A model generated the notes under the pieces. The model had not been told where the DNA came from. It was given only the letters and a program-made list of their open reading frames with translations, and ran no database searches. 64,000 nt of DNA from positions 1 to 64,000 of the forward strand of contig NZ_JACHFH010000002.1 in NCBI RefSeq assembly GCF_014201835.1, read 5' to 3'. Made by a program: the position numbers and the translations under genes. The stretch's first letter is position 1. Every line of letters starts with the position of its first letter. Of this stretch, positions 1 through 64,000 are shown in pieces. The DNA is from Pectinatus brassicae. Lineage in GTDB: Bacteria; Bacillota; Negativicutes; Selenomonadales; Selenomonadaceae.

Positions 1-88
1 CCAATCTCTATATGCATATTTCTATACATACTGACTAGTTTGGTCGCCTAACTCACGACTAAAGTCACGAGTGTGCGGCTCCCATTTA
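1..88 (-). mobile_element. End of an IS200/IS605 (TnpB-type) element, partial
   Basis: Read on the minus strand, this stretch has GGGAGCCGC followed by a hairpin with 9-bp arms (plus-strand 51-59 and 64-72, loop TAAA). The arms pair fully if two G-U wobbles are allowed in minus-strand RNA. From memory, this GGGAGCCGC plus CTCGTGACTTTAGTCGTGAG pattern is typical of the end of tnpB-carrying IS200/IS605 elements, where it forms the 3' part of the guide (omega) RNA. It abuts a minus-strand TTGAT (plus 89-93), the known target motif of ISDra2-like elements, and directly interrupts cysW. No transposase or tnpB is in the window, so I cannot say which end it is or whether it is a short non-autonomous derivative. 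Confidence 0.55.
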
Positions 89-385
89 ATCAATAAGTGT
101 TGTCAAAAATTTACTGCCCCGGCAATAAAACCGTGTCAAAGCCCATGCCGCAAAAAGGCCAAATATACTGTTGCAAATAACAGCAATTAGAGTTGTTGTT
201 ATCGATAACTGCAGTGCCTGCAAAGTTAAATGATTACTGACTGCTACTATATAAGAATTAATGCCATTTTTAAATGCCTCATGAAAAATAACAATCAGCG
301 GCAGTAGCAGCATAATAAAAATAAATATTATACTGATTGCAATCAAAATATATTTACAGCTCATTATATTTTTTAAATTTGCCAT
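86..385 (-). pseudogene. cysW: Sulfate ABC transporter permease CysW, truncated
   Basis: The 99 encoded residues match the N-terminus of CysW, the second membrane subunit of the sulfate/thiosulfate importer: a first membrane helix (about 12-35), a periplasmic segment, and a second helix starting near residue 57. The frame reaches TLID, where full-length homologues continue with LPF-SVSP and about 180 more residues, then hits TAA immediately. The stop is the first codon after a TTGAT motif beside an IS-like end, so the truncation looks like insertion damage. The permease core, including the EAA loop that contacts the ATPase, is missing. The gene starts 1 bp after cysT ends, as expected in a sbp-cysT-cysW-cysA operon. 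Confidence 0.8.
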
Positions 386-386
386 A

Positions 387-1229
387 CTATTTTCTGCCCC
401 CGCTGATAATTGCCTGATAATGTATTTGCAGTGAATTTATTGCCAACATGATAACAAAAGAAAATATCAGCATTACAATAGCGATAGCAGTAGCCTGCGG
501 ATAATCAAACTGCTGCAGCTTAACCATTATCAATAGTGGAACAATCTCACTTTTATAAGGCATATTACCAGCAATGAAGATTACGCTGCCATATTCCCCC
601 AATGCCCTGGCAAAAGCTAACCCACCACCTAACAGCAATGCTGGCAGAAGCTCTGGTAATACCACTTTGCGTAAAATAGTAAATCGTCCTGCCCCTAATG
701 TAAAAGCAGCTTCTTCAAATGACGGATCAAGATTTTGCAATATAGGCTGTATCGTTCTTACCACAAACGGAATCGTTACAAACACAAGAGCAATCGTTAT
801 TCCTATCTGACAGTAGGCTAATTTTATCCCCCATGGTGCAGTTATCGAGCCAATCAATCCCGCTGGTGCATATAACGATGCCAAGGATATACCTGCTACC
901 GCCGTTGGCACTGCAAAAGGCAATTCTATGAGCCCATCGATAATTGCCTTGCCGGGAAAATCATAACGTACTAAAACCCATGCTAAAACAGTACCAAACA
1001 AACAATTAATGATAGCCGCAGTCAATGAACAAACAATGCTTACAATATAACCAGATATAATTCTTCTATCAAAAACAGCATGAACAAATTGCATCCATGT
1101 CATATCAGCTGCCACAATTATAATAGAAATAAGCGGCAGCAATATAATAAAACTAATATAAAAGATAGTAATGCCCATCGAGATATTAAACCCGGGGATA
1201 ATACTGCTATTTTTTATTTGCATTGACAT
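387..1229 (-). CDS. cysT: Sulfate/thiosulfate ABC transporter permease CysT
   Basis: This is the membrane subunit (CysT/CysU) of the sulfate importer, 280 residues, the normal family length. About six hydrophobic helices are visible. The EAA motif that docks with the CysA ATPase is EEAAFTLGAGRFTILRK, about residues 170-186, followed by VVLPELLPALL. The N-terminus is preceded by GAGG a few bases before the ATG; an internal ATG two codons later is a possible alternative. It lies 19 bp downstream of the sulfate-binding protein gene and just before the truncated cysW, so its partner subunit is probably lost and the transporter may be non-functional unless another cysW exists. Confidence 0.93.
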   Translation of the reverse strand: MSMQIKNSSIIPGFNISMGITIFYISFIILLPLISIIIVAADMTWMQFVHAVFDRRIISGYIVSIVCSLTAAIINCLFGTVLAWVLVRYDFPGKAIIDGLIELPFAVPTAVAGISLASLYAPAGLIGSITAPWGIKLAYCQIGITIALVFVTIPFVVRTIQPILQNLDPSFEEAAFTLGAGRFTILRKVVLPELLPALLLGGGLAFARALGEYGSVIFIAGNMPYKSEIVPLLIMVKLQQFDYPQATAIAIVMLIFSFVIMLAINSLQIHYQAIISGGRK

Positions 1230-1248
1230 TACCTCATTTCACAAAATT

Positions 1249-2259
1249 TTATTGATATATCTGATCAAATGTTCCGCCATCCGAAAAATGCTTTTTTGCT
1301 GCGGCTGTCCAGCCGCCAAATATCGAGCTGTCTATCTTTATAAGCTTCATATGTAAATTAAACACCTTGTCATATTGCTGTAAGATTTTGCTGTCACTGG
1401 GACGATAATAGTTTTGCGCTGCAATATTTTGTCCCTGCGGTGAATACAGATATTCTAAATATGCCTTAGCTGCAGCATGAGTTTTTTTATTTGCTGTTAC
1501 TTTATCCACCTCTGCTACTGTTGGCTGTGCCATAATACTTATTGCTGGTGATATTATCGTAAATTCATCGGGATGTTCCTTGGCTGCCAAATAAGCTTCA
1601 TTTTCCCATGCCAGCAGGACATCGCCTTGTTGATTTTCAACAAATGCGGTTGTAGCACTGCGGGCACCTGATGTTAACACCAATACATTGGCAAATATTT
1701 TTTTCATAAATTGCTTTATTACTATCTCGTTTCCCTGATATTTTTCTGCACCATAAGCCCAGGCTGCCAGATAAATCCAGCGAGCACCACCAGAAGTTTT
1801 CGGATTAGCAGTGATAATTCCCACATCTTTTCTTGTTAAATCCTGCCAACTATGTATATTTTTAGGATTTCCTTTTCGCACTAAAAAAACTATAGTAGAT
1901 GTGTATGGCGTACTTTCATTTGGTAATTTTTGCTGCCAATTTTTATCGAGCAAATTGCTATTTGCTATAGCATTAATATCAGCAGCTGTTGCCAAGGTAA
2001 CAATATCGGCAGCATTTCCTTCAATGACAGAACGAGCCTGGGCACCAGAGCCACCATGTGATTGAATTATATTTATATTTTCACCAGTTTTTTGCTGCCA
2101 ATATTTTTTAAAGACGTCATCATATTGTTGGTATAATTCTCTGGTTGAATCATAAGAAACATTTATAATTTCAGCTGAGTTATTTTGCTGCGTATTACTA
2201 CAGCCTGTAAGTAAAAACAAGCAGCTTCCCAGCAGTAAAAGTATTACCATCTTAAACAT
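1249..2259 (-). CDS. sbp: Sulfate-binding lipoprotein of ABC importer
   Basis: Periplasmic sulfate/thiosulfate-binding protein (Sbp/CysP family), 336 residues. The N-terminus MFKMVILLLL is a signal sequence ending in a lipobox (FLLTGC), so the mature protein is probably lipid anchored. Family signatures include SYDSTRELYQQYD, the anion-binding HGGSGAQARSV segment and the C-terminal FGGWTAAAKKHFSDGGTFDQIY. The frame is open upstream to 2385, but I chose the ATG at 2259: it has AAAGGA just upstream and yields a normal signal peptide, whereas the longer version adds an unrelated 42-residue stretch that coincides with a leader hairpin. First gene of the sbp-cysT-cysW unit. Confidence 0.92.
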   Translation of the reverse strand: MFKMVILLLLGSCLFLLTGCSNTQQNNSAEIINVSYDSTRELYQQYDDVFKKYWQQKTGENINIIQSHGGSGAQARSVIEGNAADIVTLATAADINAIANSNLLDKNWQQKLPNESTPYTSTIVFLVRKGNPKNIHSWQDLTRKDVGIITANPKTSGGARWIYLAAWAYGAEKYQGNEIVIKQFMKKIFANVLVLTSGARSATTAFVENQQGDVLLAWENEAYLAAKEHPDEFTIISPAISIMAQPTVAEVDKVTANKKTHAAAKAYLEYLYSPQGQNIAAQNYYRPSDSKILQQYDKVFNLHMKLIKIDSSIFGGWTAAAKKHFSDGGTFDQIYQ

Positions 2260-2280
2260 AATATTTTTCCTTTTCAGCAA

Positions 2281-2336
2281 AATAAAAAGGCCAGACAGAC
2301 AAATGCATAAAAATACAAATGTCTGCCCAGCCTTTA
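2281..2336 (-). terminator. Leader hairpin with T-run before sbp (possible attenuator)
   Basis: On the minus strand the arms at 2336-2315 and 2308-2287 form a long stem around an AUAAAA-type loop. Several C/T and A/G differences between arms become G-U pairs only in minus-strand RNA, which fixes the transcribed direction. The stem is followed by TTTTTATTTT, so it reads as an intrinsic terminator placed between the sbp promoter region and its start codon. I recognise no known riboswitch upstream, so its controlling signal is unknown. Confidence 0.6.
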
Positions 2337-2480
2337 GTTTTCTAATTAGCCAGTACATATCAGTTATTAAGCTGTATATATTCAATATGTTATAAATTTT
2401 ATAAGGAATATACTATCATATCATTTTTGTAACGTCAATACATATTTTTTAATTAGTAATTGTAAATTAACAAAATATCA

Positions 2481-2522
2481 TTTATAATCAAATTATTTTT
2501 TGATTATAAAATGATAATCATT
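2481..2522. promoter_or_regulatory. Tandem palindromes in the sbp / HIT divergent promoter region
   Basis: A perfect 12-bp inverted repeat, TTTATAATCAAA (2481-2492) and TTTGATTATAAA (2499-2510), is followed without a gap by AAATGATAATCATTT (2508-2522), a palindrome with one central mismatch. The second resembles a Fur/PerR-type 7-1-7 box (TGATAATNATTATCA). It lies 30 bp upstream of the HIT gene start and between two divergent genes. The structure is visible; the regulator is a guess. Confidence 0.45.
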
Positions 2523-2551
2523 TGATAATCTCACAATTAGGAGATGTTGAT

Positions 2552-2974
2552 ATGAAAGATGAAAATTGTGCTTATTGCGGCAATGAGCAAGTATTAGCTG
2601 GTTTTGGTATATTCATATGTAACCTGCCTGCCAGTAAATTATATTTATTTAAGGAACAAAGTCATAAAGGACGCTGCATAGTCGCTTATAAAGACCATGT
2701 TGCTGATATTGCCGATCTCAACAACAGTGATGTTTCCGCCTATTATCAGGATGTTGCCAAAGTTTCCCGTATTTTACATAAATTATTTAATCCCGATAAA
2801 ATCAACTATGGTGCTTATGGCGATACTGCCAAACATATTCATACTCATTTAGTGCCTAAATATAAGGATGCATTTGAATGGGGCGGTGTTTTTGCCATGA
2901 ATCCAGATAAAGTAAAATTAAGTGATAATGAATATAATGAACTCGTCAATAAAATAAAAACAGCTTTAGTTTAA
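2552..2974 (+). CDS. HIT family nucleotide hydrolase
   Basis: A 140-residue histidine-triad protein. The catalytic HIHTH motif is at residues 95-99 (H95, H97, H99) followed by LVPKY, and an N-terminal CAYCG suggests a partial metal-binding pair as in other bacterial HIT proteins. HIT enzymes hydrolyse nucleoside phosphoramidates or dinucleoside polyphosphates. The ATG at 2552 is preceded by AGGAG at the correct distance; ten extra in-frame codons upstream lack a ribosome binding site. It stands alone, with a palindrome-rich promoter region upstream and a shared terminator with arnD downstream. The exact substrate cannot be inferred. Confidence 0.88.
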   Translation: MKDENCAYCGNEQVLAGFGIFICNLPASKLYLFKEQSHKGRCIVAYKDHVADIADLNNSDVSAYYQDVAKVSRILHKLFNPDKINYGAYGDTAKHIHTHLVPKYKDAFEWGGVFAMNPDKVKLSDNEYNELVNKIKTALV

Positions 2975-2983
2975 TATATAAGT

Positions 2984-3028
2984 AAAAAAGTTCTAGCGAT
3001 ATAAAAATATCACTAGAACTTTTTTATT
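2984..3028. terminator. Bidirectional terminator between HIT gene and arnD
   Basis: The sequence AAAAAAGTTCTAG ... CTAGAACTTTTTTA forms a stem with A-tract on the left and T-tract on the right, so it can end transcription from both convergent genes. Confidence 0.9.
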
Positions 3029-3031
3029 TCC

Positions 3032-3925
3032 CTAATTTAAGGGATCACTTTGCAGCGCCAATGTACCTGCTCTGCCTGGCAGGAATCCCTGATAAACGCG
3101 GCATTTTTTTATATCCGGCAAGTTTTTTCCTTCTTTTAACAGTACGAATTCAAACCCCTGCTGCTTAGCTTTTGTAATAAATTCATCCAAAATAAATAGT
3201 TTGGACAAACCTTCCATTTCCGCATGAATAGTCCACACATTCCACTGTTTGTCACAATTCTTAAGCCAATAGTCAACAATGGTATCATCATTTATGCCAT
3301 TGGCGCCTAAAACTTCATCCATAGTCAGTAATGTTCCCGGAATTTGCAGCGGCATAAAATTCTGTTTTTCCATAACAGGATAAAACGGCTCATAACCACG
3401 CACATCCGAGCAAAAATCAAACTCAAACTCCTGCTGCACCTTCAAACTATCCGCTGTTACCTGCCAGCCCGGTGCACCACAAAAACGCGGCTTATCCCCG
3501 GTTATTTCCGTAAACAATTCACAAGCCAAAGTCAAATGCTCGCGAATTTTTTCTTCTGTCAAATGCGGCAGCTTATCCTGCCAATAAACATGGTCCCAGC
3601 AATGAACTCCACAAGCATGCCCTTCCTGCAGCGAGCGTAGTAATGGTGCTGGATTTGGTTTTACTATCTGCGGTGGCGGCAAAAGAGTTCCATACATCAT
3701 CGTTTTTAAGCCATAGGTAGATGGTGCTTTTGTCCGCAGCATCTTGCTTAAAAAACCCTTGCGAAATATTCGCCGTATTGCCTTGCCTGAATTATCAGGT
3801 CCCATTGAAAAGAAAAAACTAGCCTGTACATCATGCTTATGAAAGATATCGAGCATATTAGGTACGCCTTCAGCATAACCTCGTTTTGTATCAACATCTA
3901 TCTTTATCGCTATTTTTTTACTCAT
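3032..3925 (-). CDS. arnD: ArnD, 4-deoxy-4-formamido-L-arabinose-undecaprenyl-P deformylase
   Basis: A 297-residue NodB-fold polysaccharide deacetylase. It removes the formyl group from undecaprenyl-phosphate-L-Ara4FN to give Und-P-Ara4N, the donor for lipid A. The N-terminal IAIKIDVDTKRGYAEGVP motif carries the catalytic Asp and metal-binding residues, and GVHCWDHVYWQ supplies the histidines; RFCGAPGWQ and WTIHAEMEG are ArnD-specific blocks. No signal peptide is obvious. It is the last gene of the leftward arn operon, 7 bp after the ArnA decarboxylase gene, and ends at a bidirectional terminator. Confidence 0.93.
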   Translation of the reverse strand: MSKKIAIKIDVDTKRGYAEGVPNMLDIFHKHDVQASFFFSMGPDNSGKAIRRIFRKGFLSKMLRTKAPSTYGLKTMMYGTLLPPPQIVKPNPAPLLRSLQEGHACGVHCWDHVYWQDKLPHLTEEKIREHLTLACELFTEITGDKPRFCGAPGWQVTADSLKVQQEFEFDFCSDVRGYEPFYPVMEKQNFMPLQIPGTLLTMDEVLGANGINDDTIVDYWLKNCDKQWNVWTIHAEMEGLSKLFILDEFITKAKQQGFEFVLLKEGKNLPDIKKCRVYQGFLPGRAGTLALQSDPLN

Positions 3926-3932
3926 AGGCTAT

Positions 3933-4964
3933 TTATTCCTTTATCATATTTTTAGCATGCCAGTCCAATGTAAGTCTTATTGCTTCGCGCAAAGTTGTAT
4001 CAGCCTGCCAACCTAATAAATCCTTCATTTTTTCAACTGATGGCAGTCTGTCCTGCATATCGTCATAGTTTTTACCATAATACTGAGCCGCTGGAATTTC
4101 CACTAATTCTACTGCATTGGCTTTATCGGCAAACTGCGGATAATTTTTCATTTCTTCGACAATCATTTGCGCCAATTCTTTTATTGAATAATGGTTATTA
4201 GGGTTCCCCAAATTGAATATTTCACCATTTGCTTTGCCATTTTCATTTTTTATAATTGTCAGCAGACCATCAATACCATCTTCAACCCAGATAAATGAGC
4301 GTTTCTGAGCGCCACCACCAACTAAATTTATCTTGCCTGTATATAAGATATCATAAATAAACTGCGTAATAGAACGAGCCTTGTGTTCAGCAGCATCCTT
4401 AAATGTATCAAGACCGGGACCCACCCAGTTAAACGGACGGAAAATAGAAAATGGCAGATTCATTTCCTGACCAAAAGCAAAAATAACTCTGTCCATCATC
4501 TGTTTGCTGCAACTATATATCCAGCGTGATTTCTTTATTGGTCCAAGTGTTAAGGTACTTTCATCTTCAATCATAATACAGCTGTTTTCTGTCGGCATTC
4601 CATAAACCTCTGAAGTGGATGGGAAAATAACACGTTTATGATGCTTAGCACAGTGACGCACAATTTTAAGATTTTGTTCAAAATCAAGTTCAAACGTCCA
4701 TAAAGGATGACTTATATAATAAGCGGGACGAGCTATACCTGCCAACGGCAAAATAACATCATTGTCTTTTACCGCTTCTTCCAGCCATGCTTCTTCCTTA
4801 AAAATATCACCGAGTTTCATGGAAAAACGCGGATTATCCTTAAATTCATCCAAGTTATTATCGTGTAAATCGAAGCCCTGAACCTGCCAATCAGTTTTAT
4901 GTAATATTGCACGTAATAAATACGTGCCGATAAATCCATTAATACCTGTAATAAATATTTTCAT
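3933..4964 (-). CDS. arnA: UDP-glucuronate decarboxylase (ArnA dehydrogenase domain as a separate protein)
   Basis: A 343-residue short-chain dehydrogenase/epimerase-type protein equal to the C-terminal half of enterobacterial ArnA. It oxidatively decarboxylates UDP-glucuronate to UDP-4-keto-pentose. The Rossmann motif ITGINGFIGTYL starts at residue 5; the catalytic Tyr/Lys pair is in the RWIYSCSKQMMDRVI block, and STSEVYG precedes it. ArnA-like signatures LPLAGIARPAYYISHP and SIFRPFNWVGPGLD are clear. It begins 8 bp after the formyltransferase gene, so the two halves of ArnA are made separately from one transcript. Confidence 0.92.
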   Translation of the reverse strand: MKIFITGINGFIGTYLLRAILHKTDWQVQGFDLHDNNLDEFKDNPRFSMKLGDIFKEEAWLEEAVKDNDVILPLAGIARPAYYISHPLWTFELDFEQNLKIVRHCAKHHKRVIFPSTSEVYGMPTENSCIMIEDESTLTLGPIKKSRWIYSCSKQMMDRVIFAFGQEMNLPFSIFRPFNWVGPGLDTFKDAAEHKARSITQFIYDILYTGKINLVGGGAQKRSFIWVEDGIDGLLTIIKNENGKANGEIFNLGNPNNHYSIKELAQMIVEEMKNYPQFADKANAVELVEIPAAQYYGKNYDDMQDRLPSVEKMKDLLGWQADTTLREAIRLTLDWHAKNMIKE

Positions 4965-4972
4965 TATTGCTA

Positions 4973-5965
4973 TTACTCACTTTCTATTAATACTTCGCCC
5001 AAATGCGCACCTGTTTTAAGAGTACTTTTAAATACTGCATCGTTAGGTAATTTGTCCGGCTGCTGCTCCCATGCTACTTTCTTTAGCAGCAGACAATTAC
5101 TGCCACATTTTATAATAACTTTATCATCTAATTTAATTATATCGCCCGGTTTGTATTTTGTGTAGTCAATTTTTTCTCTAAGAACACTATCAAGTATTGG
5201 CTCTGCCCACCAGATAAATAATTTTTGTTTAGCAAAAAAAGTAAACGCCCCTGGAAATGGATGGGTTACTGAGCGAATTAAATTATAAATAGTATTGGCA
5301 TCCTTAGTCCAATCAATAATTCCATCAGCAGGACAGCGCCTGCCAAATTTTGTAGCTTGACTTTCATCCTGAATGCTATGCTTTGCTGTGCCATTTTCCA
5401 GCACGGGCAGGTATTTTTTTATAATTATTCGTACAGCCTGACTTACCTTTAGAAATACAGTATGGCCTGTATCGTTAATTTCAATAGGAAAAGCTTCCTG
5501 CGCAATTATATCGCCTTTATCCGCCTTAGCTGTCATTACGTGCATAGTTACACCGGTTTGCTTTTCGCCATTTAGAACGGCCCAGTTAATACAGGCTCTT
5601 CCTCTGTATTTAGGCAGAAGCGAACCGTGCAAATTATACGCTCCTAATTTCGCTGCATTTAATATTTCATCGGGAATTATCGCACGATAGTATGCCGATA
5701 TTATAATATCCGCTTCGCTTGCGGCAAAAATTTTTAAAGCTTCTTCATCCACTTTTTTACTACGATATACTTTTATATTATTTTCTTTCGCCAATTCAAA
5801 AACAGAATCAAACCAGATTCCCTCATCTTCAGCGTCAATATGCGTAAAAACTGCTGAAACATTGGCCTTATTTGCTATAAGTTCTTCCAAGCAGGCATAA
5901 CCAGGTTGGCTATAGGCAAATAGTGCAATCTTTGGTCTTGCATCAGTTATCTTCTTCATCAGCAT
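4973..5965 (-). CDS. arnA: UDP-Ara4N formyltransferase (ArnA formyltransferase domain as a separate protein)
   Basis: A 330-residue 10-formyl-THF-dependent formyltransferase equal to the N-terminal half of ArnA, which formylates UDP-L-Ara4N. Visible motifs are the GAYNLHGSLLPKYRGRACINWAV block with catalytic Asn/His, GVTMHVMTAKADKGDII with the catalytic Asp, and the C-terminal formyl-transferase domain (SVTHPFPGAFTF). Its start overlaps the end of arnC by 23 bp (or 17 bp if the ATG two codons in is used; that one has better spacing from GGGAAG). The N-terminus carries about ten residues before the first strand, and no fused dehydrogenase follows. Confidence 0.9.
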   Translation of the reverse strand: MLMKKITDARPKIALFAYSQPGYACLEELIANKANVSAVFTHIDAEDEGIWFDSVFELAKENNIKVYRSKKVDEEALKIFAASEADIIISAYYRAIIPDEILNAAKLGAYNLHGSLLPKYRGRACINWAVLNGEKQTGVTMHVMTAKADKGDIIAQEAFPIEINDTGHTVFLKVSQAVRIIIKKYLPVLENGTAKHSIQDESQATKFGRRCPADGIIDWTKDANTIYNLIRSVTHPFPGAFTFFAKQKLFIWWAEPILDSVLREKIDYTKYKPGDIIKLDDKVIIKCGSNCLLLKKVAWEQQPDKLPNDAVFKSTLKTGAHLGEVLIESE

Positions 5966-6893
5966 TTTCTTCCCATATTTTTTTTATTACAAAACGTGGT
6001 CTCTTTTGTATCTGTTTATAAATACGACCAATGTATTCACCGATAATTCCCAGACTCATTATGGATATTCCTGTTAAAAAAAACTGTATTGCCATTAATG
6101 TAAATAATCCATTAGCTTCCGAACCAATTACAAAACGACGAACCACCATATAGGCAACTAAAATAAAGCTTAATATACTTATTCCTATTCCGCTCATTGT
6201 TACCCATTGCAATGGAGATAATGAAAAGCTGGTCATGAGGTCAAAATTTAATCGTATCAAACGAAACATACTGTATTTAGATTCGCCAAATTCTCGTTCG
6301 CGATGTTTTACCGCAATTTCTATCGGATTAACGGCATATTTTTGCCCTAAGGCTGGGATAAAAGTCGTTGATTCATCACTGTGAGCAATTATATCAACTA
6401 TCCTGCGGCTATAGCCACGCAACATACAGCCATAATCACTTATGTGCAGTCCCGTTATACTATTAGTTATCTTATTAACTATTTTAGAGGCTGCTTTACG
6501 AAATATAGGGTCATGACGATTCTCACGATATGTACCGACAACATCATGCCCATCATCCATCTGCTGTATAAGATTGGGAATTTCAGCTGGTGGATTTTGC
6601 AAATCGGCATCCAATGTAATTATATACTTACCACGTACATTGGAAAATGCTGCCATAATTGCCATATGCTGACCAAAATTACCATTAAAATCAATAACCC
6701 GCACATTTTTATTATGCATTTTTTGAAAATCATACAACAAGGAAAAAGATTTATCCCTGCTGCCATCATTTACTAAAATTATTTCATAGTTTCTCTGCAT
6801 TTTTTCCATCACAGGATATAGCTCTGTAAACAGCTGTGGCAATGATTCTTCTTCATTATATACCGGTATTACTATTGATATTTCTGGAGTCAT
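5943..6893 (-). CDS. arnC: ArnC, undecaprenyl-phosphate Ara4FN transferase
   Basis: A 316-residue family 2 glycosyltransferase that moves 4-formamido-arabinose from UDP to undecaprenyl phosphate on the cytoplasmic face of the inner membrane. The GT-A domain has SIVIPVYNEEESLPQLF, the LVNDGSRD motif, FNGNFGQHMAIMAA and LDADLQNPP (DXD). Two C-terminal membrane helices lie at about residues 230-255 and 265-290, followed by the basic tail typical of ArnC/DPM-like enzymes. Translation is coupled to the next gene through overlap. It starts 18 bp after arnB. Confidence 0.93.
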   Translation of the reverse strand: MTPEISIVIPVYNEEESLPQLFTELYPVMEKMQRNYEIILVNDGSRDKSFSLLYDFQKMHNKNVRVIDFNGNFGQHMAIMAAFSNVRGKYIITLDADLQNPPAEIPNLIQQMDDGHDVVGTYRENRHDPIFRKAASKIVNKITNSITGLHISDYGCMLRGYSRRIVDIIAHSDESTTFIPALGQKYAVNPIEIAVKHREREFGESKYSMFRLIRLNFDLMTSFSLSPLQWVTMSGIGISILSFILVAYMVVRRFVIGSEANGLFTLMAIQFFLTGISIMSLGIIGEYIGRIYKQIQKRPRFVIKKIWEENADEEDN

Positions 6894-6911
6894 TATTTCA
6901 CCTTTTTAGAT

Positions 6912-8069
6912 TTATTTACAAATACTTTTTACAGCTGCAACCACATCTTCTACATCTGCATCCGTCATGGCTGGGAATAATGGCAATGATACTATTTGTT
7001 CACCGACTTTTTCGGCTATTGGCAAATCACCTTTCTTAAGACCAGTAATTTCACCATAAGCAGTAAATAAATGAAGTGCCTGATAATGATATGCTGTACC
7101 GATATTATATTCCTTCATCTTTTCCATAAATTCATCACGGCTAAAACCAAGTTTATCTTCATCAAGCAAAATAGTATAAATATGCCAGGAATGAACCGTA
7201 TTATCTTCAACCGCTGCCGGCAAAACAACACCGTTTAAGCCCGCCAATTCTTTATTGTAACGAGCGACAATCTGGGTACGACGGCTGTTGAATTCAGATA
7301 AATATTTAAGCTGGTCACGACCGATTGCTGCCTGCATATCCATCATCTGATATTTAAGTCCTGGGATAAAGATATCATAATGGCTTTTTCCTTTAGCCCC
7401 GAAACGATTCCAAGCTCCTTTATCCATACCATTTTGACGCTGTACTGACATCTGATCAGCTGCTTTTTCATCGTTGGTAGTTATCATACCACCTTCGCCA
7501 GTGGTAATATTTTTAGTGGGATGAAAACTAAATACAGCAATGTGACGAGCCGCTTTACACGAACCAATTTTTTTACCATGGTAGCTCGCACCTAAAGCAT
7601 GAGCACTATCTTCAATAATTGCTAAATCATATTTTTGGGCAATAGCTTCAATAGCATCCATATCACAAGGACGTCCGGCAAAATGAACCGGAATTATAGC
7701 TTTAGTTTTGGCAGTTATTTTTTCTTCAATTTTTTTAGGATCAATATTAAACGTAACAGGGTCAATGTCAACAAGTACGGGCACTGCTCCCGAATAAATA
7801 ATAGCATTCACCGTACTGGCAAAAGTCATGGGGGTAGTAATAACTTCATCACCGGATTTTGCAACAGCCATTACTGCCAAATGAAGTCCGGCCGTTGCTG
7901 AATTTACTGCTACTGCATGTTTGGCATCAACACATTCGGCAAATTTCTTTTCGAAATCAACTGTTTTAGGCCCCATTGCCAGCCATCCTGAACGAATAGA
8001 ATCACATACATCAGCTATAGCGTCTTCACTTACACTTGGTTTGGAAAATGGTAAAAAATCTTTTCTCAT
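6912..8069 (-). CDS. arnB: ArnB, UDP-4-amino-4-deoxy-L-arabinose aminotransferase
   Basis: A 385-residue PLP-dependent DegT/DnrJ/EryC1 aminotransferase that converts UDP-4-keto-arabinose to UDP-L-Ara4N. The PLP lysine is K186 in SFHPTKNITTGEGG, and IEDSAHALGASYHGKKIG is the cofactor-binding Asp region. The N-terminus LPFSKPSVSEDAI is ArnB-like. I place the start at 8069 because GGGAG lies at the right distance; a longer form would begin six codons earlier with no ribosome binding site. It lies 57 bp after arnT in the same direction. Confidence 0.94.
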   Translation of the reverse strand: MRKDFLPFSKPSVSEDAIADVCDSIRSGWLAMGPKTVDFEKKFAECVDAKHAVAVNSATAGLHLAVMAVAKSGDEVITTPMTFASTVNAIIYSGAVPVLVDIDPVTFNIDPKKIEEKITAKTKAIIPVHFAGRPCDMDAIEAIAQKYDLAIIEDSAHALGASYHGKKIGSCKAARHIAVFSFHPTKNITTGEGGMITTNDEKAADQMSVQRQNGMDKGAWNRFGAKGKSHYDIFIPGLKYQMMDMQAAIGRDQLKYLSEFNSRRTQIVARYNKELAGLNGVVLPAAVEDNTVHSWHIYTILLDEDKLGFSRDEFMEKMKEYNIGTAYHYQALHLFTAYGEITGLKKGDLPIAEKVGEQIVSLPLFPAMTDADVEDVVAAVKSICK

Positions 8070-8126
8070 TATAAAAACTCCCTGCATAATTAATTTATTG
8101 TCTGTTTTTAGTAATTTTATACTTTA

Positions 8127-9776
8127 TCAGCGATTTACAATATAGTAGTAATTGCCCTTTGGATGAATTAATTTACCATGATTTTTTATTAAATTTTCTA
8201 TTGTTTTTTCTTTCTTTTTCTCATAGACAATAAAAACTCTTTTATTGCTGTTCCATAAGGAAAGCAACTCATCATCATCAATAAACCAGCCCTTGCCCGA
8301 CGGATGCTCTGAGCCAAATTCAAGTTCACCTAAAAACGATGCTACTACAATACGTTTTTGCAAGTAAAAAGGCAGGCCCTGCACATAATAACCATATGAT
8401 ACAACAATATCATCAGCCTGCAATGTTTGAGCAATATCATCACTTACATACTTGGCTGTTCTTTGCGAAGCTACTGCGCCATGAATAGACTGGAGTCCGC
8501 AGGCAAATAGGAATGCTACCACTGCCAATGCTGCCATTGTACAGCGTATTTGCTTAGTCTTAAACCATACTATGAGTACTCCCACAAGTCCCAGTGACAT
8601 TGATACAAAAATAAGCCAGCCCTTGCGGAAAATCTGTCCAGCACTTAAATAATCAGCATGCACTGAATAAATAATAAGTGCTGCCGTAAAAACAAACCAG
8701 CCCAAGCAGTTAAGCCAAAGCCCATAACTAAGCCATTTCCCCTGCTGTGACGAACGTCTTATTGATGCTGCCAGCAATATGGTCAGCGGTGTAAAACAAG
8801 GCATTATATATGGAACTAATTTAGAATCAGATATTGAATAAAATATAAATATAACAAAGAACCATGCCAGCAACAATATTATATTCCTTTTATCTTCAAT
8901 TGATTCAATTTTACGGATAACACCATTTTTTGACAAAAGTGATGGCAAAAATCCCATCCAAGGAAAAGTGCCCAATATAATCATTGGAATAAAAAACCAA
9001 AAAGGCTGATATCTTTCAGCAAACTTAGTAGCAAAGCGTAAAAAATGTTCTCTGATAAAAAAGAAATAAAAAAAGTCCGGATTAGCCTGACAAACAAGAT
9101 AAAACCATGGTACCGCCATTACAAAGAACAGTAAAATACCCGGCCAATAAAATATTTCTCGTGCTATTGACCATTTTCGAGTAAATACCATATACCAAAA
9201 AATAATTCCCAAGGGCAGTATTATCGAAATGAGTCCCTTGGTCAAAAGTCCCAAGGCCATCGCTGCATAAAAAAGCAGATACCAGCGTCGATTATTGCTG
9301 CATTGAACCTTATAAAAAGCTGTCAAGGACAATGTAATAAACATCGTTATCAGCATATCGAGAATATCTATCGAGCCCACAACAATATGCAGTGTACTCG
9401 TCGCTAAAATCACGCCGGCCAGCAATGCCGTCCGCCCCGTAAACATGAGTCGCGCCAGCCACATTGTGAGAAAGACGTTTATTGTGGCAGCTACAGCTGG
9501 TACAACGCGTGTTGCCCCTTCATTTTCTCCAAAAACTTTCATCGAAGCGGCTGTAAGCCAGTACTGCAATGCAGGCTTTTCAAAATATTCCACCCCATTT
9601 AAATGTGGTGTTATAAAATTGCCAGTAGCCAGCATTTCCCGTGGAATCTCTGCATAACGACCTTCGTCTGGCTCCATTAAAGGGTAATCACCAATATGCA
9701 CAAGATATAAGGCCATGATAGAAATAACAATGGCAATGACTGCCCATTTTTTTTGTCGCACGCTTAAAGTATGCAC
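8127..9776 (-). CDS. arnT: ArnT, lipid A 4-amino-4-deoxy-L-arabinose transferase
   Basis: A 549-residue integral membrane GT-C glycosyltransferase (PMT family) that transfers L-Ara4N from undecaprenyl phosphate to lipid A on the periplasmic side, lowering negative charge and reducing polymyxin binding. The first periplasmic loop carries the catalytic EPDEGRYAEIPREML block at about residues 35-49 and FEKPALQYW at about 66-74. About ten to twelve hydrophobic helices follow, then a soluble C-terminal domain. GTG start with AGGAGG five bases upstream. As first gene of the operon, its order (T-B-C-A-A-D) differs from the enterobacterial arnBCADTEF. Confidence 0.93.
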   Translation of the reverse strand: MHTLSVRQKKWAVIAIVISIMALYLVHIGDYPLMEPDEGRYAEIPREMLATGNFITPHLNGVEYFEKPALQYWLTAASMKVFGENEGATRVVPAVAATINVFLTMWLARLMFTGRTALLAGVILATSTLHIVVGSIDILDMLITMFITLSLTAFYKVQCSNNRRWYLLFYAAMALGLLTKGLISIILPLGIIFWYMVFTRKWSIAREIFYWPGILLFFVMAVPWFYLVCQANPDFFYFFFIREHFLRFATKFAERYQPFWFFIPMIILGTFPWMGFLPSLLSKNGVIRKIESIEDKRNIILLLAWFFVIFIFYSISDSKLVPYIMPCFTPLTILLAASIRRSSQQGKWLSYGLWLNCLGWFVFTAALIIYSVHADYLSAGQIFRKGWLIFVSMSLGLVGVLIVWFKTKQIRCTMAALAVVAFLFACGLQSIHGAVASQRTAKYVSDDIAQTLQADDIVVSYGYYVQGLPFYLQKRIVVASFLGELEFGSEHPSGKGWFIDDDELLSLWNSNKRVFIVYEKKKEKTIENLIKNHGKLIHPKGNYYYIVNR

Positions 9777-9930
9777 AATATCCTCCTTTTAATACATAGC
9801 TAAAATTATTATATCATCATACTGCTTTTTCGCAAGACAATGATTATCACACATTACTCACGGTAAATATTCTAACGAAAAAAAATGAAATTATTATGAT
9901 AAATTTATCTTCATTTTCGCAATAATAATT

Positions 9931-9948
9931 TTTCAGATAAATTTCAGA
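9931..9948 (+). promoter_or_regulatory. Direct repeat resembling an OmpR-family operator
   Basis: TTTCAGA occurs at 9931-9937 and again at 9942-9948, an 11-bp period (one helical turn), the arrangement bound by OmpR/PhoB/PmrA-type response regulators. It lies about 47 bp upstream of uppP, in the divergent region shared with arnT, and an OmpR-type regulator is encoded 1 kb away. Binding is inferred only. Confidence 0.35.
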
Positions 9949-9994
9949 CCAATAATCTAGAATTATGGCATAACAATCTAGGAGGAATATTAGC

Positions 9995-10816
9995 TTGGAC
10001 ATTCTTATTATAATAAAAGCCGTTATTTTAGGCATCGTCGAAGGTCTTACCGAGTGGCTGCCAATCAGCAGTACCGGACATATGATCTTGGTCAATGAAT
10101 TTATTCATATGCCTGTAGATACAAAATTCATGGATATGTTTCTTGTTGTAATTCAACTGGGTGCTATTTTATCCGTTGTAACAATGAATTTTACTAAATT
10201 AAACCCGTTTTCTGACCACAAAAAACTTTTTGAAAGAAAAGAAACATTTTCCCTGTGGGGCAAGGTTATTTTCGCCTGCATTCCGGCTGGAATAATTGGT
10301 TTGCTTTTTAATAAATACATGGAAGAACATTTTATGAATGCCCATGTCGTGGCCTTTACCCTTATTATTTATGGTATATTATTTATTGTCGTTGAAAACT
10401 ACAACAGCAACCGCCAGCCACGCATAAACACTCTAGCCGAGCTTGATTATAAAACAGCTTTTATTATCGGCCTTTTTCAGGTTTTAGCCCTTGTTCCCGG
10501 CACTTCCCGCTCTGGCGCAACAATTCTCGGTGGACTTTTATTTGGTGTATCCCGCTACATTGCTGCTGAATTTACTTTCTTTTTGGCAATTCCTATCATG
10601 TTTGGCGCCAGCTTGCTAAAATTAATCAAATTTGGTTTTAATTACACCGGCAACGAAATCATTATTTTATTGGTAGGCATGATTATTGCTTATATTGTAT
10701 CAATAATTTCAATTAAATTTTTACTACGTTATATCAGAAACAATGATTTTAAAGTCTTCGGCTGGTATCGAATTATCTTAGGCATCATTATTCTTGCTTA
10801 TTTTCTGCTGCAATAG
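9995..10816 (+). CDS. uppP: Undecaprenyl-diphosphatase UppP/BacA
   Basis: A 273-residue polytopic membrane phosphatase that recycles undecaprenyl pyrophosphate to undecaprenyl phosphate, the carrier for peptidoglycan, O-antigen and, here, Ara4N. Both family signatures are present: EGLTEWLPISSTGH at residues 14-27 and LVPGTSRSGATILGG near 165-180. The start is TTG with a strong AGGAGG upstream. It is divergent from arnT with a roughly 220-bp shared control region, so carrier supply and its use for lipid A modification may be co-regulated. A terminator follows. Confidence 0.95.
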   Translation: MDILIIIKAVILGIVEGLTEWLPISSTGHMILVNEFIHMPVDTKFMDMFLVVIQLGAILSVVTMNFTKLNPFSDHKKLFERKETFSLWGKVIFACIPAGIIGLLFNKYMEEHFMNAHVVAFTLIIYGILFIVVENYNSNRQPRINTLAELDYKTAFIIGLFQVLALVPGTSRSGATILGGLLFGVSRYIAAEFTFFLAIPIMFGASLLKLIKFGFNYTGNEIIILLVGMIIAYIVSIISIKFLLRYIRNNDFKVFGWYRIILGIIILAYFLLQ

Positions 10817-10837
10817 TAAGTTATATTATAACCATGT

Positions 10838-10870
10838 GGCTGGTCATCATTTGACCGGCTTTTATTTTTA
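10838..10870 (+). terminator. Terminator after uppP
   Basis: GGCTGGTCA, loop TCAT, TTGACCGGC, then TTTTATTTTTA. It separates uppP from the two-component genes. Confidence 0.8.
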
Positions 10871-10929
10871 TCATGCCTATTATAAAATAACTATAGATAT
10901 ACCGATATTTGAAAATGTGAGGTTATTTC

Positions 10930-11604
10930 ATGAAAATCTTATTGGCTGAAGATGACAGTAAGCTGTCAAAAATGCTTGTGTATTTATTGAAAAAAGAAAT
11001 GCATAGTGTCGATGCTGTCGATAATGGCAATGATGCCATCGAATATATAAAGCTTACCGATTACGATGTAGTTTTATTAGACTGGATGATGCCGCAAAAA
11101 AGCGGTATTGATGTCTGCAAATATATCCGCAGCCATGATAACAATTGCGGTATTTTGCTCTTAACAGCAAAAGACACCCTTGATGATAAGATTTTAGGAC
11201 TCGACAGCGGTGCTGATGATTATATTGTAAAGCCATTTGAAATTCTTGAACTATTAGCCCGTATACGTGCTATTAAAAGACGTCAGCCCAAAGCTTTTGT
11301 ATCAGACATTATTGATTTAAATAATGGCTTATCAATAAACAAAACTACATTCACCGCAGCTTATAAAAATTCCGATTTATCACTAACCAAACGTGAATAC
11401 CAGCTTTTAGAGCTTTTAATTGAAAACAAAAATATTACAATGCCGCGTGCGCAGATAATTGATTATATTTGGAATACCGAAGACAGTATATCTTCTAATG
11501 CACTTGATGCCTTAATAAAGTTATTGCGCAAAAAACTAACCGACGCTGGCAGTTCTAATATTATTAAAACCATCCATGGCATTGGCTATAGAATTGAGGA
11601 TTAG
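10930..11604 (+). CDS. OmpR-family response regulator
   Basis: A 224-residue two-domain response regulator. The receiver domain has the acidic pair in AEDDSK, the phosphoacceptor D51 in LLDWMMP, the T in LLLTAKD and K101 in VKPFE. The C-terminal winged helix shows the SLTKREYQLLELLI block and the recognition part around NALDALIKLLRKKL, ending with IKTIHGIGYRIED. It is translated 2 bp ahead of its sensor kinase. Its position next to arn and uppP suggests a PmrA-like role in envelope stress, but the targets are not shown by sequence. Confidence 0.93.
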   Translation: MKILLAEDDSKLSKMLVYLLKKEMHSVDAVDNGNDAIEYIKLTDYDVVLLDWMMPQKSGIDVCKYIRSHDNNCGILLLTAKDTLDDKILGLDSGADDYIVKPFEILELLARIRAIKRRQPKAFVSDIIDLNNGLSINKTTFTAAYKNSDLSLTKREYQLLELLIENKNITMPRAQIIDYIWNTEDSISSNALDALIKLLRKKLTDAGSSNIIKTIHGIGYRIED

Positions 11605-11606
11605 CT

Positions 11607-12902
11607 ATGAAAATCTTCTCCCAGTTTCGTGAAAAATTAATCTATAGGTATGTTAAACTCACTGGCATATTAATTTTTATTATGATGCTGCTTATTTTTG
11701 GATTTATGGCTTCATCAGTACAGCACAATATCATCAGCAAAGTCAACTTATTGGCAACCGAAGAGGCTGAAGAACTAAGCTATATTCTAAATGATAAGCA
11801 CCCTTATTTAAAATCTGAACCAACCAGCGACGAAAGTAAAAAATATTTAAATAATATTTTTTACTATATGTATGATGCCCATGGCAAGTTACTGCATAAT
11901 TCCAATCACATCGATTGGAGCAAAGAATCTGTGCACGGTATTATTGCTGCCAATAATCTTGCCAGTGGCGAAACTATTATTAAATCTGTATTTACCAGTA
12001 AGGATGATTTTCGTTTTTATGCCATCTCCCAGGAAAGTATTTATAACAACAATATTTATATGGGAAAAGTTTATGTAGGTATCGATATCAGCAAAGATTT
12101 TATGTTTTTAGGACGGCTATTTCTTTGGATAATGATTTTATTATTGATTTCCCTATTGATCGTTTACAAAGCCGGTAAATATATGGCTAACAGCGCCATG
12201 CAGCCAATTATTGAATCCTTCGAAAAACAAATGCTGTTTGCCGCCAATGCATCTCATGAACTGCGCACACCGCTTAGCGTATTGCTATCTGGTATAGATA
12301 TACTACAAAACGATAAGGAAAATAGATTAACTGATTTTTCCAACGAGATTGTCGGTGATATGCGCCTTGAAGTCTTAAAAATGAAAACACTGGTCAGTAA
12401 TTTATTATTGCTGGCTCGCTGTGATAACAGCGCCATGACTGTAAACAAAGAAAAGATACCTTTAAATCCCTTCTTAAGAGATATAAGCAATATTTTTACT
12501 TCATTGTCAGCAGATAACCATATCACCTTATCTTATGAGAACAATGTACCTGACAGCTTTGTTTATGTTGACAGTAATCATTTTAAGCAAATCATGACTA
12601 TTCTTTTGGACAATGCGATTAAATATACGCCAAAGTACGGAAAAATAAGCATTAATGTTTTCTCCAAAAGCGATGCATTAGCAATAAGCGTTACTAACAC
12701 GGGTATCGGTATTCCCACTAAAGACTTACCACATATATTCAATCGTTTTTACCGTTCTGATAATGCCAGCAAATATGAGGGCACCGGCTTAGGTTTATCT
12801 ATCGCTAAATCTCTTACAGAAAAAAATCATGGTCTGTTAACTGTTGATAGTAAAGAAAACATTCTGACTTGTTTCACATTATATCTTCCTAGCAAAGATT
12901 AA
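11607..12902 (+). CDS. Sensor histidine kinase
   Basis: A 431-residue membrane sensor kinase partnered with the preceding regulator. One N-terminal helix (about 18-38) and a second near 167-190 flank a periplasmic sensor of about 130 residues without a recognisable fold. The H-box is ASHELRTPLSVL with phosphorylated H217, followed by the N-box DNAIKYTP, the G1 box NTGIGIP, the F-box FNRFYRSD and the G2 box EGTGLGLSIAKS. The overall build is like PmrB/QseC-type kinases. The periplasmic loop is acidic, with runs such as TEEAEEL and EPTSDESKK, as in cation- or peptide-sensing kinases; that reading is speculative. Confidence 0.92.
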   Translation: MKIFSQFREKLIYRYVKLTGILIFIMMLLIFGFMASSVQHNIISKVNLLATEEAEELSYILNDKHPYLKSEPTSDESKKYLNNIFYYMYDAHGKLLHNSNHIDWSKESVHGIIAANNLASGETIIKSVFTSKDDFRFYAISQESIYNNNIYMGKVYVGIDISKDFMFLGRLFLWIMILLLISLLIVYKAGKYMANSAMQPIIESFEKQMLFAANASHELRTPLSVLLSGIDILQNDKENRLTDFSNEIVGDMRLEVLKMKTLVSNLLLLARCDNSAMTVNKEKIPLNPFLRDISNIFTSLSADNHITLSYENNVPDSFVYVDSNHFKQIMTILLDNAIKYTPKYGKISINVFSKSDALAISVTNTGIGIPTKDLPHIFNRFYRSDNASKYEGTGLGLSIAKSLTEKNHGLLTVDSKENILTCFTLYLPSKD

Positions 12903-13047
12903 GTAGTAACTTTAAAAAGATATTTTATAAATTTGTTTACATTCAAGTCGATACAGGTTATCATATTATAGTATTGATAAATTATAGTTTGTACTTTTAA
13001 TCATATATTATGTGCTTTTAATTTATTATACAAAACTATATTATGTT

Positions 13048-13086
13048 CTGTTTTTTTAGTAAAATATCATGATATCTAAAAAACAG
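13048..13086. promoter_or_regulatory. Nested inverted repeat upstream of OPT transporter
   Basis: CTGTTTTTTTAG (13048-13059) pairs with CTAAAAAACAG (13076-13086), and between them lies the perfect 12-bp palindrome ATATCATGATAT (13064-13075). It is about 95 bp upstream of the OPT start. No T-run follows, so an operator or structured leader is more likely than a terminator. The rest of the 12903-13179 gap is AT-rich with nothing else recognisable. Confidence 0.45.
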
Positions 13087-13179
13087 GCATTTAAAACTAT
13101 TGTTTTGTTTTATTTTTAACTGTAACTCTGTACACCATTATGAATGGACAATAGTCAAATTTATATTAGGAGGATTCTT

Positions 13180-15228
13180 ATGAAAGAATCAGTTGATGTT
13201 ATGGCTCATAAGGTTAATCTACCTGAGCTGACCTTTCGCGGTATGCTGTTAGGCATGATTCTGACAGGTATTTTTACTGCTTCAAATGTGTATTTAGGAT
13301 TGAAGGTAGGCCTCACCTTTTCTTCCTCTATTCCCGCTGCTGTTATTTCCATGGCAGTTTTACGCATGTTTTCCAACTCTAATATCTTAGAAAACAATAT
13401 GGTACAAACCCAGGTATCTGTTGCTGGTACCTTATCTGCAGTTATTTTTATTATTCCTGGCTTATTAATGAGCGGTTACTGGGCAGAATTTCCACTTTGG
13501 CAGACATTTATGCTTTGTCTGTGTGGTGGAGCACTAGGCGTATTATTTACCATACCACTGCGTCGTGCTATGGTTGTTCATAGTGATCTTACTTATCCTG
13601 AAGGTCGTGCTGCAGCCGAAATATTAAAAGCCGGCAGTGCTTCCCATGATAAAAATTCTGCTGAAGCTGATAATCAGGACAACGGTCTTAAAGAAATTGG
13701 TATTGGTGGTGCTCTAGCAGCTATTGTCAGTCTGTGTACTGCTGGTTTTCGTATCTTATCCGGTGAAGTAAGCTGGGCCTTTTCGATCGGCAAAGCAGTA
13801 TTTAGCGCCACCTTAGGTCTTTCTTTGGCACTTTTTGGTGCCGGTTACTTAATCGGTCTTGCTGGCGGTATCGCCATGCTCATAGGCATGATTTTAGCCT
13901 GGGGGGTTTTTACGCCATATTTCACAACGCTGATCAGTCCTAAAGAAGGCATGGATTTAGTAAGTTTTGCTTCTTCCGTTTGGGCTTCTAAAGTTCGCTT
14001 TATTGGTACTGGAACAATCGGTATTGCTGCTTTATGGACCTTGTTGACACTTTTAAAACCAGTTATTTCCGGTATGAAGGAATTAATGCAAAGCTCTGGC
14101 AGTACTGAAAAAACTTTGCACCGCATGGATACTGACCTCTCACCTAAAGCTATGGGAATTTTATTATTATTAATAGTTATCGGTATGGCCGTTACTATTT
14201 ATGCCTTTATTGCCCAAGCCGGTTTCACTGGTGCAACTTTGTGGTGTTTTACTATTGCCGGCACAATCGTCGTGCTCATAATCGGCTTTTTAGTTGCTGC
14301 AGCCTGCGGCTATATGGCCGGACTTGTAGGTTCGTCGTCGAGTCCTATTTCCGGTATTGGTCTTCTCGGTATTATCATTACTTCAATAATTGTCTTATTA
14401 ATTGGTACCTCACAAAATATTTTTGCTGATCCGTTAGGTAAAAAATTTGCTATTGCTTTTGCTATTTTTGTTACAAGTTTAATTTTTGCTACAGCAACTA
14501 TTTCTAACGATAATTTACAGGATTTAAAAACAGGCCAGTTAGTTGGTGCAACCCCTTGGAAACAACAGGTTGCTTTACTGATAGGCTGTGTATTTGGTGC
14601 TGCTATTATCGCACCAATCTTAAATCTTTTATATCAGGCTTATGGTTTTGCTGGCGCTATGCCTCGTACCGGTATGGACTTATCCCAAGCCATGGCTGCA
14701 CCTCAGGCCAATTTGATGACTACAATTGCCCAAGGTATTTTTAATCATAATGTTGACTGGACACTTATCGGCACAGGTGTTGTACTAGGGATTGTTGTAA
14801 TAATCATTGATGTAATACTCAAGCGAGTTAATCCGTCTTTATCATTACCACCGCTTGCTGTAGGCATGGGCATATATCTGCCGCCAGCCGCTGATGAGCC
14901 ACTAGTAGTTGGTGCTGTTGTTGCTTATTTTGTTCATAAATATCTCAAAAAACGCGCCGAACAAAAAAATGTTGCTGATGTTAAAAAAGATGTAGAAAAG
15001 CATGAACGTCGCGGTGTTCTTTTTGCTTCCGGCTTGATTGTCGGTGAAAGTCTTATGGGCGTAATTGTTGCTGGTATTATTGTAATGTCTGTAACCTCAG
15101 GCGGCAGTGGCAATCCATTAGCTCTTGTCGGTGATAATTTCGAGCACAGTGCTCAACTATTAGGTTTTGCTGTTTGTATATTAGCAATGATTTATTTTGT
15201 CCGCCGCATAATAGCTGAAAAGAAATAA
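13180..15228 (+). CDS. OPT family oligopeptide/metal-chelate transporter
   Basis: A 682-residue polytopic membrane protein of the OPT superfamily (EspB/YPH-type bacterial branch), with about 14-16 hydrophobic segments. Near the N-terminus it has the family block ELTFRGMLLGMILTGIFTASNVYLGLK. Other typical parts are the TYPEGRAAAEILKAG segment, GLVGSSSSPISGIGLL, and NDNLQDLKTGQLVGATPWKQQ. Bacterial members are proton-coupled importers of small peptides or amino acids; the substrate here is unknown. The start at 13180 has a perfect AGGAGG; the frame is open 12 codons further upstream without one. It is monocistronic with its own terminator. Confidence 0.93.
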   Translation: MKESVDVMAHKVNLPELTFRGMLLGMILTGIFTASNVYLGLKVGLTFSSSIPAAVISMAVLRMFSNSNILENNMVQTQVSVAGTLSAVIFIIPGLLMSGYWAEFPLWQTFMLCLCGGALGVLFTIPLRRAMVVHSDLTYPEGRAAAEILKAGSASHDKNSAEADNQDNGLKEIGIGGALAAIVSLCTAGFRILSGEVSWAFSIGKAVFSATLGLSLALFGAGYLIGLAGGIAMLIGMILAWGVFTPYFTTLISPKEGMDLVSFASSVWASKVRFIGTGTIGIAALWTLLTLLKPVISGMKELMQSSGSTEKTLHRMDTDLSPKAMGILLLLIVIGMAVTIYAFIAQAGFTGATLWCFTIAGTIVVLIIGFLVAAACGYMAGLVGSSSSPISGIGLLGIIITSIIVLLIGTSQNIFADPLGKKFAIAFAIFVTSLIFATATISNDNLQDLKTGQLVGATPWKQQVALLIGCVFGAAIIAPILNLLYQAYGFAGAMPRTGMDLSQAMAAPQANLMTTIAQGIFNHNVDWTLIGTGVVLGIVVIIIDVILKRVNPSLSLPPLAVGMGIYLPPAADEPLVVGAVVAYFVHKYLKKRAEQKNVADVKKDVEKHERRGVLFASGLIVGESLMGVIVAGIIVMSVTSGGSGNPLALVGDNFEHSAQLLGFAVCILAMIYFVRRIIAEKK

Positions 15229-15253
15229 TTTTTCTCTTTAAATATCTTTATAG

Positions 15254-15309
15254 CACCTGCCGCAAAACAGCTATCAATCATCATTCTGTTTTTGCGGCAG
15301 GTGTTTTTC
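15254..15309 (+). terminator. Terminator after OPT transporter
   Basis: CACCTGCCGCAAAACAG and CTGTTTTTGCGGCAGGTG form a long stem with a 14-base loop, followed by TTTTTCG. Confidence 0.88.
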
Positions 15310-15403
15310 GTATACTTTCGTCAATAACTTGCAGAAGACCTATTTTTTGCGTAAAATATAGCAAGATGGATTGAATTTAAATTTGCAATTGACGAGGTAT
15401 ATA

Positions 15404-15853
15404 ATGTATAGTTTAAAAACTGCAGATTCAGCTGCTTTATGGGAAACTGCCGCCAATCTTATCCATGAATTAGCTGAATATGAAAATCTTACCGATGTTT
15501 GTAAAAGTACTACTGACGATATAAAAAATCTGTTTAAGGAAAATCTCCTGCAGGCTGTAATTGCTTTTGATGCTAATGATAAGCCTGCCGGTTTACTGAC
15601 GTATTTTTATATGGTTTCAACCTTTTATGGTAAAAAAATTGCTTATATGGATGATTTATTTTTACGGGAAGAACATCGCCATAAAGGACTTGGCAAACAA
15701 TTACTGCATAAATTCGAGCAAATTGCTTATGACAATAATTGCTGCAAGCTTGAATGGAAATGCCTGACTTGGAATAAACCGGCCCAGGGATTTTATGAGT
15801 CATTTGGCGGACAAAAAGACAATGAAAATATGACTTACTTTAAAATTTTATAA
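15404..15853 (+). CDS. GNAT family N-acetyltransferase
   Basis: A 149-residue GNAT protein. The acetyl-CoA binding motif is EEHRHKGLGKQLLHKFEQIA at about residues 86-105, preceded by the KIAYMDDLFL beta-strand and followed by LEWKCLTWNKPAQGFYESFGG, as in diamine or small-molecule acetyltransferases (spermidine/thialysine acetyltransferase-like). The ATG at 15404 follows GAGG; an upstream TTG at 15371 has no ribosome binding site. It heads a tightly spaced run of five genes. The acceptor substrate is not identifiable. Confidence 0.86.
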   Translation: MYSLKTADSAALWETAANLIHELAEYENLTDVCKSTTDDIKNLFKENLLQAVIAFDANDKPAGLLTYFYMVSTFYGKKIAYMDDLFLREEHRHKGLGKQLLHKFEQIAYDNNCCKLEWKCLTWNKPAQGFYESFGGQKDNENMTYFKIL

Positions 15854-15870
15854 TTTGAGGAGAATATCTA

Positions 15871-16338
15871 TTGAAATGGGTAAACCATATGATGGTAACA
15901 GGCGCCATAGTATATGCGGCTACAGCTGACCCCCTACTGGCAGTTTACAGCATTGCCGGCAGTGTCCTGCCCGACCGTTTAGAAGGAAAACCACCCAAAA
16001 ACAAAAAAGCCTATTGGCAGTGGCGGCAAAAGCACCGTACCTGGACACATTGGACTGTGCCTTATCTTACGATAATAGCAGTCATCTTGTTATTACATCA
16101 TTTAGCCATAATTTCTCCTGCATTTTGGCCTATAGCGACTATTGCCTTATTTTTTACCCTTGGGGCATTATTACATATTATTGAAGACTCCCTGTGCGGC
16201 AAAGTTCCCCTTATTTCCTACAATAAGAAAATTGGTATAAAACTTTTTACGGTAAACAGTCTTGGCGAATATTTTTTTGCTGTTTCACTGACATTGTTCC
16301 TGTTATTTTACCAATTCCAACAGTATTTTGATAAATAA
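15871..16338 (+). CDS. YdjM-like membrane-bound metal-dependent hydrolase (DUF457)
   Basis: A 155-residue membrane protein with about four helices. It carries the YdjM/DUF457 pattern: N-terminal NHMMVTGAI, an aspartate-containing GSVLPDRLEGK near residue 30, the HRTWTHW cluster at about 55-61, and HIIEDSLCGKVPL at about 107-120. These His and Asp residues are presumed metal ligands. Start is TTG with GAGGAG upstream, 17 bp after the acetyltransferase. The family has no firmly assigned reaction; YdjM of E. coli is LexA-regulated. No SOS box was seen here. Confidence 0.82.
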   Translation: MKWVNHMMVTGAIVYAATADPLLAVYSIAGSVLPDRLEGKPPKNKKAYWQWRQKHRTWTHWTVPYLTIIAVILLLHHLAIISPAFWPIATIALFFTLGALLHIIEDSLCGKVPLISYNKKIGIKLFTVNSLGEYFFAVSLTLFLLFYQFQQYFDK

Positions 16339-16363
16339 ATTTTTATATAGAAGGTAACTCATT

Positions 16364-16726
16364 ATGAATTTCATATTAATTTTAACCGGCGTAATTTTAA
16401 ATGCCATTGCCCAGCTCGTATTAAAAAAAGGTATGTCCATTATCGGCTCAGTCCAAGTAGATTTATCTTCAATTATGTCTATGCTGCTTAAAGCATCGAC
16501 TAATATTTATATTTATCTTGGTTTATTATGCTATGTCTTGAGTTTTTTTGTTTGGCTCATGGTTCTGTCACGTACTGAAGTCAGCTATGCCTATCCATTT
16601 TTAAGTATTGGCTATATAATAGCTGCCTTTGTCGGCTATTTTTATTTTGGCGAAAGCATGACCTTATATAAAGTCGGTGGAATTGCACTTATTTGTGCTG
16701 GTGTTTTTCTTTTATATCGTTCTTAA
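16364..16726 (+). CDS. Small DMT-family membrane protein, ArnE/ArnF-like flippase candidate
   Basis: A 120-residue, four-helix protein of the EmrE/DMT superfamily. The blocks NAIAQLVLKKGM (helix 1) and VLSRTEVSYAYPFLSIGYI (helix 3) resemble ArnE and ArnF, whose equivalent is the VAYP-LSLNFV region; the length also fits (ArnE 111, ArnF 128 residues). ArnE/F are the subunits proposed to flip Und-P-Ara4N across the inner membrane, and the arn operon 7 kb upstream lacks both. The pairing is inferred. An alternative is a generic SMR-type exporter. It sits 25 bp after the YdjM-like gene. Confidence 0.75.
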   Translation: MNFILILTGVILNAIAQLVLKKGMSIIGSVQVDLSSIMSMLLKASTNIYIYLGLLCYVLSFFVWLMVLSRTEVSYAYPFLSIGYIIAAFVGYFYFGESMTLYKVGGIALICAGVFLLYRS

Positions 16727-16773
16727 GCCACAGAGATAACTTATGTAAGTATCTATTTAGATAGGACTTTTCT

Positions 16774-17412
16774 ATGAACACTAAAAATCGTTGGCCACTG
16801 GCCATTTTCGTTTCTGTGCTATTTCATATAATAATATTTCTCGTCATTACTTTATTCCGGCCGGCTGCACCTGCTGTAAAAAAATTGCCAGCGGAAATTT
16901 TTATTGCTGAACAGCAACCGCCAGCTGCAGTCTCGACAAATCTTGATGATGCATCCGAATCAACGCAAAATCAAGCCGATACCAATCACTCTCTACTTAA
17001 TAAAACTCCCACAAAGAAACTGACTGAGAAAAAACAGGAAACTACGCCTCCGCTCCCGGCAGCAGTTCCCAAACCATTATCTACTCCGCAACGTTATGCC
17101 ATCAGCTTTCCTCATGGTAATTTAGCTGATAAAGTTCCTATTATTCCGCCACCCGCAATTCCCGTAAAAATTGCGGGTGAAGACTTTAAACTACCCGATA
17201 ATTTAGATTCCACTATAACTAAACTCAGCGTTACTGTTATCTATATAATCACCGCTGATGGCCATGTTAAGGCTAATATCGAAAAAAGCTCCGGCAATAA
17301 GGACTTTGATAATGCTGCCTTACGAACAATATATACCTGGCATTTTAAAAAAATGAATGCTGATTTTCCAGCACCTATAGAACAGGTCTTCACTTGGCCA
17401 ATATCACATTAA
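16774..17412 (+). CDS. TonB-like periplasmic-spanning protein
   Basis: A 212-residue protein with one N-terminal membrane anchor (about 8-28, with the SxxxH-like SVLFH of TonB helices). A proline/threonine/glutamine-rich spacer (about 30-115) follows, then a C-terminal TonB domain (about 130-212) with VTVIYIITADGHVKANIEKSSG and FDNAALRTIYTWHF. Such proteins carry energy from ExbB/ExbD to outer membrane receptors; no exbBD is in the window, so it may be an orphan or a structural relative. Its presence supports a diderm envelope. It precedes the PBP gene by 16 bp. Confidence 0.85.
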   Translation: MNTKNRWPLAIFVSVLFHIIIFLVITLFRPAAPAVKKLPAEIFIAEQQPPAAVSTNLDDASESTQNQADTNHSLLNKTPTKKLTEKKQETTPPLPAAVPKPLSTPQRYAISFPHGNLADKVPIIPPPAIPVKIAGEDFKLPDNLDSTITKLSVTVIYIITADGHVKANIEKSSGNKDFDNAALRTIYTWHFKKMNADFPAPIEQVFTWPISH

Positions 17413-17428
17413 ACAAAGGAGTACTGCA

Positions 17429-19435
17429 GTGGCTAAATACAGCAACAAGAAAAATCATATAGGTGCTAAACGGGCACAATTTCGCATTGCGATATTAGCG
17501 CTGCTATTACTGGCTTATTTCATAATAATTGCTCTGCGCTATACCTGGGTGCAAATAGTACAGCATGACCAGCTGCTTGCCCGGGTTGAATACCAAGCCC
17601 GTGAACGTTATACTATTCACTTACCGCGGGGCACTATCTATGACCGTAACAAGCGTGAACTGGCAATAAGCAATATGACTGATTCATTGTTTGTTGACCC
17701 AAATCATGTAAAAGATCCCGACAAACTGGCTAGTGATTTAGCACCTGTCATTAATATGTCCAAACAGGAAATCTTAAAGCGGATTTCTTATGGCGGCGGC
17801 TTTGTCTGGCTTAAACGTCAGATGGAACCAGACATGTCCAAAGCCGTACATAAGTTAATTGCTAAAAACTCGTATACTGACTGTCTGGGGTTCCGTCAGG
17901 AAAGCAAACGCTATTATCCCAATAATATACTAGCTGCCAATATTTTAGGCTTTGTTGGTACTGACGATAATGGGCTCGACGGCATTGAACAATCTATGGA
18001 TAAGGTAATACGGGGGCAAATAATAAAAAAATCCCTATTTACCGATGCTTTTGCCCGGCCAATATTAGGTTCAGTATTGAAAAATATGGTTCCTACGGAC
18101 AGCAGTGAATGCAAAAATGTAGTCTTAACTTTAGATAGTACGATTCAATTTATTACCGAACAGGCTTTGGATAAAGCCATGTCCAACTATGCTCCAACCG
18201 CAGCCACAGCTATTGTCATGAACCCTAAGACCGGTGAAATATTAGCGATGGCCTCCCGACCTTCATATGATCCTAATAATTTTTCAAAATATCCTGCTGC
18301 CAACTGGAAAAACAAAGCCATTTCTTTCATTTACGAACCCGGCTCAACCTTTAAAGCAGTAGTCGCAGCAGCAGCATTACAAGAAAAAGTAGTTCGCCCT
18401 AATGATATCTTTGTCGATCCTGGTTATCTAATGGTCAATGGTCGCCGCATCCAAAACTGGAGCGGCGGCAGTTTCGGCACAGTCACCTTTACAAAAGTAA
18501 TTGAAGAATCAATTAATACCGGCTTTGTTCATGTTGGCCTGCAGCTTGGCGGCGAACGACTTATGAAATATGCCCGTTTATTTGGTTTTGGCAAAAAAAC
18601 CGGTATTGATTTGCCTGGTGAAGAGCAGGGTATTTTATTTGATCCGAAAAATATGTCCGATATTAATATTGCTACCTCCTCTATTGGCCAAAGTATCGCT
18701 GTCACTCCATTACAGATTGTTACAGCCATGGCTGCCATTGCTAATAACGGCCTTTTAATGCAGCCCCATATCGTGAAAACCATCTATAACATGGATGGCA
18801 GTGTTTACGAGGAGAAGGAACCACATCCAGTACATCAGACTATTGATGTTTCTACCGATAAAACTTTACAATTATTATTGGAAAAAGTTGTTTCAGAAGG
18901 CGGTGGTAATAAAGCTGCCGTACCAGGTTACCGCATTGCCGGCAAAACTGGTACAGCCCAAAAGCTTGATCCTGTCCATGGCGGCTATCTGCCTGGACAT
19001 TACATTGGGTCATTTTGTGGCTTTGCCCCGGTTAACGATCCACAGTTTGTTGTTTTGGTTATAATTGATGATCCTACTAAAATAAACTATTACGGCGGTC
19101 AAATAGCTGCCCCGATTGCTCACGACATATTCTCGGCAATATTTCATTATCGCCATCTAAAGCCAACCATTTCTGTCAAAAATGATGTTGATACAAAAAA
19201 TACTGTACCTGCACCAACACCTCCGACAGCCCTCCCCGTGCCAGAAAACAGTCCCAAAGGAATGACCGTTATTCCCGACTTAATTGGCAAAACAATCAGG
19301 GAAGCTACTGAACTGCTGGCTAAATATCATCTACAGATAAATATTGCTGGCAGCGGTATTTGTGATAGTCAATCACCTAATGCCAATACCCTTATTAAGG
19401 AAAACAGTAAAATTAATGTGCATTTTTCTCCATAA
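17429..19435 (+). CDS. Class B penicillin-binding protein with PASTA domain (SpoVD/FtsI type)
   Basis: A 668-residue bitopic peptidoglycan transpeptidase. There is a cytoplasmic basic tail, one helix (about 18-42), a dimerisation domain with RGTIYDRNKRELA, and a transpeptidase domain with active serine S306 (STFK, 306-309), S361-I-N363 and K506-T-G508. A single PASTA domain (about 610-668) closes the protein. The architecture matches SpoVD/PBP2-type septal or cortex enzymes. It is not in a division cluster here but follows a tonB-like gene, so whether it is the main FtsI or a specialised paralogue is unclear. GTG start with AAAGGAG. Confidence 0.9.
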   Translation: MAKYSNKKNHIGAKRAQFRIAILALLLLAYFIIIALRYTWVQIVQHDQLLARVEYQARERYTIHLPRGTIYDRNKRELAISNMTDSLFVDPNHVKDPDKLASDLAPVINMSKQEILKRISYGGGFVWLKRQMEPDMSKAVHKLIAKNSYTDCLGFRQESKRYYPNNILAANILGFVGTDDNGLDGIEQSMDKVIRGQIIKKSLFTDAFARPILGSVLKNMVPTDSSECKNVVLTLDSTIQFITEQALDKAMSNYAPTAATAIVMNPKTGEILAMASRPSYDPNNFSKYPAANWKNKAISFIYEPGSTFKAVVAAAALQEKVVRPNDIFVDPGYLMVNGRRIQNWSGGSFGTVTFTKVIEESINTGFVHVGLQLGGERLMKYARLFGFGKKTGIDLPGEEQGILFDPKNMSDINIATSSIGQSIAVTPLQIVTAMAAIANNGLLMQPHIVKTIYNMDGSVYEEKEPHPVHQTIDVSTDKTLQLLLEKVVSEGGGNKAAVPGYRIAGKTGTAQKLDPVHGGYLPGHYIGSFCGFAPVNDPQFVVLVIIDDPTKINYYGGQIAAPIAHDIFSAIFHYRHLKPTISVKNDVDTKNTVPAPTPPTALPVPENSPKGMTVIPDLIGKTIREATELLAKYHLQINIAGSGICDSQSPNANTLIKENSKINVHFSP

Positions 19436-19552
19436 ATGTGATAGAATTAAACTACTTATTACTTAAAATAATTTATAAGATTAATCATAGCTATAATTTT
19501 ATTTTGTATGCATTTATTGTAAATAATAATATAAAAGGCAGGTTAAATAACA

Positions 19553-20821
19553 ATGCTCGATATTAAATTTGTAAGAGATAACACTGATGCAGTGTTAGAA
19601 ATGCTAAAAAACCGTCATAACAGCATGAATCTCGATAATTTTAAAGAATTAGAAACCGAACGCCGCCAAATAATCGGTGAAACAGAAACATTAAAGAATG
19701 AGCGCAATAGTGTATCCAAGCAAGTAAGTGAAATGAAAAAACGTCAGGAAAATACTGATGAAATTGTTGCTAAAATGCGCGAAGTTGGTCAAAAAATCAG
19801 TGCACTTGATAAGCGCTTAAACGAAGTAGAAGAACAGCTGCGTGATATTTTGCTGCATATTCCTAATATGCTCAATTCTGCCGTTCCTATCGGCAATGAT
19901 GAAGCAGATAATCCAGAAATGCGCCGCTGGGGACAGCCGCGTGAGTTTGACTTTGAAGTAAAAGCTCATTGGGATATTGGTGCTGATCTTGGTATTCTTG
20001 ATTCCGAACGTGCCGCTAAAGTTTCCCAGTCACGTTTTACTTTTTATAAAGGTCTTGGCGCTCGTTTAGAACGTGCTGTAATCAATTTTATGATGGATAC
20101 ACATTCTAATGAACACGGCTATCAGGAAATGCTCGCTCCCTATATCGTAAATAAAGACAGTATGATTGGTACCGGTCAGCTGCCAAAATTTGCTGAAGAT
20201 ATGTTTAAAATACAAGATGCCGACCTTTATCTTGTACCTACTGCCGAAGTACCTGCCACCAACTATCATCGCAATGAAATCCTCGATGCTGACAGCTTAC
20301 CTGAACATTACTGTGTATATACTGCCTGTTTCCGTGAAGAAGCTGGTTCTGCTGGTCGTGACACTCGTGGACTTATCCGTCAGCATCAATTCAATAAAGT
20401 AGAACTAATTAAATTTGTAAAACCTGAAACCTCTTATGATGAATTGGAAAAAATGGTGCATGATGCATCTCATATTCTTGAATTACTTGAAATACCATAC
20501 CGTGTAATTACTTTATGCAGCGGCGATATCGGCTTTACTGCTGCAAAAACTTATGATATTGAAGTATGGCTGCCTAGCTGCAATATGTATAGAGAAATAT
20601 CTTCCTGCTCAAATGTAGAAGATTACCAAGCTCGCCGTGCCAATATCAGATTCCGCCGTGACACCAAGTCCAAGCCTGAATATATCCATACCTTAAACGG
20701 TTCTGGTCTTGCTGTTGGCCGTACAGTAGCTGCTATTTTAGAAAACTATCAGCAAGCTGACGGTTCTGTCGTCGTACCGGAAGTATTACGCAAATACATG
20801 GGCGTTGATGTTATAAAATAA
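19553..20821 (+). CDS. serS: Seryl-tRNA synthetase
   Basis: A 422-residue class II aminoacyl-tRNA synthetase that charges tRNA-Ser. It has the long N-terminal coiled-coil arm (about residues 25-105) used to grip tRNA-Ser, followed by the catalytic core: motif 1 around [17 protein letters not shown], motif 2 with [22 protein letters not shown], and motif 3 [16 protein letters not shown]. Normal length. The 117-bp upstream gap shows no T-box features, so control by uncharged tRNA is not supported. It ends at a strong terminator. Confidence 0.97.
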
Positions 20822-20834
20822 TATGCCCTAATTA

Positions 20835-20888
20835 ATAAGCCTTATTTCAATTGCTGTATTTCAGCACTGAAATAAGGCTTATATTTAT
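20835..20888 (+). terminator. Terminator after serS
   Basis: ATAAGCCTTATTTCA and TGAAATAAGGCTTAT form a 15-bp perfect stem, followed by an AT-rich TATTTAT tail. Confidence 0.85.
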
Positions 20889-21207
20889 GTAAATATACAT
20901 TTTTTATCTTTTTCTTATAAAAAAAACAATAAAATAAAAATTAGATCTACTTTATCGCTAATTATTTTATTTTTAATCAATTTCTTCACAAACATCCTTT
21001 ATAAAAACATCTTTTTACTTCTTGATTAGATTTCATAATAATCTGTGTTTTTTTAATATAACTTTTTTTGATTACACTATTGACTTATGATAAAAAAATT
21101 ATATAATTAGTTGTCATTAGATACTATATTGACTGTTATAAGATAATATTGTTTGACACTCTTTATAAATTTATCATAAAAGTTGATTTTTAGGTGGAGG
21201 AATTTTT
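20889..21207 (+). promoter_or_regulatory. lrgAB upstream region with sigma-A-like promoter
   Basis: This AT-rich gap has no gene. TTGACT at 21080-21085 and TATAAT at 21102-21107 are spaced 16 bp and form a good sigma-70-type promoter for lrgAB. A second TTGACA lies at 21153 with poorer -10 options. LytTR-type direct repeats were looked for and not convincingly seen. Confidence 0.6.
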
Positions 21208-21573
21208 ATGCGACTTTTGGAACAATTTGGTATCATTCTCACTTTAACATTGATTGTTGAAATCATAAGGGCTGTAGTTCCACTACCTATTCCAGCAAGC
21301 GTCTACGGTTTAATCCTAATGCTAGTTTTATTAAAAACAAAAATCATTCCATTAGCATCAGTAAAGCATGCCGGTAAAATTTTATTGGAAACAATGCCTT
21401 TAATGTTTATCCCTGCGGCTGTTGGGCTATTAAATTCATGGACGGTAGTAAAAACTATTGTATTGCCTTTATTGGTGGTTGTAGCAATATCGACAGTAAC
21501 CGTTATGGTTATTTCCGGCCGTGTTACCCAAATGGTCATTCATATTGACCAAAGACGGGGCGATGCTAAATAA
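21208..21573 (+). CDS. lrgA: LrgA/CidA family holin-like protein
   Basis: A 121-residue, four-helix membrane protein of the CidA/LrgA family. The block IPASVYGLILMLVLL and the LLETMPLMFIPAAVGLL motif are characteristic. With LrgB it forms a system linked to murein hydrolase control and, in several bacteria, to pyruvate or small organic acid transport at the cytoplasmic membrane. GGTGGAGG precedes the ATG. The stop codon overlaps the start of lrgB by one base, so they are translationally coupled. Confidence 0.92.
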   Translation: MRLLEQFGIILTLTLIVEIIRAVVPLPIPASVYGLILMLVLLKTKIIPLASVKHAGKILLETMPLMFIPAAVGLLNSWTVVKTIVLPLLVVVAISTVTVMVISGRVTQMVIHIDQRRGDAK

Positions 21574-22265
21574 TGGATAACCTTATTTTTCATTCTGCTT
21601 TATTTGGTTTTATAATCAGTATTGCTGCCTATGAAATAGGTATGCTGATAAAAAAGAAATTTAAACTGGCTATATTCAATCCTTTATTAATTGCTATTTT
21701 TTTAATTATTTTATTTTTACTTTTCTTTAACGTTCGCTATGATGAATATAATCGTGGTGCCAAATATCTCAGCTACCTGCTTACACCAGCAACAATCTGT
21801 CTGGCCATTCCGCTTTATGAGCAGCTTGACTATTTGAAAAAAAATGCTAAAGCTATCATCGTTGGCATTTCTTCTGGTGTTTTTGCCAGTATGACAAGCA
21901 TACTTGTTCTAAGTGTTATTTTTCATTTTAACCATCAAGAATATGTTACTTTGCTGCCAAAATCAATTACGACTGCTATTGGCATCGGAGTTTCCGAAGA
22001 ACTCGGTGGTATTGTTACTATTACAGTTGCAGTAATTATCATTACTGGTGTTTTGGGGAATATAATTGCAGAGAAAGTCTGCCATACTTTTAAAATTATT
22101 GAACCAGTGGCAAAGGGTGTCGCTATTGGCTCATCTGCCCATGCTATCGGCACTGCTAAAGCAATGGAAATGGGCAAGGTTGAAGCCGCCATCAGCAGTT
22201 TATCAATTGTTGTTGCTGGTATTATAACTGTTTTTGCCGTATCCATTTATGCTAATTTTATGTAA
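21573..22265 (+). CDS. lrgB: LrgB/CidB family membrane protein
   Basis: A 230-residue polytopic membrane protein, partner of LrgA. Family signatures are FNPLLIAIFLI near the N-terminus, LTPATICLAIPLYEQ, the ALLPKS-equivalent TLLPKSITTAIGIGVSEELGG, and SSAHAIGTAKAMEMG near the C-terminus. The pair is often controlled by LytTR regulators or by pyruvate; no regulator gene adjoins it here. It ends at an intrinsic terminator. Confidence 0.93.
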   Translation: MDNLIFHSALFGFIISIAAYEIGMLIKKKFKLAIFNPLLIAIFLIILFLLFFNVRYDEYNRGAKYLSYLLTPATICLAIPLYEQLDYLKKNAKAIIVGISSGVFASMTSILVLSVIFHFNHQEYVTLLPKSITTAIGIGVSEELGGIVTITVAVIIITGVLGNIIAEKVCHTFKIIEPVAKGVAIGSSAHAIGTAKAMEMGKVEAAISSLSIVVAGIITVFAVSIYANFM

Positions 22266-22269
22266 ATTT

Positions 22270-22312
22270 TTAACGGGACAAAGTTTTTTCTTTGTCTCGT
22301 TATTTTTTTCCC
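22270..22312 (+). terminator. Terminator after lrgB
   Basis: TAACGGGACAAAG pairs with CTTTGTCTCGTTA (one G-U), followed by TTTTTTTC. Confidence 0.88.
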
Positions 22313-22370
22313 TGTTAATAAGTGCTATAATATTGCTATTATTTATAATCTTGTTATAGTAGGAGCTTAT

Positions 22371-23063
22371 ATGAGCATAATAACGCTTGATAAAGTTGGC
22401 TTGTTGATAAACAATCAACATATTTTACAAAATATAACCCTGACAATTGAAGAAAATACCCTTATTGGCATTGCCGGCCCATCCGGCTCGGGCAAATCCT
22501 CATTGCTGCGTCTGCTCAACCTGCTTATCAGCCCTACTTCGGGAACTATTTTTTATCATAATAAAAACATTATGGACTATAACCCGATGAAATTACGGCA
22601 GGAAATTGGCTATGTCCTGCAAAAACCCTATCTTTTTGACGGCACCGTCCTTGATAATCTGGAATATCCCTATTATCTACATGGCCTGAAAGTTGATAAA
22701 GAAGAAATTGCATCTTTTTTAGAAAAAGTCCATATACCATTAAGTTATGCATCTAAAACCCGCCATGAGTTATCTGGTGGTGAACAGCAGCGCATTGCCT
22801 TTATCCGCTCTTTATTGATAAAACCAAAAGTATTACTGCTTGATGAAATAACAGCTGCACTTGATGAAAATACTACCATTTTATTGGAAAATTTTATCAA
22901 TGATTTACATAAACATTCACAAATAACGGTTATCTTTGTTACTCACAATAGCAGTCAGCTGCATCGTCTGGCCCAGAAAGTAATTTATATTGAAAAGGGA
23001 CAGGTAAATATTTTTGCTGACACAGAAAAATATTTTGCCGCTAAGGAGAACAGCAATGAATAA
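22371..23063 (+). CDS. fetA: FetA-like ABC transporter ATPase
   Basis: A 230-residue ABC ATPase with Walker [11 protein letters not shown]-loop LQKPYLFDG, signature LSGGEQQRIAF, Walker B VLLLDEITAALD and the switch histidine in VTHN. The pairing with a UPF0014 membrane protein identifies it as FetA (YbbL), the ATPase of an exporter linked to iron homeostasis and peroxide resistance in E. coli. The membrane gene starts before this one ends (8-bp overlap), consistent with coupled synthesis. Confidence 0.85.
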   Translation: MSIITLDKVGLLINNQHILQNITLTIEENTLIGIAGPSGSGKSSLLRLLNLLISPTSGTIFYHNKNIMDYNPMKLRQEIGYVLQKPYLFDGTVLDNLEYPYYLHGLKVDKEEIASFLEKVHIPLSYASKTRHELSGGEQQRIAFIRSLLIKPKVLLLDEITAALDENTTILLENFINDLHKHSQITVIFVTHNSSQLHRLAQKVIYIEKGQVNIFADTEKYFAAKENSNE

Positions 23064-23805
23064 TACCGCCTTGATCTTAACCTATATTTTGCCAGCCATT
23101 GCCCTGTTTATTTCTTACCGGGAAAAACTCTGTTTGGAAAAAGACATTATAATCGGCAGTATCCGTGCTGTAATCCAATTAGTCTTAATTGGCCTGGCTT
23201 TAAAATTTATTTTTGGTATCAATAATGCTTATTTAACCAGCTTAATTTTATTAATAATGATTTATAATGCCTGTATAGTTGCTGCACAGCGAGGTCAGGG
23301 CATCGCCCATGTAAAGGCAATATCATTTACCGCCATATTTTTATCATTATTCCTTACTTTAGGCAGTCTAGTACTCTTTAACGCTATCAACTATACTCCC
23401 AGCCAGGTTATTCCGATCAGTGGCATGGTCGTTGGTAACTCCATGGTGGCTCTAGGGATACTTTATCGCAATCTTATAAGTAATTTTGCTGACCGGCATG
23501 ATGAAATCGAGGTAAAACTATGTCTTGGTGCTTCACCGCACCAGGCAGCCCAATCGCTTATCCGCAATAGCATAAAAACAGCAATGGTGCCCACTATCGA
23601 CTCCATGAAAACACTGGGTATTGTACAATTGCCTGGCATGATGACTGGTCTTATCCTCGCCGGTGTAGCACCCGAAACTGCTATTAAATACCAAATCATG
23701 GTTGCATTTATGCTGACTGGTGCCATAACAATTTCTTCTTTCACTGCCAGCTATTGGGCTTACCGTGGTTTTTTTACCAATAAAGCACAACTCATCTCTA
23801 AATAA
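23056..23805 (+). CDS. fetB: FetB-like ABC transporter permease (UPF0014)
   Basis: A 249-residue membrane protein of the UPF0014/YbbM family with about seven helices. Signatures are RAVIQLVLIG, ISGMVVGNSMVALG, VKLCLGASPHQAAQ, and the GIVQLPGMMTGLILAG motif near the C-terminus that contacts the ATPase. I chose the ATG at 23056, which has AAGGAG upstream; an in-frame ATG 14 codons earlier lies well inside fetA. With FetA it forms a putative iron exporter. It shares a bidirectional terminator with thiE. Confidence 0.88.
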   Translation: MNNTALILTYILPAIALFISYREKLCLEKDIIIGSIRAVIQLVLIGLALKFIFGINNAYLTSLILLIMIYNACIVAAQRGQGIAHVKAISFTAIFLSLFLTLGSLVLFNAINYTPSQVIPISGMVVGNSMVALGILYRNLISNFADRHDEIEVKLCLGASPHQAAQSLIRNSIKTAMVPTIDSMKTLGIVQLPGMMTGLILAGVAPETAIKYQIMVAFMLTGAITISSFTASYWAYRGFFTNKAQLISK

Positions 23806-23848
23806 TAAAGGAACTCAGCCAACAATCGGCTGAGTTCCTTTATTATTT
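23804..23848. terminator. Bidirectional terminator between fetB and thiE
   Basis: AATAAAGGAACTCAGCC and GGCTGAGTTCCTTTATT form a 17-bp stem with an A-rich left flank and a T-rich right flank, serving both convergent genes. Confidence 0.92.
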
Positions 23849-24496
23849 ATTAAATATTTTATCACGTAAGCGTTCCACCTTGCTCACAATGTTTTCTGAC
23901 TGGACAATATCACTTACAATTGCCACTGTCTTAGCTCCGGCATGAAGAACATCGTCAATATTCTGCTCTTTAATACCACCAATAGCAACTAATGGCAGCT
24001 GTGCGTTTTTTACGGCATAGTCCAAATACTCGAAGCCAACTGGCTCAGCATTTATCTTCGTTGCTGTAGCATGTATAGGCCCTACACCAATATAATCAAT
24101 ATATTTTTTTAATTCGTTAGCCTGCTCCAGCTCCTCAGTATTATGCGTAGATAACCCCAGCAGTTTTTCCCTGCCAATAAGTTTTCTTACCACACGCGGC
24201 GGTAAATCACTCTGCCCAATATGAACACCATCGGCATCAACAGCCAGTGCCAGATCGACAAAATCATCAATAATAAAAACACCGCCAGCCTGTTTTATCA
24301 TATCACGCAAAATAAGACATTCTTCATAACGAGAAAGAGCATCTTTTTCCTTTTCACGGTACTGAATAAATTTGATACCACCCTCAAGCATATCACGGAC
24401 AATTTCAATATTATCACGTCCATTGGATATGTTTTCAGCAGTTATTCCATAAATACCTGTATTAAAAAAAGATTCCATACCTGCTCGTAAGTTCAT
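23843..24496 (-). CDS. thiE: Thiamine-phosphate synthase
   Basis: A 217-residue TIM-barrel enzyme that joins HMP-PP and the thiazole phosphate to form thiamine phosphate. Visible motifs are FIQYREKEKD (pyrophosphate binding), FIIDDFVDLALAVDADGVHIGQSDLP, LGLSTHN, YIGVGPIHATATK and VAIGGI. The frame extends to ATGs at 24502 and 24496; only the second is properly spaced from AGGAGG. It lies 208 bp downstream of thiH in the same direction, with nothing recognisable between, so it may be read through from the TPP-controlled thiSG-thiH transcript. Confidence 0.94.
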   Translation of the reverse strand: MNLRAGMESFFNTGIYGITAENISNGRDNIEIVRDMLEGGIKFIQYREKEKDALSRYEECLILRDMIKQAGGVFIIDDFVDLALAVDADGVHIGQSDLPPRVVRKLIGREKLLGLSTHNTEELEQANELKKYIDYIGVGPIHATATKINAEPVGFEYLDYAVKNAQLPLVAIGGIKEQNIDDVLHAGAKTVAIVSDIVQSENIVSKVERLRDKIFNK

Positions 24497-24704
24497 AAAC
24501 ATCCTCCTGTGTGATTATATTTATCCCCCAATCAATGGTCAGCTTACTATTATATAATTCTTGTCATTAATTTTGGGAGATATAATGATTATAAATACCT
24601 GCTTTATATATTAACAAAAAACTGGCATTTATACCACTAATCATATATAAATTTATACTTCGCGTACAGATATGATATTCCTGCTATTTTTTTATATTAT
24701 ACTG

Positions 24705-25826
24705 TTATTTTACTGCTAAGGTCTGCCAATCCTTATATACCGGCTGATAGCCTTTACTATAAAGCATTTTTGCCATTTGTTCCAATGAGCGTGAATCCGA
24801 TATCACAAACTGCCCTTCATCTTCGCCTTTGGTATGGCCGCCAACTGCCACTGTAACCCCGCCCGATATTTTAGTTATACCTATTTTTATTAGATTATCG
24901 CGCATTGTTTCTGTTTCCCTGGTTGATAAAGTCAAGCCTGCCCGCGGCATAAATATGCGCAAAGCTGTTATATATTGAACAAGATCTGTATCATTTACTA
25001 TTGAACGTGGTGCAAACCCCGCTGAACATGGCCGCATTCTTGGTGTTGATATAGCAATTTCTACATCTTTATACTTATGCTGCAAATAATCAGCATGTAC
25101 GCCTGTGAAAAAAGCTTCCTGCCGCCATTCATTAAGCCCCAACAATGCTCCTATATTTACATTGCGCAAGCCAGCCCGGCAGGCTCTTTCCGGCGCATCC
25201 AAACGATATTCATAATCGGCTTTAGGTCCTGCCAAATGAAGTGTTTTATAAACATCTTTAGCATAACATTCTTGAAACATCGTCATGCCGTCAACACCAG
25301 CCTCTGCTGCCCGTATATAGTCAGCCTGACTAAATGCATATACCTCCATAGAAACACTGCTAAAATATTCCTGCAATGTATGTACTGCTTCTAAAATATA
25401 ATCAACTGAGCTATATTTTTGTGATTCGCCTGTCAAAATAAGGATATTTTTAAGTCCTGTCTTAGCTATAGCTGCAGCTTCTGTCCTTATCTCGTCCATA
25501 GATAACTGGCGACGCTTAATATCATTAGCATGGTTAAAGCCACAATATACACAAAGATTATCACAATAATCGGCTATATACATTGGTGTAAACAGCTGCA
25601 TCACATAACCAAAATTTCTTATGGTTTCCCTACGGGCACGTTGAGCCATCTGTTCTAAATATTTTTGCGCACCTGGTGACAATAATGTTAAAAAGTCCCA
25701 TCTATTTAAATTATCTTTAACTAAGACGGAACTAACAGCATCATCCGTAACGGCGGCAAAAAACTCATCAAAATCCAAGTTGTTATACTGTTCTTTTTCC
25801 TGTAAAAAATTCTGTGCTGTCCTCAT
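24705..25826 (-). CDS. thiH: 2-iminoacetate synthase ThiH
   Basis: A 373-residue radical SAM enzyme that cleaves tyrosine to dehydroglycine (2-iminoacetate) and p-cresol for thiazole assembly in anaerobes. The 4Fe-4S ligands are C88, C92 and C95 ([11 protein letters not shown]). The ThiH/HydG-type C-terminal domain includes STPRMRPC and [17 protein letters not shown]. Its use instead of the oxygen-dependent glycine oxidase fits an anaerobe. Its start overlaps the thiSG stop by 4 bp (ATGA), so the genes are coupled. Confidence 0.95.
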
Positions 25827-26803
25827 TTTGCTAACTCCTGCAAAAAACCTGTAAGTGGTGAAGATGCGCTGGCATAATTATTTAAAACCCGCCCCAGTCC
25901 GGCTAAATAAGCCATTCTGCCTGCTTCAATCGCCTTGGAAAACGCCCTTGCCATTTCCATAGGATTAGCGGCTGTAGCCACTGCTGTATTTGCTAAGACT
26001 GCCGCAGCCCCCATCTCCATACAGGCAGCCGCTTCTGACGGCTTGCCAATACCGGCATCAACAATAATTGGCAAATCTATTTCATTAATGATAATCTGCA
26101 GCATTTCTTTTGTTTCCAACCCCCGATTAGAACCGATCGGAGCAGCCAACGGCATTACCGCAGCTGCTCCCGCATCAGCCAGCCGCTTGGCTGCCATAAG
26201 CTCAGGACTTATATATGGCAATACAGTAAAGCCTTCCTGTACTAATATTTCCGTTGCTTTTATTGTTTCCAGATTATCCGGCAGTAAATAACGGTTATCA
26301 GCAATAACCTCTATCTTTATCCAATCACCACAGCCCATTGCCCTTGATAAATGCGCGATACGCACAGCCTCTTCCGCAGTGCGGGCACCAGAGGTATTAG
26401 GCATTAAAATAACATCTTTAGGTATATAGTCAAGAATATTTTCGCTGGCTGATTTCTTATCTGCCCGGCGTAAAGCTACCGTCACCACCGCTGCTGACGC
26501 GGCATCAATTACCTGTGGCATTTTTTTGTTATCGGCAAACTTACCCGTTCCCATAAAGAATCGGCTTTTTAATTTCTGTCCACCAATCTGCAGGCAGTCC
26601 TCCTGCCCGCCTCCCATAAAAGTAACAATTTCTACCGAATCACTTTCCTGCAGGCTTATTTGCCGCCAATCCTTTCTATCGATAATTTTCTCATTTAGTT
26701 CTACAACTGCCTGTCCATCAGCTAAATTACGATCCTCCATCATCTGCTGCAGTGTTATTGCTGCAGCTAATAAAGTTTTTTCTCCATTAACAATGATCTG
26801 CAC
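25823..26803 (-). CDS. thiG: ThiS-ThiG fusion: sulfur carrier plus thiazole synthase
   Basis: A 326-residue protein that joins two normally separate thiamine enzymes. Residues 1-66 are a full ThiS sulfur carrier ([10 protein letters not shown] to MGGG, ending at G66). Residues 67-326 are ThiG ([20 protein letters not shown] onward, ending LTGF), the TIM-barrel that makes thiazole phosphate from dehydroglycine, DXP and ThiS-thiocarboxylate. In a fusion the ThiS GG tail is not a free C-terminus, which the chemistry normally needs. A strong AGGAGG (26599-26604, minus strand) sits at the domain junction, 5 bases before an in-frame CTG that would give a 256-residue ThiG. It lies directly downstream of the TPP riboswitch; no thiF is present. 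Confidence 0.92.
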
Positions 26804-26822
26804 AAAAATCCCTCCTAAAAAT

Positions 26823-26855
26823 AAAAAAAAACGCCTATCCTAATAAGGATAGACG
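26823..26855 (-). terminator. Expression-platform terminator of the TPP riboswitch
   Basis: On the minus strand ACGTCTATCCTTATTAGGATAGGCGT forms the stem, followed by a run of eight T. It lies between the aptamer and the thiSG start, as expected for transcription attenuation when TPP is bound. Confidence 0.9.
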
Positions 26856-26868
26856 TATAAATCCAATA

Positions 26869-26963
26869 AATCACAAGCTTCCTACGCAGGCATTATCCCG
26901 ATCAGGTCAAAGGTCAGGTGCTCACAGCCCTTTCTCAGCCTCTTTCATAGGCTCCCTTGCAAA
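26869..26963 (-). promoter_or_regulatory. TPP riboswitch (THI box)
   Basis: The minus strand contains the conserved thi-box elements in order: GGGAGCC, GGCTGAGAAAGGGCT, GCACCTGACCTTTGA and ACCTGATCGGGATAATGCC, then GCGTAGGAAG. These form the pyrimidine-sensing and pyrophosphate-sensing helices of the TPP aptamer. It precedes thiSG-thiH(-thiE) and should switch the operon off when thiamine pyrophosphate is plentiful. Confidence 0.97.
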
Positions 26964-27030
26964 ATATTATATTATATGCTGTATTGTATTGCTTTATATT
27001 ATATTTGTCAAATCGTTTTTTCATTCTTTA

Positions 27031-28440
27031 TTACCAGTTTATGCCATTACCTGATATTATGTTGTCCTTGCTATCATCAACTAATTGCAAATTAAGCATT
27101 ACCGGCATTTCAGCTTCTGCCATAATCCATTTTTGTAATTTAGCGGCTTCTTCCGGCAAAAGTGCTGTTTTTACTAAAGCAACAGCTATAAATTTTCCCG
27201 CTGTAATATTTCCTTTTTCATCACTATTTAACACCGATGCGCCTTCTATTTTTTCCACTTTTGGAAAAAGCACATTGACACTTTTATTTAATTGAGACAA
27301 AATCTTTTTATCATTATTAACATGCAAAAATGCCGGATAATAATTGATACTTAATTCTTTATATTTTTTTAACTCTTCATCTTTACTTGATATTAAAGTA
27401 TTGTTACTTGCTTCATGCAGCTTATTATCGATCAGAGCCTGAACATCATCCTTACTTACTGTACGGGAATAATCATTCTGGATAATTTTAAGCTTAAAAT
27501 TCTGCAGTTGACTGTAATTCTTAAGATAGGCCGTAAGAGTATCTATATCGCGATTGTCCAAAGGTTGACCAATAACTACAATCTCTAATGTATTATCAAT
27601 ATTGCGTATTTTATAAGAAATAACCTGTAGATCATTAAAATTAAAATTATCATTTATATATTGCTTTGTCTGCGAATTTTCCAAATTTATCCTGACACTT
27701 TGATATGCCATATATATACTAGGCACAATTATTATTATGCCGATAAAAGTGAGATAGCGCCGCTGTTTATTAAAAACGGCCTGTGATACATAAGTCTTCA
27801 ATGGAACACGTATTATCTTTAATACGATAAAACTGGCTAAGCAAATAAAAAAACTGTTTATAAAAAATAAATATAATGCCCCAACAAAAAATTTCAAAGA
27901 CATAATCGCCAGCCCATAGCCTGCTGTGCACAATGGCGGCATAAGTGCCGTAGCTATGGCCACACCGGGAATTACATTGCTTTTCTCCTGCCTCGTAATG
28001 CCGATTATTCCAGCCAATCCGCCAAATACAGCGATAAGCACATCCCATATTGTCGGTGCTGTACGTGCCAGCAGCTCCGACGATGCCGTTGATATTGGTG
28101 AAAGCTTAAAATATAGAGCTGAAGCCAATACTGACAATAATACCTGAAAGATCAGCTTAAAAAATGATTTTTTTACATAGAGCGTATCATAGGTAGCCAT
28201 TCCATAGCCTATAGCCATAATCACTCCCATCAGCGGCGAAATCAGCATAGCACCGATAACGACAGCTGTGCTGTTCATATTCAGACCAATTGAAGCTATA
28301 AATATCGCTAAAATCAATATTGACATATTTGTGCCTTTTATCAAACTCCCATCATGAACACGTGCCGCAATCTCTTCCATAGATGCCGTATCTTTTTTCA
28401 GCTGAAAAAATTCAGCAATAATTATTTTTAACTGCTCCAT
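27031..28440 (-). CDS. DUF389 family membrane protein
   Basis: A 469-residue protein with an N-terminal membrane half of about six helices (about residues 30-235) and a soluble C-terminal half. The membrane part carries the DUF389 core: SIGLNMNSTAVVIGAMLISPLMGVIMAIGYG and PGVAIATALMPPLCTAGYGL. The function of this family (related to the TIGR00341 proteins) is not established. The C-terminal domain (about 260-469) has no motif I recognise. It is monocistronic, with the riboswitch-controlled thi operon downstream. Confidence 0.85.
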   Translation of the reverse strand: MEQLKIIIAEFFQLKKDTASMEEIAARVHDGSLIKGTNMSILILAIFIASIGLNMNSTAVVIGAMLISPLMGVIMAIGYGMATYDTLYVKKSFFKLIFQVLLSVLASALYFKLSPISTASSELLARTAPTIWDVLIAVFGGLAGIIGITRQEKSNVIPGVAIATALMPPLCTAGYGLAIMSLKFFVGALYLFFINSFFICLASFIVLKIIRVPLKTYVSQAVFNKQRRYLTFIGIIIIVPSIYMAYQSVRINLENSQTKQYINDNFNFNDLQVISYKIRNIDNTLEIVVIGQPLDNRDIDTLTAYLKNYSQLQNFKLKIIQNDYSRTVSKDDVQALIDNKLHEASNNTLISSKDEELKKYKELSINYYPAFLHVNNDKKILSQLNKSVNVLFPKVEKIEGASVLNSDEKGNITAGKFIAVALVKTALLPEEAAKLQKWIMAEAEMPVMLNLQLVDDSKDNIISGNGINW

Positions 28441-28731
28441 TATCTTTCACTTCCCTTCTTTTCTAATAATTTTTCACTATTTATTATCTGATTAATATTC
28501 TTAAATGCCTAACTAAACTCCTTTATATATTAAAACATTTATTTTTTCAATAAAAATCAATTTATGCATTAAATATGCTAATATTTGTTTTTAAAAAAAT
28601 AAATTATTCCTGTTGATTTTTATAATTTCCTGTGATATTATAAGTTTGTACTTAATAAGGCAACGTGGCCGAAAAACATTTTATGTTTTTCGGTCTTTTT
28701 TTATGCATTAATAATTATTGTTTGAGGAAGG
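28441..28731 (+). promoter_or_regulatory. Promoter and short terminator-bearing leader of the amino-acid ABC operon
   Basis: TTGATT (28613-28618) and TATTAT (28636-28641) are spaced 17 bp, a good sigma-A promoter. About 20 bases after the predicted start, GGCCGAAAAACAT / ATGTTTTTCGGTC (28667-28692) forms a hairpin followed by TTTTTTTA, an intrinsic terminator between promoter and gene. The remaining upstream part is AT-rich and featureless. Confidence 0.65.
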
Positions 28732-28743
28732 ATGTTTTTTACA

Positions 28744-29538
28744 ATGAAATGGAAAAAAATTATTTCAGCCCTGGCTGTATCCGCCTTAGCTACTGTTATG
28801 CTGGCCGGTTGCGGCAACTCAGAAAAATCTGAGTCATCAAGCTCTTCTGCTGCATCTTCCGACAAGGTCTATACCATTGCCTGTGATGCTAAATATGCAC
28901 CGTTTTCTATGGAAGTAGACGGTAAATACAAAGGTATCGATGTTGAGCTTTTGGCTGCTATTGCTAAAGCCGAAGGTTTTAAATACAATTTAAAACCAAT
29001 GGACTTCAGCGGCATTATCCCCGGTCTTGTATCCGGTCAAATTGATGCGGCTGTTGCCGGCATAACAATCACCGACGAACGTAAAAAAGCCGTTGATTTT
29101 TCTGATGCTTATATCGACTCCGGTTCTTCAATTGTTGTCAGCAAAGACAATACGTCAATTACCAAGCTTGAAGATATTAAAGGCAAAACTGTTGCTGTAA
29201 AAAAAGGAACTACTGGTGCTAAATTTGCTGAAGACAATAAAGATAAATATGATCTGCACATTACCTATTATGATGATTCTCCTGGTATGATGATGGCTGT
29301 TGCTAATGGCAATGCTGACTTTTTGCTTGAAGACTATCCTGTAATTTCTTATCAAATCAAAATCGGTGAACAGGCTAAATTAAAATTGGCTGTTAAACAT
29401 ATTGACAGTGATCCGCCTAAATACGGTTTTGCTGTTAAAAAAGATGAAAACGCTGATTTACTCAAAAAAATCAATGAAGGTTTGAAAAAAATAAAAGCCG
29501 ATGGCACCTATGATAAAATAGTCGGCCAATATCTATAA
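28744..29538 (+). CDS. Amino-acid ABC transporter substrate-binding lipoprotein
   Basis: A 264-residue family 3 (polar amino acid) solute-binding protein. The signal peptide MKWKKIISALAV ends in the lipobox VMLAGC, followed by a Ser-rich linker and the binding domain: IACDAKYAPFSM, KYKGIDVELLAAIAKAEGF, DFSGIIPGLVSGQIDAAVAGITIT, VDFSDAYIDSG, and KGTTGAKFA. It probably binds a polar amino acid such as glutamine, arginine or cystine; the ligand cannot be read from sequence. The ATG at 28744 gives a normal signal peptide; the ATG at 28732 is only three bases from the ribosome binding site. Confidence 0.92.
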   Translation: MKWKKIISALAVSALATVMLAGCGNSEKSESSSSSAASSDKVYTIACDAKYAPFSMEVDGKYKGIDVELLAAIAKAEGFKYNLKPMDFSGIIPGLVSGQIDAAVAGITITDERKKAVDFSDAYIDSGSSIVVSKDNTSITKLEDIKGKTVAVKKGTTGAKFAEDNKDKYDLHITYYDDSPGMMMAVANGNADFLLEDYPVISYQIKIGEQAKLKLAVKHIDSDPPKYGFAVKKDENADLLKKINEGLKKIKADGTYDKIVGQYL

Positions 29539-29562
29539 TATAAATATTGCTGTATTTGTTGA

Positions 29563-29598
29563 TAATAGCGGATGGAGTAATCTATCCGCTATTTTTTA
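29563..29598 (+). terminator. Intercistronic terminator-like hairpin
   Basis: AATAGCGGATGGA and TCTATCCGCTATT form a stem with a short loop, followed by TTTTTTAA. Located between the binding-protein gene and the permease gene, it probably lowers read-through so that binding protein exceeds permease. Confidence 0.82.
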
Positions 29599-29614
29599 AT
29601 TATGGGGGATTGCC

Positions 29615-30280
29615 ATGAATGATTATTTTAACTTACTGATACAATGCCTGCCATCTTTACTAGATGGTTTAAAAACTACTATTATAATGGCTGGTGCTTC
29701 ACTGATTTTAGCTTTTATTCTCGGCCTTATCTTAGCAATTTTTGCCCTGTCCAAGATCAAAGTGCTTGAGGCCTTTTATACCTTTTATGTTTATATCGTC
29801 CGTGGTATCCCGGTTATGATCTTCGGCCTGTTCTTATTCTTCGGTGTAGGTGCTCTGCTCAATATAAAATTTAATCCATTATTGGCCAGTATTATCACCC
29901 TGACTATAAATGCCAGCGCCTACCTGGCCGAAATCTTCCGCGGCGGCATCAAAGCCGTTGATATTGGACAGGTAGAAGCCGCCCGCAGTTTAGGCTTAGG
30001 TTATTTTCGCACCATGGCACTAGTTGTAATTCCTCAGGCTGTAAAAATAATGATTCCGCCAATAATCAACCAATTTATTACAACCTTAAAGGATACATCG
30101 ATATTGTCGGTAATCAGCGTTCGCGAATTAACTATGAACTCCCAGATAATTATTGCCCGCAATTATCGTCCCTTTGAAGTATATTCCTATGCCGCAGCAA
30201 TGTATTTAATCCTAATTGTTGCCTTATCGTTATTCGCTAAATATGTTGAAAGGAGATTACAACATGGAAAAAGTCATTGA
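29615..30280 (+). CDS. Amino-acid ABC transporter permease
   Basis: A 221-residue inner membrane subunit of the HisM/GlnP family with about five helices. The family N-terminal block is [24 protein letters not shown], then [10 protein letters not shown], and the EAA loop [25 protein letters not shown] that binds the ATPase. A single permease gene implies a homodimer. It overlaps the ATPase gene by 17 bp. Confidence 0.93.
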
Positions 30281-31007
30281 GGTAAAAAATCTGCATAAAT
30301 CATATGACAGTCTGGAAGTACTCAAAGATATTTCCTTCGATGTCACTAAGGGCGAGGTTGTCTGCATTATCGGCCCATCCGGATCTGGTAAAAGTACCTT
30401 ACTGCGCTGCCTTAACCGCTTGGAAGAAATTCAGGCTGGTGATATCGAGGTTTTTGGCACCAATATTAACAAAGTCAAAAACTTAAATAAATTCCGTGAA
30501 AATATTGGTATGGTATTTCAGCTATTTAATCTTTTTTCTAATTATACCGTTGCTAAAAACATCATGCTGGCACCAACTCAATTAGGACTTATGAATAAAG
30601 AAGAAGCCGATGCCAAAGCCGATGAATTATTGGCTCAAGTAGGCTTAGCCGATAAAAAAAATGTCTATCCCGATACCCTATCAGGCGGACAAAAGCAGCG
30701 TATTGCTATTGCCCGGGCTTTGGCCATGAATCCCAAGATAATGCTGTTCGATGAACCAACCTCAGCCCTTGATCCCGAAATGGTCGGTGAAGTATTAAAG
30801 GTTATGCGTTCGTTAGCCGATTCCGGCATGACCATGGTTGTTGTCACACATGAAATGAATTTTGCTCGTGAAGTTGCCAACCGAGTTATCTTTATGGCTG
30901 ACGGCTATATCGTTGAAGAAGATAACCCCGAAAAACTATTTACTGCACCTGCCCATAAACGTACACAAGCTTTCCTTAGCTCAGTATTAAAGCCTCTCGA
31001 CAGCTGA
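30264..31007 (+). CDS. Amino-acid ABC transporter ATPase
   Basis: A 247-residue GlnQ/HisP-type ATPase: Walker [12 protein letters not shown]-loop [10 protein letters not shown], signature [15 protein letters not shown], Walker [15 protein letters not shown] and switch H in VVTHEM. The ATG at 30264 follows AAAGGAGA; 16 earlier codons in frame lie inside the permease gene. It completes the binding protein-permease-ATPase importer. Confidence 0.94.
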
Positions 31008-31024
31008 TTTTCAGCTGTCATTTT
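30999..31024 (+). terminator. Terminator at the end of the ABC operon
   Basis: GACAGCTGA, loop TTT, TCAGCTGTC, then ATTTTC. The stem starts inside the last codons of the ATPase gene. Confidence 0.7.
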
Positions 31025-31152
31025 CGTATACTGCATATTTTATTCTTTATCAAACAATCGTTATATTCAATCTTTCATATTGTAAAAGTTGCTTACTTCC
31101 TTTAAAATATCACTGTATCATAAAACATTTTTAAGGAGTATTTTATTTATAA

Positions 31153-32031
31153 ATGAATAATCGTCTAAAAGGATTTCTTTTAATATGCATTGGTACCATT
31201 TTATGGGGCTCAGCCGGTGTTGTTTCCCAGTATTTATTGCACGACAAGTTATTCGATGCCCAATGGTTAACCTGTATTCGTCTTATTGCTGCTGGTATCA
31301 TATTACTGTTTATTGAAAAAACTTTTTATAAAAGTAACATCATGCCCATCTGGCATAGCAGCATGGTAAAAAATTTACTTATGTTTAGTATTTTTGGCAT
31401 GCTGGCAACACAGCTAAGCTATATGATGACCATCGTATATAGCAATGCTGCCACAGCTACTATTTTGCAATATTTAATGCCTATTGTCATTCTTTGTTAC
31501 ATTCTATTTAGTGAAAAACGGGCGCCCCGTTTTAAAGAATCACTTTGCATCATACTGGCTTTTATTGGCACTTTTCTTTTAGTAACTAAAGGAAATCTCA
31601 ACGCTTTAGCCATTTCCCATTCTGCATTATTTTGGGGTCTGATATCAGCTTTTGCTGCTGCCTTTTATACCTTACAGCCACGTGGTATGATACGTAAATT
31701 TCACACTACTTTAATTATCGGTTGGGGAATGTTCATTGGCGGCATCGTTCTTTCTTTATTTAAATCGCCATTCGATTTTACTGGTATTTGCGATTTGCCA
31801 GCAATACTGGCTCTTTTATTCGTAGTTCTCGGCGGTACTGTTTTTTCTTTTTGGACTTATATTGAAAGTACTAAATACTTATATCCTACTGAAGTTGGTA
31901 CGTTAGCTTCATTAGAACCTTTTTCCTCTGTTGTCCTATCAGTAGTTTTTATGAATGTTCATTTAGGCTTACCCGAAATAATTGGCAGCATATTAATTGT
32001 CGGCACTGTTTTTATTTTAACAAAAAAATAA
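31153..32031 (+). CDS. EamA-family (DMT) transporter
   Basis: A 292-residue, ten-helix membrane protein made of two EamA repeats (about 5-140 and 152-290). Typical blocks are LILIGTILWGSAGV-like LICIGTILWGSAGVVSQ, the NAATATILQYLMPI repeat-one end, and the SLEPFSSVVLSVVFMN repeat-two end. Members export amino acids or other metabolites; the substrate is unknown. It follows the amino-acid importer after a terminator and has its own promoter region and terminator. Confidence 0.88.
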   Translation: MNNRLKGFLLICIGTILWGSAGVVSQYLLHDKLFDAQWLTCIRLIAAGIILLFIEKTFYKSNIMPIWHSSMVKNLLMFSIFGMLATQLSYMMTIVYSNAATATILQYLMPIVILCYILFSEKRAPRFKESLCIILAFIGTFLLVTKGNLNALAISHSALFWGLISAFAAAFYTLQPRGMIRKFHTTLIIGWGMFIGGIVLSLFKSPFDFTGICDLPAILALLFVVLGGTVFSFWTYIESTKYLYPTEVGTLASLEPFSSVVLSVVFMNVHLGLPEIIGSILIVGTVFILTKK

Positions 32032-32046
32032 TTTTAACATATATCA

Positions 32047-32093
32047 TTAATAGAACATTATTAAGCATCAATAATAATGTTCTATTTTTTTAT
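32047..32093 (+). terminator. Terminator after EamA transporter
   Basis: AATAGAACATTATTA and AATAATAATGTTCTATT form the stem, followed by TTTTTATTTTTTT. Confidence 0.88.
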
Positions 32094-32224
32094 TTTTTTA
32101 AATAAAGCTAATTACCTCTATAGATTTTTTCGCTATATTGTTGTAAAATCTTATATTAATATAGTATTTTTATATAAATACGCTCATTTATTTTTGTCAT
32201 TATGTATACAAAGGTGGTTTATTT

Positions 32225-32755
32225 ATGAAACATGCTCTTTCCGTACTAGTCAATAATAAACCTGGTGTTCTCCTGCGTGTAGTCGGAATGTTCTCACGCC
32301 GCGCTTTTAATATTGATAGTTTATCCGTGGGCGTTACACAGCCAGAAAAATATTCCCGCATCACAATATTTTTTCAGGGTGAATCCTATATTGTTGACCA
32401 AATGATTAAACAATTAGAAAAAATACCTGATGTAGCTGCTGTCCAGCTGCATAATCCTGACGATGCCGTTTATCGCGGCATGACTTTAATAAAAGTAAAT
32501 GCTGATGACAGCAATCGCCTCGATGTATTAAAACTGGCTGAATTATTTCGAGCCCATGTCATAGATGTACAATCGACAACGCTTATATTCGAAATTACTG
32601 GTCAGGACGAAAAAGTTGCTGCCTTTATACGCTTGCTCACACCTTATGGTATTTTGGAAATAATTCGTACTGGGCAGGTAGCATTGGAGCGCGGCGAGAC
32701 AACAATCGGCAGCATTCCCGTTAAAAATAGTTTTTACGGCAAAAATGTAATTTAA
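32225..32755 (+). CDS. ilvN: Acetolactate synthase regulatory subunit (first copy)
   Basis: A 176-residue ALS small subunit with an N-terminal ACT domain (about 2-75: LSVLVNNKPGVLLRVVGMFSRRAFNIDSLSVG) and the ALS_ss_C domain (about 85-160, including FRAHVIDVQSTTLIFEITG). It confers valine feedback and stimulates the catalytic subunit. It lies 23 bp before an ilvB copy, the reverse of the second pair in this window. It is clearly diverged from the copy at 37396, mainly in its C-terminal tail. No T-box was found upstream. Confidence 0.93.
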   Translation: MKHALSVLVNNKPGVLLRVVGMFSRRAFNIDSLSVGVTQPEKYSRITIFFQGESYIVDQMIKQLEKIPDVAAVQLHNPDDAVYRGMTLIKVNADDSNRLDVLKLAELFRAHVIDVQSTTLIFEITGQDEKVAAFIRLLTPYGILEIIRTGQVALERGETTIGSIPVKNSFYGKNVI

Positions 32756-32778
32756 TATAATTTTATGGAGTAGACAAT

Positions 32779-34440
32779 ATGAAAGGATCAGCTGCAATCG
32801 TAAAATGCTTAAAAGAATACAATGTTGATACCATTTTTGGTTATCCCGGCGGCATGATTCTGCCCTTATTTGACGCCTTATCTCAAGATAATGATATTAA
32901 TTTTATCCTAACCACCCATGAACAATCAGCTGCCCATGCTGCTGACGGCTATGCCCGTGCCAGCGGCCGACCAGGTGTCTGTATCGCTACCTCTGGTCCT
33001 GGTGCTACCAATCTTGTAACTGGCATCGCTACCGCTTTTATGGATTCAATCCCAATGGTTATAATTACCGGACAGGTTGACAGCAATCTTTTAGGCAAAG
33101 ACTCTTTTCAAGAAACTGATATTTTTGGCATAACGATGCCTATTACTAAGCATAATTTCAAGCTTAATAATTCTGATGAATTAATGACTACACTGCATTT
33201 GGCATTTTCTATTGCCAACAGTGGCAGAAAAGGCCCCGTGCTAATTGATATTCCCAAAGATTTTTTTTCTGCCAATATCATTTACAGTCCTATACCTGTA
33301 AAACCAGTTTTACCGCAGGAACCCGATGCGGATTTTAGTATTTGCATCGCTGAAGCTATTGATGAAATATTAAAAGCCCAGCGTCCTGTTATCATTGCCG
33401 GAGGTGGTGTCATCTTAGGCGAAGCGCATAAAGAACTCATTTCTTTTGCTGAAAAATATAATTTACCAGTAGTTGCTACCTTAATGGGTATTGGCGTATT
33501 TCCCAATAGTCATTCCTTATACATGGGGTTTGCCGGCCTGCATGGGCGAAAAGCAGCCAATATGACCGTGGCACAAGCAGATCTTGTAATAGCCGTAGGC
33601 AGCCGCTTTGGTGACCGACAGACAGGTAATATTGAACATTATATCCATGACAAACATTTTATCCATATTGATATTGATCCGGCTGAAATAGATAAAAACG
33701 TCCACAGCAGCATTGGTTTATCTGGTGATATGAAAACAATTTTACAGCTGCTAATGCAGCGACCTGCCACTAACAGTTTAACTGCCTGGTGGAAAACACT
33801 GCATGCCATGCAGCAAAAATTCACCTATGAATATAATGGTACATATGATGTGCCTAATGTAATGCATATCATTTCTAAGGAAATTAATAAAGATAATCAG
33901 TCATTTGCCATTGTTACCGATGTTGGACAACATCAAATGTGGGCAGCCCAGCATATCAAGCGCTTTCTGCCTAAAACATGGTTTACTTCCGGCGGGCTTG
34001 GCACCATGGGGTTTGGTCTGCCTGCTGCTATTGGGACCCAATTATATTTTAAAAACACTGCACGAATCATCCATATAAGCGGCGACGGCAGTATAAAAAT
34101 GACTGGTAACGAATACTATACAATGGCTACCTTAAATCTGCCTATAATTTCCATTATCATAAATAATGAATGCCTGGGTATGATTCGCCAGCTGCAAAAA
34201 GTGTTTTACAATGAACGTTATTTTTCCTGCAATCTTCCCCATAAAATGGATTATGTAAAATATGCGGAAAGTTTTGGCATAAAAGCTTACGATGTCCATA
34301 GCATCGATGATTTCATCGAAGCTTTTTGCAATGCTTTAAAAAACACTATGCCACAGGTAATAGTAGTAAACATCAGCAAATCTTTTGTTGAACCAATGAC
34401 TAACACCAGTACAGGAATAAATACTTTTATTGAATTTTGA
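32779..34440 (+). CDS. ilvB: Acetolactate synthase catalytic subunit (first copy)
   Basis: A 553-residue TPP- and FAD-dependent enzyme that condenses two pyruvates, or pyruvate and 2-ketobutyrate, in branched-chain amino acid synthesis. The catalytic Glu lies in THEQSAAHAADGYARASG, the FAD region around PMVIITGQVDSNLLGKDSFQETD, and the TPP/Mg motif in HISGDGSIKMTGNEYYTMA. It differs from the second copy in the TPP-motif region and is somewhat shorter. It pairs with the small subunit just upstream. Confidence 0.93.
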   Translation: MKGSAAIVKCLKEYNVDTIFGYPGGMILPLFDALSQDNDINFILTTHEQSAAHAADGYARASGRPGVCIATSGPGATNLVTGIATAFMDSIPMVIITGQVDSNLLGKDSFQETDIFGITMPITKHNFKLNNSDELMTTLHLAFSIANSGRKGPVLIDIPKDFFSANIIYSPIPVKPVLPQEPDADFSICIAEAIDEILKAQRPVIIAGGGVILGEAHKELISFAEKYNLPVVATLMGIGVFPNSHSLYMGFAGLHGRKAANMTVAQADLVIAVGSRFGDRQTGNIEHYIHDKHFIHIDIDPAEIDKNVHSSIGLSGDMKTILQLLMQRPATNSLTAWWKTLHAMQQKFTYEYNGTYDVPNVMHIISKEINKDNQSFAIVTDVGQHQMWAAQHIKRFLPKTWFTSGGLGTMGFGLPAAIGTQLYFKNTARIIHISGDGSIKMTGNEYYTMATLNLPIISIIINNECLGMIRQLQKVFYNERYFSCNLPHKMDYVKYAESFGIKAYDVHSIDDFIEAFCNALKNTMPQVIVVNISKSFVEPMTNTSTGINTFIEF

Positions 34441-34476
34441 TTTTTGTTAGTTTGTAATTTTTTTCACTAATCACTA

Positions 34477-34565
34477 TTGACAAACGTATTGGCAAAGTGT
34501 ATCCTGTATACAATGTTCTTTTGTAACATTGTAAATACTACAAAATATTGACTTCATTAGTCAAT
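34477..34565 (+). promoter_or_regulatory. ilvC promoter with two inverted repeats in the leader
   Basis: TTGACA (34477-34482) and TATCCT (34500-34505) are spaced 17 bp. Just downstream lies a perfect repeat TACAATGTT/AACATTGTA (34509-34517 and 34525-34533), then ATTGACT/AGTCAAT (34547-34553 and 34559-34565). These could be operators or leader hairpins controlling ilvC; neither is followed by a T-run. Confidence 0.55.
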
Positions 34566-34577
34566 TTTAAAATTTAG

Positions 34578-35600
<1,023 letters not shown>

Positions 35601-35607
35601 GCTATAA

Positions 35608-35656
35608 TAAAAAAGCGGCAAAGTAGACTACTGAGTCTGCTTTACCGCTTTTTTTA
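35608..35656 (+). terminator. Terminator after ilvC
   Basis: AAAAAAGCGGCAAAGTAGACT and AGTCTGCTTTACCGCTTTTTTT form a long stem with a T-tail. Confidence 0.9.
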
Positions 35657-35698
35657 TCGCTAAATTTTACATTAAAAATTAACGAGGAGGTTATAATC

Positions 35699-37393
35699 AT
35701 GCCTATAAATGGAGCTAGAGCAGTTATTGAAAGTTTCAAACAGGAAAACGTCAATTTAGTATTCGGCTATCCCGGCGGAGCTGTATTGACACTCTATGAT
35801 GAAATATATAAAACAAAATTCCCCCACATATTGACCAAACATGAACAGGGCGCTGTTCATGCCGCCGACGGTTATGCCCGTGCAACTGGTAAGGTGGGTG
35901 TGTGCATTGCCACTTCCGGTCCTGGTGCTACCAATCTAATAACCGGCATTGCTACTGCTAATATTGATTCCATACCTCTGGTATGCATCACCGGACAGGT
36001 AGCCACTCCTTTTATCGGCCGCGACTCATTTCAAGAAGCTGATGTCTGCGGTATAACGGCACCAATAACCAAACACAATTATTTAATACGCAATGTAAAT
36101 GATTTACCGCGTGTTTTAAAAGAAGCCTTTTTTATTTCCCGCACCGGCCGCCCCGGACCTGTTGTAATTGATATAGCCAAAGATGTCTTTGCCGCCGAAC
36201 TGGACTTTAATTATCCGCAGGAAGTTAAATTACGCGGCTATAGCGGCAAATATATTGGTAATAAAGATGATGTTGATACCGTTATCGAAGCTCTAAAGCA
36301 GTCGCAAAAACCTCTGATTTTTGTCGGCGGCGGCGTAGTTTCCGCTAACATGCATGAAGCATTCCGTGAAATCGTTGAAAATTTACAAATTCCTGTAACC
36401 AGCACGCTTATGGGACTAGGCTGTGCTGACCCAGAAGATGAGAAAACACTGGGTATGGCCGGCATGCATGGTTCATATGCTTCCAACATGGCCATTATGC
36501 AATGCGATTTGCTGCTTGGCATTGGTGTCCGCTTTGATGACCGCGTAACTGGTATTATGAGTGAATTTTCACCCCATGCCAAAATAGTCCAATTTGATAT
36601 TGATTATGCTGAAGTAAATAAGAATGTAACTTCCCATATCAGCGTTATTGGTGACCTCAAGTGGTCCCTGCCTTTATTATTGGAAAAAATACGGCCAATT
36701 ACTGAACAAATAAAAACAGCTGCTGCTAATTGGACTCGTTATATAATAGATATGCATAAAAACAATCCATTTACCTATAAAAATTCAGCCGAAATGATTT
36801 TAGCGCAAGAAGCTATTGCTGCTGTTGCCAAAATTGCCCCTAGGGACAGCATCGCTGCCACTGATGTTGGACAGCACCAAATGTGGGCAGCTCAATTTTT
36901 CCCGGTAAATATGCCTCGTCACTTTATTACTTCAGGTGGTTTGGGCACTATGGGCTATGGTTTACCGGCTGCCATGGGCGCTAAAATTGCCTGTCCTGAT
37001 AAACCAGTTATTTTATTTACAGGTGACGGCAGTATTATGATGAACTGCCAGGAACTGGCAACTTTAGCCGATTATAATGTCGATATAAAAATAATTGTCA
37101 TCCATAATCATGTTCTGGGTATGGTTACACAATGGCAGCGCATGTTTTATGGTGAACGCTATTCGCAGTCACTTTTAAACAGCAAAGCTGATATTGTTAA
37201 AATTGCCGAAGCTATGGGTATAAAAGCCTGCCGCATCGATAAAAAAGCTGATTTGCAAAATAAATTGCAGGATGCACTTTCCCATAAAGGGCCAATTCTA
37301 ATTGATATCATCGTTCCGGAAGTCGAAGATGTTCTACCTATGGTTCCCGGCGGCAAACGTCTTGACCAAATGGTACGGGAAGGAGATGTCTAA
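35699..37393 (+). CDS. ilvB: Acetolactate synthase catalytic subunit (second copy)
   Basis: A 564-residue ALS large subunit. Catalytic Glu region LTKHEQGAVHAADGYARATG, FAD-binding IPLVCITGQVATPFIGRDSFQEAD, and TPP/Mg motif LFTGDGSIMMNCQELATLADYN followed by IIVIHNHVLGMVTQWQ. This copy keeps the usual anabolic ALS features, including the QW..MFY-GERY region near the C-terminus. It is followed 2 bp later by its small subunit, the standard ilvBN order. Confidence 0.94.
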   Translation: MPINGARAVIESFKQENVNLVFGYPGGAVLTLYDEIYKTKFPHILTKHEQGAVHAADGYARATGKVGVCIATSGPGATNLITGIATANIDSIPLVCITGQVATPFIGRDSFQEADVCGITAPITKHNYLIRNVNDLPRVLKEAFFISRTGRPGPVVIDIAKDVFAAELDFNYPQEVKLRGYSGKYIGNKDDVDTVIEALKQSQKPLIFVGGGVVSANMHEAFREIVENLQIPVTSTLMGLGCADPEDEKTLGMAGMHGSYASNMAIMQCDLLLGIGVRFDDRVTGIMSEFSPHAKIVQFDIDYAEVNKNVTSHISVIGDLKWSLPLLLEKIRPITEQIKTAAANWTRYIIDMHKNNPFTYKNSAEMILAQEAIAAVAKIAPRDSIAATDVGQHQMWAAQFFPVNMPRHFITSGGLGTMGYGLPAAMGAKIACPDKPVILFTGDGSIMMNCQELATLADYNVDIKIIVIHNHVLGMVTQWQRMFYGERYSQSLLNSKADIVKIAEAMGIKACRIDKKADLQNKLQDALSHKGPILIDIIVPEVEDVLPMVPGGKRLDQMVREGDV

Positions 37394-37395
37394 AA

Positions 37396-37896
37396 ATGAA
37401 ATACCAGATAGCTATTTTAGCGGAAAATAAGCCTGGTGTCTTGACACATGTATCTGGTCTTATCAGCCGACGCGACTTTAACATTGAAACAATAAATGCC
37501 GGCTATACCGAAGAAAATGATGTCACCAGAATTAATATCGTTGTTAATGCCTATGATAAAATGGAACTAAACAAGGTAATCCATCAGATGGCTAAGCTTA
37601 TTGATGTCATAAAAATAGTCAATATCAGCGAACTCCCCTCGGTAAGCCGTGAACTTATCCTTGTTAAGGTAAAAGCCGATTCAGCCCAGGGACGCGCTGA
37701 CGTTGTAAACATTGCCAATATTTTCCGGGCACATATTGTTGATGTAGGTCATCAAAATCTTGTTGTTGAACTTACTGGGGAAGAAGATAAGCTGGCGGCA
37801 TTAACTGATATGCTCAGCTGTTATGAAATCATTGAAATTGCCCGCACCGGTCCAATTGCTTTATCACGCGGCATTATTCCCATTAAAAATATGTAA
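37396..37896 (+). CDS. ilvN: Acetolactate synthase regulatory subunit (second copy)
   Basis: A 166-residue ALS small subunit with an ACT domain (LAENKPGVLTHVSGLISRRDFNIETINAG, about 7-35) and a C-terminal domain containing IFRAHIVDVGHQNLVVELTG. It matches IlvN/IlvH length and begins 2 bp after ilvB, with GGAGATG overlapping the end of that gene as ribosome binding site. It ends at a bidirectional terminator shared with the LptA-like gene. Confidence 0.95.
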   Translation: MKYQIAILAENKPGVLTHVSGLISRRDFNIETINAGYTEENDVTRINIVVNAYDKMELNKVIHQMAKLIDVIKIVNISELPSVSRELILVKVKADSAQGRADVVNIANIFRAHIVDVGHQNLVVELTGEEDKLAALTDMLSCYEIIEIARTGPIALSRGIIPIKNM

Positions 37897-37901
37897 AAAA
37901 A

Positions 37902-37936
37902 TAAAACAGGCATTGAAAGGTGCCTGTTTTATCATT
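37902..37936. terminator. Bidirectional terminator between ilvN and lptA-like gene
   Basis: ATAAAACAGGCA and TGCCTGTTTTAT form a 12-bp stem with A/T-rich flanks on both sides. Confidence 0.88.
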
Positions 37937-37951
37937 TCCACTATATATTAT

Positions 37952-38470
37952 TTATTTTTCTGTGCCATCATTATTTAAAAATTTCTTATCGATGACATTA
38001 TATTTTATTTCATTATATGATGATATCTTGCCATTTTCATTAACAACTACATTACCAGAAAAATCAGCTATTTTGGTATCCCAGTTAAAGGATGTCTGAT
38101 TTGCCGTTATTGATAAATCACCATATTTAAAGCTGGTTCCGCCTTTAACCGTTATTGTTTTATCGTTCCATGCTCCATATAAATCATCACCGGCAAAATT
38201 AATAAGGCTGTTATCTTCCTTATTACCATAAACACATTTAATATTGTCCTGTGCCCACACTTCAAAGGATGTTAAATTAACCTGGGCATGATCTGCTTTT
38301 ACCGAAAACTTACTAGTATCAACATTGACATTGCCATCGAGTTTATATGTACCCGATAAAATATCAAAAGTGGTCTTATCTGCCGTAACTTTAGGTGCAG
38401 CCGCAAAAGCTGTATATGATGTGATCAGCATTATAAACATTAATAAAATTGACGTTTTTAAAATACGCAT
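37952..38470 (-). CDS. LptA/OstA-like periplasmic LPS transport protein
   Basis: A 172-residue secreted protein with a signal peptide (about 1-25, ending SYTAFAAAP) and an OstA beta-jellyroll repeat pattern: VTADKTTFDILSGTYKLDGNVNV, FSVKADHAQVNL and ITANQTSFNWDTKIADFSGNVVV. LptA-type proteins form the periplasmic bridge for LPS transport; in Negativicutes such genes support an outer membrane. It is not next to lptB or lptC here, so it may be an extra OstA-fold protein. The start at 38470 follows GGAGG; six additional codons upstream are unlikely. Confidence 0.82.
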   Translation of the reverse strand: MRILKTSILLMFIMLITSYTAFAAAPKVTADKTTFDILSGTYKLDGNVNVDTSKFSVKADHAQVNLTSFEVWAQDNIKCVYGNKEDNSLINFAGDDLYGAWNDKTITVKGGTSFKYGDLSITANQTSFNWDTKIADFSGNVVVNENGKISSYNEIKYNVIDKKFLNNDGTEK

Positions 38471-38545
38471 TTGAAAAGCCTCCATTAAATCTAATTTTCT
38501 TTTTATTATACCATATATTTCGCATTGTGCTAATTGAAATTTAGA

Positions 38546-38640
38546 TGCCTGAAAGGCTCCCCTGTAGGGGAGCTGGCAGCAAAGCTGCCTGAGGGGTTAA
38601 CCCTTCCGATTTGACTTCGTCAAGCCACCTTCCCTATGCT
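38546..38640. repeat. Dispersed palindromic repeat, copy 1
   Basis: A GC-richer island in AT-rich surroundings made of successive small hairpins: GGCTCCCCT gta GGGGAGCT, GGCAGC aaa GCTGCC, and TTGAC TTC GTCAA flanked by TTAACCCTTCCG and GCCACCTTCCCTA. A related copy is at 49546-49600, with a different but still paired central stem. This resembles the interspersed REP/MITE-like repeats seen in Firmicute genomes. The remaining part of the 38471-38866 gap, with a short CTAGT/ACTAG pair near 38709-38724, shows nothing else. Confidence 0.7.
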
Positions 38641-38866
38641 GTAGTTCTTAGTGCTTTAGCACTTTAGAAATACAATACACACCGTGCAGGGACGGCTTTA
38701 AGGACACACTAGTTTATTAACTAGTACAACACGACATATGTTATATAATCATAATAAGAATTATCTTTTAAAATACATTTTATAAAGGATTTTAGCGGTA
38801 TTTAATATAATCAATAATATGACTAGATACATTAGATTTTATTATATAAGGTGGTGCCAATTAATC

Positions 38867-39874
38867 ATGAATGTCAGAGAAATAACCGAGGAGCTTGAAT
38901 ACAAAATTCTATCACCAGATGCTGCCAAAAGCCGCGAAGCCATACGAAAAACCAATGAGGTTCTTTGTCCATTCCGCACAGCATACCAACGTGATCGCGA
39001 CCGCATTCTTCATTCTAAATCATTTCGCCGACTCAAACATAAAACTCAGGTATATATAACTTCTGATGACCATTATCGCACCCGTCTTACCCACAGTCTG
39101 GAAGTATCTCAAATTTCCCGTACTATAGCCCGCGGTCTGCGTCTAAATGAAGATTTAACCGAAGCTATTGCTTTAGGTCATGATGTTGGTCATACCCCAT
39201 TTAGTCATGTTGGCGAAGAAACAATGGCTGATTTAATCGGTCATTTTTCCCATAATGAACAAAGTCTGCGTATGGTTGAATATCTCGAAAAAAATGGCAA
39301 GGGATTAAATTTAACTGTAGCTGTAAAAGATGGTATTTTAAACCATACCGGTAAAACATTGCCCAAAACCCTTGAAGGAAAAATTGTTAAAACAGCTGAC
39401 CGGATTGCTTATCTTTGCCATGATTATGATGACAGCCTACGTTCGGGGCTCCTTAGCAAAAATGATTTACCTTCTCTTGTAAAAAAATCATTGGGCGATG
39501 TTCCTTCCTCTATGATAACAGGTATGGTTTGTGATATGATATTGTCATCGAGCAACAAACATGATATTTTATTATCAGAACATATGACTGAGGTAATGAA
39601 TTCATTTCGCAATTTTATGTTTGAAAAAATTTATCACTCTAAAATATTAGCCAAGGAACGTTATCAGTCCCGCTTTATCATCGAACAGCTTTTTCACTAT
39701 TATATGAAGCATTTTGATAAACTGCCCACTGAATTCTTAATAAAAGAAGATGCCTGGGGAAAACAGCAGATAGTCGTTGACTATATCGCCGGTTTAACCG
39801 ACAGCTATGCTGTTGCTAAATTCAATGAAATCTTTGTTCCACCTGTATGGAATCAATGGATAAAAACAGACTGA
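38867..39874 (+). CDS. dgt: dGTPase-like deoxynucleotide triphosphohydrolase
   Basis: A 335-residue HD-domain protein of the Dgt family, cleaving dNTPs to nucleoside plus triphosphate. Metal ligands are H76 (RLTHSLEV), H105-D106 (LGHDVGHTPFSHVGE) and the later Asp in TADRIAYLCHDYDD. The N-terminal CPFRTAYQRDRDRILHSKSFRRLKHKTQVY block is diagnostic. I chose the ATG at 38867 because GGTGG precedes it; 16 upstream codons lack support. Its close spacing (22 bp) to aroC suggests a shared transcript. Confidence 0.92.
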   Translation: MNVREITEELEYKILSPDAAKSREAIRKTNEVLCPFRTAYQRDRDRILHSKSFRRLKHKTQVYITSDDHYRTRLTHSLEVSQISRTIARGLRLNEDLTEAIALGHDVGHTPFSHVGEETMADLIGHFSHNEQSLRMVEYLEKNGKGLNLTVAVKDGILNHTGKTLPKTLEGKIVKTADRIAYLCHDYDDSLRSGLLSKNDLPSLVKKSLGDVPSSMITGMVCDMILSSSNKHDILLSEHMTEVMNSFRNFMFEKIYHSKILAKERYQSRFIIEQLFHYYMKHFDKLPTEFLIKEDAWGKQQIVVDYIAGLTDSYAVAKFNEIFVPPVWNQWIKTD

Positions 39875-39896
39875 CCACTAAGAAAGGATTGTTGAT

Positions 39897-41045
39897 ATGT
39901 TACGTTTTTTAACAGCAGGAGAATCACACGGACAATGTTTAAGTGCTATACTGGAAGGGATTCCAGCCGGTCTAAAAATAGATATTAATATGATAAATCA
40001 AAAACTGGCTCGCCGCCAAATGGGTTATGGCCGTGGCGGCCGTATGAAAATAGAAACCGATACTGCCGATATTTTATCTGGTGTACGTTTTGGTGAGACC
40101 ATGGGTGACCCCATTACCTTACAAATTAAAAATCGTGACTGGGAAAATTGGACGCAAAAAATGTCTGTAAGCGGTGAACCATTTGGTGATAAAGTAACCG
40201 CCGCCCGTCCCGGTCATGCAGATTTAGTAGGAATACATAAGTATAATCGAACAGATATCCGCGACATCTTAGAACGTGCCAGTGCCCGGGAAACAGCCAG
40301 TAAAGTTGCTGTTGGTGCTGTCTGCCAGCAGTTTTTGGCTGAATTAGGCATTACCGTTGCTTCTCATGTCGTTAATATTGGCGGTGTTACCGTTGATAAA
40401 ACAAAAATAGATTATACTAAAATAAATGACAATACATCTGAGCTTAACTGTCTTGACACTGCTGCTGAAGAAAAAATGTGTGAAAAAATCCGTCAGGCTA
40501 TGGCTGACGGTGATACCTTGGGTGGTGCTTTTGAAGTTATTGTAACCGGTGCACCTGAGGGCTTAGGCTCCCATATTCAATGGGATAAACGCCTCGATGG
40601 CAGACTAGCTCAAGCCATGATGGCGATTCAAGCCATAAAAGCTGTTGAAATAGGTGATGGTATTGAATATGCCAATAATTCCGGCAGTAAAATGCATGAT
40701 GAAATGTTTTACGATGAAAATAAAAAAGTTTACCGCAAAACAAACCATGCCGGTGGTCTTGAAGGCGGTATGACTAACGGTGAGCCTATTATTGTCCGCG
40801 CTGTCATGAAGCCAATTCCTACACTAATGCAGCCGCTTCATTCTATTGACATTGCCAGTCGTGAAGAAGTTTTGGCCTGCAAAGAACGCAGTGATGCCTG
40901 TGCTGTTTCTGCCGCTTCTATAGTTGGTGCAGCCATGGTCTCTATAACGATTGCCAATGCTGTGCTTGAGCAGTTTGCCGGTCATGCCATGATTGATATA
41001 AAAAACTCTGTGGCAAATTATAAAAAAAGATTGGCTGCACAATGA
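39897..41045 (+). CDS. aroC: Chorismate synthase
   Basis: A 382-residue FMNH2-dependent enzyme converting EPSP to chorismate, the last shikimate step. Signatures are LRFLTAGESHGQCLSAILEGIPAG at the N-terminus, RRQMGYGRGGRMKIETD, ARPGHADLVGIHKY and ARETASKVAVGAV, and GGLEGGMTNGEPI. The length fits the longer Firmicute class. It overlaps aroK by 4 bp (ATGA). Confidence 0.97.
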   Translation: MLRFLTAGESHGQCLSAILEGIPAGLKIDINMINQKLARRQMGYGRGGRMKIETDTADILSGVRFGETMGDPITLQIKNRDWENWTQKMSVSGEPFGDKVTAARPGHADLVGIHKYNRTDIRDILERASARETASKVAVGAVCQQFLAELGITVASHVVNIGGVTVDKTKIDYTKINDNTSELNCLDTAAEEKMCEKIRQAMADGDTLGGAFEVIVTGAPEGLGSHIQWDKRLDGRLAQAMMAIQAIKAVEIGDGIEYANNSGSKMHDEMFYDENKKVYRKTNHAGGLEGGMTNGEPIIVRAVMKPIPTLMQPLHSIDIASREEVLACKERSDACAVSAASIVGAAMVSITIANAVLEQFAGHAMIDIKNSVANYKKRLAAQ

Positions 41046-41548
41046 AAAACATTGTCTTAATAGGCTTTATGGGCACTGGCAAAAGCTGTGTAGGGCGATT
41101 GCTGGCTGAAAAAACAAATTTTTCCTTTATAGATACCGACATAATAATTGAAAATGATAATCAAATGAGCATACCGGAAATGTTCACTAAATTTGGTGAA
41201 CCTTACTTTCGCACCAAAGAAAAAAAAGCCATAAAAAAAGCCGCAGCCCAGTGTAATGCGGTCATCTCTACTGGCGGCGGCGTACCCATGGACATAGAAA
41301 ATATGAAAATTTTACGGGAAACTGGTGTTATTATCTGCCTATGTGCCAGTGTTGATACAATTATCCAGCGCACTAAAAACCGCAATAATAGACCTTTATT
41401 AGCCAAGGAAAAAAACAAAATAACTGCTCTTTTAAATAAACGTCGTCCTGCTTATAATAACGCCGACTTTATAATTGACACCAATGATTTATCTCCCTGG
41501 CAGATAGTTTGTGAAATAATGTTGTTTTTAAAAAGGGGAAAAAATTGA
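41042..41548 (+). CDS. aroK: Shikimate kinase
   Basis: A 168-residue P-loop kinase that phosphorylates shikimate at O3. Walker A GFMGTGKSCVGRLLA (residues 7-21), the FIDTDIIIE shikimate-binding Asp region, FRTKEKKAI with the substrate Arg, STGGGVPM and the lid RPLLAKE. Start overlaps the aroC stop and its own stop overlaps the aroB TTG start, giving a fully coupled aroC-aroK-aroB unit. Confidence 0.96.
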   Translation: MKNIVLIGFMGTGKSCVGRLLAEKTNFSFIDTDIIIENDNQMSIPEMFTKFGEPYFRTKEKKAIKKAAAQCNAVISTGGGVPMDIENMKILRETGVIICLCASVDTIIQRTKNRNNRPLLAKEKNKITALLNKRRPAYNNADFIIDTNDLSPWQIVCEIMLFLKRGKN

Positions 41549-42630
41549 AAACTGTACAGGTAAAATTACCAGATAACAGCTATGATATATATATTGATAA
41601 TAATTTGGATGATAAAATAATTGAATTTTTCCGCCAAAGCAACTTTTCCCGTACAGCCTTTATCGTTTCTGACAGTAATACTGGTGCTTTATACCAGGAA
41701 AAAATCACTCAATTACTGCAAACAGCCGGCTATACAGTTACTGGCTATATGATTTCTGCCGGTGAAGCTTCCAAATCAATGGAGACCGCGCAAATATTAT
41801 ATACCGAAGTTATAAATGCCGGTCTTGACAGAAAATCTCCGATAATTGCTTTAGGCGGCGGAGTTGTCGGCGATATTACCGGTTTTATTGCCGCTACTTA
41901 TATGCGCGGCATACCTTTTATCCAAATCCCTACAAGTCTGCTGGCCCATGTTGATTCATCCGTAGGTGGTAAAGTAGCCGTAAACCATCCTTTAGGAAAA
42001 AATCTCATTGGGGCTTTCTATCAGCCCAAAGCGGTGTTTATTGATATTTCAATGCTAAAAACCCTGCCCCCACGGGAAATTGCTACTGGGCTCGGCGAAA
42101 TTATCAAATATGGTCTTATTTATGATAAAGAATTTTTTTCCTATATAGAAGATAATTCCGCTAAAATATTCAACTACAATGAAAATGTTTTAAGCCAGAT
42201 CATTGCCCGCTCCTGCGAGATAAAAGCTGCTGTTGTCAGTACGGACGAAAAAGAAAATGGCCTGCGCGCCATACTTAATTTTGGTCATACTATCGGTCAC
42301 GCCATTGAACGAGAAACAAATTACATAAAGTATAATCACGGTGAAGCTGTTGGTATTGGCATGGTCGCCGCTGCTTTTATAAGCGTAAAAATGAACCTGA
42401 TTGAAAACAGTATTCTGCCTGCTATTGAGCATATTTTACAATTATGCCAGCTGCCGCAAAAATGCTCTAACTGCGCTGCTGATGCTATTTATAACGATCT
42501 TTTCCATGATAAAAAAACCATTGGCGGCAAAATAAATTGGGTACTACTCGATGATATTGGTCAGGTTCATTTAGACAATAATGTTCCGGAATCAATTGTT
42601 CGTGAAGCCATTGACTATATTATTGCTTGA
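41545..42630 (+). CDS. aroB: 3-dehydroquinate synthase
   Basis: A 361-residue NAD- and metal-dependent enzyme that makes 3-dehydroquinate from DAHP. Signatures are IALGGGVVGDITGFIAATYMRG, PTSLLAHVDSSVGGKVAVNHPLGKNLIGAF, and the metal ligands in NFGHTIGHAIE and YNHGEAVGIGM. The TTG start overlaps aroK by 4 bp with GGGGA upstream. Last gene of the aro unit, with a bidirectional terminator after it. Confidence 0.96.
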   Translation: MKTVQVKLPDNSYDIYIDNNLDDKIIEFFRQSNFSRTAFIVSDSNTGALYQEKITQLLQTAGYTVTGYMISAGEASKSMETAQILYTEVINAGLDRKSPIIALGGGVVGDITGFIAATYMRGIPFIQIPTSLLAHVDSSVGGKVAVNHPLGKNLIGAFYQPKAVFIDISMLKTLPPREIATGLGEIIKYGLIYDKEFFSYIEDNSAKIFNYNENVLSQIIARSCEIKAAVVSTDEKENGLRAILNFGHTIGHAIERETNYIKYNHGEAVGIGMVAAAFISVKMNLIENSILPAIEHILQLCQLPQKCSNCAADAIYNDLFHDKKTIGGKINWVLLDDIGQVHLDNNVPESIVREAIDYIIA

Positions 42631-42669
42631 ATAACACTATCTCTGAAAATACAAGTTTAAAACGTACAA

Positions 42670-42713
42670 ACAAGGGGCTGATGCACATTTATTTATGTGT
42701 ATCAGCCCCTATA
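42670..42713. terminator. Bidirectional terminator between aroB and tauE-like gene
   Basis: AAGGGGCTGATGCACAT and ATGTGTATCAGCCCCT form a long stem (one G-U) with a short AT-rich loop. It serves the two convergent genes. Confidence 0.85.
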
Positions 42714-42715
42714 TA

Positions 42716-43525
42716 TTACTTCAATAAATCAGATAAAAAAATCAACTTAATTCCCAATGCACACATTGTTAGTGATAATAAAATAACAATAATGCGCGGT
42801 CTGGTTTTTTTTGATATTACTGCACCAATCTGCGCACCTACCATTGCACCTATACCAATACCAAGTGCCGGTTTCCAAACAATATGTCCCAATAAAAAAT
42901 GGGAAACACAGCCCATAAATGATGATACTGCCAATACAAAATGTGATGTAGCCGTCGCTACATGCGGTGGAAACGCCAATACATATATCATCAGTGGTAC
43001 ATGGATTACACCACCGCCGATTCCCAATACACTAGATAAAAAACCAACAAACACACTGATTGTTATCCCTAATTTTTTAGGATATTTAAAATTTTTCTGG
43101 TTAAAGTCCTCAGCTGTCGCCTTTTTAGTTGAAGATTTCCAATACATAATAATCGCCAAAATAATTAACATCATGCCAAAGACAAAATTAAAAACCTTAC
43201 CAGTGAAGTATTCAGCTATATAACTGCCTAAAAAAGCTCCAGGAAGCGTAGCTATAGCAAAAGGAACTGCCGCATCAAAATAAACTCTTTTTTGCTTTAT
43301 ATAAGCCCACGAACCTGATGCCGTATTTAGGAATACGCCAAACAATGATGTCCCAACAGCCTGATAAACATTATGAAAAGTATTAAAAAAACTAGCTGGA
43401 GCTGAGGCACTGCCCGTCATAAATAAAATAAATAAAGGGATCATTATAAGTCCGCCGCCAATACCTACTAATGTACCAAATGCCCCTACGCCTATCCCTA
43501 CCGCAAATAAAACTATAAGTTCCAA
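42716..43525 (-). CDS. TauE/SafE family sulfite/organic anion exporter
   Basis: A 269-residue membrane protein with about eight helices in two repeats. Repeat one: GAFGTLVGIGGGLIMIPLF; repeat two: GFLSSVLGIGGGVIHVPLMIY, the two G-G-G motifs of the TauE/SafE (DUF81) family. Members export sulfite, sulfoacetate or other anions; the substrate here is unknown. The first codon is TTG, with GGGAGAG upstream at slightly long spacing. Confidence 0.88.
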   Translation of the reverse strand: MELIVLFAVGIGVGAFGTLVGIGGGLIMIPLFILFMTGSASAPASFFNTFHNVYQAVGTSLFGVFLNTASGSWAYIKQKRVYFDAAVPFAIATLPGAFLGSYIAEYFTGKVFNFVFGMMLIILAIIMYWKSSTKKATAEDFNQKNFKYPKKLGITISVFVGFLSSVLGIGGGVIHVPLMIYVLAFPPHVATATSHFVLAVSSFMGCVSHFLLGHIVWKPALGIGIGAMVGAQIGAVISKKTRPRIIVILLSLTMCALGIKLIFLSDLLK

Positions 43526-43586
43526 AAATGTTCACTCTCCCAATTAGCCGCATCTTTTTATATAATTTTATTTTACCATAAAACAA

Positions 43587-43620
43587 AGCTGCCGCCAGTT
43601 AAAATACTGTTACGGCAGCC
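43587..43620 (-). terminator. Terminator after panE-like gene
   Basis: On the minus strand GGCTGCCGTAA ... GCGGCAGC forms a stem followed by TTTGTTTTA, just beyond the panE-like stop. Confidence 0.7.
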
Positions 43621-43624
43621 AATA

Positions 43625-44539
43625 TTATTTCTTAAAATTAAATTTCTCAGCTATTTTACTATACCAAGGAACAGAAATTCCTACTTTTTCAGCCATCCGG
43701 ACAACCTCGAACACCAGCCCATCTATTTCGGAATTGCCGCCTTTTTTTAAATCCTTTTGCATTGAAGCAGTGGTTTCCGATGTAAGCGCTGCAAGAATTG
43801 CCAAATTCTTTTCTCTGAGCCCATCATCAACTTCAAGCCCCATGGCCTGCCCTACTTTTATTGCTTCATCAACTAATGCGATAAAGGTATCACGTTCCAC
43901 TCCATCTTGCTGCATTTTACCAGCTGTTATATCATAATATGCCCCTGCGGCTGCCATCGGTGAGACAAACGTAAACTTGCGATAAGTATCGGCAGCAATA
44001 TTTTGTGATACCACTGGTGCTATGCCCGCCGCTAATAAATCAGCGGCAATTTTTTCTAATTTAGGACGCAGAGCAGTTTCCCCACGTGTACCATAAACAA
44101 CGCGAAATATATCACTACGTTGGGTTACTTCCCCTGGTGCTGAAACCCAAGCTACAATATAAATACATCCTTCCAGGACATTTTTTCCCGGCAGTTTTTC
44201 TGCCAATTGCTTGCCCGTCCCAAAAATATTTAATATTGGAATTATAATAGTATGACGATCTGATACCTTCTTTAAAAATGGAACTATTTCATCAATGGAA
44301 TATCCCTTCACACTTACAAAAATAACATCAGCTTTGCTTTTATATTCTTCTGTACTCATTACCTTTATATCCGGCAGATGAGTTTCACCTTTTTTATCAG
44401 AATGCAATATAAGGCCATTTTCTTTTAGTGCCTGCAAATGTTTTCCTCTGGCAATAAGTGTTACATCTTTGCCTGCTGCCGCTAAAAATCCGCCTATACA
44501 TGCTCCTGTTCCGCCTGCGCCTAAAATAACGTAATCCAT
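43625..44539 (-). CDS. panE: 2-dehydropantoate 2-reductase family protein
   Basis: A 304-residue PanE/ApbA-type NADPH-dependent ketoacid reductase. N-terminal nucleotide motif VILGAGGTGACIGGFLAAAGKDVTLIARGKHL, then a C-terminal helical domain with KFTFVSPMAAAGAYYDITAGKM and SSM-like TTASMQKDLKKGGNSEIDGL carrying the conserved Lys/Ser. Canonical PanE reduces ketopantoate for pantothenate synthesis; related enzymes act on other 2-keto acids. No pan genes adjoin it, so the gene symbol is tentative. Confidence 0.82.
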   Translation of the reverse strand: MDYVILGAGGTGACIGGFLAAAGKDVTLIARGKHLQALKENGLILHSDKKGETHLPDIKVMSTEEYKSKADVIFVSVKGYSIDEIVPFLKKVSDRHTIIIPILNIFGTGKQLAEKLPGKNVLEGCIYIVAWVSAPGEVTQRSDIFRVVYGTRGETALRPKLEKIAADLLAAGIAPVVSQNIAADTYRKFTFVSPMAAAGAYYDITAGKMQQDGVERDTFIALVDEAIKVGQAMGLEVDDGLREKNLAILAALTSETTASMQKDLKKGGNSEIDGLVFEVVRMAEKVGISVPWYSKIAEKFNFKK

Positions 44540-44813
44540 ATTTTAATACCTCCCAAATAAAATTTATAAGGTAACTAATATGCTAAGCCTACTCTATATA
44601 TTAGATATAATTTAATATACTGCATACAATTTTATTATATCACACTAAAAAAAATAGAAAAATATTTTATTTTACATTATGAACATTGTATTAATAAATA
44701 CAATTTGTTATTATTAATACAGCTATTATCGTTTAATTGTTTACATAACTATAAATACTACGCGTATTTAACATATTATTTATAATCTCTTTTTTATTAT
44801 CGAAGGTGGTAAC

Positions 44814-45518
44814 ATGCCCAATATCCAGCTTGGCAATACATGTTTTGACTATATTCAGCAAAAACAAAAACGCAAAACCATAACCATAGCTTTAAAAAAT
44901 GCTGGTCAAATTTTAATAAAAACCCCCCATAATATTTCAGCAAAAGAAGCCTGTGATATTTTGCAGCGCTATGCTGATTGGATAAAAGAAAAAAATCAAG
45001 CTTATGAAAAATTATCACAGCAGGCCCCTATAAATGATAATTACATATTATATCGTGGCAGAAAAATTAATATCAGTCGTATCTTTTCCCCTACATATCC
45101 AGCTGTACAACTAATTGATGACCATATCAATATATACTATCCCAGCTCATTACTGCTGCCACTTGCAGAAATATTTTTACCCTGGTACAAAATGCAGGCA
45201 CGCTTATATTTAACTGAGCGCACTATTTTTTGGGCAGAAAAACTGCAGGTAAATCCTGCCAATATTTCCGTAAAAGATCAAAAAAGCCGCTGGGGCAGCT
45301 GTTCTTCCTTAAAGAACTTAAATTATAACTGGCGCATTATGATGGCTCCTGATAATATAATCGATTATCTTATTGTTCATGAACTGTCACATCTAAAAGA
45401 AATGAATCATTCCGTAAAATTCTGGTCAATCGTTGCCCAATATGACCCTTCGTATAAAAAACATCGCCTGTGGCTCAAACACAACGGAGATTTATTACTG
45501 CATGTACTGCGCAACTAA
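44814..45518 (+). CDS. YgjP-like (DUF45) metallopeptidase
   Basis: A 234-residue soluble protein of the YgjP/WLM-type metallopeptidase family. The zinc motif is VHELSHLKEMNHS (HELSH with a third His five residues on), preceded by the family hallmark KSRWGSCSSLKNLNYNWRIMMAP. The N-terminal half is a beta-rich domain (RKTITIALKNAGQILIKTP). E. coli YgjP is reported as a pyrophosphatase-like or protease-like protein; the activity is not settled. The 274-bp gap upstream holds only AT-rich sequence with an imperfect GTATT/AATAC repeat near 44690. Confidence 0.85.
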   Translation: MPNIQLGNTCFDYIQQKQKRKTITIALKNAGQILIKTPHNISAKEACDILQRYADWIKEKNQAYEKLSQQAPINDNYILYRGRKINISRIFSPTYPAVQLIDDHINIYYPSSLLLPLAEIFLPWYKMQARLYLTERTIFWAEKLQVNPANISVKDQKSRWGSCSSLKNLNYNWRIMMAPDNIIDYLIVHELSHLKEMNHSVKFWSIVAQYDPSYKKHRLWLKHNGDLLLHVLRN

Positions 45519-45552
45519 AAAACAGCTGGAATTAATCCAACTGTTTTTTTTA
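45519..45552. terminator. Bidirectional terminator between ygjP-like gene and aroH
   Basis: AAAAAACAGCTGGA and TCCAACTGTTTTTTT form a stem with one bulge around ATTAA, with A and T tracts at the two ends. Confidence 0.85.
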
Positions 45553-45918
45553 TTATATCTTGCTTATATCCGGACGCAGATTTTGCGCTCTTCTCAAATA
45601 AATATGCTGTATTTCATTTTGCTTTTTATCAGTATCGACTAATAATAATACGCGAATGCATTTTTCAATACTGTTATCAACCGCCATCTGCTGGGCATCA
45701 AATAATGGCACCATATCCCAGCCAGCAAGTTTTCTGGCAGCAGCTGCTGGAAAAGTCACATCTATATCGGTTGTTGCTGAAAAAATTGCCGCCCCTATAT
45801 CTTCTGTATTTATGTCATTTGCTAAAATTATTTTTTGTAATAATTCCTGGACAGCCTCATTTACTATTGTTTTTTCATTTTTTTCCACAGTTATTGCCCC
45901 ACGAATTCCCCGCAACAA
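45553..45918 (-). CDS. aroH: Monofunctional chorismate mutase, AroH class
   Basis: A 121-residue trimeric pseudo-alpha/beta-barrel chorismate mutase, converting chorismate to prephenate for Phe and Tyr synthesis. Typical signatures are the N-terminal RGIRGAITVEKN with the catalytic Arg, FSATTDIDVTFPAAAARKLAGWDMVPLFDAQQM, and the C-terminal HIYLRRAQNLRPDI. TTG start with AGGAGG upstream. It lies 3 kb from the aroC-K-B unit, on the opposite strand. Confidence 0.94.
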   Translation of the reverse strand: MLRGIRGAITVEKNEKTIVNEAVQELLQKIILANDINTEDIGAAIFSATTDIDVTFPAAAARKLAGWDMVPLFDAQQMAVDNSIEKCIRVLLLVDTDKKQNEIQHIYLRRAQNLRPDISKI

Positions 45919-45947
45919 AATCTCCTCCTAAAATCATTATACAAAAT

Positions 45948-47552
45948 CTAACGATGCCGCCATATACTTATAATTAAGCGTGCACATAAAATCAGTGCGG
46001 CTAAATAGCCTAATACTCCTAGAAAAGGAATTTCCAAAAACTTAGGTGACATATTAGTCGTACATATTATTGATGATCCCAGCAACAATGCCGAACTTAT
46101 GATACCAATAATAAGCTTATTAATCATTTTATCAACATATTTAAGCGGCTCTTCTGAGCCGGTAACATCAAGATTAACCTTGGTTTGTCCACTCATGGTC
46201 ATCTTTATCATATCTGATAACTGTTCCGGCAGCTGCATAGAACGATACATCAGAGAATAACTTTCATGCTGGAATTTTTTTATTTCATCTTTCCAATTAA
46301 AATCACGGGAAAAATCTTTTTGCAGCTGTTCCCGCATTATATCAACAAAATTAACCTGCGGACAAACAATCTGCATAACTCCGTCAATAGACATTATCCC
46401 TCGGGCAAACATGCTAAGCCCCGGTGCCACACCTAAATTATGGCGACGCAGTACCGCTATAATATCATGCGAAAGCGCTCCTAAGCTTAATTCCTTGAAC
46501 TGTAAATCATTATAATGCATCATTAATACATCGATATCTTCATATAGTTTTATATGATTTATCTTAGTTTTTACAGTTCCTAGTGACAACACTGCTGACT
46601 TCATCGCAAAAGTATCATTATGGGCCAATGCGTATATGGCTTTTTTTAATGCGGCTCGTTCCTGCTGTGATAAACGCCCCATCATCCCCAAATCCAGCCA
46701 AATAATTTTGCCATTATTTACCCAGATATTTCCCGAATGAGGATCGGCATGAAAATAACCATCATTTATTATTTGCTTGATATAATTTTTGCCTAAATTT
46801 AAGCCTAATTTTTCAATATTATAACCGGCTCTTTTTAACTCATCGACTTTGTCAATACGTATTCCTGCTATATATTCCATAACCAGAATACGTGCTGTCG
46901 TAAGTTTTCTATAAACATACGGACAACCAACATTAGAATCATCGCTGTTTAAGTGACGAAATTCATCAATGTGGTCGGCTTCCATCATAAAATCCATTTC
47001 CTGCTTCGTAATTGTCCACATTTCGTCGAGAACTGCCATAAAATCAACAACATCATGTGACTTGCTGAATAATTGCAGCAGCTGTACAACTCGCTTAAGC
47101 AACGTGATATCCTGTGCCATTACTTCATATATTCCCGGTCGCTGCACTTTAACTACTACTTTATCACCATTCTTCAATGTTGCTTTATGCACCTGGGCAA
47201 TCGAAGCTGAACCTAAAGCCTCTTCATCAATATCAGCAAAAACATTCGACCATTTTTGGGCATATTCTTGTTCAATAACTTCTTTTATTATAGAAAATGG
47301 TAAAGGATTAGCCTGCGTCTGCAATTTACTTAATTCGTAAATGTATTCCCCCGATAAAAAATCCGGACGCATTGATATTACCTGTCCGAGTTTTACAAAA
47401 GTGGGACCGAGTTCCTCTAATATCAAGCGCATTTTTTCTGGATTCATTCCACGTACAACTTCGTATTTACGCAGTACGCTGAGCATTTGGCGCAAACGCA
47501 ATGATGAACCTTTATAACCGACTTTATCATTTTTTAATATATCTTTTAACAT
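45948..47552 (-). CDS. UbiB/ABC1 (ADCK) family atypical kinase
   Basis: A 534-residue protein-kinase-like membrane protein. Hallmarks are the N-terminal KxGQ motif (FVKLGQVISMRPDFLS), the Ala-rich nucleotide loop ASIAQVHKA, the catalytic YFHADPHSGNIWV, and WLDLGMMGRL. Two hydrophobic helices end the protein (about 480-525). UbiB kinases aid quinone synthesis and lipid homeostasis, probably by extracting lipid intermediates. In an anaerobic Firmicute this could act on menaquinone or another polyprenoid; no quinone genes adjoin it. Confidence 0.92.
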   Translation of the reverse strand: MLKDILKNDKVGYKGSSLRLRQMLSVLRKYEVVRGMNPEKMRLILEELGPTFVKLGQVISMRPDFLSGEYIYELSKLQTQANPLPFSIIKEVIEQEYAQKWSNVFADIDEEALGSASIAQVHKATLKNGDKVVVKVQRPGIYEVMAQDITLLKRVVQLLQLFSKSHDVVDFMAVLDEMWTITKQEMDFMMEADHIDEFRHLNSDDSNVGCPYVYRKLTTARILVMEYIAGIRIDKVDELKRAGYNIEKLGLNLGKNYIKQIINDGYFHADPHSGNIWVNNGKIIWLDLGMMGRLSQQERAALKKAIYALAHNDTFAMKSAVLSLGTVKTKINHIKLYEDIDVLMMHYNDLQFKELSLGALSHDIIAVLRRHNLGVAPGLSMFARGIMSIDGVMQIVCPQVNFVDIMREQLQKDFSRDFNWKDEIKKFQHESYSLMYRSMQLPEQLSDMIKMTMSGQTKVNLDVTGSEEPLKYVDKMINKLIIGIISSALLLGSSIICTTNMSPKFLEIPFLGVLGYLAALILCARLIISIWRHR

Positions 47553-47652
47553 AAAATTACTCCTGGAAAATCCCTTAATAAAACTATCCGGCTTCTCAAC
47601 CCGACAACAGTTTTTACGGATATAAACACTACTCAGTCAATAACTTATAAAT

Positions 47653-48477
47653 TCACTGCCAAATATCCGAAGTCAACCAACCACCAGCTGCCATATGATT
47701 TAATGGTCCTGCACCACTGCCTAAATCAAGATTTGTTTGCATGGCCATAGTCACATACTTTTTGGCATTTTTAACACTTTGTTGAAGATTAAACCCTTCC
47801 GCCAAATTACAGGCTATTGCCGATGATAAAGTACAGCCTGTACCATGTGTATTTTTATTATCTATTTTTCTACTATTATAGATATATGTCAAATTTTTAT
47901 CGCATAAAACATCATCAGCCGAATCCGTTAAATGACCACCTTTTACCAGCACTGCACAATCATCTTGTCTCTTAGCAAAAACTTTTTCATAGATAATTTT
48001 TGCCGCCTTTTCCATTTCATCAGTAGTAGTTGGTGTAAAACCTGCCAGCACTGCTGCTTCGCCAATATTGGGCGTTATAATAGAAGCTAACGGCATTAAT
48101 TCGTTCTGTAAAATAACTGTTGCTTCTTTCTGCAATAACTTACTGCCTGCTGTGGCTGCCATAACTGGGTCAAGTACAATATTTCGCACCTTATACTGCT
48201 GCATTTTTCTGGCAATCATTTGTATTATTTCCTTATTTGCTACCATGCCAATTTTTACAGCATCCGGTATTATATCAGAAAAAACAGCATCCAGCTGCGC
48301 TCCAACAAAATCGGCATCAATTGCCTGCACCGCCTGAACGCCTGTCGTATTTTGGGCTGTAAGGGCTGTAATTACACTCATGCCATATAAACGATGTGCC
48401 GTTATTGTTTTTAAATCAGCCTGAATTCCCGCACCGCCGCTGCAGTCAGACCCCGCAATCGTTAAAACTTTTTTCAT
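47653..48477 (-). CDS. thiD: Hydroxymethylpyrimidine (phosphate) kinase
   Basis: A 274-residue ribokinase-fold kinase that phosphorylates HMP and HMP-P for thiamine synthesis. Signatures are MKKVLTIAGSDCSGGAGIQADLKT, VITALTAQNTTGVQ, VLDPVMAATAGSKLL, TPNIGEAAVLAG, LVKGGHL and the catalytic-base motif NTHGTGCTLSSAIA. Placed far from the thiSG-H-E genes and not preceded by a THI box. An alternative ATG four codons upstream is possible; the chosen start matches the family N-terminus. Confidence 0.94.
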   Translation of the reverse strand: MKKVLTIAGSDCSGGAGIQADLKTITAHRLYGMSVITALTAQNTTGVQAVQAIDADFVGAQLDAVFSDIIPDAVKIGMVANKEIIQMIARKMQQYKVRNIVLDPVMAATAGSKLLQKEATVILQNELMPLASIITPNIGEAAVLAGFTPTTTDEMEKAAKIIYEKVFAKRQDDCAVLVKGGHLTDSADDVLCDKNLTYIYNSRKIDNKNTHGTGCTLSSAIACNLAEGFNLQQSVKNAKKYVTMAMQTNLDLGSGAGPLNHMAAGGWLTSDIWQ

Positions 48478-48699
48478 AAAATCATCCATTCACTATGATA
48501 TTTTATTCTTATATATTAATTTTTATGCAGCAATATAGATATACGTTTTAATTCTACTATATTGTAAAATTGTAAGCAACTTAATATTTATACAAAATTG
48601 CAGATTAATACCTTTTATCACCATAAGGATGACTTTATTTTATTCATTAAATAAGTTATACTCATTTTAGTTAATTCGATTTTATAAAGGATGATTCAA

Positions 48700-49506
48700 A
48701 TGGCAATAAAACTCATAATCAGTGATCTTGACGGAACATTATTAAACACTAAAAAACTAGTAAGCACAGCTACTATTGCAGCTTTTGCCGAAGCTTCGAA
48801 GCAGAAAGTTGCTTCCTCCATAGCTACAGGACGCATGCATATGGCCGCATCGTTTTTCGGCAAAACCATCGGTTCTAATGTGCCGGTTATTTCCTGTAAT
48901 GGCACCATGATTCGCGACATCAATACCGATGAAGCTATTTATGAAGAATATATTGATGATACTGTCAGCGAAGATCTACTGGCTTTTTTATATGCACATA
49001 ATATATATTGCAGCTGGTACATTGGCACGCAGATATATGCACCTTATTTTTCCTGGGATATGTTTCCCGGCTATCGTACTGTTAAAAACTTTACCATTAA
49101 TGAACTAGGTGCAGATTATAAAAACTATACAAAAAATATTACTCAGATTGTTCTGCGTAGTGAAGAAAATATCCCTACTGATTTACTAAATACTCTAACA
49201 GATAAATATCAAACTGCTGTTAAATTCCAGCAAAATACCGGCTATACCATCGATATCACTCCACCGCATATCAATAAAGCTATTGGCGTAAAAAGACTTG
49301 GTGAATACCTCGGCATCACTAAAGATGAAATCATGGTTCTTGGCGATGGCGATAATGATATTGATATGCTTAAATATGCCGGCTTATCAGTTGCTACGGA
49401 AAATGCTATTCCCGAAGCCAAAGGAGCCGCTTCTTTTGTAACCGACAGCTGTGATAACGATGGTGTTGCTAAAGCCGTTTTAAAAGTTTTACATAATAAT
49501 ATATAA
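48700..49506 (+). CDS. Cof-type HAD-superfamily sugar/flavin phosphatase
   Basis: A 268-residue HAD IIB hydrolase. Motif I LIISDLDGTLLNTKK holds the nucleophile and acid/base Asp, motif II is SSIATGR, motif III contains K in HINKAIGVKRL, and motif IV is VLGDGDNDIDMLKYAG. These enzymes dephosphorylate sugar phosphates, FMN or PLP; the substrate is not evident. The ATG at 48700 follows AAAGGATG. A dispersed repeat follows the stop. Confidence 0.9.
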   Translation: MAIKLIISDLDGTLLNTKKLVSTATIAAFAEASKQKVASSIATGRMHMAASFFGKTIGSNVPVISCNGTMIRDINTDEAIYEEYIDDTVSEDLLAFLYAHNIYCSWYIGTQIYAPYFSWDMFPGYRTVKNFTINELGADYKNYTKNITQIVLRSEENIPTDLLNTLTDKYQTAVKFQQNTGYTIDITPPHINKAIGVKRLGEYLGITKDEIMVLGDGDNDIDMLKYAGLSVATENAIPEAKGAASFVTDSCDNDGVAKAVLKVLHNNI

Positions 49507-49545
49507 AACTTTGAGTAGCAAAAGAGGACTGTCACATATGATATA

Positions 49546-49600
49546 TTAACCCTTCCGTCACCGCTTCGCAGTGCCACCTTCCCTAAAGGGCCGGCTTCAA
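49546..49600. repeat. Dispersed palindromic repeat, copy 2 (partial)
   Basis: Shares TTAACCCTTCCG and GCCACCTTCCCTA with the copy at 38546-38640, but the central stem is CACCGC TTC GCAGTG instead of TTGAC TTC GTCAA. It also has CCCTAAAGGG. The left hairpins of copy 1 are absent. Located between the HAD gene and the sigma-54 activator gene. Confidence 0.65.
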
Positions 49601-49667
49601 ACCATAAAATACAAAGTTACTATACGCTTTTTATTAACTAAATCAAAATCATTTATAAAGGTAGACA

Positions 49668-51512
49668 TTGCTAATGACTTCTATATTATTTATTGCTCCT
49701 CATGAAGAAATCGCCGCTACTGCTCAAATGATTATTAAAAAAATGCATATCGATATCCCTGTAATCACGGCCTCCAATCAAGCCGCTGTAAATGCAGCTA
49801 TTACCCAGGAACAAATTTCTATAATTATAAGCCGCGGGGGCACTGCTCGTGATTTACGCCAATATACCAATAAAATAATAGTTGAGTTGCATACTTCGTT
49901 TATTGACATAAGCACCGCTATAGAAAAGATTGCTGCTGCCGGCAGTAAAAATATTGCCATTGTTTCCACTGATAATATTTTAGAAAATGCCAGTAATTTA
50001 TTTAATTTTGGCGATATCAATATTAAATTTTGTCCGTGCAAAGATGATACCCATATCATAAAAAAAATTCAAGAATTATCGAATTGTAATATTGATGGTA
50101 TTATTGGTGATATCCAGGCAGTAAAAACAGCACACAACCTGCAAATTAAAAACAGTATTTACATTGATTCTGGTATTCTTTCTATAACTAAAGCCCTTGA
50201 AGAAGCTTTATCACTTGATGCTAATCAGCGAAATAAACAGCTGCGGTTAAAGACCATGCAGGCTATTATTGATAATATTGACGAAGGAATCATTGGCTGC
50301 AACCAAGAACAAAAAATTATTTTTTCCAATAAAGAAGGCCAAAAAATTCTGTCAGCTAATCCTGCTTTTTTCTTTGATAATTACTCTAAACGACTAATAA
50401 AAGATTTAGAAGAATATAAAGGAAAAGTTATTGAATTAAATTCAGAAAAAATCTTACTCGACCTCATTGAATTAAATATAACAAATGAATATAAAAACAA
50501 TATATTGATATTCCAAAAGGTCAGCAATATTGAAAATTCCGCGCGAAGAATTCGCACAGCCCTGCAACAAAAAGGCTTATATGCTAAAAAGAAATTTTCC
50601 GATATAAAATACAGCTCAAAAGAAATGGCTGCTGTCATCACATTAGCACAGCGATTCGCTAATTCTAACTCCAATATATTAATTTACGGCGAAACCGGCA
50701 CCGGCAAAGAAGGTCTGGCCCAAAGCATCCATAATAGCAGTCCGCGCCGTAATAAACCCTTCGTTTCTGTTAATTGTGCCTCCCTGCCACCAACCTTAAT
50801 TGAATCAGAATTATTCGGCTATGTTGATGGTGCTTTTACCGGTGCCCGCCGCTCCGGGAAAAAAGGCTTATTTGAACTTGCCCATACCGGTACAATATTT
50901 CTCGATGAAATAGGTGATTTACCCTTAGATATCCAAAGCCGCTTATTGCGTGTTCTGCAGGAACGGGAAATAATGCGCATCGGTGACGATAAGATAATGC
51001 CGATAGATATCCGCATTATCTGTGCCACTAATAAAAATTTAAAACAATTAATAAAAAATGGGCTATTTCGCCAAGACCTTTACTACCGTATCAATGTACT
51101 GCGCCTTAGCCTGCCGCCGCTGCGTGAGCGACAGGAAGATATTATGCCGTTAATTTATTTTTATCTCCATAAATATTTACCAGCTAAAAATTCCTCTAAG
51201 CCAAATTTCCCTGAAAACATTATAAAATATCTAAAAACTTATTTCTGGCCCGGTAACGTACGTGAATTGAAAAATATGGCTGAGGCACTAGCCTTTAGTT
51301 ACCCTGATAACTTAAACCTCTGTGCAATAAAAACAATTCTTGATGATACTGCCATGGAAAGCTCTGATAACAATTTAAAAATCCCTATTGTTAATGATTT
51401 AAAGGAAATGGAAAAAAATATTTTACAGCAGCTTTTAGATAAATATTCACCTGATGAAGTCTGTCAAATGCTGAAAATAAGTCGTGTTACATTATGGCGA
51501 AAATGTAAATAA
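49668..51512 (+). CDS. Sigma-54-dependent activator with PrpR-type N-terminal sensor
   Basis: A 614-residue enhancer-binding protein. The N-terminal PrpR_N domain (about 1-185) probably binds a small catabolite and resembles periplasmic-binding folds, with ISRGGTARDLRQ. A PAS-like segment (about 200-290) follows, then the AAA+ domain: Walker A GETGTGKE at 341-348, the sigma-54-contacting GAFTGA loop at 388-393, LFLDEIGDLP-type Walker B, and WPGNVRELKN. The Fis-type helix-turn-helix ends the protein (DEVCQMLKISRVTLWRK). A matching -24/-12 promoter lies 170 bp downstream before the hexonate genes, its likely target. Probably TTG start, with AAAGG six bases upstream; ATG two codons later is the alternative. 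Confidence 0.92.
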   Translation: MLMTSILFIAPHEEIAATAQMIIKKMHIDIPVITASNQAAVNAAITQEQISIIISRGGTARDLRQYTNKIIVELHTSFIDISTAIEKIAAAGSKNIAIVSTDNILENASNLFNFGDINIKFCPCKDDTHIIKKIQELSNCNIDGIIGDIQAVKTAHNLQIKNSIYIDSGILSITKALEEALSLDANQRNKQLRLKTMQAIIDNIDEGIIGCNQEQKIIFSNKEGQKILSANPAFFFDNYSKRLIKDLEEYKGKVIELNSEKILLDLIELNITNEYKNNILIFQKVSNIENSARRIRTALQQKGLYAKKKFSDIKYSSKEMAAVITLAQRFANSNSNILIYGETGTGKEGLAQSIHNSSPRRNKPFVSVNCASLPPTLIESELFGYVDGAFTGARRSGKKGLFELAHTGTIFLDEIGDLPLDIQSRLLRVLQEREIMRIGDDKIMPIDIRIICATNKNLKQLIKNGLFRQDLYYRINVLRLSLPPLRERQEDIMPLIYFYLHKYLPAKNSSKPNFPENIIKYLKTYFWPGNVRELKNMAEALAFSYPDNLNLCAIKTILDDTAMESSDNNLKIPIVNDLKEMEKNILQQLLDKYSPDEVCQMLKISRVTLWRKCK

Positions 51513-51556
51513 TTTCAAAAATGAATTTTATTTATTTCATTTTTGAAATTATTTTA
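51512..51556 (+). terminator. Terminator after sigma-54 activator gene
   Basis: AATTTCAAAAATGAA and TTTCATTTTTGAAATT form a 14-bp stem followed by ATTTTAC. Confidence 0.8.
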
Positions 51557-51607
51557 CTATCTATGAACAACATTAAATTTTACAAAACTTGCATAAATAT
51601 ATTTATT

Positions 51608-51645
51608 ACAAACACACTGCCCTTGCTGCAGCTGTGTTTTTCTTT
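51608..51645. promoter_or_regulatory. Inverted repeat AAACACA...TGTGTTT, possible activator site or hairpin
   Basis: CAAACACACTGC and GCAGCTGTGTTT are near-perfect inverted repeats 40-70 bp upstream of the -24 element. It could be the upstream activating sequence for the adjacent sigma-54 activator, though it also ends in TTTTTCTTTTT like a terminator. The two readings cannot be separated from sequence. Confidence 0.4.
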
Positions 51646-51679
51646 TTATATAAAATATTTATGAATGTTTTTTATTAAA

Positions 51680-51697
51680 TTGGCATATAATTTGCAT
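51680..51697 (+). promoter_or_regulatory. Sigma-54 (-24/-12) promoter of the hexonate operon
   Basis: TTGGCATATAATTTGCAT has the invariant GG (51682-51683) and GC (51694-51695) separated by exactly 10 bases, with TTGGCA and TTTGCA matching the sigma-54 consensus. It is 50 bp upstream of the zinc dehydrogenase start and directly follows a gene for a sigma-54 activator. Confidence 0.85.
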
Positions 51698-51744
51698 TAT
51701 TTTATTTATATATATTTATAAAAACTATACTGAGGTGTACTCGT

Positions 51745-52764
51745 ATGAAAACTGTAATTATTCCTGAACCTGGGCAAGTAAAAATTATCGAAACAGAAAA
51801 ACCACCGCGCAAAAAGGGCGAAGCCCTTTTAAAAATATTATACGGCGGCATTTGCGGCAGTGATCTTGGCACATATCGCGGTACCTTTGCCTATGCTTCT
51901 TATCCCCGTATTCCCGGCCATGAATTTTCCGCTGAAATTATTGAAATTGATGACAATGACTATAATTTAAAAACCGGTATGATTGTAACCTGCAATCCAT
52001 ATTTTAACTGTGGCAAATGTTATTCCTGCCAGCGGGGGCTCGTAAACTGCTGTACCAGTAATGAAACCTTAGGTGCACAAAGAGATGGCGCTTTTTCCCA
52101 ATATATAACAATGCCTGTTGAGCGAATTTATGACGGCAAAGGCCTACCGGCAAAAACGCTGGCCTTAATTGAACCATTTTGTATAAGTTATCATGGTGTC
52201 AGCCGTGCCCATATAACCCCTGGTGACAATGTACTTATCGTTGGTGCTGGCACAATTGGTGTCTTAGCAGCTATCGCTGCCAAAGCTGCTAAAGCCAATG
52301 TTTATATTTCTGATATTTCTAAAGAAAAAATGGATTACGCTATAAAAACATTTAATCTTGATGGTGGTATATTAAATACAAATCCCAAAGAATTTATAAC
52401 CAGAGTAAATGAAATAACCAATAACAATCTTTTTGATGTTACTATTGAAGCAGTAGGATTACCTGCTACATTCCAAAATTGTATTGATGCTGTAACCTTT
52501 GGTGGTCGTATGGTACAAATAGGTGTCGGCAAAAAAAATCATGATTTTGATTTTACCCTGCTGCAAAAAAAGGAATTAAATGTATTTGGTTCACGCAACG
52601 CTTTAAAAAAAGATTTCTTAGAATTAATTGATTTAGTAAAATCCGGCGCTGTCGATATAGAAAAAATCATAACCAATACTTATACTTTAGATACCGCTGA
52701 TAAGGCCTTTTCTGACTTTAGCAAAAATGCCGCTTCCATGCTTAAAGTTATAATTAAATTTTAA
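51745..52764 (+). CDS. Zinc-dependent dehydrogenase, likely L-galactonate 5-dehydrogenase
   Basis: A 339-residue medium-chain dehydrogenase. Catalytic zinc ligands are in GGICGSDLGTYRG and PGHEF; four Cys (CNPYFNCGKCYSCQRGLVNCC) hold structural zinc; the NAD Rossmann motif is VGAGTIGVLAAIAAKAA. The blocks LIEPFCISYHGVSRA and FGSRNALKKDFLELIDL resemble E. coli LgoD. LgoD oxidises L-galactonate to D-tagaturonate, the exact substrate of the next enzyme, UxaB, which supports the call. A related hexonate or polyol is possible. First gene after the sigma-54 promoter. Confidence 0.8.
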   Translation: MKTVIIPEPGQVKIIETEKPPRKKGEALLKILYGGICGSDLGTYRGTFAYASYPRIPGHEFSAEIIEIDDNDYNLKTGMIVTCNPYFNCGKCYSCQRGLVNCCTSNETLGAQRDGAFSQYITMPVERIYDGKGLPAKTLALIEPFCISYHGVSRAHITPGDNVLIVGAGTIGVLAAIAAKAAKANVYISDISKEKMDYAIKTFNLDGGILNTNPKEFITRVNEITNNNLFDVTIEAVGLPATFQNCIDAVTFGGRMVQIGVGKKNHDFDFTLLQKKELNVFGSRNALKKDFLELIDLVKSGAVDIEKIITNTYTLDTADKAFSDFSKNAASMLKVIIKF

Positions 52765-52781
52765 ATTTAGGAGTCTTTCTT

Positions 52782-54287
52782 ATGAAAATGTTAAATATGA
52801 CTACCCAGCCTGAAATGAAAACCAACTTACCTGAAAAAATAATTCAATTTGGCGAAGGCAATTTTTTGCGCTGTTTTATCGACTGGATGATAAAACGCTT
52901 AAATGATAAAAATCTTTTTAACGGCCGAGTTGTTGCCATACAGCCAACACCACACGGTCAGATAGTTGGTAAACTTAATGAACAGGATGCTCTATATACA
53001 ACTATCCTGCGCGGCATCCAAAACGGTACTACTATAAATAAAGCCGAAATAATAAACTCTGTAAGCCGCGGTATAAATCCTTATACCAATTGGCATAATG
53101 TGTTAAAATGCGCTGAAAATCCTGCTATTGAATATGTATTTTCCAACACTACAGAAGCCGGTCTTACTTATAATAATGAGGATACCGCCCAAATGCAGCC
53201 GCCTTTATCATTTCCCGCAAAATTGACATTATATCTTTATCATCGTTATGAATATTTCCACGGTGCTGCTGATAAGGGCATGTATATTATACCTTGCGAA
53301 TTACTCGAAGCTAATGGGGATTTACTAAAAAAAATTATCCTGCATTACTGCGCTGATTGGAATTTACCGCAAAACTTTATCAACTGGCTAAATAACAATA
53401 ATAAATTTTATAATACACTCGTGGATAGGGTAGTAAGCGGCTATCCTAAAGATGAAATTGAAGAATTGACTGACAAATTGCAATACGAAGATAAATTACT
53501 TGTCTGCGGTGAACCATTTCATTTCTTTGCTATCGAAGGTGATGAAATATTAAAAGAAAAACTTCCTTTTGCTAAAATTGGTCTTAATGTTGTCGTAGAA
53601 AAAGATATCAGCAAATACCGCCAGCGCAAAGTCAGACTTTTAAATGGCGGTCATACAGCTAATGTTCCGGCAGCCTTTCTCAGCGGTCTTGATACTGTTG
53701 CCCAAATGATGGATGATAGTACAACCGGCAGATTTTCCCGCCATGTCATCAATGATATTATCCTTCCTTCAATTAATATGGATAAAAAAATGCTGTCTGA
53801 ATTTGCTAATTCCGTTGTAGAACGCTTTCAAAATCCATTTATCAAACATTATTTGCTCAGTATTCTCTTAAATTCAACTTCTAAATTTAAAGTAAGAGTA
53901 CTTCCTTCATTATTGCAGTACCATGATAAATTTAATAAATTTCCTGATGAATTATTGTTTAGTTTTGCTGCTTATATTTATATTTATAAACCTGTTCGTA
54001 CAGCCGATAATCATTTATACGGCCTGCGAAAAGGACAGGAATATGAACTTACTGATAATAAAATAAATATCAATAAATTAGAACAGGCTTGGGGCTTATA
54101 TGCTAATAGTGAATCAACTGCCCAGCAAACTGCTGTGGCAATTGTAAATGATGCGTCATTATGGGATACAGATTTTTCGGTATTTCCCGAAGTTGCTGAA
54201 ACAGTTGGCAGCTACTTATATCAGATAGATACAAAAGGCTGCAAAGCGGTTATGAAAAATCTTTTAAGTGTTGGAGTATCATTATGA
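52782..54287 (+). CDS. uxaB: Tagaturonate reductase (altronate oxidoreductase)
   Basis: A 501-residue member of the mannitol dehydrogenase family (UxaB/UxuB/MtlD). It reduces D-tagaturonate to D-altronate with NADH. Signatures: FGEGNFLRCFIDWMIKRLN (N-terminal nucleotide site), FSNTTEAGL, the PCELLEANGDLLKKIIL block, and the polyol-dehydrogenase motif KVRLLNGGHTANVPAAFLSG with catalytic Lys and His. It matches UxaB best in length and in the CGEPFHFFAIEG region. It overlaps uxaA by 4 bp, and both belong to the sigma-54-driven unit. Confidence 0.92.
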   Translation: MKMLNMTTQPEMKTNLPEKIIQFGEGNFLRCFIDWMIKRLNDKNLFNGRVVAIQPTPHGQIVGKLNEQDALYTTILRGIQNGTTINKAEIINSVSRGINPYTNWHNVLKCAENPAIEYVFSNTTEAGLTYNNEDTAQMQPPLSFPAKLTLYLYHRYEYFHGAADKGMYIIPCELLEANGDLLKKIILHYCADWNLPQNFINWLNNNNKFYNTLVDRVVSGYPKDEIEELTDKLQYEDKLLVCGEPFHFFAIEGDEILKEKLPFAKIGLNVVVEKDISKYRQRKVRLLNGGHTANVPAAFLSGLDTVAQMMDDSTTGRFSRHVINDIILPSINMDKKMLSEFANSVVERFQNPFIKHYLLSILLNSTSKFKVRVLPSLLQYHDKFNKFPDELLFSFAAYIYIYKPVRTADNHLYGLRKGQEYELTDNKININKLEQAWGLYANSESTAQQTAVAIVNDASLWDTDFSVFPEVAETVGSYLYQIDTKGCKAVMKNLLSVGVSL

Positions 54288-55768
54288 AGGCACTGCAAAT
54301 AAATAAAAATGACAATGTAGCTGTAGCTTTAGAAAATTTATCTAAAAATGACATTATTGCAATAAACAATAAACAAGTGGTTCTGCTTGATGATATCAAT
54401 TTGGGGCATAAATTTGCCCTGCAGGCAATTGCTGCCAATGATAACATCATAAAATATGGCTTTCCTATCGGTCATGCCAATTGTAATATTCCTACTGGCA
54501 GCCATGTCCACACACATAATATCACAACTAATCTAGGCAATATTCTTGACTACACTTATAAACCCGCTATTCCAGCCAGTCTCCCCAGTAAAAATGCCGT
54601 TTTTATGGGCTATCAACGTGACAATGACATTGTTGGTATTCGCAATGATATTTTTATCATCCCTACCGTAAATTGTGTTACAGCAACAGTTCGCTATTTA
54701 GAACAATTTGGTCGAACACTGGTTAAAAACTTTACTAATGTCGATAATTGTATTGCTATAACCCACCCTTACGACTGTTCTCAAATAGGCAATGATAAAA
54801 AAATGACTCAGACTATTTTAGCCGATATTGTAAATCATCCTAACGCCGGTGCAGTATTAGTTGTCGGCTTGGGCTGTGAAAACAATAATATCTCTGAATT
54901 TAAAAAAGTACTGAGGACATATAATGATAACCGCGTAAAGTTTCTTGTAACTCAGGAAGTTACTGATGAAAATAGTGTTGGTGAAAAATTACTTTCTGAA
55001 CTAATGACCTTTGCCAATCAGTTCACACGTACGGCCTGCTCCATTGATAAATTGCGCATTGGTCTTAAATGCGGCGGTTCCGATGGCCTTTCCGGCATTA
55101 CGGCAAATCCTCTAATCGGTAAATTATCCGATCTTGTTATTGGTAGTGGCGGTACCACTGTTCTTACTGAAGTCCCAGAAATGTTCGGTGCAGAAACGCT
55201 GCTTATGAATAGAGCTGTCAACGAGAATGTATTCAATAAAACCGTCAATTTAATAAACGATTTTAAAAAATATTTTAAACGCTATAATCAAATAATCTCC
55301 GATAATCCCTCTCCCGGCAATAAACAAGGTGGCATCACAACATTGGAAGATAAATCCCTAGGCTGCGTACAAAAAGGCGGCCTGGCGCCCGTAGTTGAAA
55401 CATTATCCTATGGTGCTGTCCTCGAAAAACAAGGTCTTAATCTATTAAATGCCCCCGGCAATGATTCCGTATCAACTACCGCCTTAGCTGCCAGCGGCTG
55501 TCAACTCATATTATTTTCTACCGGGCGCGGCACTCCATGGGGAACTATTACACCAGTTATAAAAATTGCAACTAATACTCAGTTAGCTGACTATAAAGCC
55601 AATTGGATAGATTTCAATGCTGGTGAATTAGTAAATAACGTTTCCATAGATTCCCTACGTGATAAATTATTTGATTTAATAATAAAAACAGCTTCTGGGC
55701 AGCTCACTAAATCAGAACATATGGATTTTCATGAAATAGCCATAATGAAAGACGGCGTAACTGAATAA
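54284..55768 (+). CDS. uxaA: Altronate dehydratase
   Basis: A 494-residue iron-dependent dehydratase converting D-altronate to 2-keto-3-deoxygluconate. The N-terminal SAF-like domain (about 1-100) shows HKFALQAIAANDNIIKYGFPIGHA and GSHVHTHN. The large C-terminal domain carries FIIPTVNCVTATVR, LKCGGSDGLSGITANPLIG, TEVPEMFGAE and STGRGTPWGTITPVIKIATN, all UxaA hallmarks. It completes the path from tagaturonate to KDG; no kdgK or kdgA is present in the window. Confidence 0.94.
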   Translation: MKALQINKNDNVAVALENLSKNDIIAINNKQVVLLDDINLGHKFALQAIAANDNIIKYGFPIGHANCNIPTGSHVHTHNITTNLGNILDYTYKPAIPASLPSKNAVFMGYQRDNDIVGIRNDIFIIPTVNCVTATVRYLEQFGRTLVKNFTNVDNCIAITHPYDCSQIGNDKKMTQTILADIVNHPNAGAVLVVGLGCENNNISEFKKVLRTYNDNRVKFLVTQEVTDENSVGEKLLSELMTFANQFTRTACSIDKLRIGLKCGGSDGLSGITANPLIGKLSDLVIGSGGTTVLTEVPEMFGAETLLMNRAVNENVFNKTVNLINDFKKYFKRYNQIISDNPSPGNKQGGITTLEDKSLGCVQKGGLAPVVETLSYGAVLEKQGLNLLNAPGNDSVSTTALAASGCQLILFSTGRGTPWGTITPVIKIATNTQLADYKANWIDFNAGELVNNVSIDSLRDKLFDLIIKTASGQLTKSEHMDFHEIAIMKDGVTE

Positions 55769-55782
55769 AATTATCTTTATAA

Positions 55783-55818
55783 ACAAAAAACACCTGTTAT
55801 CAGGTGTTTTTTGTTTAT
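55783..55818. terminator. Bidirectional terminator between uxaA and araM-like gene
   Basis: AAACAAAAAACACCTG, loop TTAT, CAGGTGTTTTTTGTTT: a perfect 16-bp stem that serves both convergent operons. Confidence 0.93.
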
Positions 55819-55867
55819 AACTGGTTTAAATCGCCAGCTTTTGCAGTATAGAGAAATTTATCTAAAA

Positions 55868-57214
55868 TTAGGAGATTTTAGCAATTTTAGCACATACTTT
55901 ATCGGCAGCTTCTTCCAGTTTGCCGCAATCAAACAGCATCTGTAATACACCATAACGGTTACGCAGTTCTTTAGCATATATTATAGTATTACGCAATAAC
56001 TCTGGTGATACATTTACTTGTTTAGGTAAGTATGGTTCATTGATTTTTTTCATTCTATTTATCATTACATCTATATCGGGCAATGTTTTAAGTAGTTCAA
56101 TTATTTCTTCTTTATTGGCAAGAACATTTTGCAAGCGTTTTGCTATTTTAGCCTCAGCATTTTTATGCACTGTATTTTCTAGTTTCAATACTTCTTGTGC
56201 TGCTGGACCAAAAAAAGCTTTTATTTTTTCAGTCCAAGCAATTTCATCAAAAGAACTTGCCGTCAACAGTTCACTATTTTGCAATATTTCCAATGCTTCT
56301 TTATATACATGAAGTGCAACGATAGTTGCCACACCGACTAAAGTACCATGCAAAATATCATGGCGTCCTTTTTGTAAGAATAATATTTCCCAGGTATGAC
56401 CCATCTGGTGTTCACAACCTGATGCTGGACGAGAATTACCACAATAGCTAATGCCTGTCCCTGCCCATACCAATCCTTCCATCACCGATGCCATAGCCGC
56501 AGGATCTCGTTCTTTTATACCAAAATCAGCCGCTTTTGCCACTTCATTTACAGCATTTTGCATTATTTTTACAATTTCCGGACAATAATATTCATCATTG
56601 ACTATATTTGCCAGTTTCCATTCTACCAAACAAACATATTTTCCGAAAATATCACCTGCACCCGAGGCAATCATATGCTCTGGTGCATCTTTCAATATTT
56701 CCACATCACCTAGTATTGCCCAAGGAAAACCAAGATGTTCATAGGTTGTTTTCATATTATCAACAATAAGCGGTGACACAGCTGAAGCATAGCCATCCAT
56801 TGATGGTGCCGTTGCCACTATCACATATGGACATTTTAATTTCTGTGCCACAAAACGTATTAAGTCATTGATAACTCCGGAGCCTACGGCAATAATAAAA
56901 TCACAGTCATACGGAATATGTGTAAATATCTTTCCTATATTAAGTTCATTTGGTACCAATTCGTCATCAGCAAAAATATATTGTGCATAACTGGCTTCAG
57001 CCTGCTCTAAGGCTTTATAAACCTTATCACCAGCAACTTTTATTGTATTTTTATCTGCTATGATACAAATACTTTTATATGTATTTGCCTGTACATATTC
57101 GGTTAATTTTTCAATAACATCCTGACCAATTTCAACATGTGCTATATCACATTCATGGTCGCGACCACATGTACAGCTTATTTTTTTATTAAGATGTTCA
57201 TTCCAATTTACCAT
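55868..57214 (-). CDS. AraM/EgsA-like polyol phosphate dehydrogenase
   Basis: A 448-residue member of the iron-containing dehydrogenase superfamily, closest to AraM/glycerol-1-phosphate dehydrogenase. Visible are the NAD-binding IAVGSGVINDLIRFVA and APSMDGYASAVSPLI blocks, the metal-binding Asp in IASGAGDIFGKYV, and the His ligands in SGCEHQMGH and HGTLVGVA. AraM reduces DHAP to glycerol-1-phosphate in B. subtilis, where it sits in the arabinose operon. As last gene of a polyol PTS operon it may instead oxidise or reduce a pentitol or pentulose phosphate. The N-terminus carries an extra CTCGRDHEC segment. GGAG precedes the ATG. Confidence 0.85.
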   Translation of the reverse strand: MVNWNEHLNKKISCTCGRDHECDIAHVEIGQDVIEKLTEYVQANTYKSICIIADKNTIKVAGDKVYKALEQAEASYAQYIFADDELVPNELNIGKIFTHIPYDCDFIIAVGSGVINDLIRFVAQKLKCPYVIVATAPSMDGYASAVSPLIVDNMKTTYEHLGFPWAILGDVEILKDAPEHMIASGAGDIFGKYVCLVEWKLANIVNDEYYCPEIVKIMQNAVNEVAKAADFGIKERDPAAMASVMEGLVWAGTGISYCGNSRPASGCEHQMGHTWEILFLQKGRHDILHGTLVGVATIVALHVYKEALEILQNSELLTASSFDEIAWTEKIKAFFGPAAQEVLKLENTVHKNAEAKIAKRLQNVLANKEEIIELLKTLPDIDVMINRMKKINEPYLPKQVNVSPELLRNTIIYAKELRNRYGVLQMLFDCGKLEEAADKVCAKIAKIS

Positions 57215-57220
57215 AAGATA

Positions 57221-58279
57221 TTACTCCTTTTCCCATGGGGTAAAAATTACTTTTCCAGCGAATTCACCTTTTACTGCCTTCTCAAAAGCAACAGGGCCTT
57301 GCTCCAGAGGCAGATCCACTGCTATCAAGGGCTTTGTCTGTAGAATCTTCTTTGCTAAAAAATCGACACAAGTACTCCATTCCTTGCCTGGAAACGGTCC
57401 CGATATCGCATTCCATGTACCAAAAATTGCCAGCTCACTGCGAACAATTTTCTCAAAATAAAACCGTTTTATCATGACATCATGATAAGGAATCCCCATA
57501 TATATAACTTTGCCGCCTTTTTTCGGCAATGCCAATACCTGTGCCGATGTTTCCGGTGTACCAGCTGCTTCTATTGCTATATCTACACCTCGACCAGCAG
57601 TCAGCTCACTTAATACGCTGACAATATCTATTTCCTGCCGGACATTTATGACTTCATCTGCTCCTAGTTCCTTGGCGGCAGCTAATCTTCTGTTATCTAT
57701 ATCTATTGCAATTATCCGTCTGGCACCATTAATTTTAGCCCATTGCAATGCCATCCCGCCGACTGTACCACAACCTAATACAGCTACCGTATCCCCAGCA
57801 CTTATTCCACCCGCATTATAAATACCATGTAAAGCTACACAGGCCGGCTCAACAAGAGCAGCTTCTTTATCACTTATAGTGTGGGGGACGAGTACTACAT
57901 TTTCCTGGGGCATAACAATATATTGGGCAAAAGCACCGGGACAGTAGGCGCCTATAACCGATAATTTTTCACATTGGGCAAACTTCCCCTTACGACAGGC
58001 TTCACATTCCCCACAATATAAAGCCGGACATGCTGTAACTTTTTGCCCTACCTTATATTTTTTTACGGCAGCTCCACAAGCTGCTATTTCTCCCGCAAAT
58101 TCATGTCCCCAGGTCATCCCTTTTACATATGGACCGAGCTGATCATAGCGATGAATATCTGAGCCGCAAATACCTACAGCTGTTACCTTTATTTTTATAT
58201 TGGTATCCTTTTGTATTTCCGGTTCTGGCATATTCTCTAAGCGAATATCATGCGCTCCATATAAATTTAAAGCTTTCAT
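57221..58279 (-). CDS. Zinc-dependent polyol(-phosphate) dehydrogenase, GatD-like
   Basis: A 352-residue medium-chain dehydrogenase. Catalytic zinc residues are in VGICGSDIHRYDQ and WGHEFAGE; the structural zinc Cys cluster is CPALYCGECEACRKGKFAQC; the NAD motif is VLGCGTVGGMALQWA. The region EPACVALHGIYNAG and KGGKVIYMGIPYHDV resembles galactitol-1-phosphate dehydrogenase (GatD) and pentitol-phosphate dehydrogenases. I chose the ATG at 58279 after GGTGATTGTA. It follows the epimerase gene by 40 bp. The substrate is inferred from context only. Confidence 0.86.
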   Translation of the reverse strand: MKALNLYGAHDIRLENMPEPEIQKDTNIKIKVTAVGICGSDIHRYDQLGPYVKGMTWGHEFAGEIAACGAAVKKYKVGQKVTACPALYCGECEACRKGKFAQCEKLSVIGAYCPGAFAQYIVMPQENVVLVPHTISDKEAALVEPACVALHGIYNAGGISAGDTVAVLGCGTVGGMALQWAKINGARRIIAIDIDNRRLAAAKELGADEVINVRQEIDIVSVLSELTAGRGVDIAIEAAGTPETSAQVLALPKKGGKVIYMGIPYHDVMIKRFYFEKIVRSELAIFGTWNAISGPFPGKEWSTCVDFLAKKILQTKPLIAVDLPLEQGPVAFEKAVKGEFAGKVIFTPWEKE

Positions 58280-58319
58280 TACAATCACCATTTATCAACC
58301 AAATTATAAAAATTTACAT

Positions 58320-59009
58320 CTAAAAAAAATCTTTAGTTGGCTGCAATAATTTTTTTATATTTTCTTCAATAGAATAATTTTGTACAAATAGTCCTGAGGT
58401 TCCGCCAGTAAAAATGCTTGCTCCAGCCTCTGCCAGCATTTTAGTAGTTGCTGGATTTACATTGCCATCAGCTTGTATTCTCTTATCCACATTATTATCA
58501 TCAAGCATTTTTTTCATCATTTTAATATGTTCAACAGCTGTCGGTTTGATTGTTTGACCGGAAAATCCGGGATTTACCGTTAGCTTTAATATCCATGCAC
58601 ACTGCCTGGCTAACTCGACAAAATCTTCCTGCGGCGGAGTATCAGCTCTATAGGCTAAAACCGGCTGCATGCCCAGTTTTTTTATTTTGTTAAAAATAAT
58701 AGCTGGTTTTTCCATCGCCTCATAATGCACAGCTATATAGTCAACTCCTTTGCCAGCAAATACATCAATATAATTATCGATATCGTATACTGCCAAATGG
58801 ACTTCAACTGGTAACTTAGTATTATTATGCAGATATTCACACAGCATATCACCCAATATATAACATTTATTAAATTTGCCATCGACAACATCATAATGAA
58901 AAAATGCCGCAGAACTTTCTTCTACTTTTTTTATATGATTATAAAAATGACCTAAATCCATACAAGAAACAGATGCTGATACAGCTGGCATTGGTAAATT
59001 AATATCCAT
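58320..59009 (-). CDS. Ribulose-phosphate 3-epimerase family protein
   Basis: A 229-residue TIM-barrel of the RPE family. Metal and catalytic residues are seen in FHYDVVDGKF (Asp), VEVHLAVYDIDNYI (His), YIAVHYEA (His) and RIQADGNVNP (Asp), with the phosphate-binding loop TGGTSGLF. Canonical Rpe has SADF/LD-LH-DVMDG blocks; this protein differs (SASVSCMDLGHFYNHI), so it is a diverged, operon-specific member, perhaps acting on xylulose-5-P or an allulose-type sugar phosphate. It lies 35 bp after rpiB. Confidence 0.86.
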   Translation of the reverse strand: MDINLPMPAVSASVSCMDLGHFYNHIKKVEESSAAFFHYDVVDGKFNKCYILGDMLCEYLHNNTKLPVEVHLAVYDIDNYIDVFAGKGVDYIAVHYEAMEKPAIIFNKIKKLGMQPVLAYRADTPPQEDFVELARQCAWILKLTVNPGFSGQTIKPTAVEHIKMMKKMLDDNNVDKRIQADGNVNPATTKMLAEAGASIFTGGTSGLFVQNYSIEENIKKLLQPTKDFF

Positions 59010-59044
59010 ATATTCTCCTGCCCTGACATCTCTTACTGTTAATT

Positions 59045-59497
59045 TTATTTACGTGTTTTTTCATACTCCATCATGGCCTGCACACGTTTAGTATATTTGC
59101 CGCCAAGATGCTCTGTATCAAGCCATACTTTAGTAAACTCCCAAGCCATATGCTCAGAAATCACCCGTGCTCCCATGCATAAAACATTAGCATCATTATG
59201 TGCTCTGGTCATTTGTGCCGAAAATAAATCTGTAACTAATGATGCCCTGATACCATTTACTTTATTGGCCATCATCGACATGCCTATCCCCGTACCACAA
59301 ATCAATATACCACGCTTTTCGGGATGCGTTGCCACTTCTTCTCCCACAAGTACAGCATAAATTCCAGCATCTACTGACTCTTCGTTATAGGTCCCCTTAT
59401 CTTCAATCACATAATTATTTTCCTGCAGCTGTTTAATAATAAATTCCTTCATTTTAAAACCAGCATGGTCACTGCCAATTACTATAGTTTCACCCAT
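59045..59497 (-). CDS. rpiB: Ribose-5-phosphate isomerase B family (RpiB/LacAB)
   Basis: A 150-residue isomerase. N-terminal VIGSDHAGFKMKEFIIKQL has the catalytic-site D10-H11, then the cysteine general base in LICGTGIGMSMMANKVNGIRASLV and the TRAHNDANVLCMGARVISEHMAW block. It interconverts ribose-5-P and ribulose-5-P, or in relatives galactose-6-P and allose-6-P isomers. Its neighbours (epimerase and dehydrogenases) favour a pentose phosphate role. I chose the ATG at 59497 after GGAG. Confidence 0.9.
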   Translation of the reverse strand: MGETIVIGSDHAGFKMKEFIIKQLQENNYVIEDKGTYNEESVDAGIYAVLVGEEVATHPEKRGILICGTGIGMSMMANKVNGIRASLVTDLFSAQMTRAHNDANVLCMGARVISEHMAWEFTKVWLDTEHLGGKYTKRVQAMMEYEKTRK

Positions 59498-59540
59498 TAT
59501 CAACACTCCATTTATAAAATAATCTTCGATAATACAGCTA

Positions 59541-60584
59541 TTATTCTAATGGCAGCGGTTTAAATATAACTTTTATGGCTTCGCCGCTCTTTATAAGATT
59601 ATAGGCTTTATCCCATTCATCAATATTTAATTCGTGCGTAATCATTTTATCAGCATTGATTGCGCCTTCACTCATCAATTTCAGGACAGGTTCCCAATCA
59701 TGGGTATTCTGGCTTCTTGTTCCAGTTACATATAATTCTTTTTGAATAATTTTAGAAAAATCTACTTCAACAACGTCACGTGCGAATAAGCCTACCTGAA
59801 CATACTGTCCCTGTTTGCGCAGTAAATCCATTCCCAGCTGCATTGAAGGTACAGCACCGGTACAGTCAAAACAAATATCGGCACCATAATTATCGGTTAA
59901 TTTATCAACAAGTCCTTTAACATCATCAACCTGCACATCGGCAATATAATCAATAGCAAATTTTTCTTTAGCTACTTCCAAACGTTCTTTATCTTTAGTA
60001 AGACCTGTCATAACAACAATGCCGCCTTTAGATTTTACAATTTGTGCTACTAATAAGCCTATTGGACCTGGTCCCAATACAAGTACAATATCGCCTTTAG
60101 TGATTTTAGCGCGGCTTACACCATGATAGGCACACGCTGCAGCCTCGGTAATAGACGCATCACGACAGCTGACATTTTCCGGTAAAATATGTACACTTGC
60201 CGCTCTGGCTACCATATAGTTAGTGAATGCGCCATCTTGCTGTGTCCCGAGTCCTGTACGGGTAGAGCAAAGATTATATTGTTTTTCTTTACAAAATCTG
60301 CATTCGCCGCAGATAGTAAATGTAGTTTCAGAAGTAACTTTATCACCGATTTTAAAACCGGTAACACCTTCACCTATTTCAGCAATAGTGCCGGCAAATT
60401 CATGGCCTAATATTAAATCAGATGTTTTTTGATTATAATGACCCTCGAAAGTATGGATATCACTGCCGCATACACCAGCATATTCAACTTTAATCTTTAC
60501 CTGTCCAAAACCTGCTTTAGGTTCTTCCTTGTCTAACAGTTCAAAATGTCCACCATTCGGCTGTGTTTTAACTAACGCTTTCAT
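59541..60584 (-). CDS. Zinc-dependent polyol dehydrogenase, sorbitol/pentitol type
   Basis: A 347-residue medium-chain dehydrogenase with catalytic zinc residues in AGVCGSDIHTFEGHY and LGHEFAGTIAE. The structural zinc site is ICGECRFCKEKQYNLC, and the NAD motif is VLGPGPIGLLVAQIVKS. The EAAACAYHGVSRA block places it with sorbitol/L-threonine-type dehydrogenases. It probably oxidises the PTS-imported polyol phosphate to a ketose phosphate. GGAGGAGATA precedes the ATG. It is separated from gatC by 167 bp containing a perfect palindrome. Confidence 0.87.
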   Translation of the reverse strand: MKALVKTQPNGGHFELLDKEEPKAGFGQVKIKVEYAGVCGSDIHTFEGHYNQKTSDLILGHEFAGTIAEIGEGVTGFKIGDKVTSETTFTICGECRFCKEKQYNLCSTRTGLGTQQDGAFTNYMVARAASVHILPENVSCRDASITEAAACAYHGVSRAKITKGDIVLVLGPGPIGLLVAQIVKSKGGIVVMTGLTKDKERLEVAKEKFAIDYIADVQVDDVKGLVDKLTDNYGADICFDCTGAVPSMQLGMDLLRKQGQYVQVGLFARDVVEVDFSKIIQKELYVTGTRSQNTHDWEPVLKLMSEGAINADKMITHELNIDEWDKAYNLIKSGEAIKVIFKPLPLE

Positions 60585-60619
60585 ATATTATCTCCTCCAT
60601 AAATTTTACTAATAATGTT

Positions 60620-60671
60620 ACCAGCATATCCTACTTATAAAATATATATTTTATAAGTAGGATATGCTGGT
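60620..60671. repeat. Perfect 52-bp palindrome
   Basis: Both 26-base halves are exact reverse complements with no spacer (ACCAGCATATCCTACTTATA... at the left end). It lies in the gap between gatC and the downstream dehydrogenase and is transcribed in the operon. A second hairpin, GGTGCTGC/GCAGCACC (60669-60700), overlaps its right end. It could act as an intrinsic terminator or processing hairpin separating PTS from enzyme expression, although only a weak T-run follows on the minus strand. Confidence 0.9.
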
Positions 60672-60751
60672 GCTGCTTAGTATTATCTACTGGCAGCACC
60701 ACATATCGTTACAATTTGTTACAGTACTATATATAAATCAAAATCTGACTG

Positions 60752-62017
60752 TCAATTAAATAATGTAAATAATTTAAAGATTACAAAGTGAATTAAATTA
60801 CCACCTTGGTCAATACTGGAAATCATTGTTGTTCCTTCAGGCATTTTAAAGTGTGCAGCCAAGCCCATCTGGGTATGTAATGTTGCCACTGCTGTTGCCA
60901 TCAATAACGATAATGCAATTACAATTGCACCTGCGATTACCGAATGAACAATATTACCACGAGCTGCCGCAACAATCATAGCTACGATAAATGGAATAGT
61001 AGCCAAATCGCCAAATGGCAATACATTATTTCCAGGAATTACAACTGCTAAAAATACAGTAATAGGAACAAGAATAAGAGCTGTAGCGATTACTGCTGGA
61101 TGACCTGTTGTTACCGCTGCATCAAGCCCAATATAAATATTGTGTCCTTCGCCAAATCTTTTCTTTAAGAATTCACGAGCAGCTTCAGATATAGGAATAA
61201 GGCCTTCCATTAAAAGTTTAACCATACGAGGCATAAGAACCATAACACCGGCCATAGCTACACCAACTTTTACAACTGCACCAGGAGTATAACCAGCTAA
61301 TGCACCAAGAATACAGCCTAGTACCAAACCCATAAACATTGGTTCACCAAATATACCAAATTTTTCCTGAATATAATCAGGATCTGCTTTCAAATCTTTA
61401 ATTACAGGAATTTTTTGAATAAGCCAGATAAGTGGAATACCAATAGGAGCATAGGAACAAGTAGAACCTGTTGGAACAGAAACACCTTCTAATTCAAAAT
61501 ATTTTTCCATATATGGTGCTGTCCAGTCAGCAATCTTTAATACGGCAATTTCAAACAAAATAGCTGCAATCATAGCCTGTACCAAGCTGCCTGTCCAGGT
61601 ATATACAAACGCACCGCAAAATGCAAAATGCCAGTAGTTCCAGATATCAACATCCATTGTTTTAGTTGTTTTAGTAAATAACATAATAGCGTTTACAACA
61701 AGACATACTGGAAGTACAAGGGCCGAAACTGGTGATGCCCAGGCAATACTAGCTGCTGCCGGCCAGCCAACATCAATAACATTTAAATGTATACCAAAAT
61801 TTTCAACCATAGCATGTGCTGCCGGGCCGAGATTTTCTGTTAGCAACCCTACAACCAAAAATACACCAGTGAAGCCTACACCAATTGTTAAACCTGAGCG
61901 AAATGCCTTTGCCGGGCCACAGCCAAATAACAAACCCAATATAAAAATAAATACTGGTAATATTACTGTCGCACCCAATCCTAAAAACGATTGAAACATG
62001 GGGATTAAATTTTCCAT
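60752..62017 (-). CDS. PTS galactitol-family EIIC component
   Basis: A 421-residue polytopic membrane permease of the galactitol (Gat) PTS family, with about eleven hydrophobic segments. Family blocks include the N-terminal GLGATVILPVFIFILGLLFG, ENFGIHLNVIDVGWPAAASIAWASP, GVSVPTGSTCSYAPIGIPLIWLI, and GLDAAVTTGHPAVIATALILVPI. It binds and translocates a polyol for phosphorylation by EIIB. Called by family; with pentose-phosphate enzymes downstream the substrate may be a pentitol. GAGGAGG upstream. Confidence 0.93.
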   Translation of the reverse strand: MENLIPMFQSFLGLGATVILPVFIFILGLLFGCGPAKAFRSGLTIGVGFTGVFLVVGLLTENLGPAAHAMVENFGIHLNVIDVGWPAAASIAWASPVSALVLPVCLVVNAIMLFTKTTKTMDVDIWNYWHFAFCGAFVYTWTGSLVQAMIAAILFEIAVLKIADWTAPYMEKYFELEGVSVPTGSTCSYAPIGIPLIWLIQKIPVIKDLKADPDYIQEKFGIFGEPMFMGLVLGCILGALAGYTPGAVVKVGVAMAGVMVLMPRMVKLLMEGLIPISEAAREFLKKRFGEGHNIYIGLDAAVTTGHPAVIATALILVPITVFLAVVIPGNNVLPFGDLATIPFIVAMIVAAARGNIVHSVIAGAIVIALSLLMATAVATLHTQMGLAAHFKMPEGTTMISSIDQGGNLIHFVIFKLFTLFN

Positions 62018-62122
62018 TCAAATATCCTCCTCAAAATTATGTTTTTTTATTTTATGTTAGTACAAAGAACAGTATAAATAATTACAGTTATCTTCATTGT
62101 TTGCTTTAATTAATAAAACTTC

Positions 62123-62158
62123 TTGTCTGCCCATCATCAGAAAATGATCAGCAGACAA
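62123..62158 (-). terminator. Intercistronic hairpin between EIIB and EIIC genes
   Basis: TTGTCTGC (62123-62130) and GCAGACAA (62151-62158) form a stem, with a paired ATCAT/ATGAT inside. On the minus strand it is followed by an AT-rich GAAGTTTTATT, a weak terminator or processing site. Confidence 0.55.
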
Positions 62159-62167
62159 ATGACTAGT

Positions 62168-62461
62168 TTATCTTTGTAATTCAACTAATATTTCATTTTC
62201 AACTTTTTCAAGGCCTATACCGGTCAAAAAGGCCCGCGCACTGATTACTGGGAATTTATATTTTGATTTATCAACTACTGTAGTTGTTACTAATAAGTCT
62301 GCACCATCAGAATAGCCGGGAACTTCCATGATTTTACACTGAATAATTTCCAATTGGATATTATTTTTCTTGGCTAATTTGGTAACAGCATCATTTACAA
62401 CTGTTGATGTAGCAATGCCTGTTCCACAAGCAACTAAAACTAATTTTTTACCATTTTTCAT
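62168..62461 (-). CDS. PTS galactitol-family EIIB component
   Basis: A 97-residue cytoplasmic phosphotransfer protein. The phosphorylated cysteine is C12 in LVACGTGIATSTVV, the P-loop-like EIIB active site. Length and the DLLVTTTVVD segment match GatB. It receives phosphate from EIIA and passes it to the sugar bound to EIIC. It is 13 bp after EIIA and before a 150-bp gap with a hairpin. Confidence 0.93.
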   Translation of the reverse strand: MKNGKKLVLVACGTGIATSTVVNDAVTKLAKKNNIQLEIIQCKIMEVPGYSDGADLLVTTTVVDKSKYKFPVISARAFLTGIGLEKVENEILVELQR

Positions 62462-62474
62462 AATAATACTCTCC

Positions 62475-62939
62475 TCATAAACCTAATTTTGTGCACATAA
62501 AATCTTTAATACTTTCAGGGCTATCGGCCTCAACTATTTTTGCCAAGGCACCATCTTCTTGTAAAATCTGCATAAGTTTTTGTAATATTTCAAGCTGCGC
62601 ATGTTGTTCTTTCATGGCTAACATAAAAACTATTTTTACTGGAACGCTCTCGCTTTCTTCTCCCATAATCACAAAATCTACAGGATTTTCTAAGCGGGCA
62701 ACACAAATTGCCGGTGTATTTACATGTTCAATGTCAGTATGGGGAATTGCCACACCATAGGAAGCTGTAGGCAAGCCTGTTGCAAATACTTTTTCGCGGG
62801 CGATGACTGCACCTTCATAGGACGGTTTTACATATCCTAAATTTTCCATATTATTAGCCATCTGAGAAATGATTTCCAGTTTATCTTTTCCCTCAATATC
62901 CAACAATACTAATTTTTCATCTAAAGTTATCTCATTCAT
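62475..62939 (-). CDS. PTS galactitol/fructose-type EIIA component
   Basis: A 154-residue EIIA-2 (PTS fructose/mannitol/galactitol) protein. The phosphorylated histidine is H67 in YGVAIPHTDIEH, followed by the MLAMKEQHAQLEILQKLMQIL helix region. It takes phosphate from HPr and donates it to EIIB. I chose the ATG at 62939, seven codons inside a longer frame, because GGGGGA is spaced correctly only from it. Confidence 0.92.
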   Translation of the reverse strand: MNEITLDEKLVLLDIEGKDKLEIISQMANNMENLGYVKPSYEGAVIAREKVFATGLPTASYGVAIPHTDIEHVNTPAICVARLENPVDFVIMGEESESVPVKIVFMLAMKEQHAQLEILQKLMQILQEDGALAKIVEADSPESIKDFMCTKLGL

Positions 62940-62989
62940 ATATTTATATTCCCCCATCTTTTTTCTAAGCTATTCCTATTTATATTGCA

Positions 62990-64000
62990 TTAAAACATCT
63001 GCATAAATTCCTGTAAAAAAACATTATAAGATTTATTATCAAGCATTGAATTTATACCATTTTTCATTTTTATATAGTTATATAATTTTAAGAACATCAT
63101 TTCCCATAATTTAGCCTTATTTTTACCAATATTGAGTAAAAATACTACCTGTACCAAAAGATCATCCCACATAATCGGCTTATCTAAAATTAATACTGAA
63201 ACAAATGATTCATTATCTTCGTTATACATAGGATGCGGTATCGCTGCCAAATCCCCAATAGAGGTAGAAGCCATCGCTTCTCTTTCAAAAATTAAGTCTT
63301 TAATTTTTTCTGTCATCAAGCCTTTTTTTATCGCTTTTTTGGTTAAAAAATTAATACATTCTGTTTTATTAGAAAATTTCTTATTTACATAGAAATTATC
63401 TTCTGTAAAGAATTTTTGAATTTCTGCCTTATCCATTTCATTTTTTTGAAAAACCTGCTGCTCAATTTTTGTAATATCTTCTTTTTTAAGCATCCGATTT
63501 ATCATAATGATTTTATCTGATTTAATATTTTTTAATGGCACTGTTGTAAATACATAATCAACATCATCTAAAATGGATATATCAATTTCATAGCCTGGTA
63601 TAATCTGCACAATATTTAATCTGTTATGGAAATACTCTTCAATCTTTGCTTTTAACAGCACTGACATACCAAGTCCGGCTGAACAAACTATTACAACGTT
63701 TTTGGCCTTAATATTTTCTTTTATACCATTTCTGCTGATTGCAGCGCCAAAATGCAGAGCAATATAGCCTATCTCATTTTCATTTATTTTTATCTTGTCG
63801 TATTTTTCTACAACGCTGCTGGCTATTACTCCCATTTGGAAAGCTAATGGATAGTCGTTTTTTATTGTATCTAACAGCTCATTGCGGATAATCATATGAA
63901 ATTCAATTCGTGTCAAAGCAATATTTAAATGCAGTGCTAATCCATCACATAAATACTCATCTTCAGTAAAATCTATCGCCAATTTTTCACGAATTTCCTG
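62990..64000 (-). CDS. PRD/EII-domain transcriptional activator of the PTS operon, partial
   Basis: The C-terminal 336 residues of a BglG/MtlR/LicR-type activator; the frame stays open through the right window edge (QEIREKL precedes residue 1 of the visible piece), so the N-terminal DNA-binding and first PRD domains are missing. Visible in order: a PRD (DEYLCDGLALHLNIALTR with the regulatory His), an EIIB-like domain (VIVCSAGLGMSVLLK with the Cys), and an EIIA-like domain (AAIPHPMYNED with the His). Phosphorylation at these sites would make activity depend on PTS flux. It lies 33-50 bp ahead of EIIA and is probably the local activator. Confidence 0.9.
   Translation of the reverse strand, partial: QEIREKLAIDFTEDEYLCDGLALHLNIALTRIEFHMIIRNELLDTIKNDYPLAFQMGVIASSVVEKYDKIKINENEIGYIALHFGAAISRNGIKENIKAKNVVIVCSAGLGMSVLLKAKIEEYFHNRLNIVQIIPGYEIDISILDDVDYVFTTVPLKNIKSDKIIMINRMLKKEDITKIEQQVFQKNEMDKAEIQKFFTEDNFYVNKKFSNKTECINFLTKKAIKKGLMTEKIKDLIFEREAMASTSIGDLAAIPHPMYNEDNESFVSVLILDKPIMWDDLLVQVVFLLNIGKNKAKLWEMMFLKLYNYIKMKNGINSMLDNKSYNVFLQEFMQMF

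Follow-up and report, generated by a model that had tools for sequence, protein, structure and literature searches.

The window, i.e. the whole 64,000-nucleotide stretch analysed here, starts at the first base of contig C2 and opens within an interrupted sulfate transport operon on the minus strand. The cysW reading frame runs from its ATG at position 385 to the codons CTT ATT GAT, and a TAA follows directly after codon 99. The original prediction had placed this cut at TTGAT (positions 93 to 89), next to the minus-strand motif GGGAGCCGC and a hairpin ACTCGTGAC/GTCGTGAGT (51 to 72), and all of these are present. It had also assigned the adjoining 85 bp to a mobile element; an element does lie there, but it begins at base 88, not 85. 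The interior of the element is outside the window. The features of the locus are:

1 to 88, minus strand: left (5') end of the IStron described below, equivalent to the first 88 nt of its group I intron and running to the contig end; one of a 23-member repeat family whose full copies continue into an RF00028 intron and tnpB
31 to 35, minus strand: predicted internal guide sequence GUCAG, pairing with exon UUGAU with a U.G wobble at the splice site (helix P1; minimum free energy fold, pair probabilities 1.0)
51 to 72, minus strand: imperfect palindrome ACTCGTGAC-TTTA-GTCGTGAGT, within the P1 loop of the fold; by analogy with ISDra2, the presumed TnpA recognition hairpin
89 to 93, minus strand: TTGAT target and presumed TAM, the final 5 nt of the 5' exon; precedes 23/23 left ends
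89 to 385, minus strand: cysW 5' exon, 297 nt, 99 codons, phase 0 at the junction; TIGR02140 (CysW) profile positions 2-90
387 to 1229, minus strand: cysT, upstream of cysW in the same operon; TIGR02139, 365.8 bits
1249 to 2385, minus strand: sulfate-binding protein gene; NF008022, 434.3 bits; the ORF is given as listed and its true start is probably downstream

The rest of cysW was found on contig C53 of the same genome (G000), where a terminal copy of the right end of the element is followed by ATTCCCTTTACAATATCC. Joining the half in the window to the half on C53 yields a single cysW frame of 275 amino acids; the 3' exon covers TIGR02140 positions 91-259, and the junction thus falls between adjacent profile residues (90|91). 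An ABC ATPase gene, presumably cysA, follows the C53 half in the same direction. A search of 60 genomes with the 3' half of cysW produced a match of some kind in 58. The own genome gave four matches, and the three listed were C53 itself, the neighbouring cysT and a distant permease on C1; no second close match was found among those listed. All 19 cysW-like loci aligned from other genomes are uninterrupted, without a gap within 15 residues of the junction, at identities of 48-78% for 18 of them and 34% for L116, a more distant permease. Since TTGAT occurs at the junction site in only 7/19 of these relatives and in none of the four from the same genus, they represent uninterrupted homologues and not exact empty target sites. 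As judged from the halves adjoining at 90|91, gap-free against the uninterrupted genes, no target-site duplication is present.

A search of the genome with the left-end sequence located it at 22 further places with 95-100% identity (21 over 92-96 bases, one over about 50), which is not due to chance. All 23 elements begin directly after TTGAT, which was not part of the left-end pattern used in this genome, in agreement with the predicted IS200/IS605-family, ISDra2-like insertion. The right end gave 27 matches, 25 of them close; every close one finishes with GGTTCAG, as do the divergent L045 and L046, i.e. the 3' terminus is TCAG. Two tnpB-bearing copies, L011 (contig C24) and L014 (C26), are assembled throughout and bear out the suggested tie to a tnpB element beyond the window. 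From left to right, they consist of the 88 bases seen in the window, an RF00028 group I intron, tnpB and a right end finishing GGTTCAG. The Rfam model is matched over its full length (1-253) in both, with 69-70 bits against a gathering threshold of 50. In 3/3 copies, the motif GAACGA stands before the IS200/IS605 ORFs, at offset 429 counted from the start of the intron. The TnpB of L011 has 369 aa, and its best natural PDB match, just behind an AI-designed nuclease, is 8bf8 ('RNA-guided DNA endonuclease TnpB', E 1.4e-109), which we take to be the TnpB of ISDra2. One other copy is assembled through (L048, G000:C42:1509-2400; 0.9 kb, in an aminotransferase gene). Most of its tnpB is gone, leaving the intron, the 3' end of the gene and the right end; no RF00028 match at gathering level was reported for it, though its intron is 97% identical to that of L011. 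The element between C2 and C53 is unassembled, and its completeness is presumed from the other copies.

Among the known elements closest to this architecture, ISDra2 shares the TTGAT target, the homology of TnpB and the presence of hairpins at both ends. It differs in that the available part of PMC8612924 describes no intron and no splicing for it. CdISt1, the IStron of C. difficile, shares the TTGAT target, the TCAG 3' end, a group I intron 5' of tnpB, the GAACGA motif and the lack of a target duplication (PMC4227781). The present element has the target, 3' end, GAACGA motif and order of ORFs that this survey gives for group A IStrons; insertion just 3' of TTGAT (or ATTAT/TTTAT) is one of the properties of the group. 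Because the end in the window is at once a left end and the predicted 5' splice site and P1 helix of a group I intron, we conclude with high confidence that the element is a CdISt1-like group A IStron. Its nearest named relative is a C. difficile plasmid copy, presumably CdISt1, with the same hairpin core, the same internal guide sequence GUCAG and the right end GGTTCAG. The introns are 77.3% identical over 84% of the query, whereas the TnpB proteins are only 62.5% identical and the own-genome copies lack a visible tnpA. MfISt1 (Megamonas) and MspISt1 (Megasphaera) are likewise group A IStrons of Negativicutes, with a truncated ORF A, an ORF B and a length of 1.8 kb. They were compared by description (PMC4227781, Table 1) and are present in one copy each, in contrast to the 23 left ends found here. 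No earlier report of the present element was found in the IStron literature among the matches listed, with the 2014 survey as the main open source. The kind of element is already known; new are its high copy number, the split uppS and tsaB genes, the strong sense bias and a tnpA-bearing copy in a sister species.

The 5' junctions of six sequences were folded as 10 nt of exon plus 70 nt of intron. P1 was predicted in all six: exon UUGAU pairs with intron GUCAG or GUUAG, leaving a U.G pair at the splice site. In the sequence of the window, the five exon pairs have a probability of 1.0, and the hairpin noted originally lies inside the P1 loop. According to this model, the end in the window is presumably the 5' splice site, and presumably also the end acted on by TnpA, and not an omega-RNA scaffold.

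It is very likely, in our judgement, that cysW has received, directly behind a TTGAT and in sense orientation, a CdISt1-type IStron combining IS200/IS605 ends, a group I intron and tnpB. We infer splicing, the production of a guide RNA from the right end and the action of TnpA in trans. In the cysT-cysW operon transcript, exon UUGAU would pair with the internal guide GUCAG, and the intron would excise itself from TAA... to ...TTCAG, joining LID to IPF, so that intact CysW would be translated from the spliced RNA. On unspliced RNA, translation would stop at the UAA with which the intron begins, in frame with cysW. The right end of this RNA would supply an omega-RNA with the 3' half of cysW (ATTCCCTTTACAATAT) as its guide; TnpB might then be aimed at the empty TTGAT-cysW allele and, as by analogy with ISDra2, help the element to persist. 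Spread would depend on a Y1 TnpA acting on the two hairpins. Judged from the sequence, cysW is probably still usable and sulfate import probably not lost, as splicing should restore the frame.

The same arrangement is repeated across the genome. When 21 left/right pairs were joined, 20 gave a continuous sense frame and one an antisense insertion; the pairs were picked by eye from proteins and frames and then tested by joining, and the count was thus not blind. The weakest pair, C42:87 with L034, spans 142 codons and lacks a Pfam match on both sides. Partners were not found for the left ends L056 and L058 or for several right ends (L027, L029, L032 and L039). The 5' side of both L056 and L058 is a sense frame, with Pfam support for L058 only; including them, 22 of the 23 insertions are sense. 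The ends of L056 with L027, and of L058 with L039, possibly come from one gene each with an intervening piece missing; perhaps two IStrons reside in one gene and the short middle was lost in assembly. Host genes named by eye from the sequence include pgi, uvrA, recN, ahcY, motA and hsdR, while uppS and tsaB are supported by profile search and mtmB by Pfam. The mtmB gene (monomethylamine methyltransferase; L052, G000:C26:1-1500, 3' part L030) contains a TAG in frame, which is what a pyrrolysine codon would look like. This codon lies about 110 nt upstream of the left end of the IStron that interrupts the gene. UppS is represented in the own genome only by two IStron-split pieces, covering profile positions 1-65 and 64-219. 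The TsaB matches in this genome are only the split gene and the separate TsaD; the 3' piece of tsaB starts at TIGR03725 position 42, and the 44-aa 5' piece matched no family, probably being too short. Both uppS and tsaB are usually essential. Since they are nevertheless interrupted, splicing very likely works in the cell, as far as can be judged from sequence.

Related introns were matched in at least five of the 60 genomes, the own genome included, and in one of these (G008) over 40 bases only; the best 10 candidates were scored in many genomes. The sister genome G004, assembled in two contigs, contains 10 copies with both ends, eight intragenic and all of these sense, and two intergenic. It gave at least 20 matches (best 40 of 52 candidates scored), of which those beyond the 10, being incomplete or divergent, were left out of the count. 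All 10 follow TTGAT, the search pattern there itself demanding TGAT. In G010, 12 copies were found, 12/12 after TTGAT, with 10 in sense and two intergenic or unclear. G004 also carries an intron-less mini-element of about 170 bp (L146, G004:C1:2364300-2368300, about 1505-1680); the gene directly downstream of it was identified by eye as lon-like. The mini-element consists of an IStron-like left-end hairpin followed by right-end-like sequence; the left ends of L144 and L145 are similar.

The original prediction, which did not consider an intron, amounts to a plain knock-out of cysW by an IS605/tnpB element that lacks a functional one, with the sulfate importer losing a permease. The stop codon immediately after the junction is compatible with this, and so is the antisense insertion, which lies in an amino-acid permease gene (L002/L038), cannot be spliced and is surely disruptive. 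The permease loss was nevertheless deduced with the group I intron overlooked, the removal of which rejoins cysW in frame; RF00028 is complete in both tnpB-bearing copies that are assembled through. Moreover, a sense orientation of 22/23 stands against a TTGAT background in the genes of the window of 159 sense to 74 antisense (29 further sites lie between genes), and second copies of the interrupted uppS and tsaB were not found in the own genome. We therefore consider a simple knock-out very unlikely and retain the spliceable IStron.

Even less probable is that bases 1-88 represent the scaffold end of an omega-RNA, or a small non-autonomous element that supplies guide RNA. This assignment, made originally for 1-85, may stem from the 13-nt hairpin core GACTTTAGTCGTG which is common to the left end and the true right end; in addition, the sister genome has intron-less left-end matches of 40-44 nt, in L146 followed by right-end-like sequence within about 200 nt. 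In full copies, however, the window-type end sits 5' of the intron and tnpB and points inward, and its outer flank is the 5' half of cysW. In ISDra2, according to PMC8612924, TTGAT serves as the TAM, the omega-RNA (reRNA) derives from the right end and the guide is the approximately 16 nt outside that end. This description, of an end located 3' of tnpB and bordered by its guide, fits the right end on C53, whereas the end in the window does not fit it. The further suggestion of a guide RNA toward cysW is sound in principle, as the guide end on C53 faces the 3' half of cysW. Finally, a chimeric contig end with an intact cysW is hardly credible: the window does start at a contig end, and 19/23 left-end copies lie within 100 bases of one, but the assembly runs right across the C42 copy and two tnpB-bearing copies, both ends are in place in 10 copies of the two-contig genome G004 and no second close match to the 3' half of cysW was found in the own genome among those listed.

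In the three genomes together, 41/45 IStron insertions are intragenic and 40 of these 41 are sense. For CdISt1, PMC4227781 gives 58% intragenic insertions, 54% of them in frame. The sense background was taken from roughly defined ORFs in the single 64-kb window and used for all three genomes; against it, the binomial p is 0.0018 for 22/23 sense and 3e-6 for 40/41. With a background of 85% sense assumed, p is 0.01. Selection for phase 0, i.e. for an immediate stop, was rejected: 34/40 sense insertions compare with 136/159 background sense TTGAT sites, without an excess (17/22 in the own genome). Avoidance of intergenic sites was rejected as well (4/45 observed, 29/262 expected). By the GC-skew sign of the fetched stretch, 8/10 copies in G004 and 11/12 in G010 (the twelfth with a weak skew) are codirectional with the replication fork, and fork bias may contribute to the sense bias. 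Two G004 copies, L136 and L137, are oriented against the fork, yet with their gene.

No tnpA was seen in any IStron copy of the own genome. The sister species G004 has a copy, L138, with an intact IS200-type tnpA (138 aa; NF033573) and tnpB (369 aa; NF038281). The leader of the tnpA-less L011 ends with sequence resembling the 3' end of the L138 tnpA, which suggests that the L011 type may have arisen by deletion. A TnpA helper in trans was looked for among the three Y1 proteins of the own genome (the IS200-like L018 and the IS605-like L017 and L019), which are only 33-38% identical to the TnpA of L138, and none was fitting. L017 (G000:C29) and L019 (G000:C36) are IS605-like elements with their own tnpA (TnpA 34-38% identical to that of the IStron); the start of tnpB is seen in L017, and the left end of L017 looks like the right end of an IStron in inverted orientation. 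In PMC4227781, mobilization in trans was deemed unlikely, as no genome with truncated copies had an intact ORF A copy; contrary to this pattern, tnpA-less copies and an intact-tnpA copy occur side by side in G004.

A tentative proposal, which we regard as possible but not favoured, is that IStrons are channelled from the outset into the sense strand of genes on the leading strand by the lagging-strand bias of IS200/IS605 transposition, that unspliceable copies are lost and that copies without their own tnpA spread in trans, driven by a rare complete copy like L138 of the sister species. If true, this would explain why single-strand transposons are good partners of group I introns and why more than 20 copies are tolerated, even in uppS and tsaB. 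An apparent loss of genes is in any case corrected by recognizing the IStrons, as automatic annotation would label cysW, uppS, tsaB, uvrA and others as broken. With over 20 almost identical IStrons, several of them in genes that are usually essential, the genome also offers a natural test bed for splicing versus guide-RNA production from the same RNA.

A separate observation concerns a RAGATH-18 RNA match in the own genome (L059, G000:C22:12500-15500, at 1782-1845). It lies right after a divergent tnpB, whose product is 31% identical to the IStron TnpB, and is perhaps the guide-RNA region of that gene.
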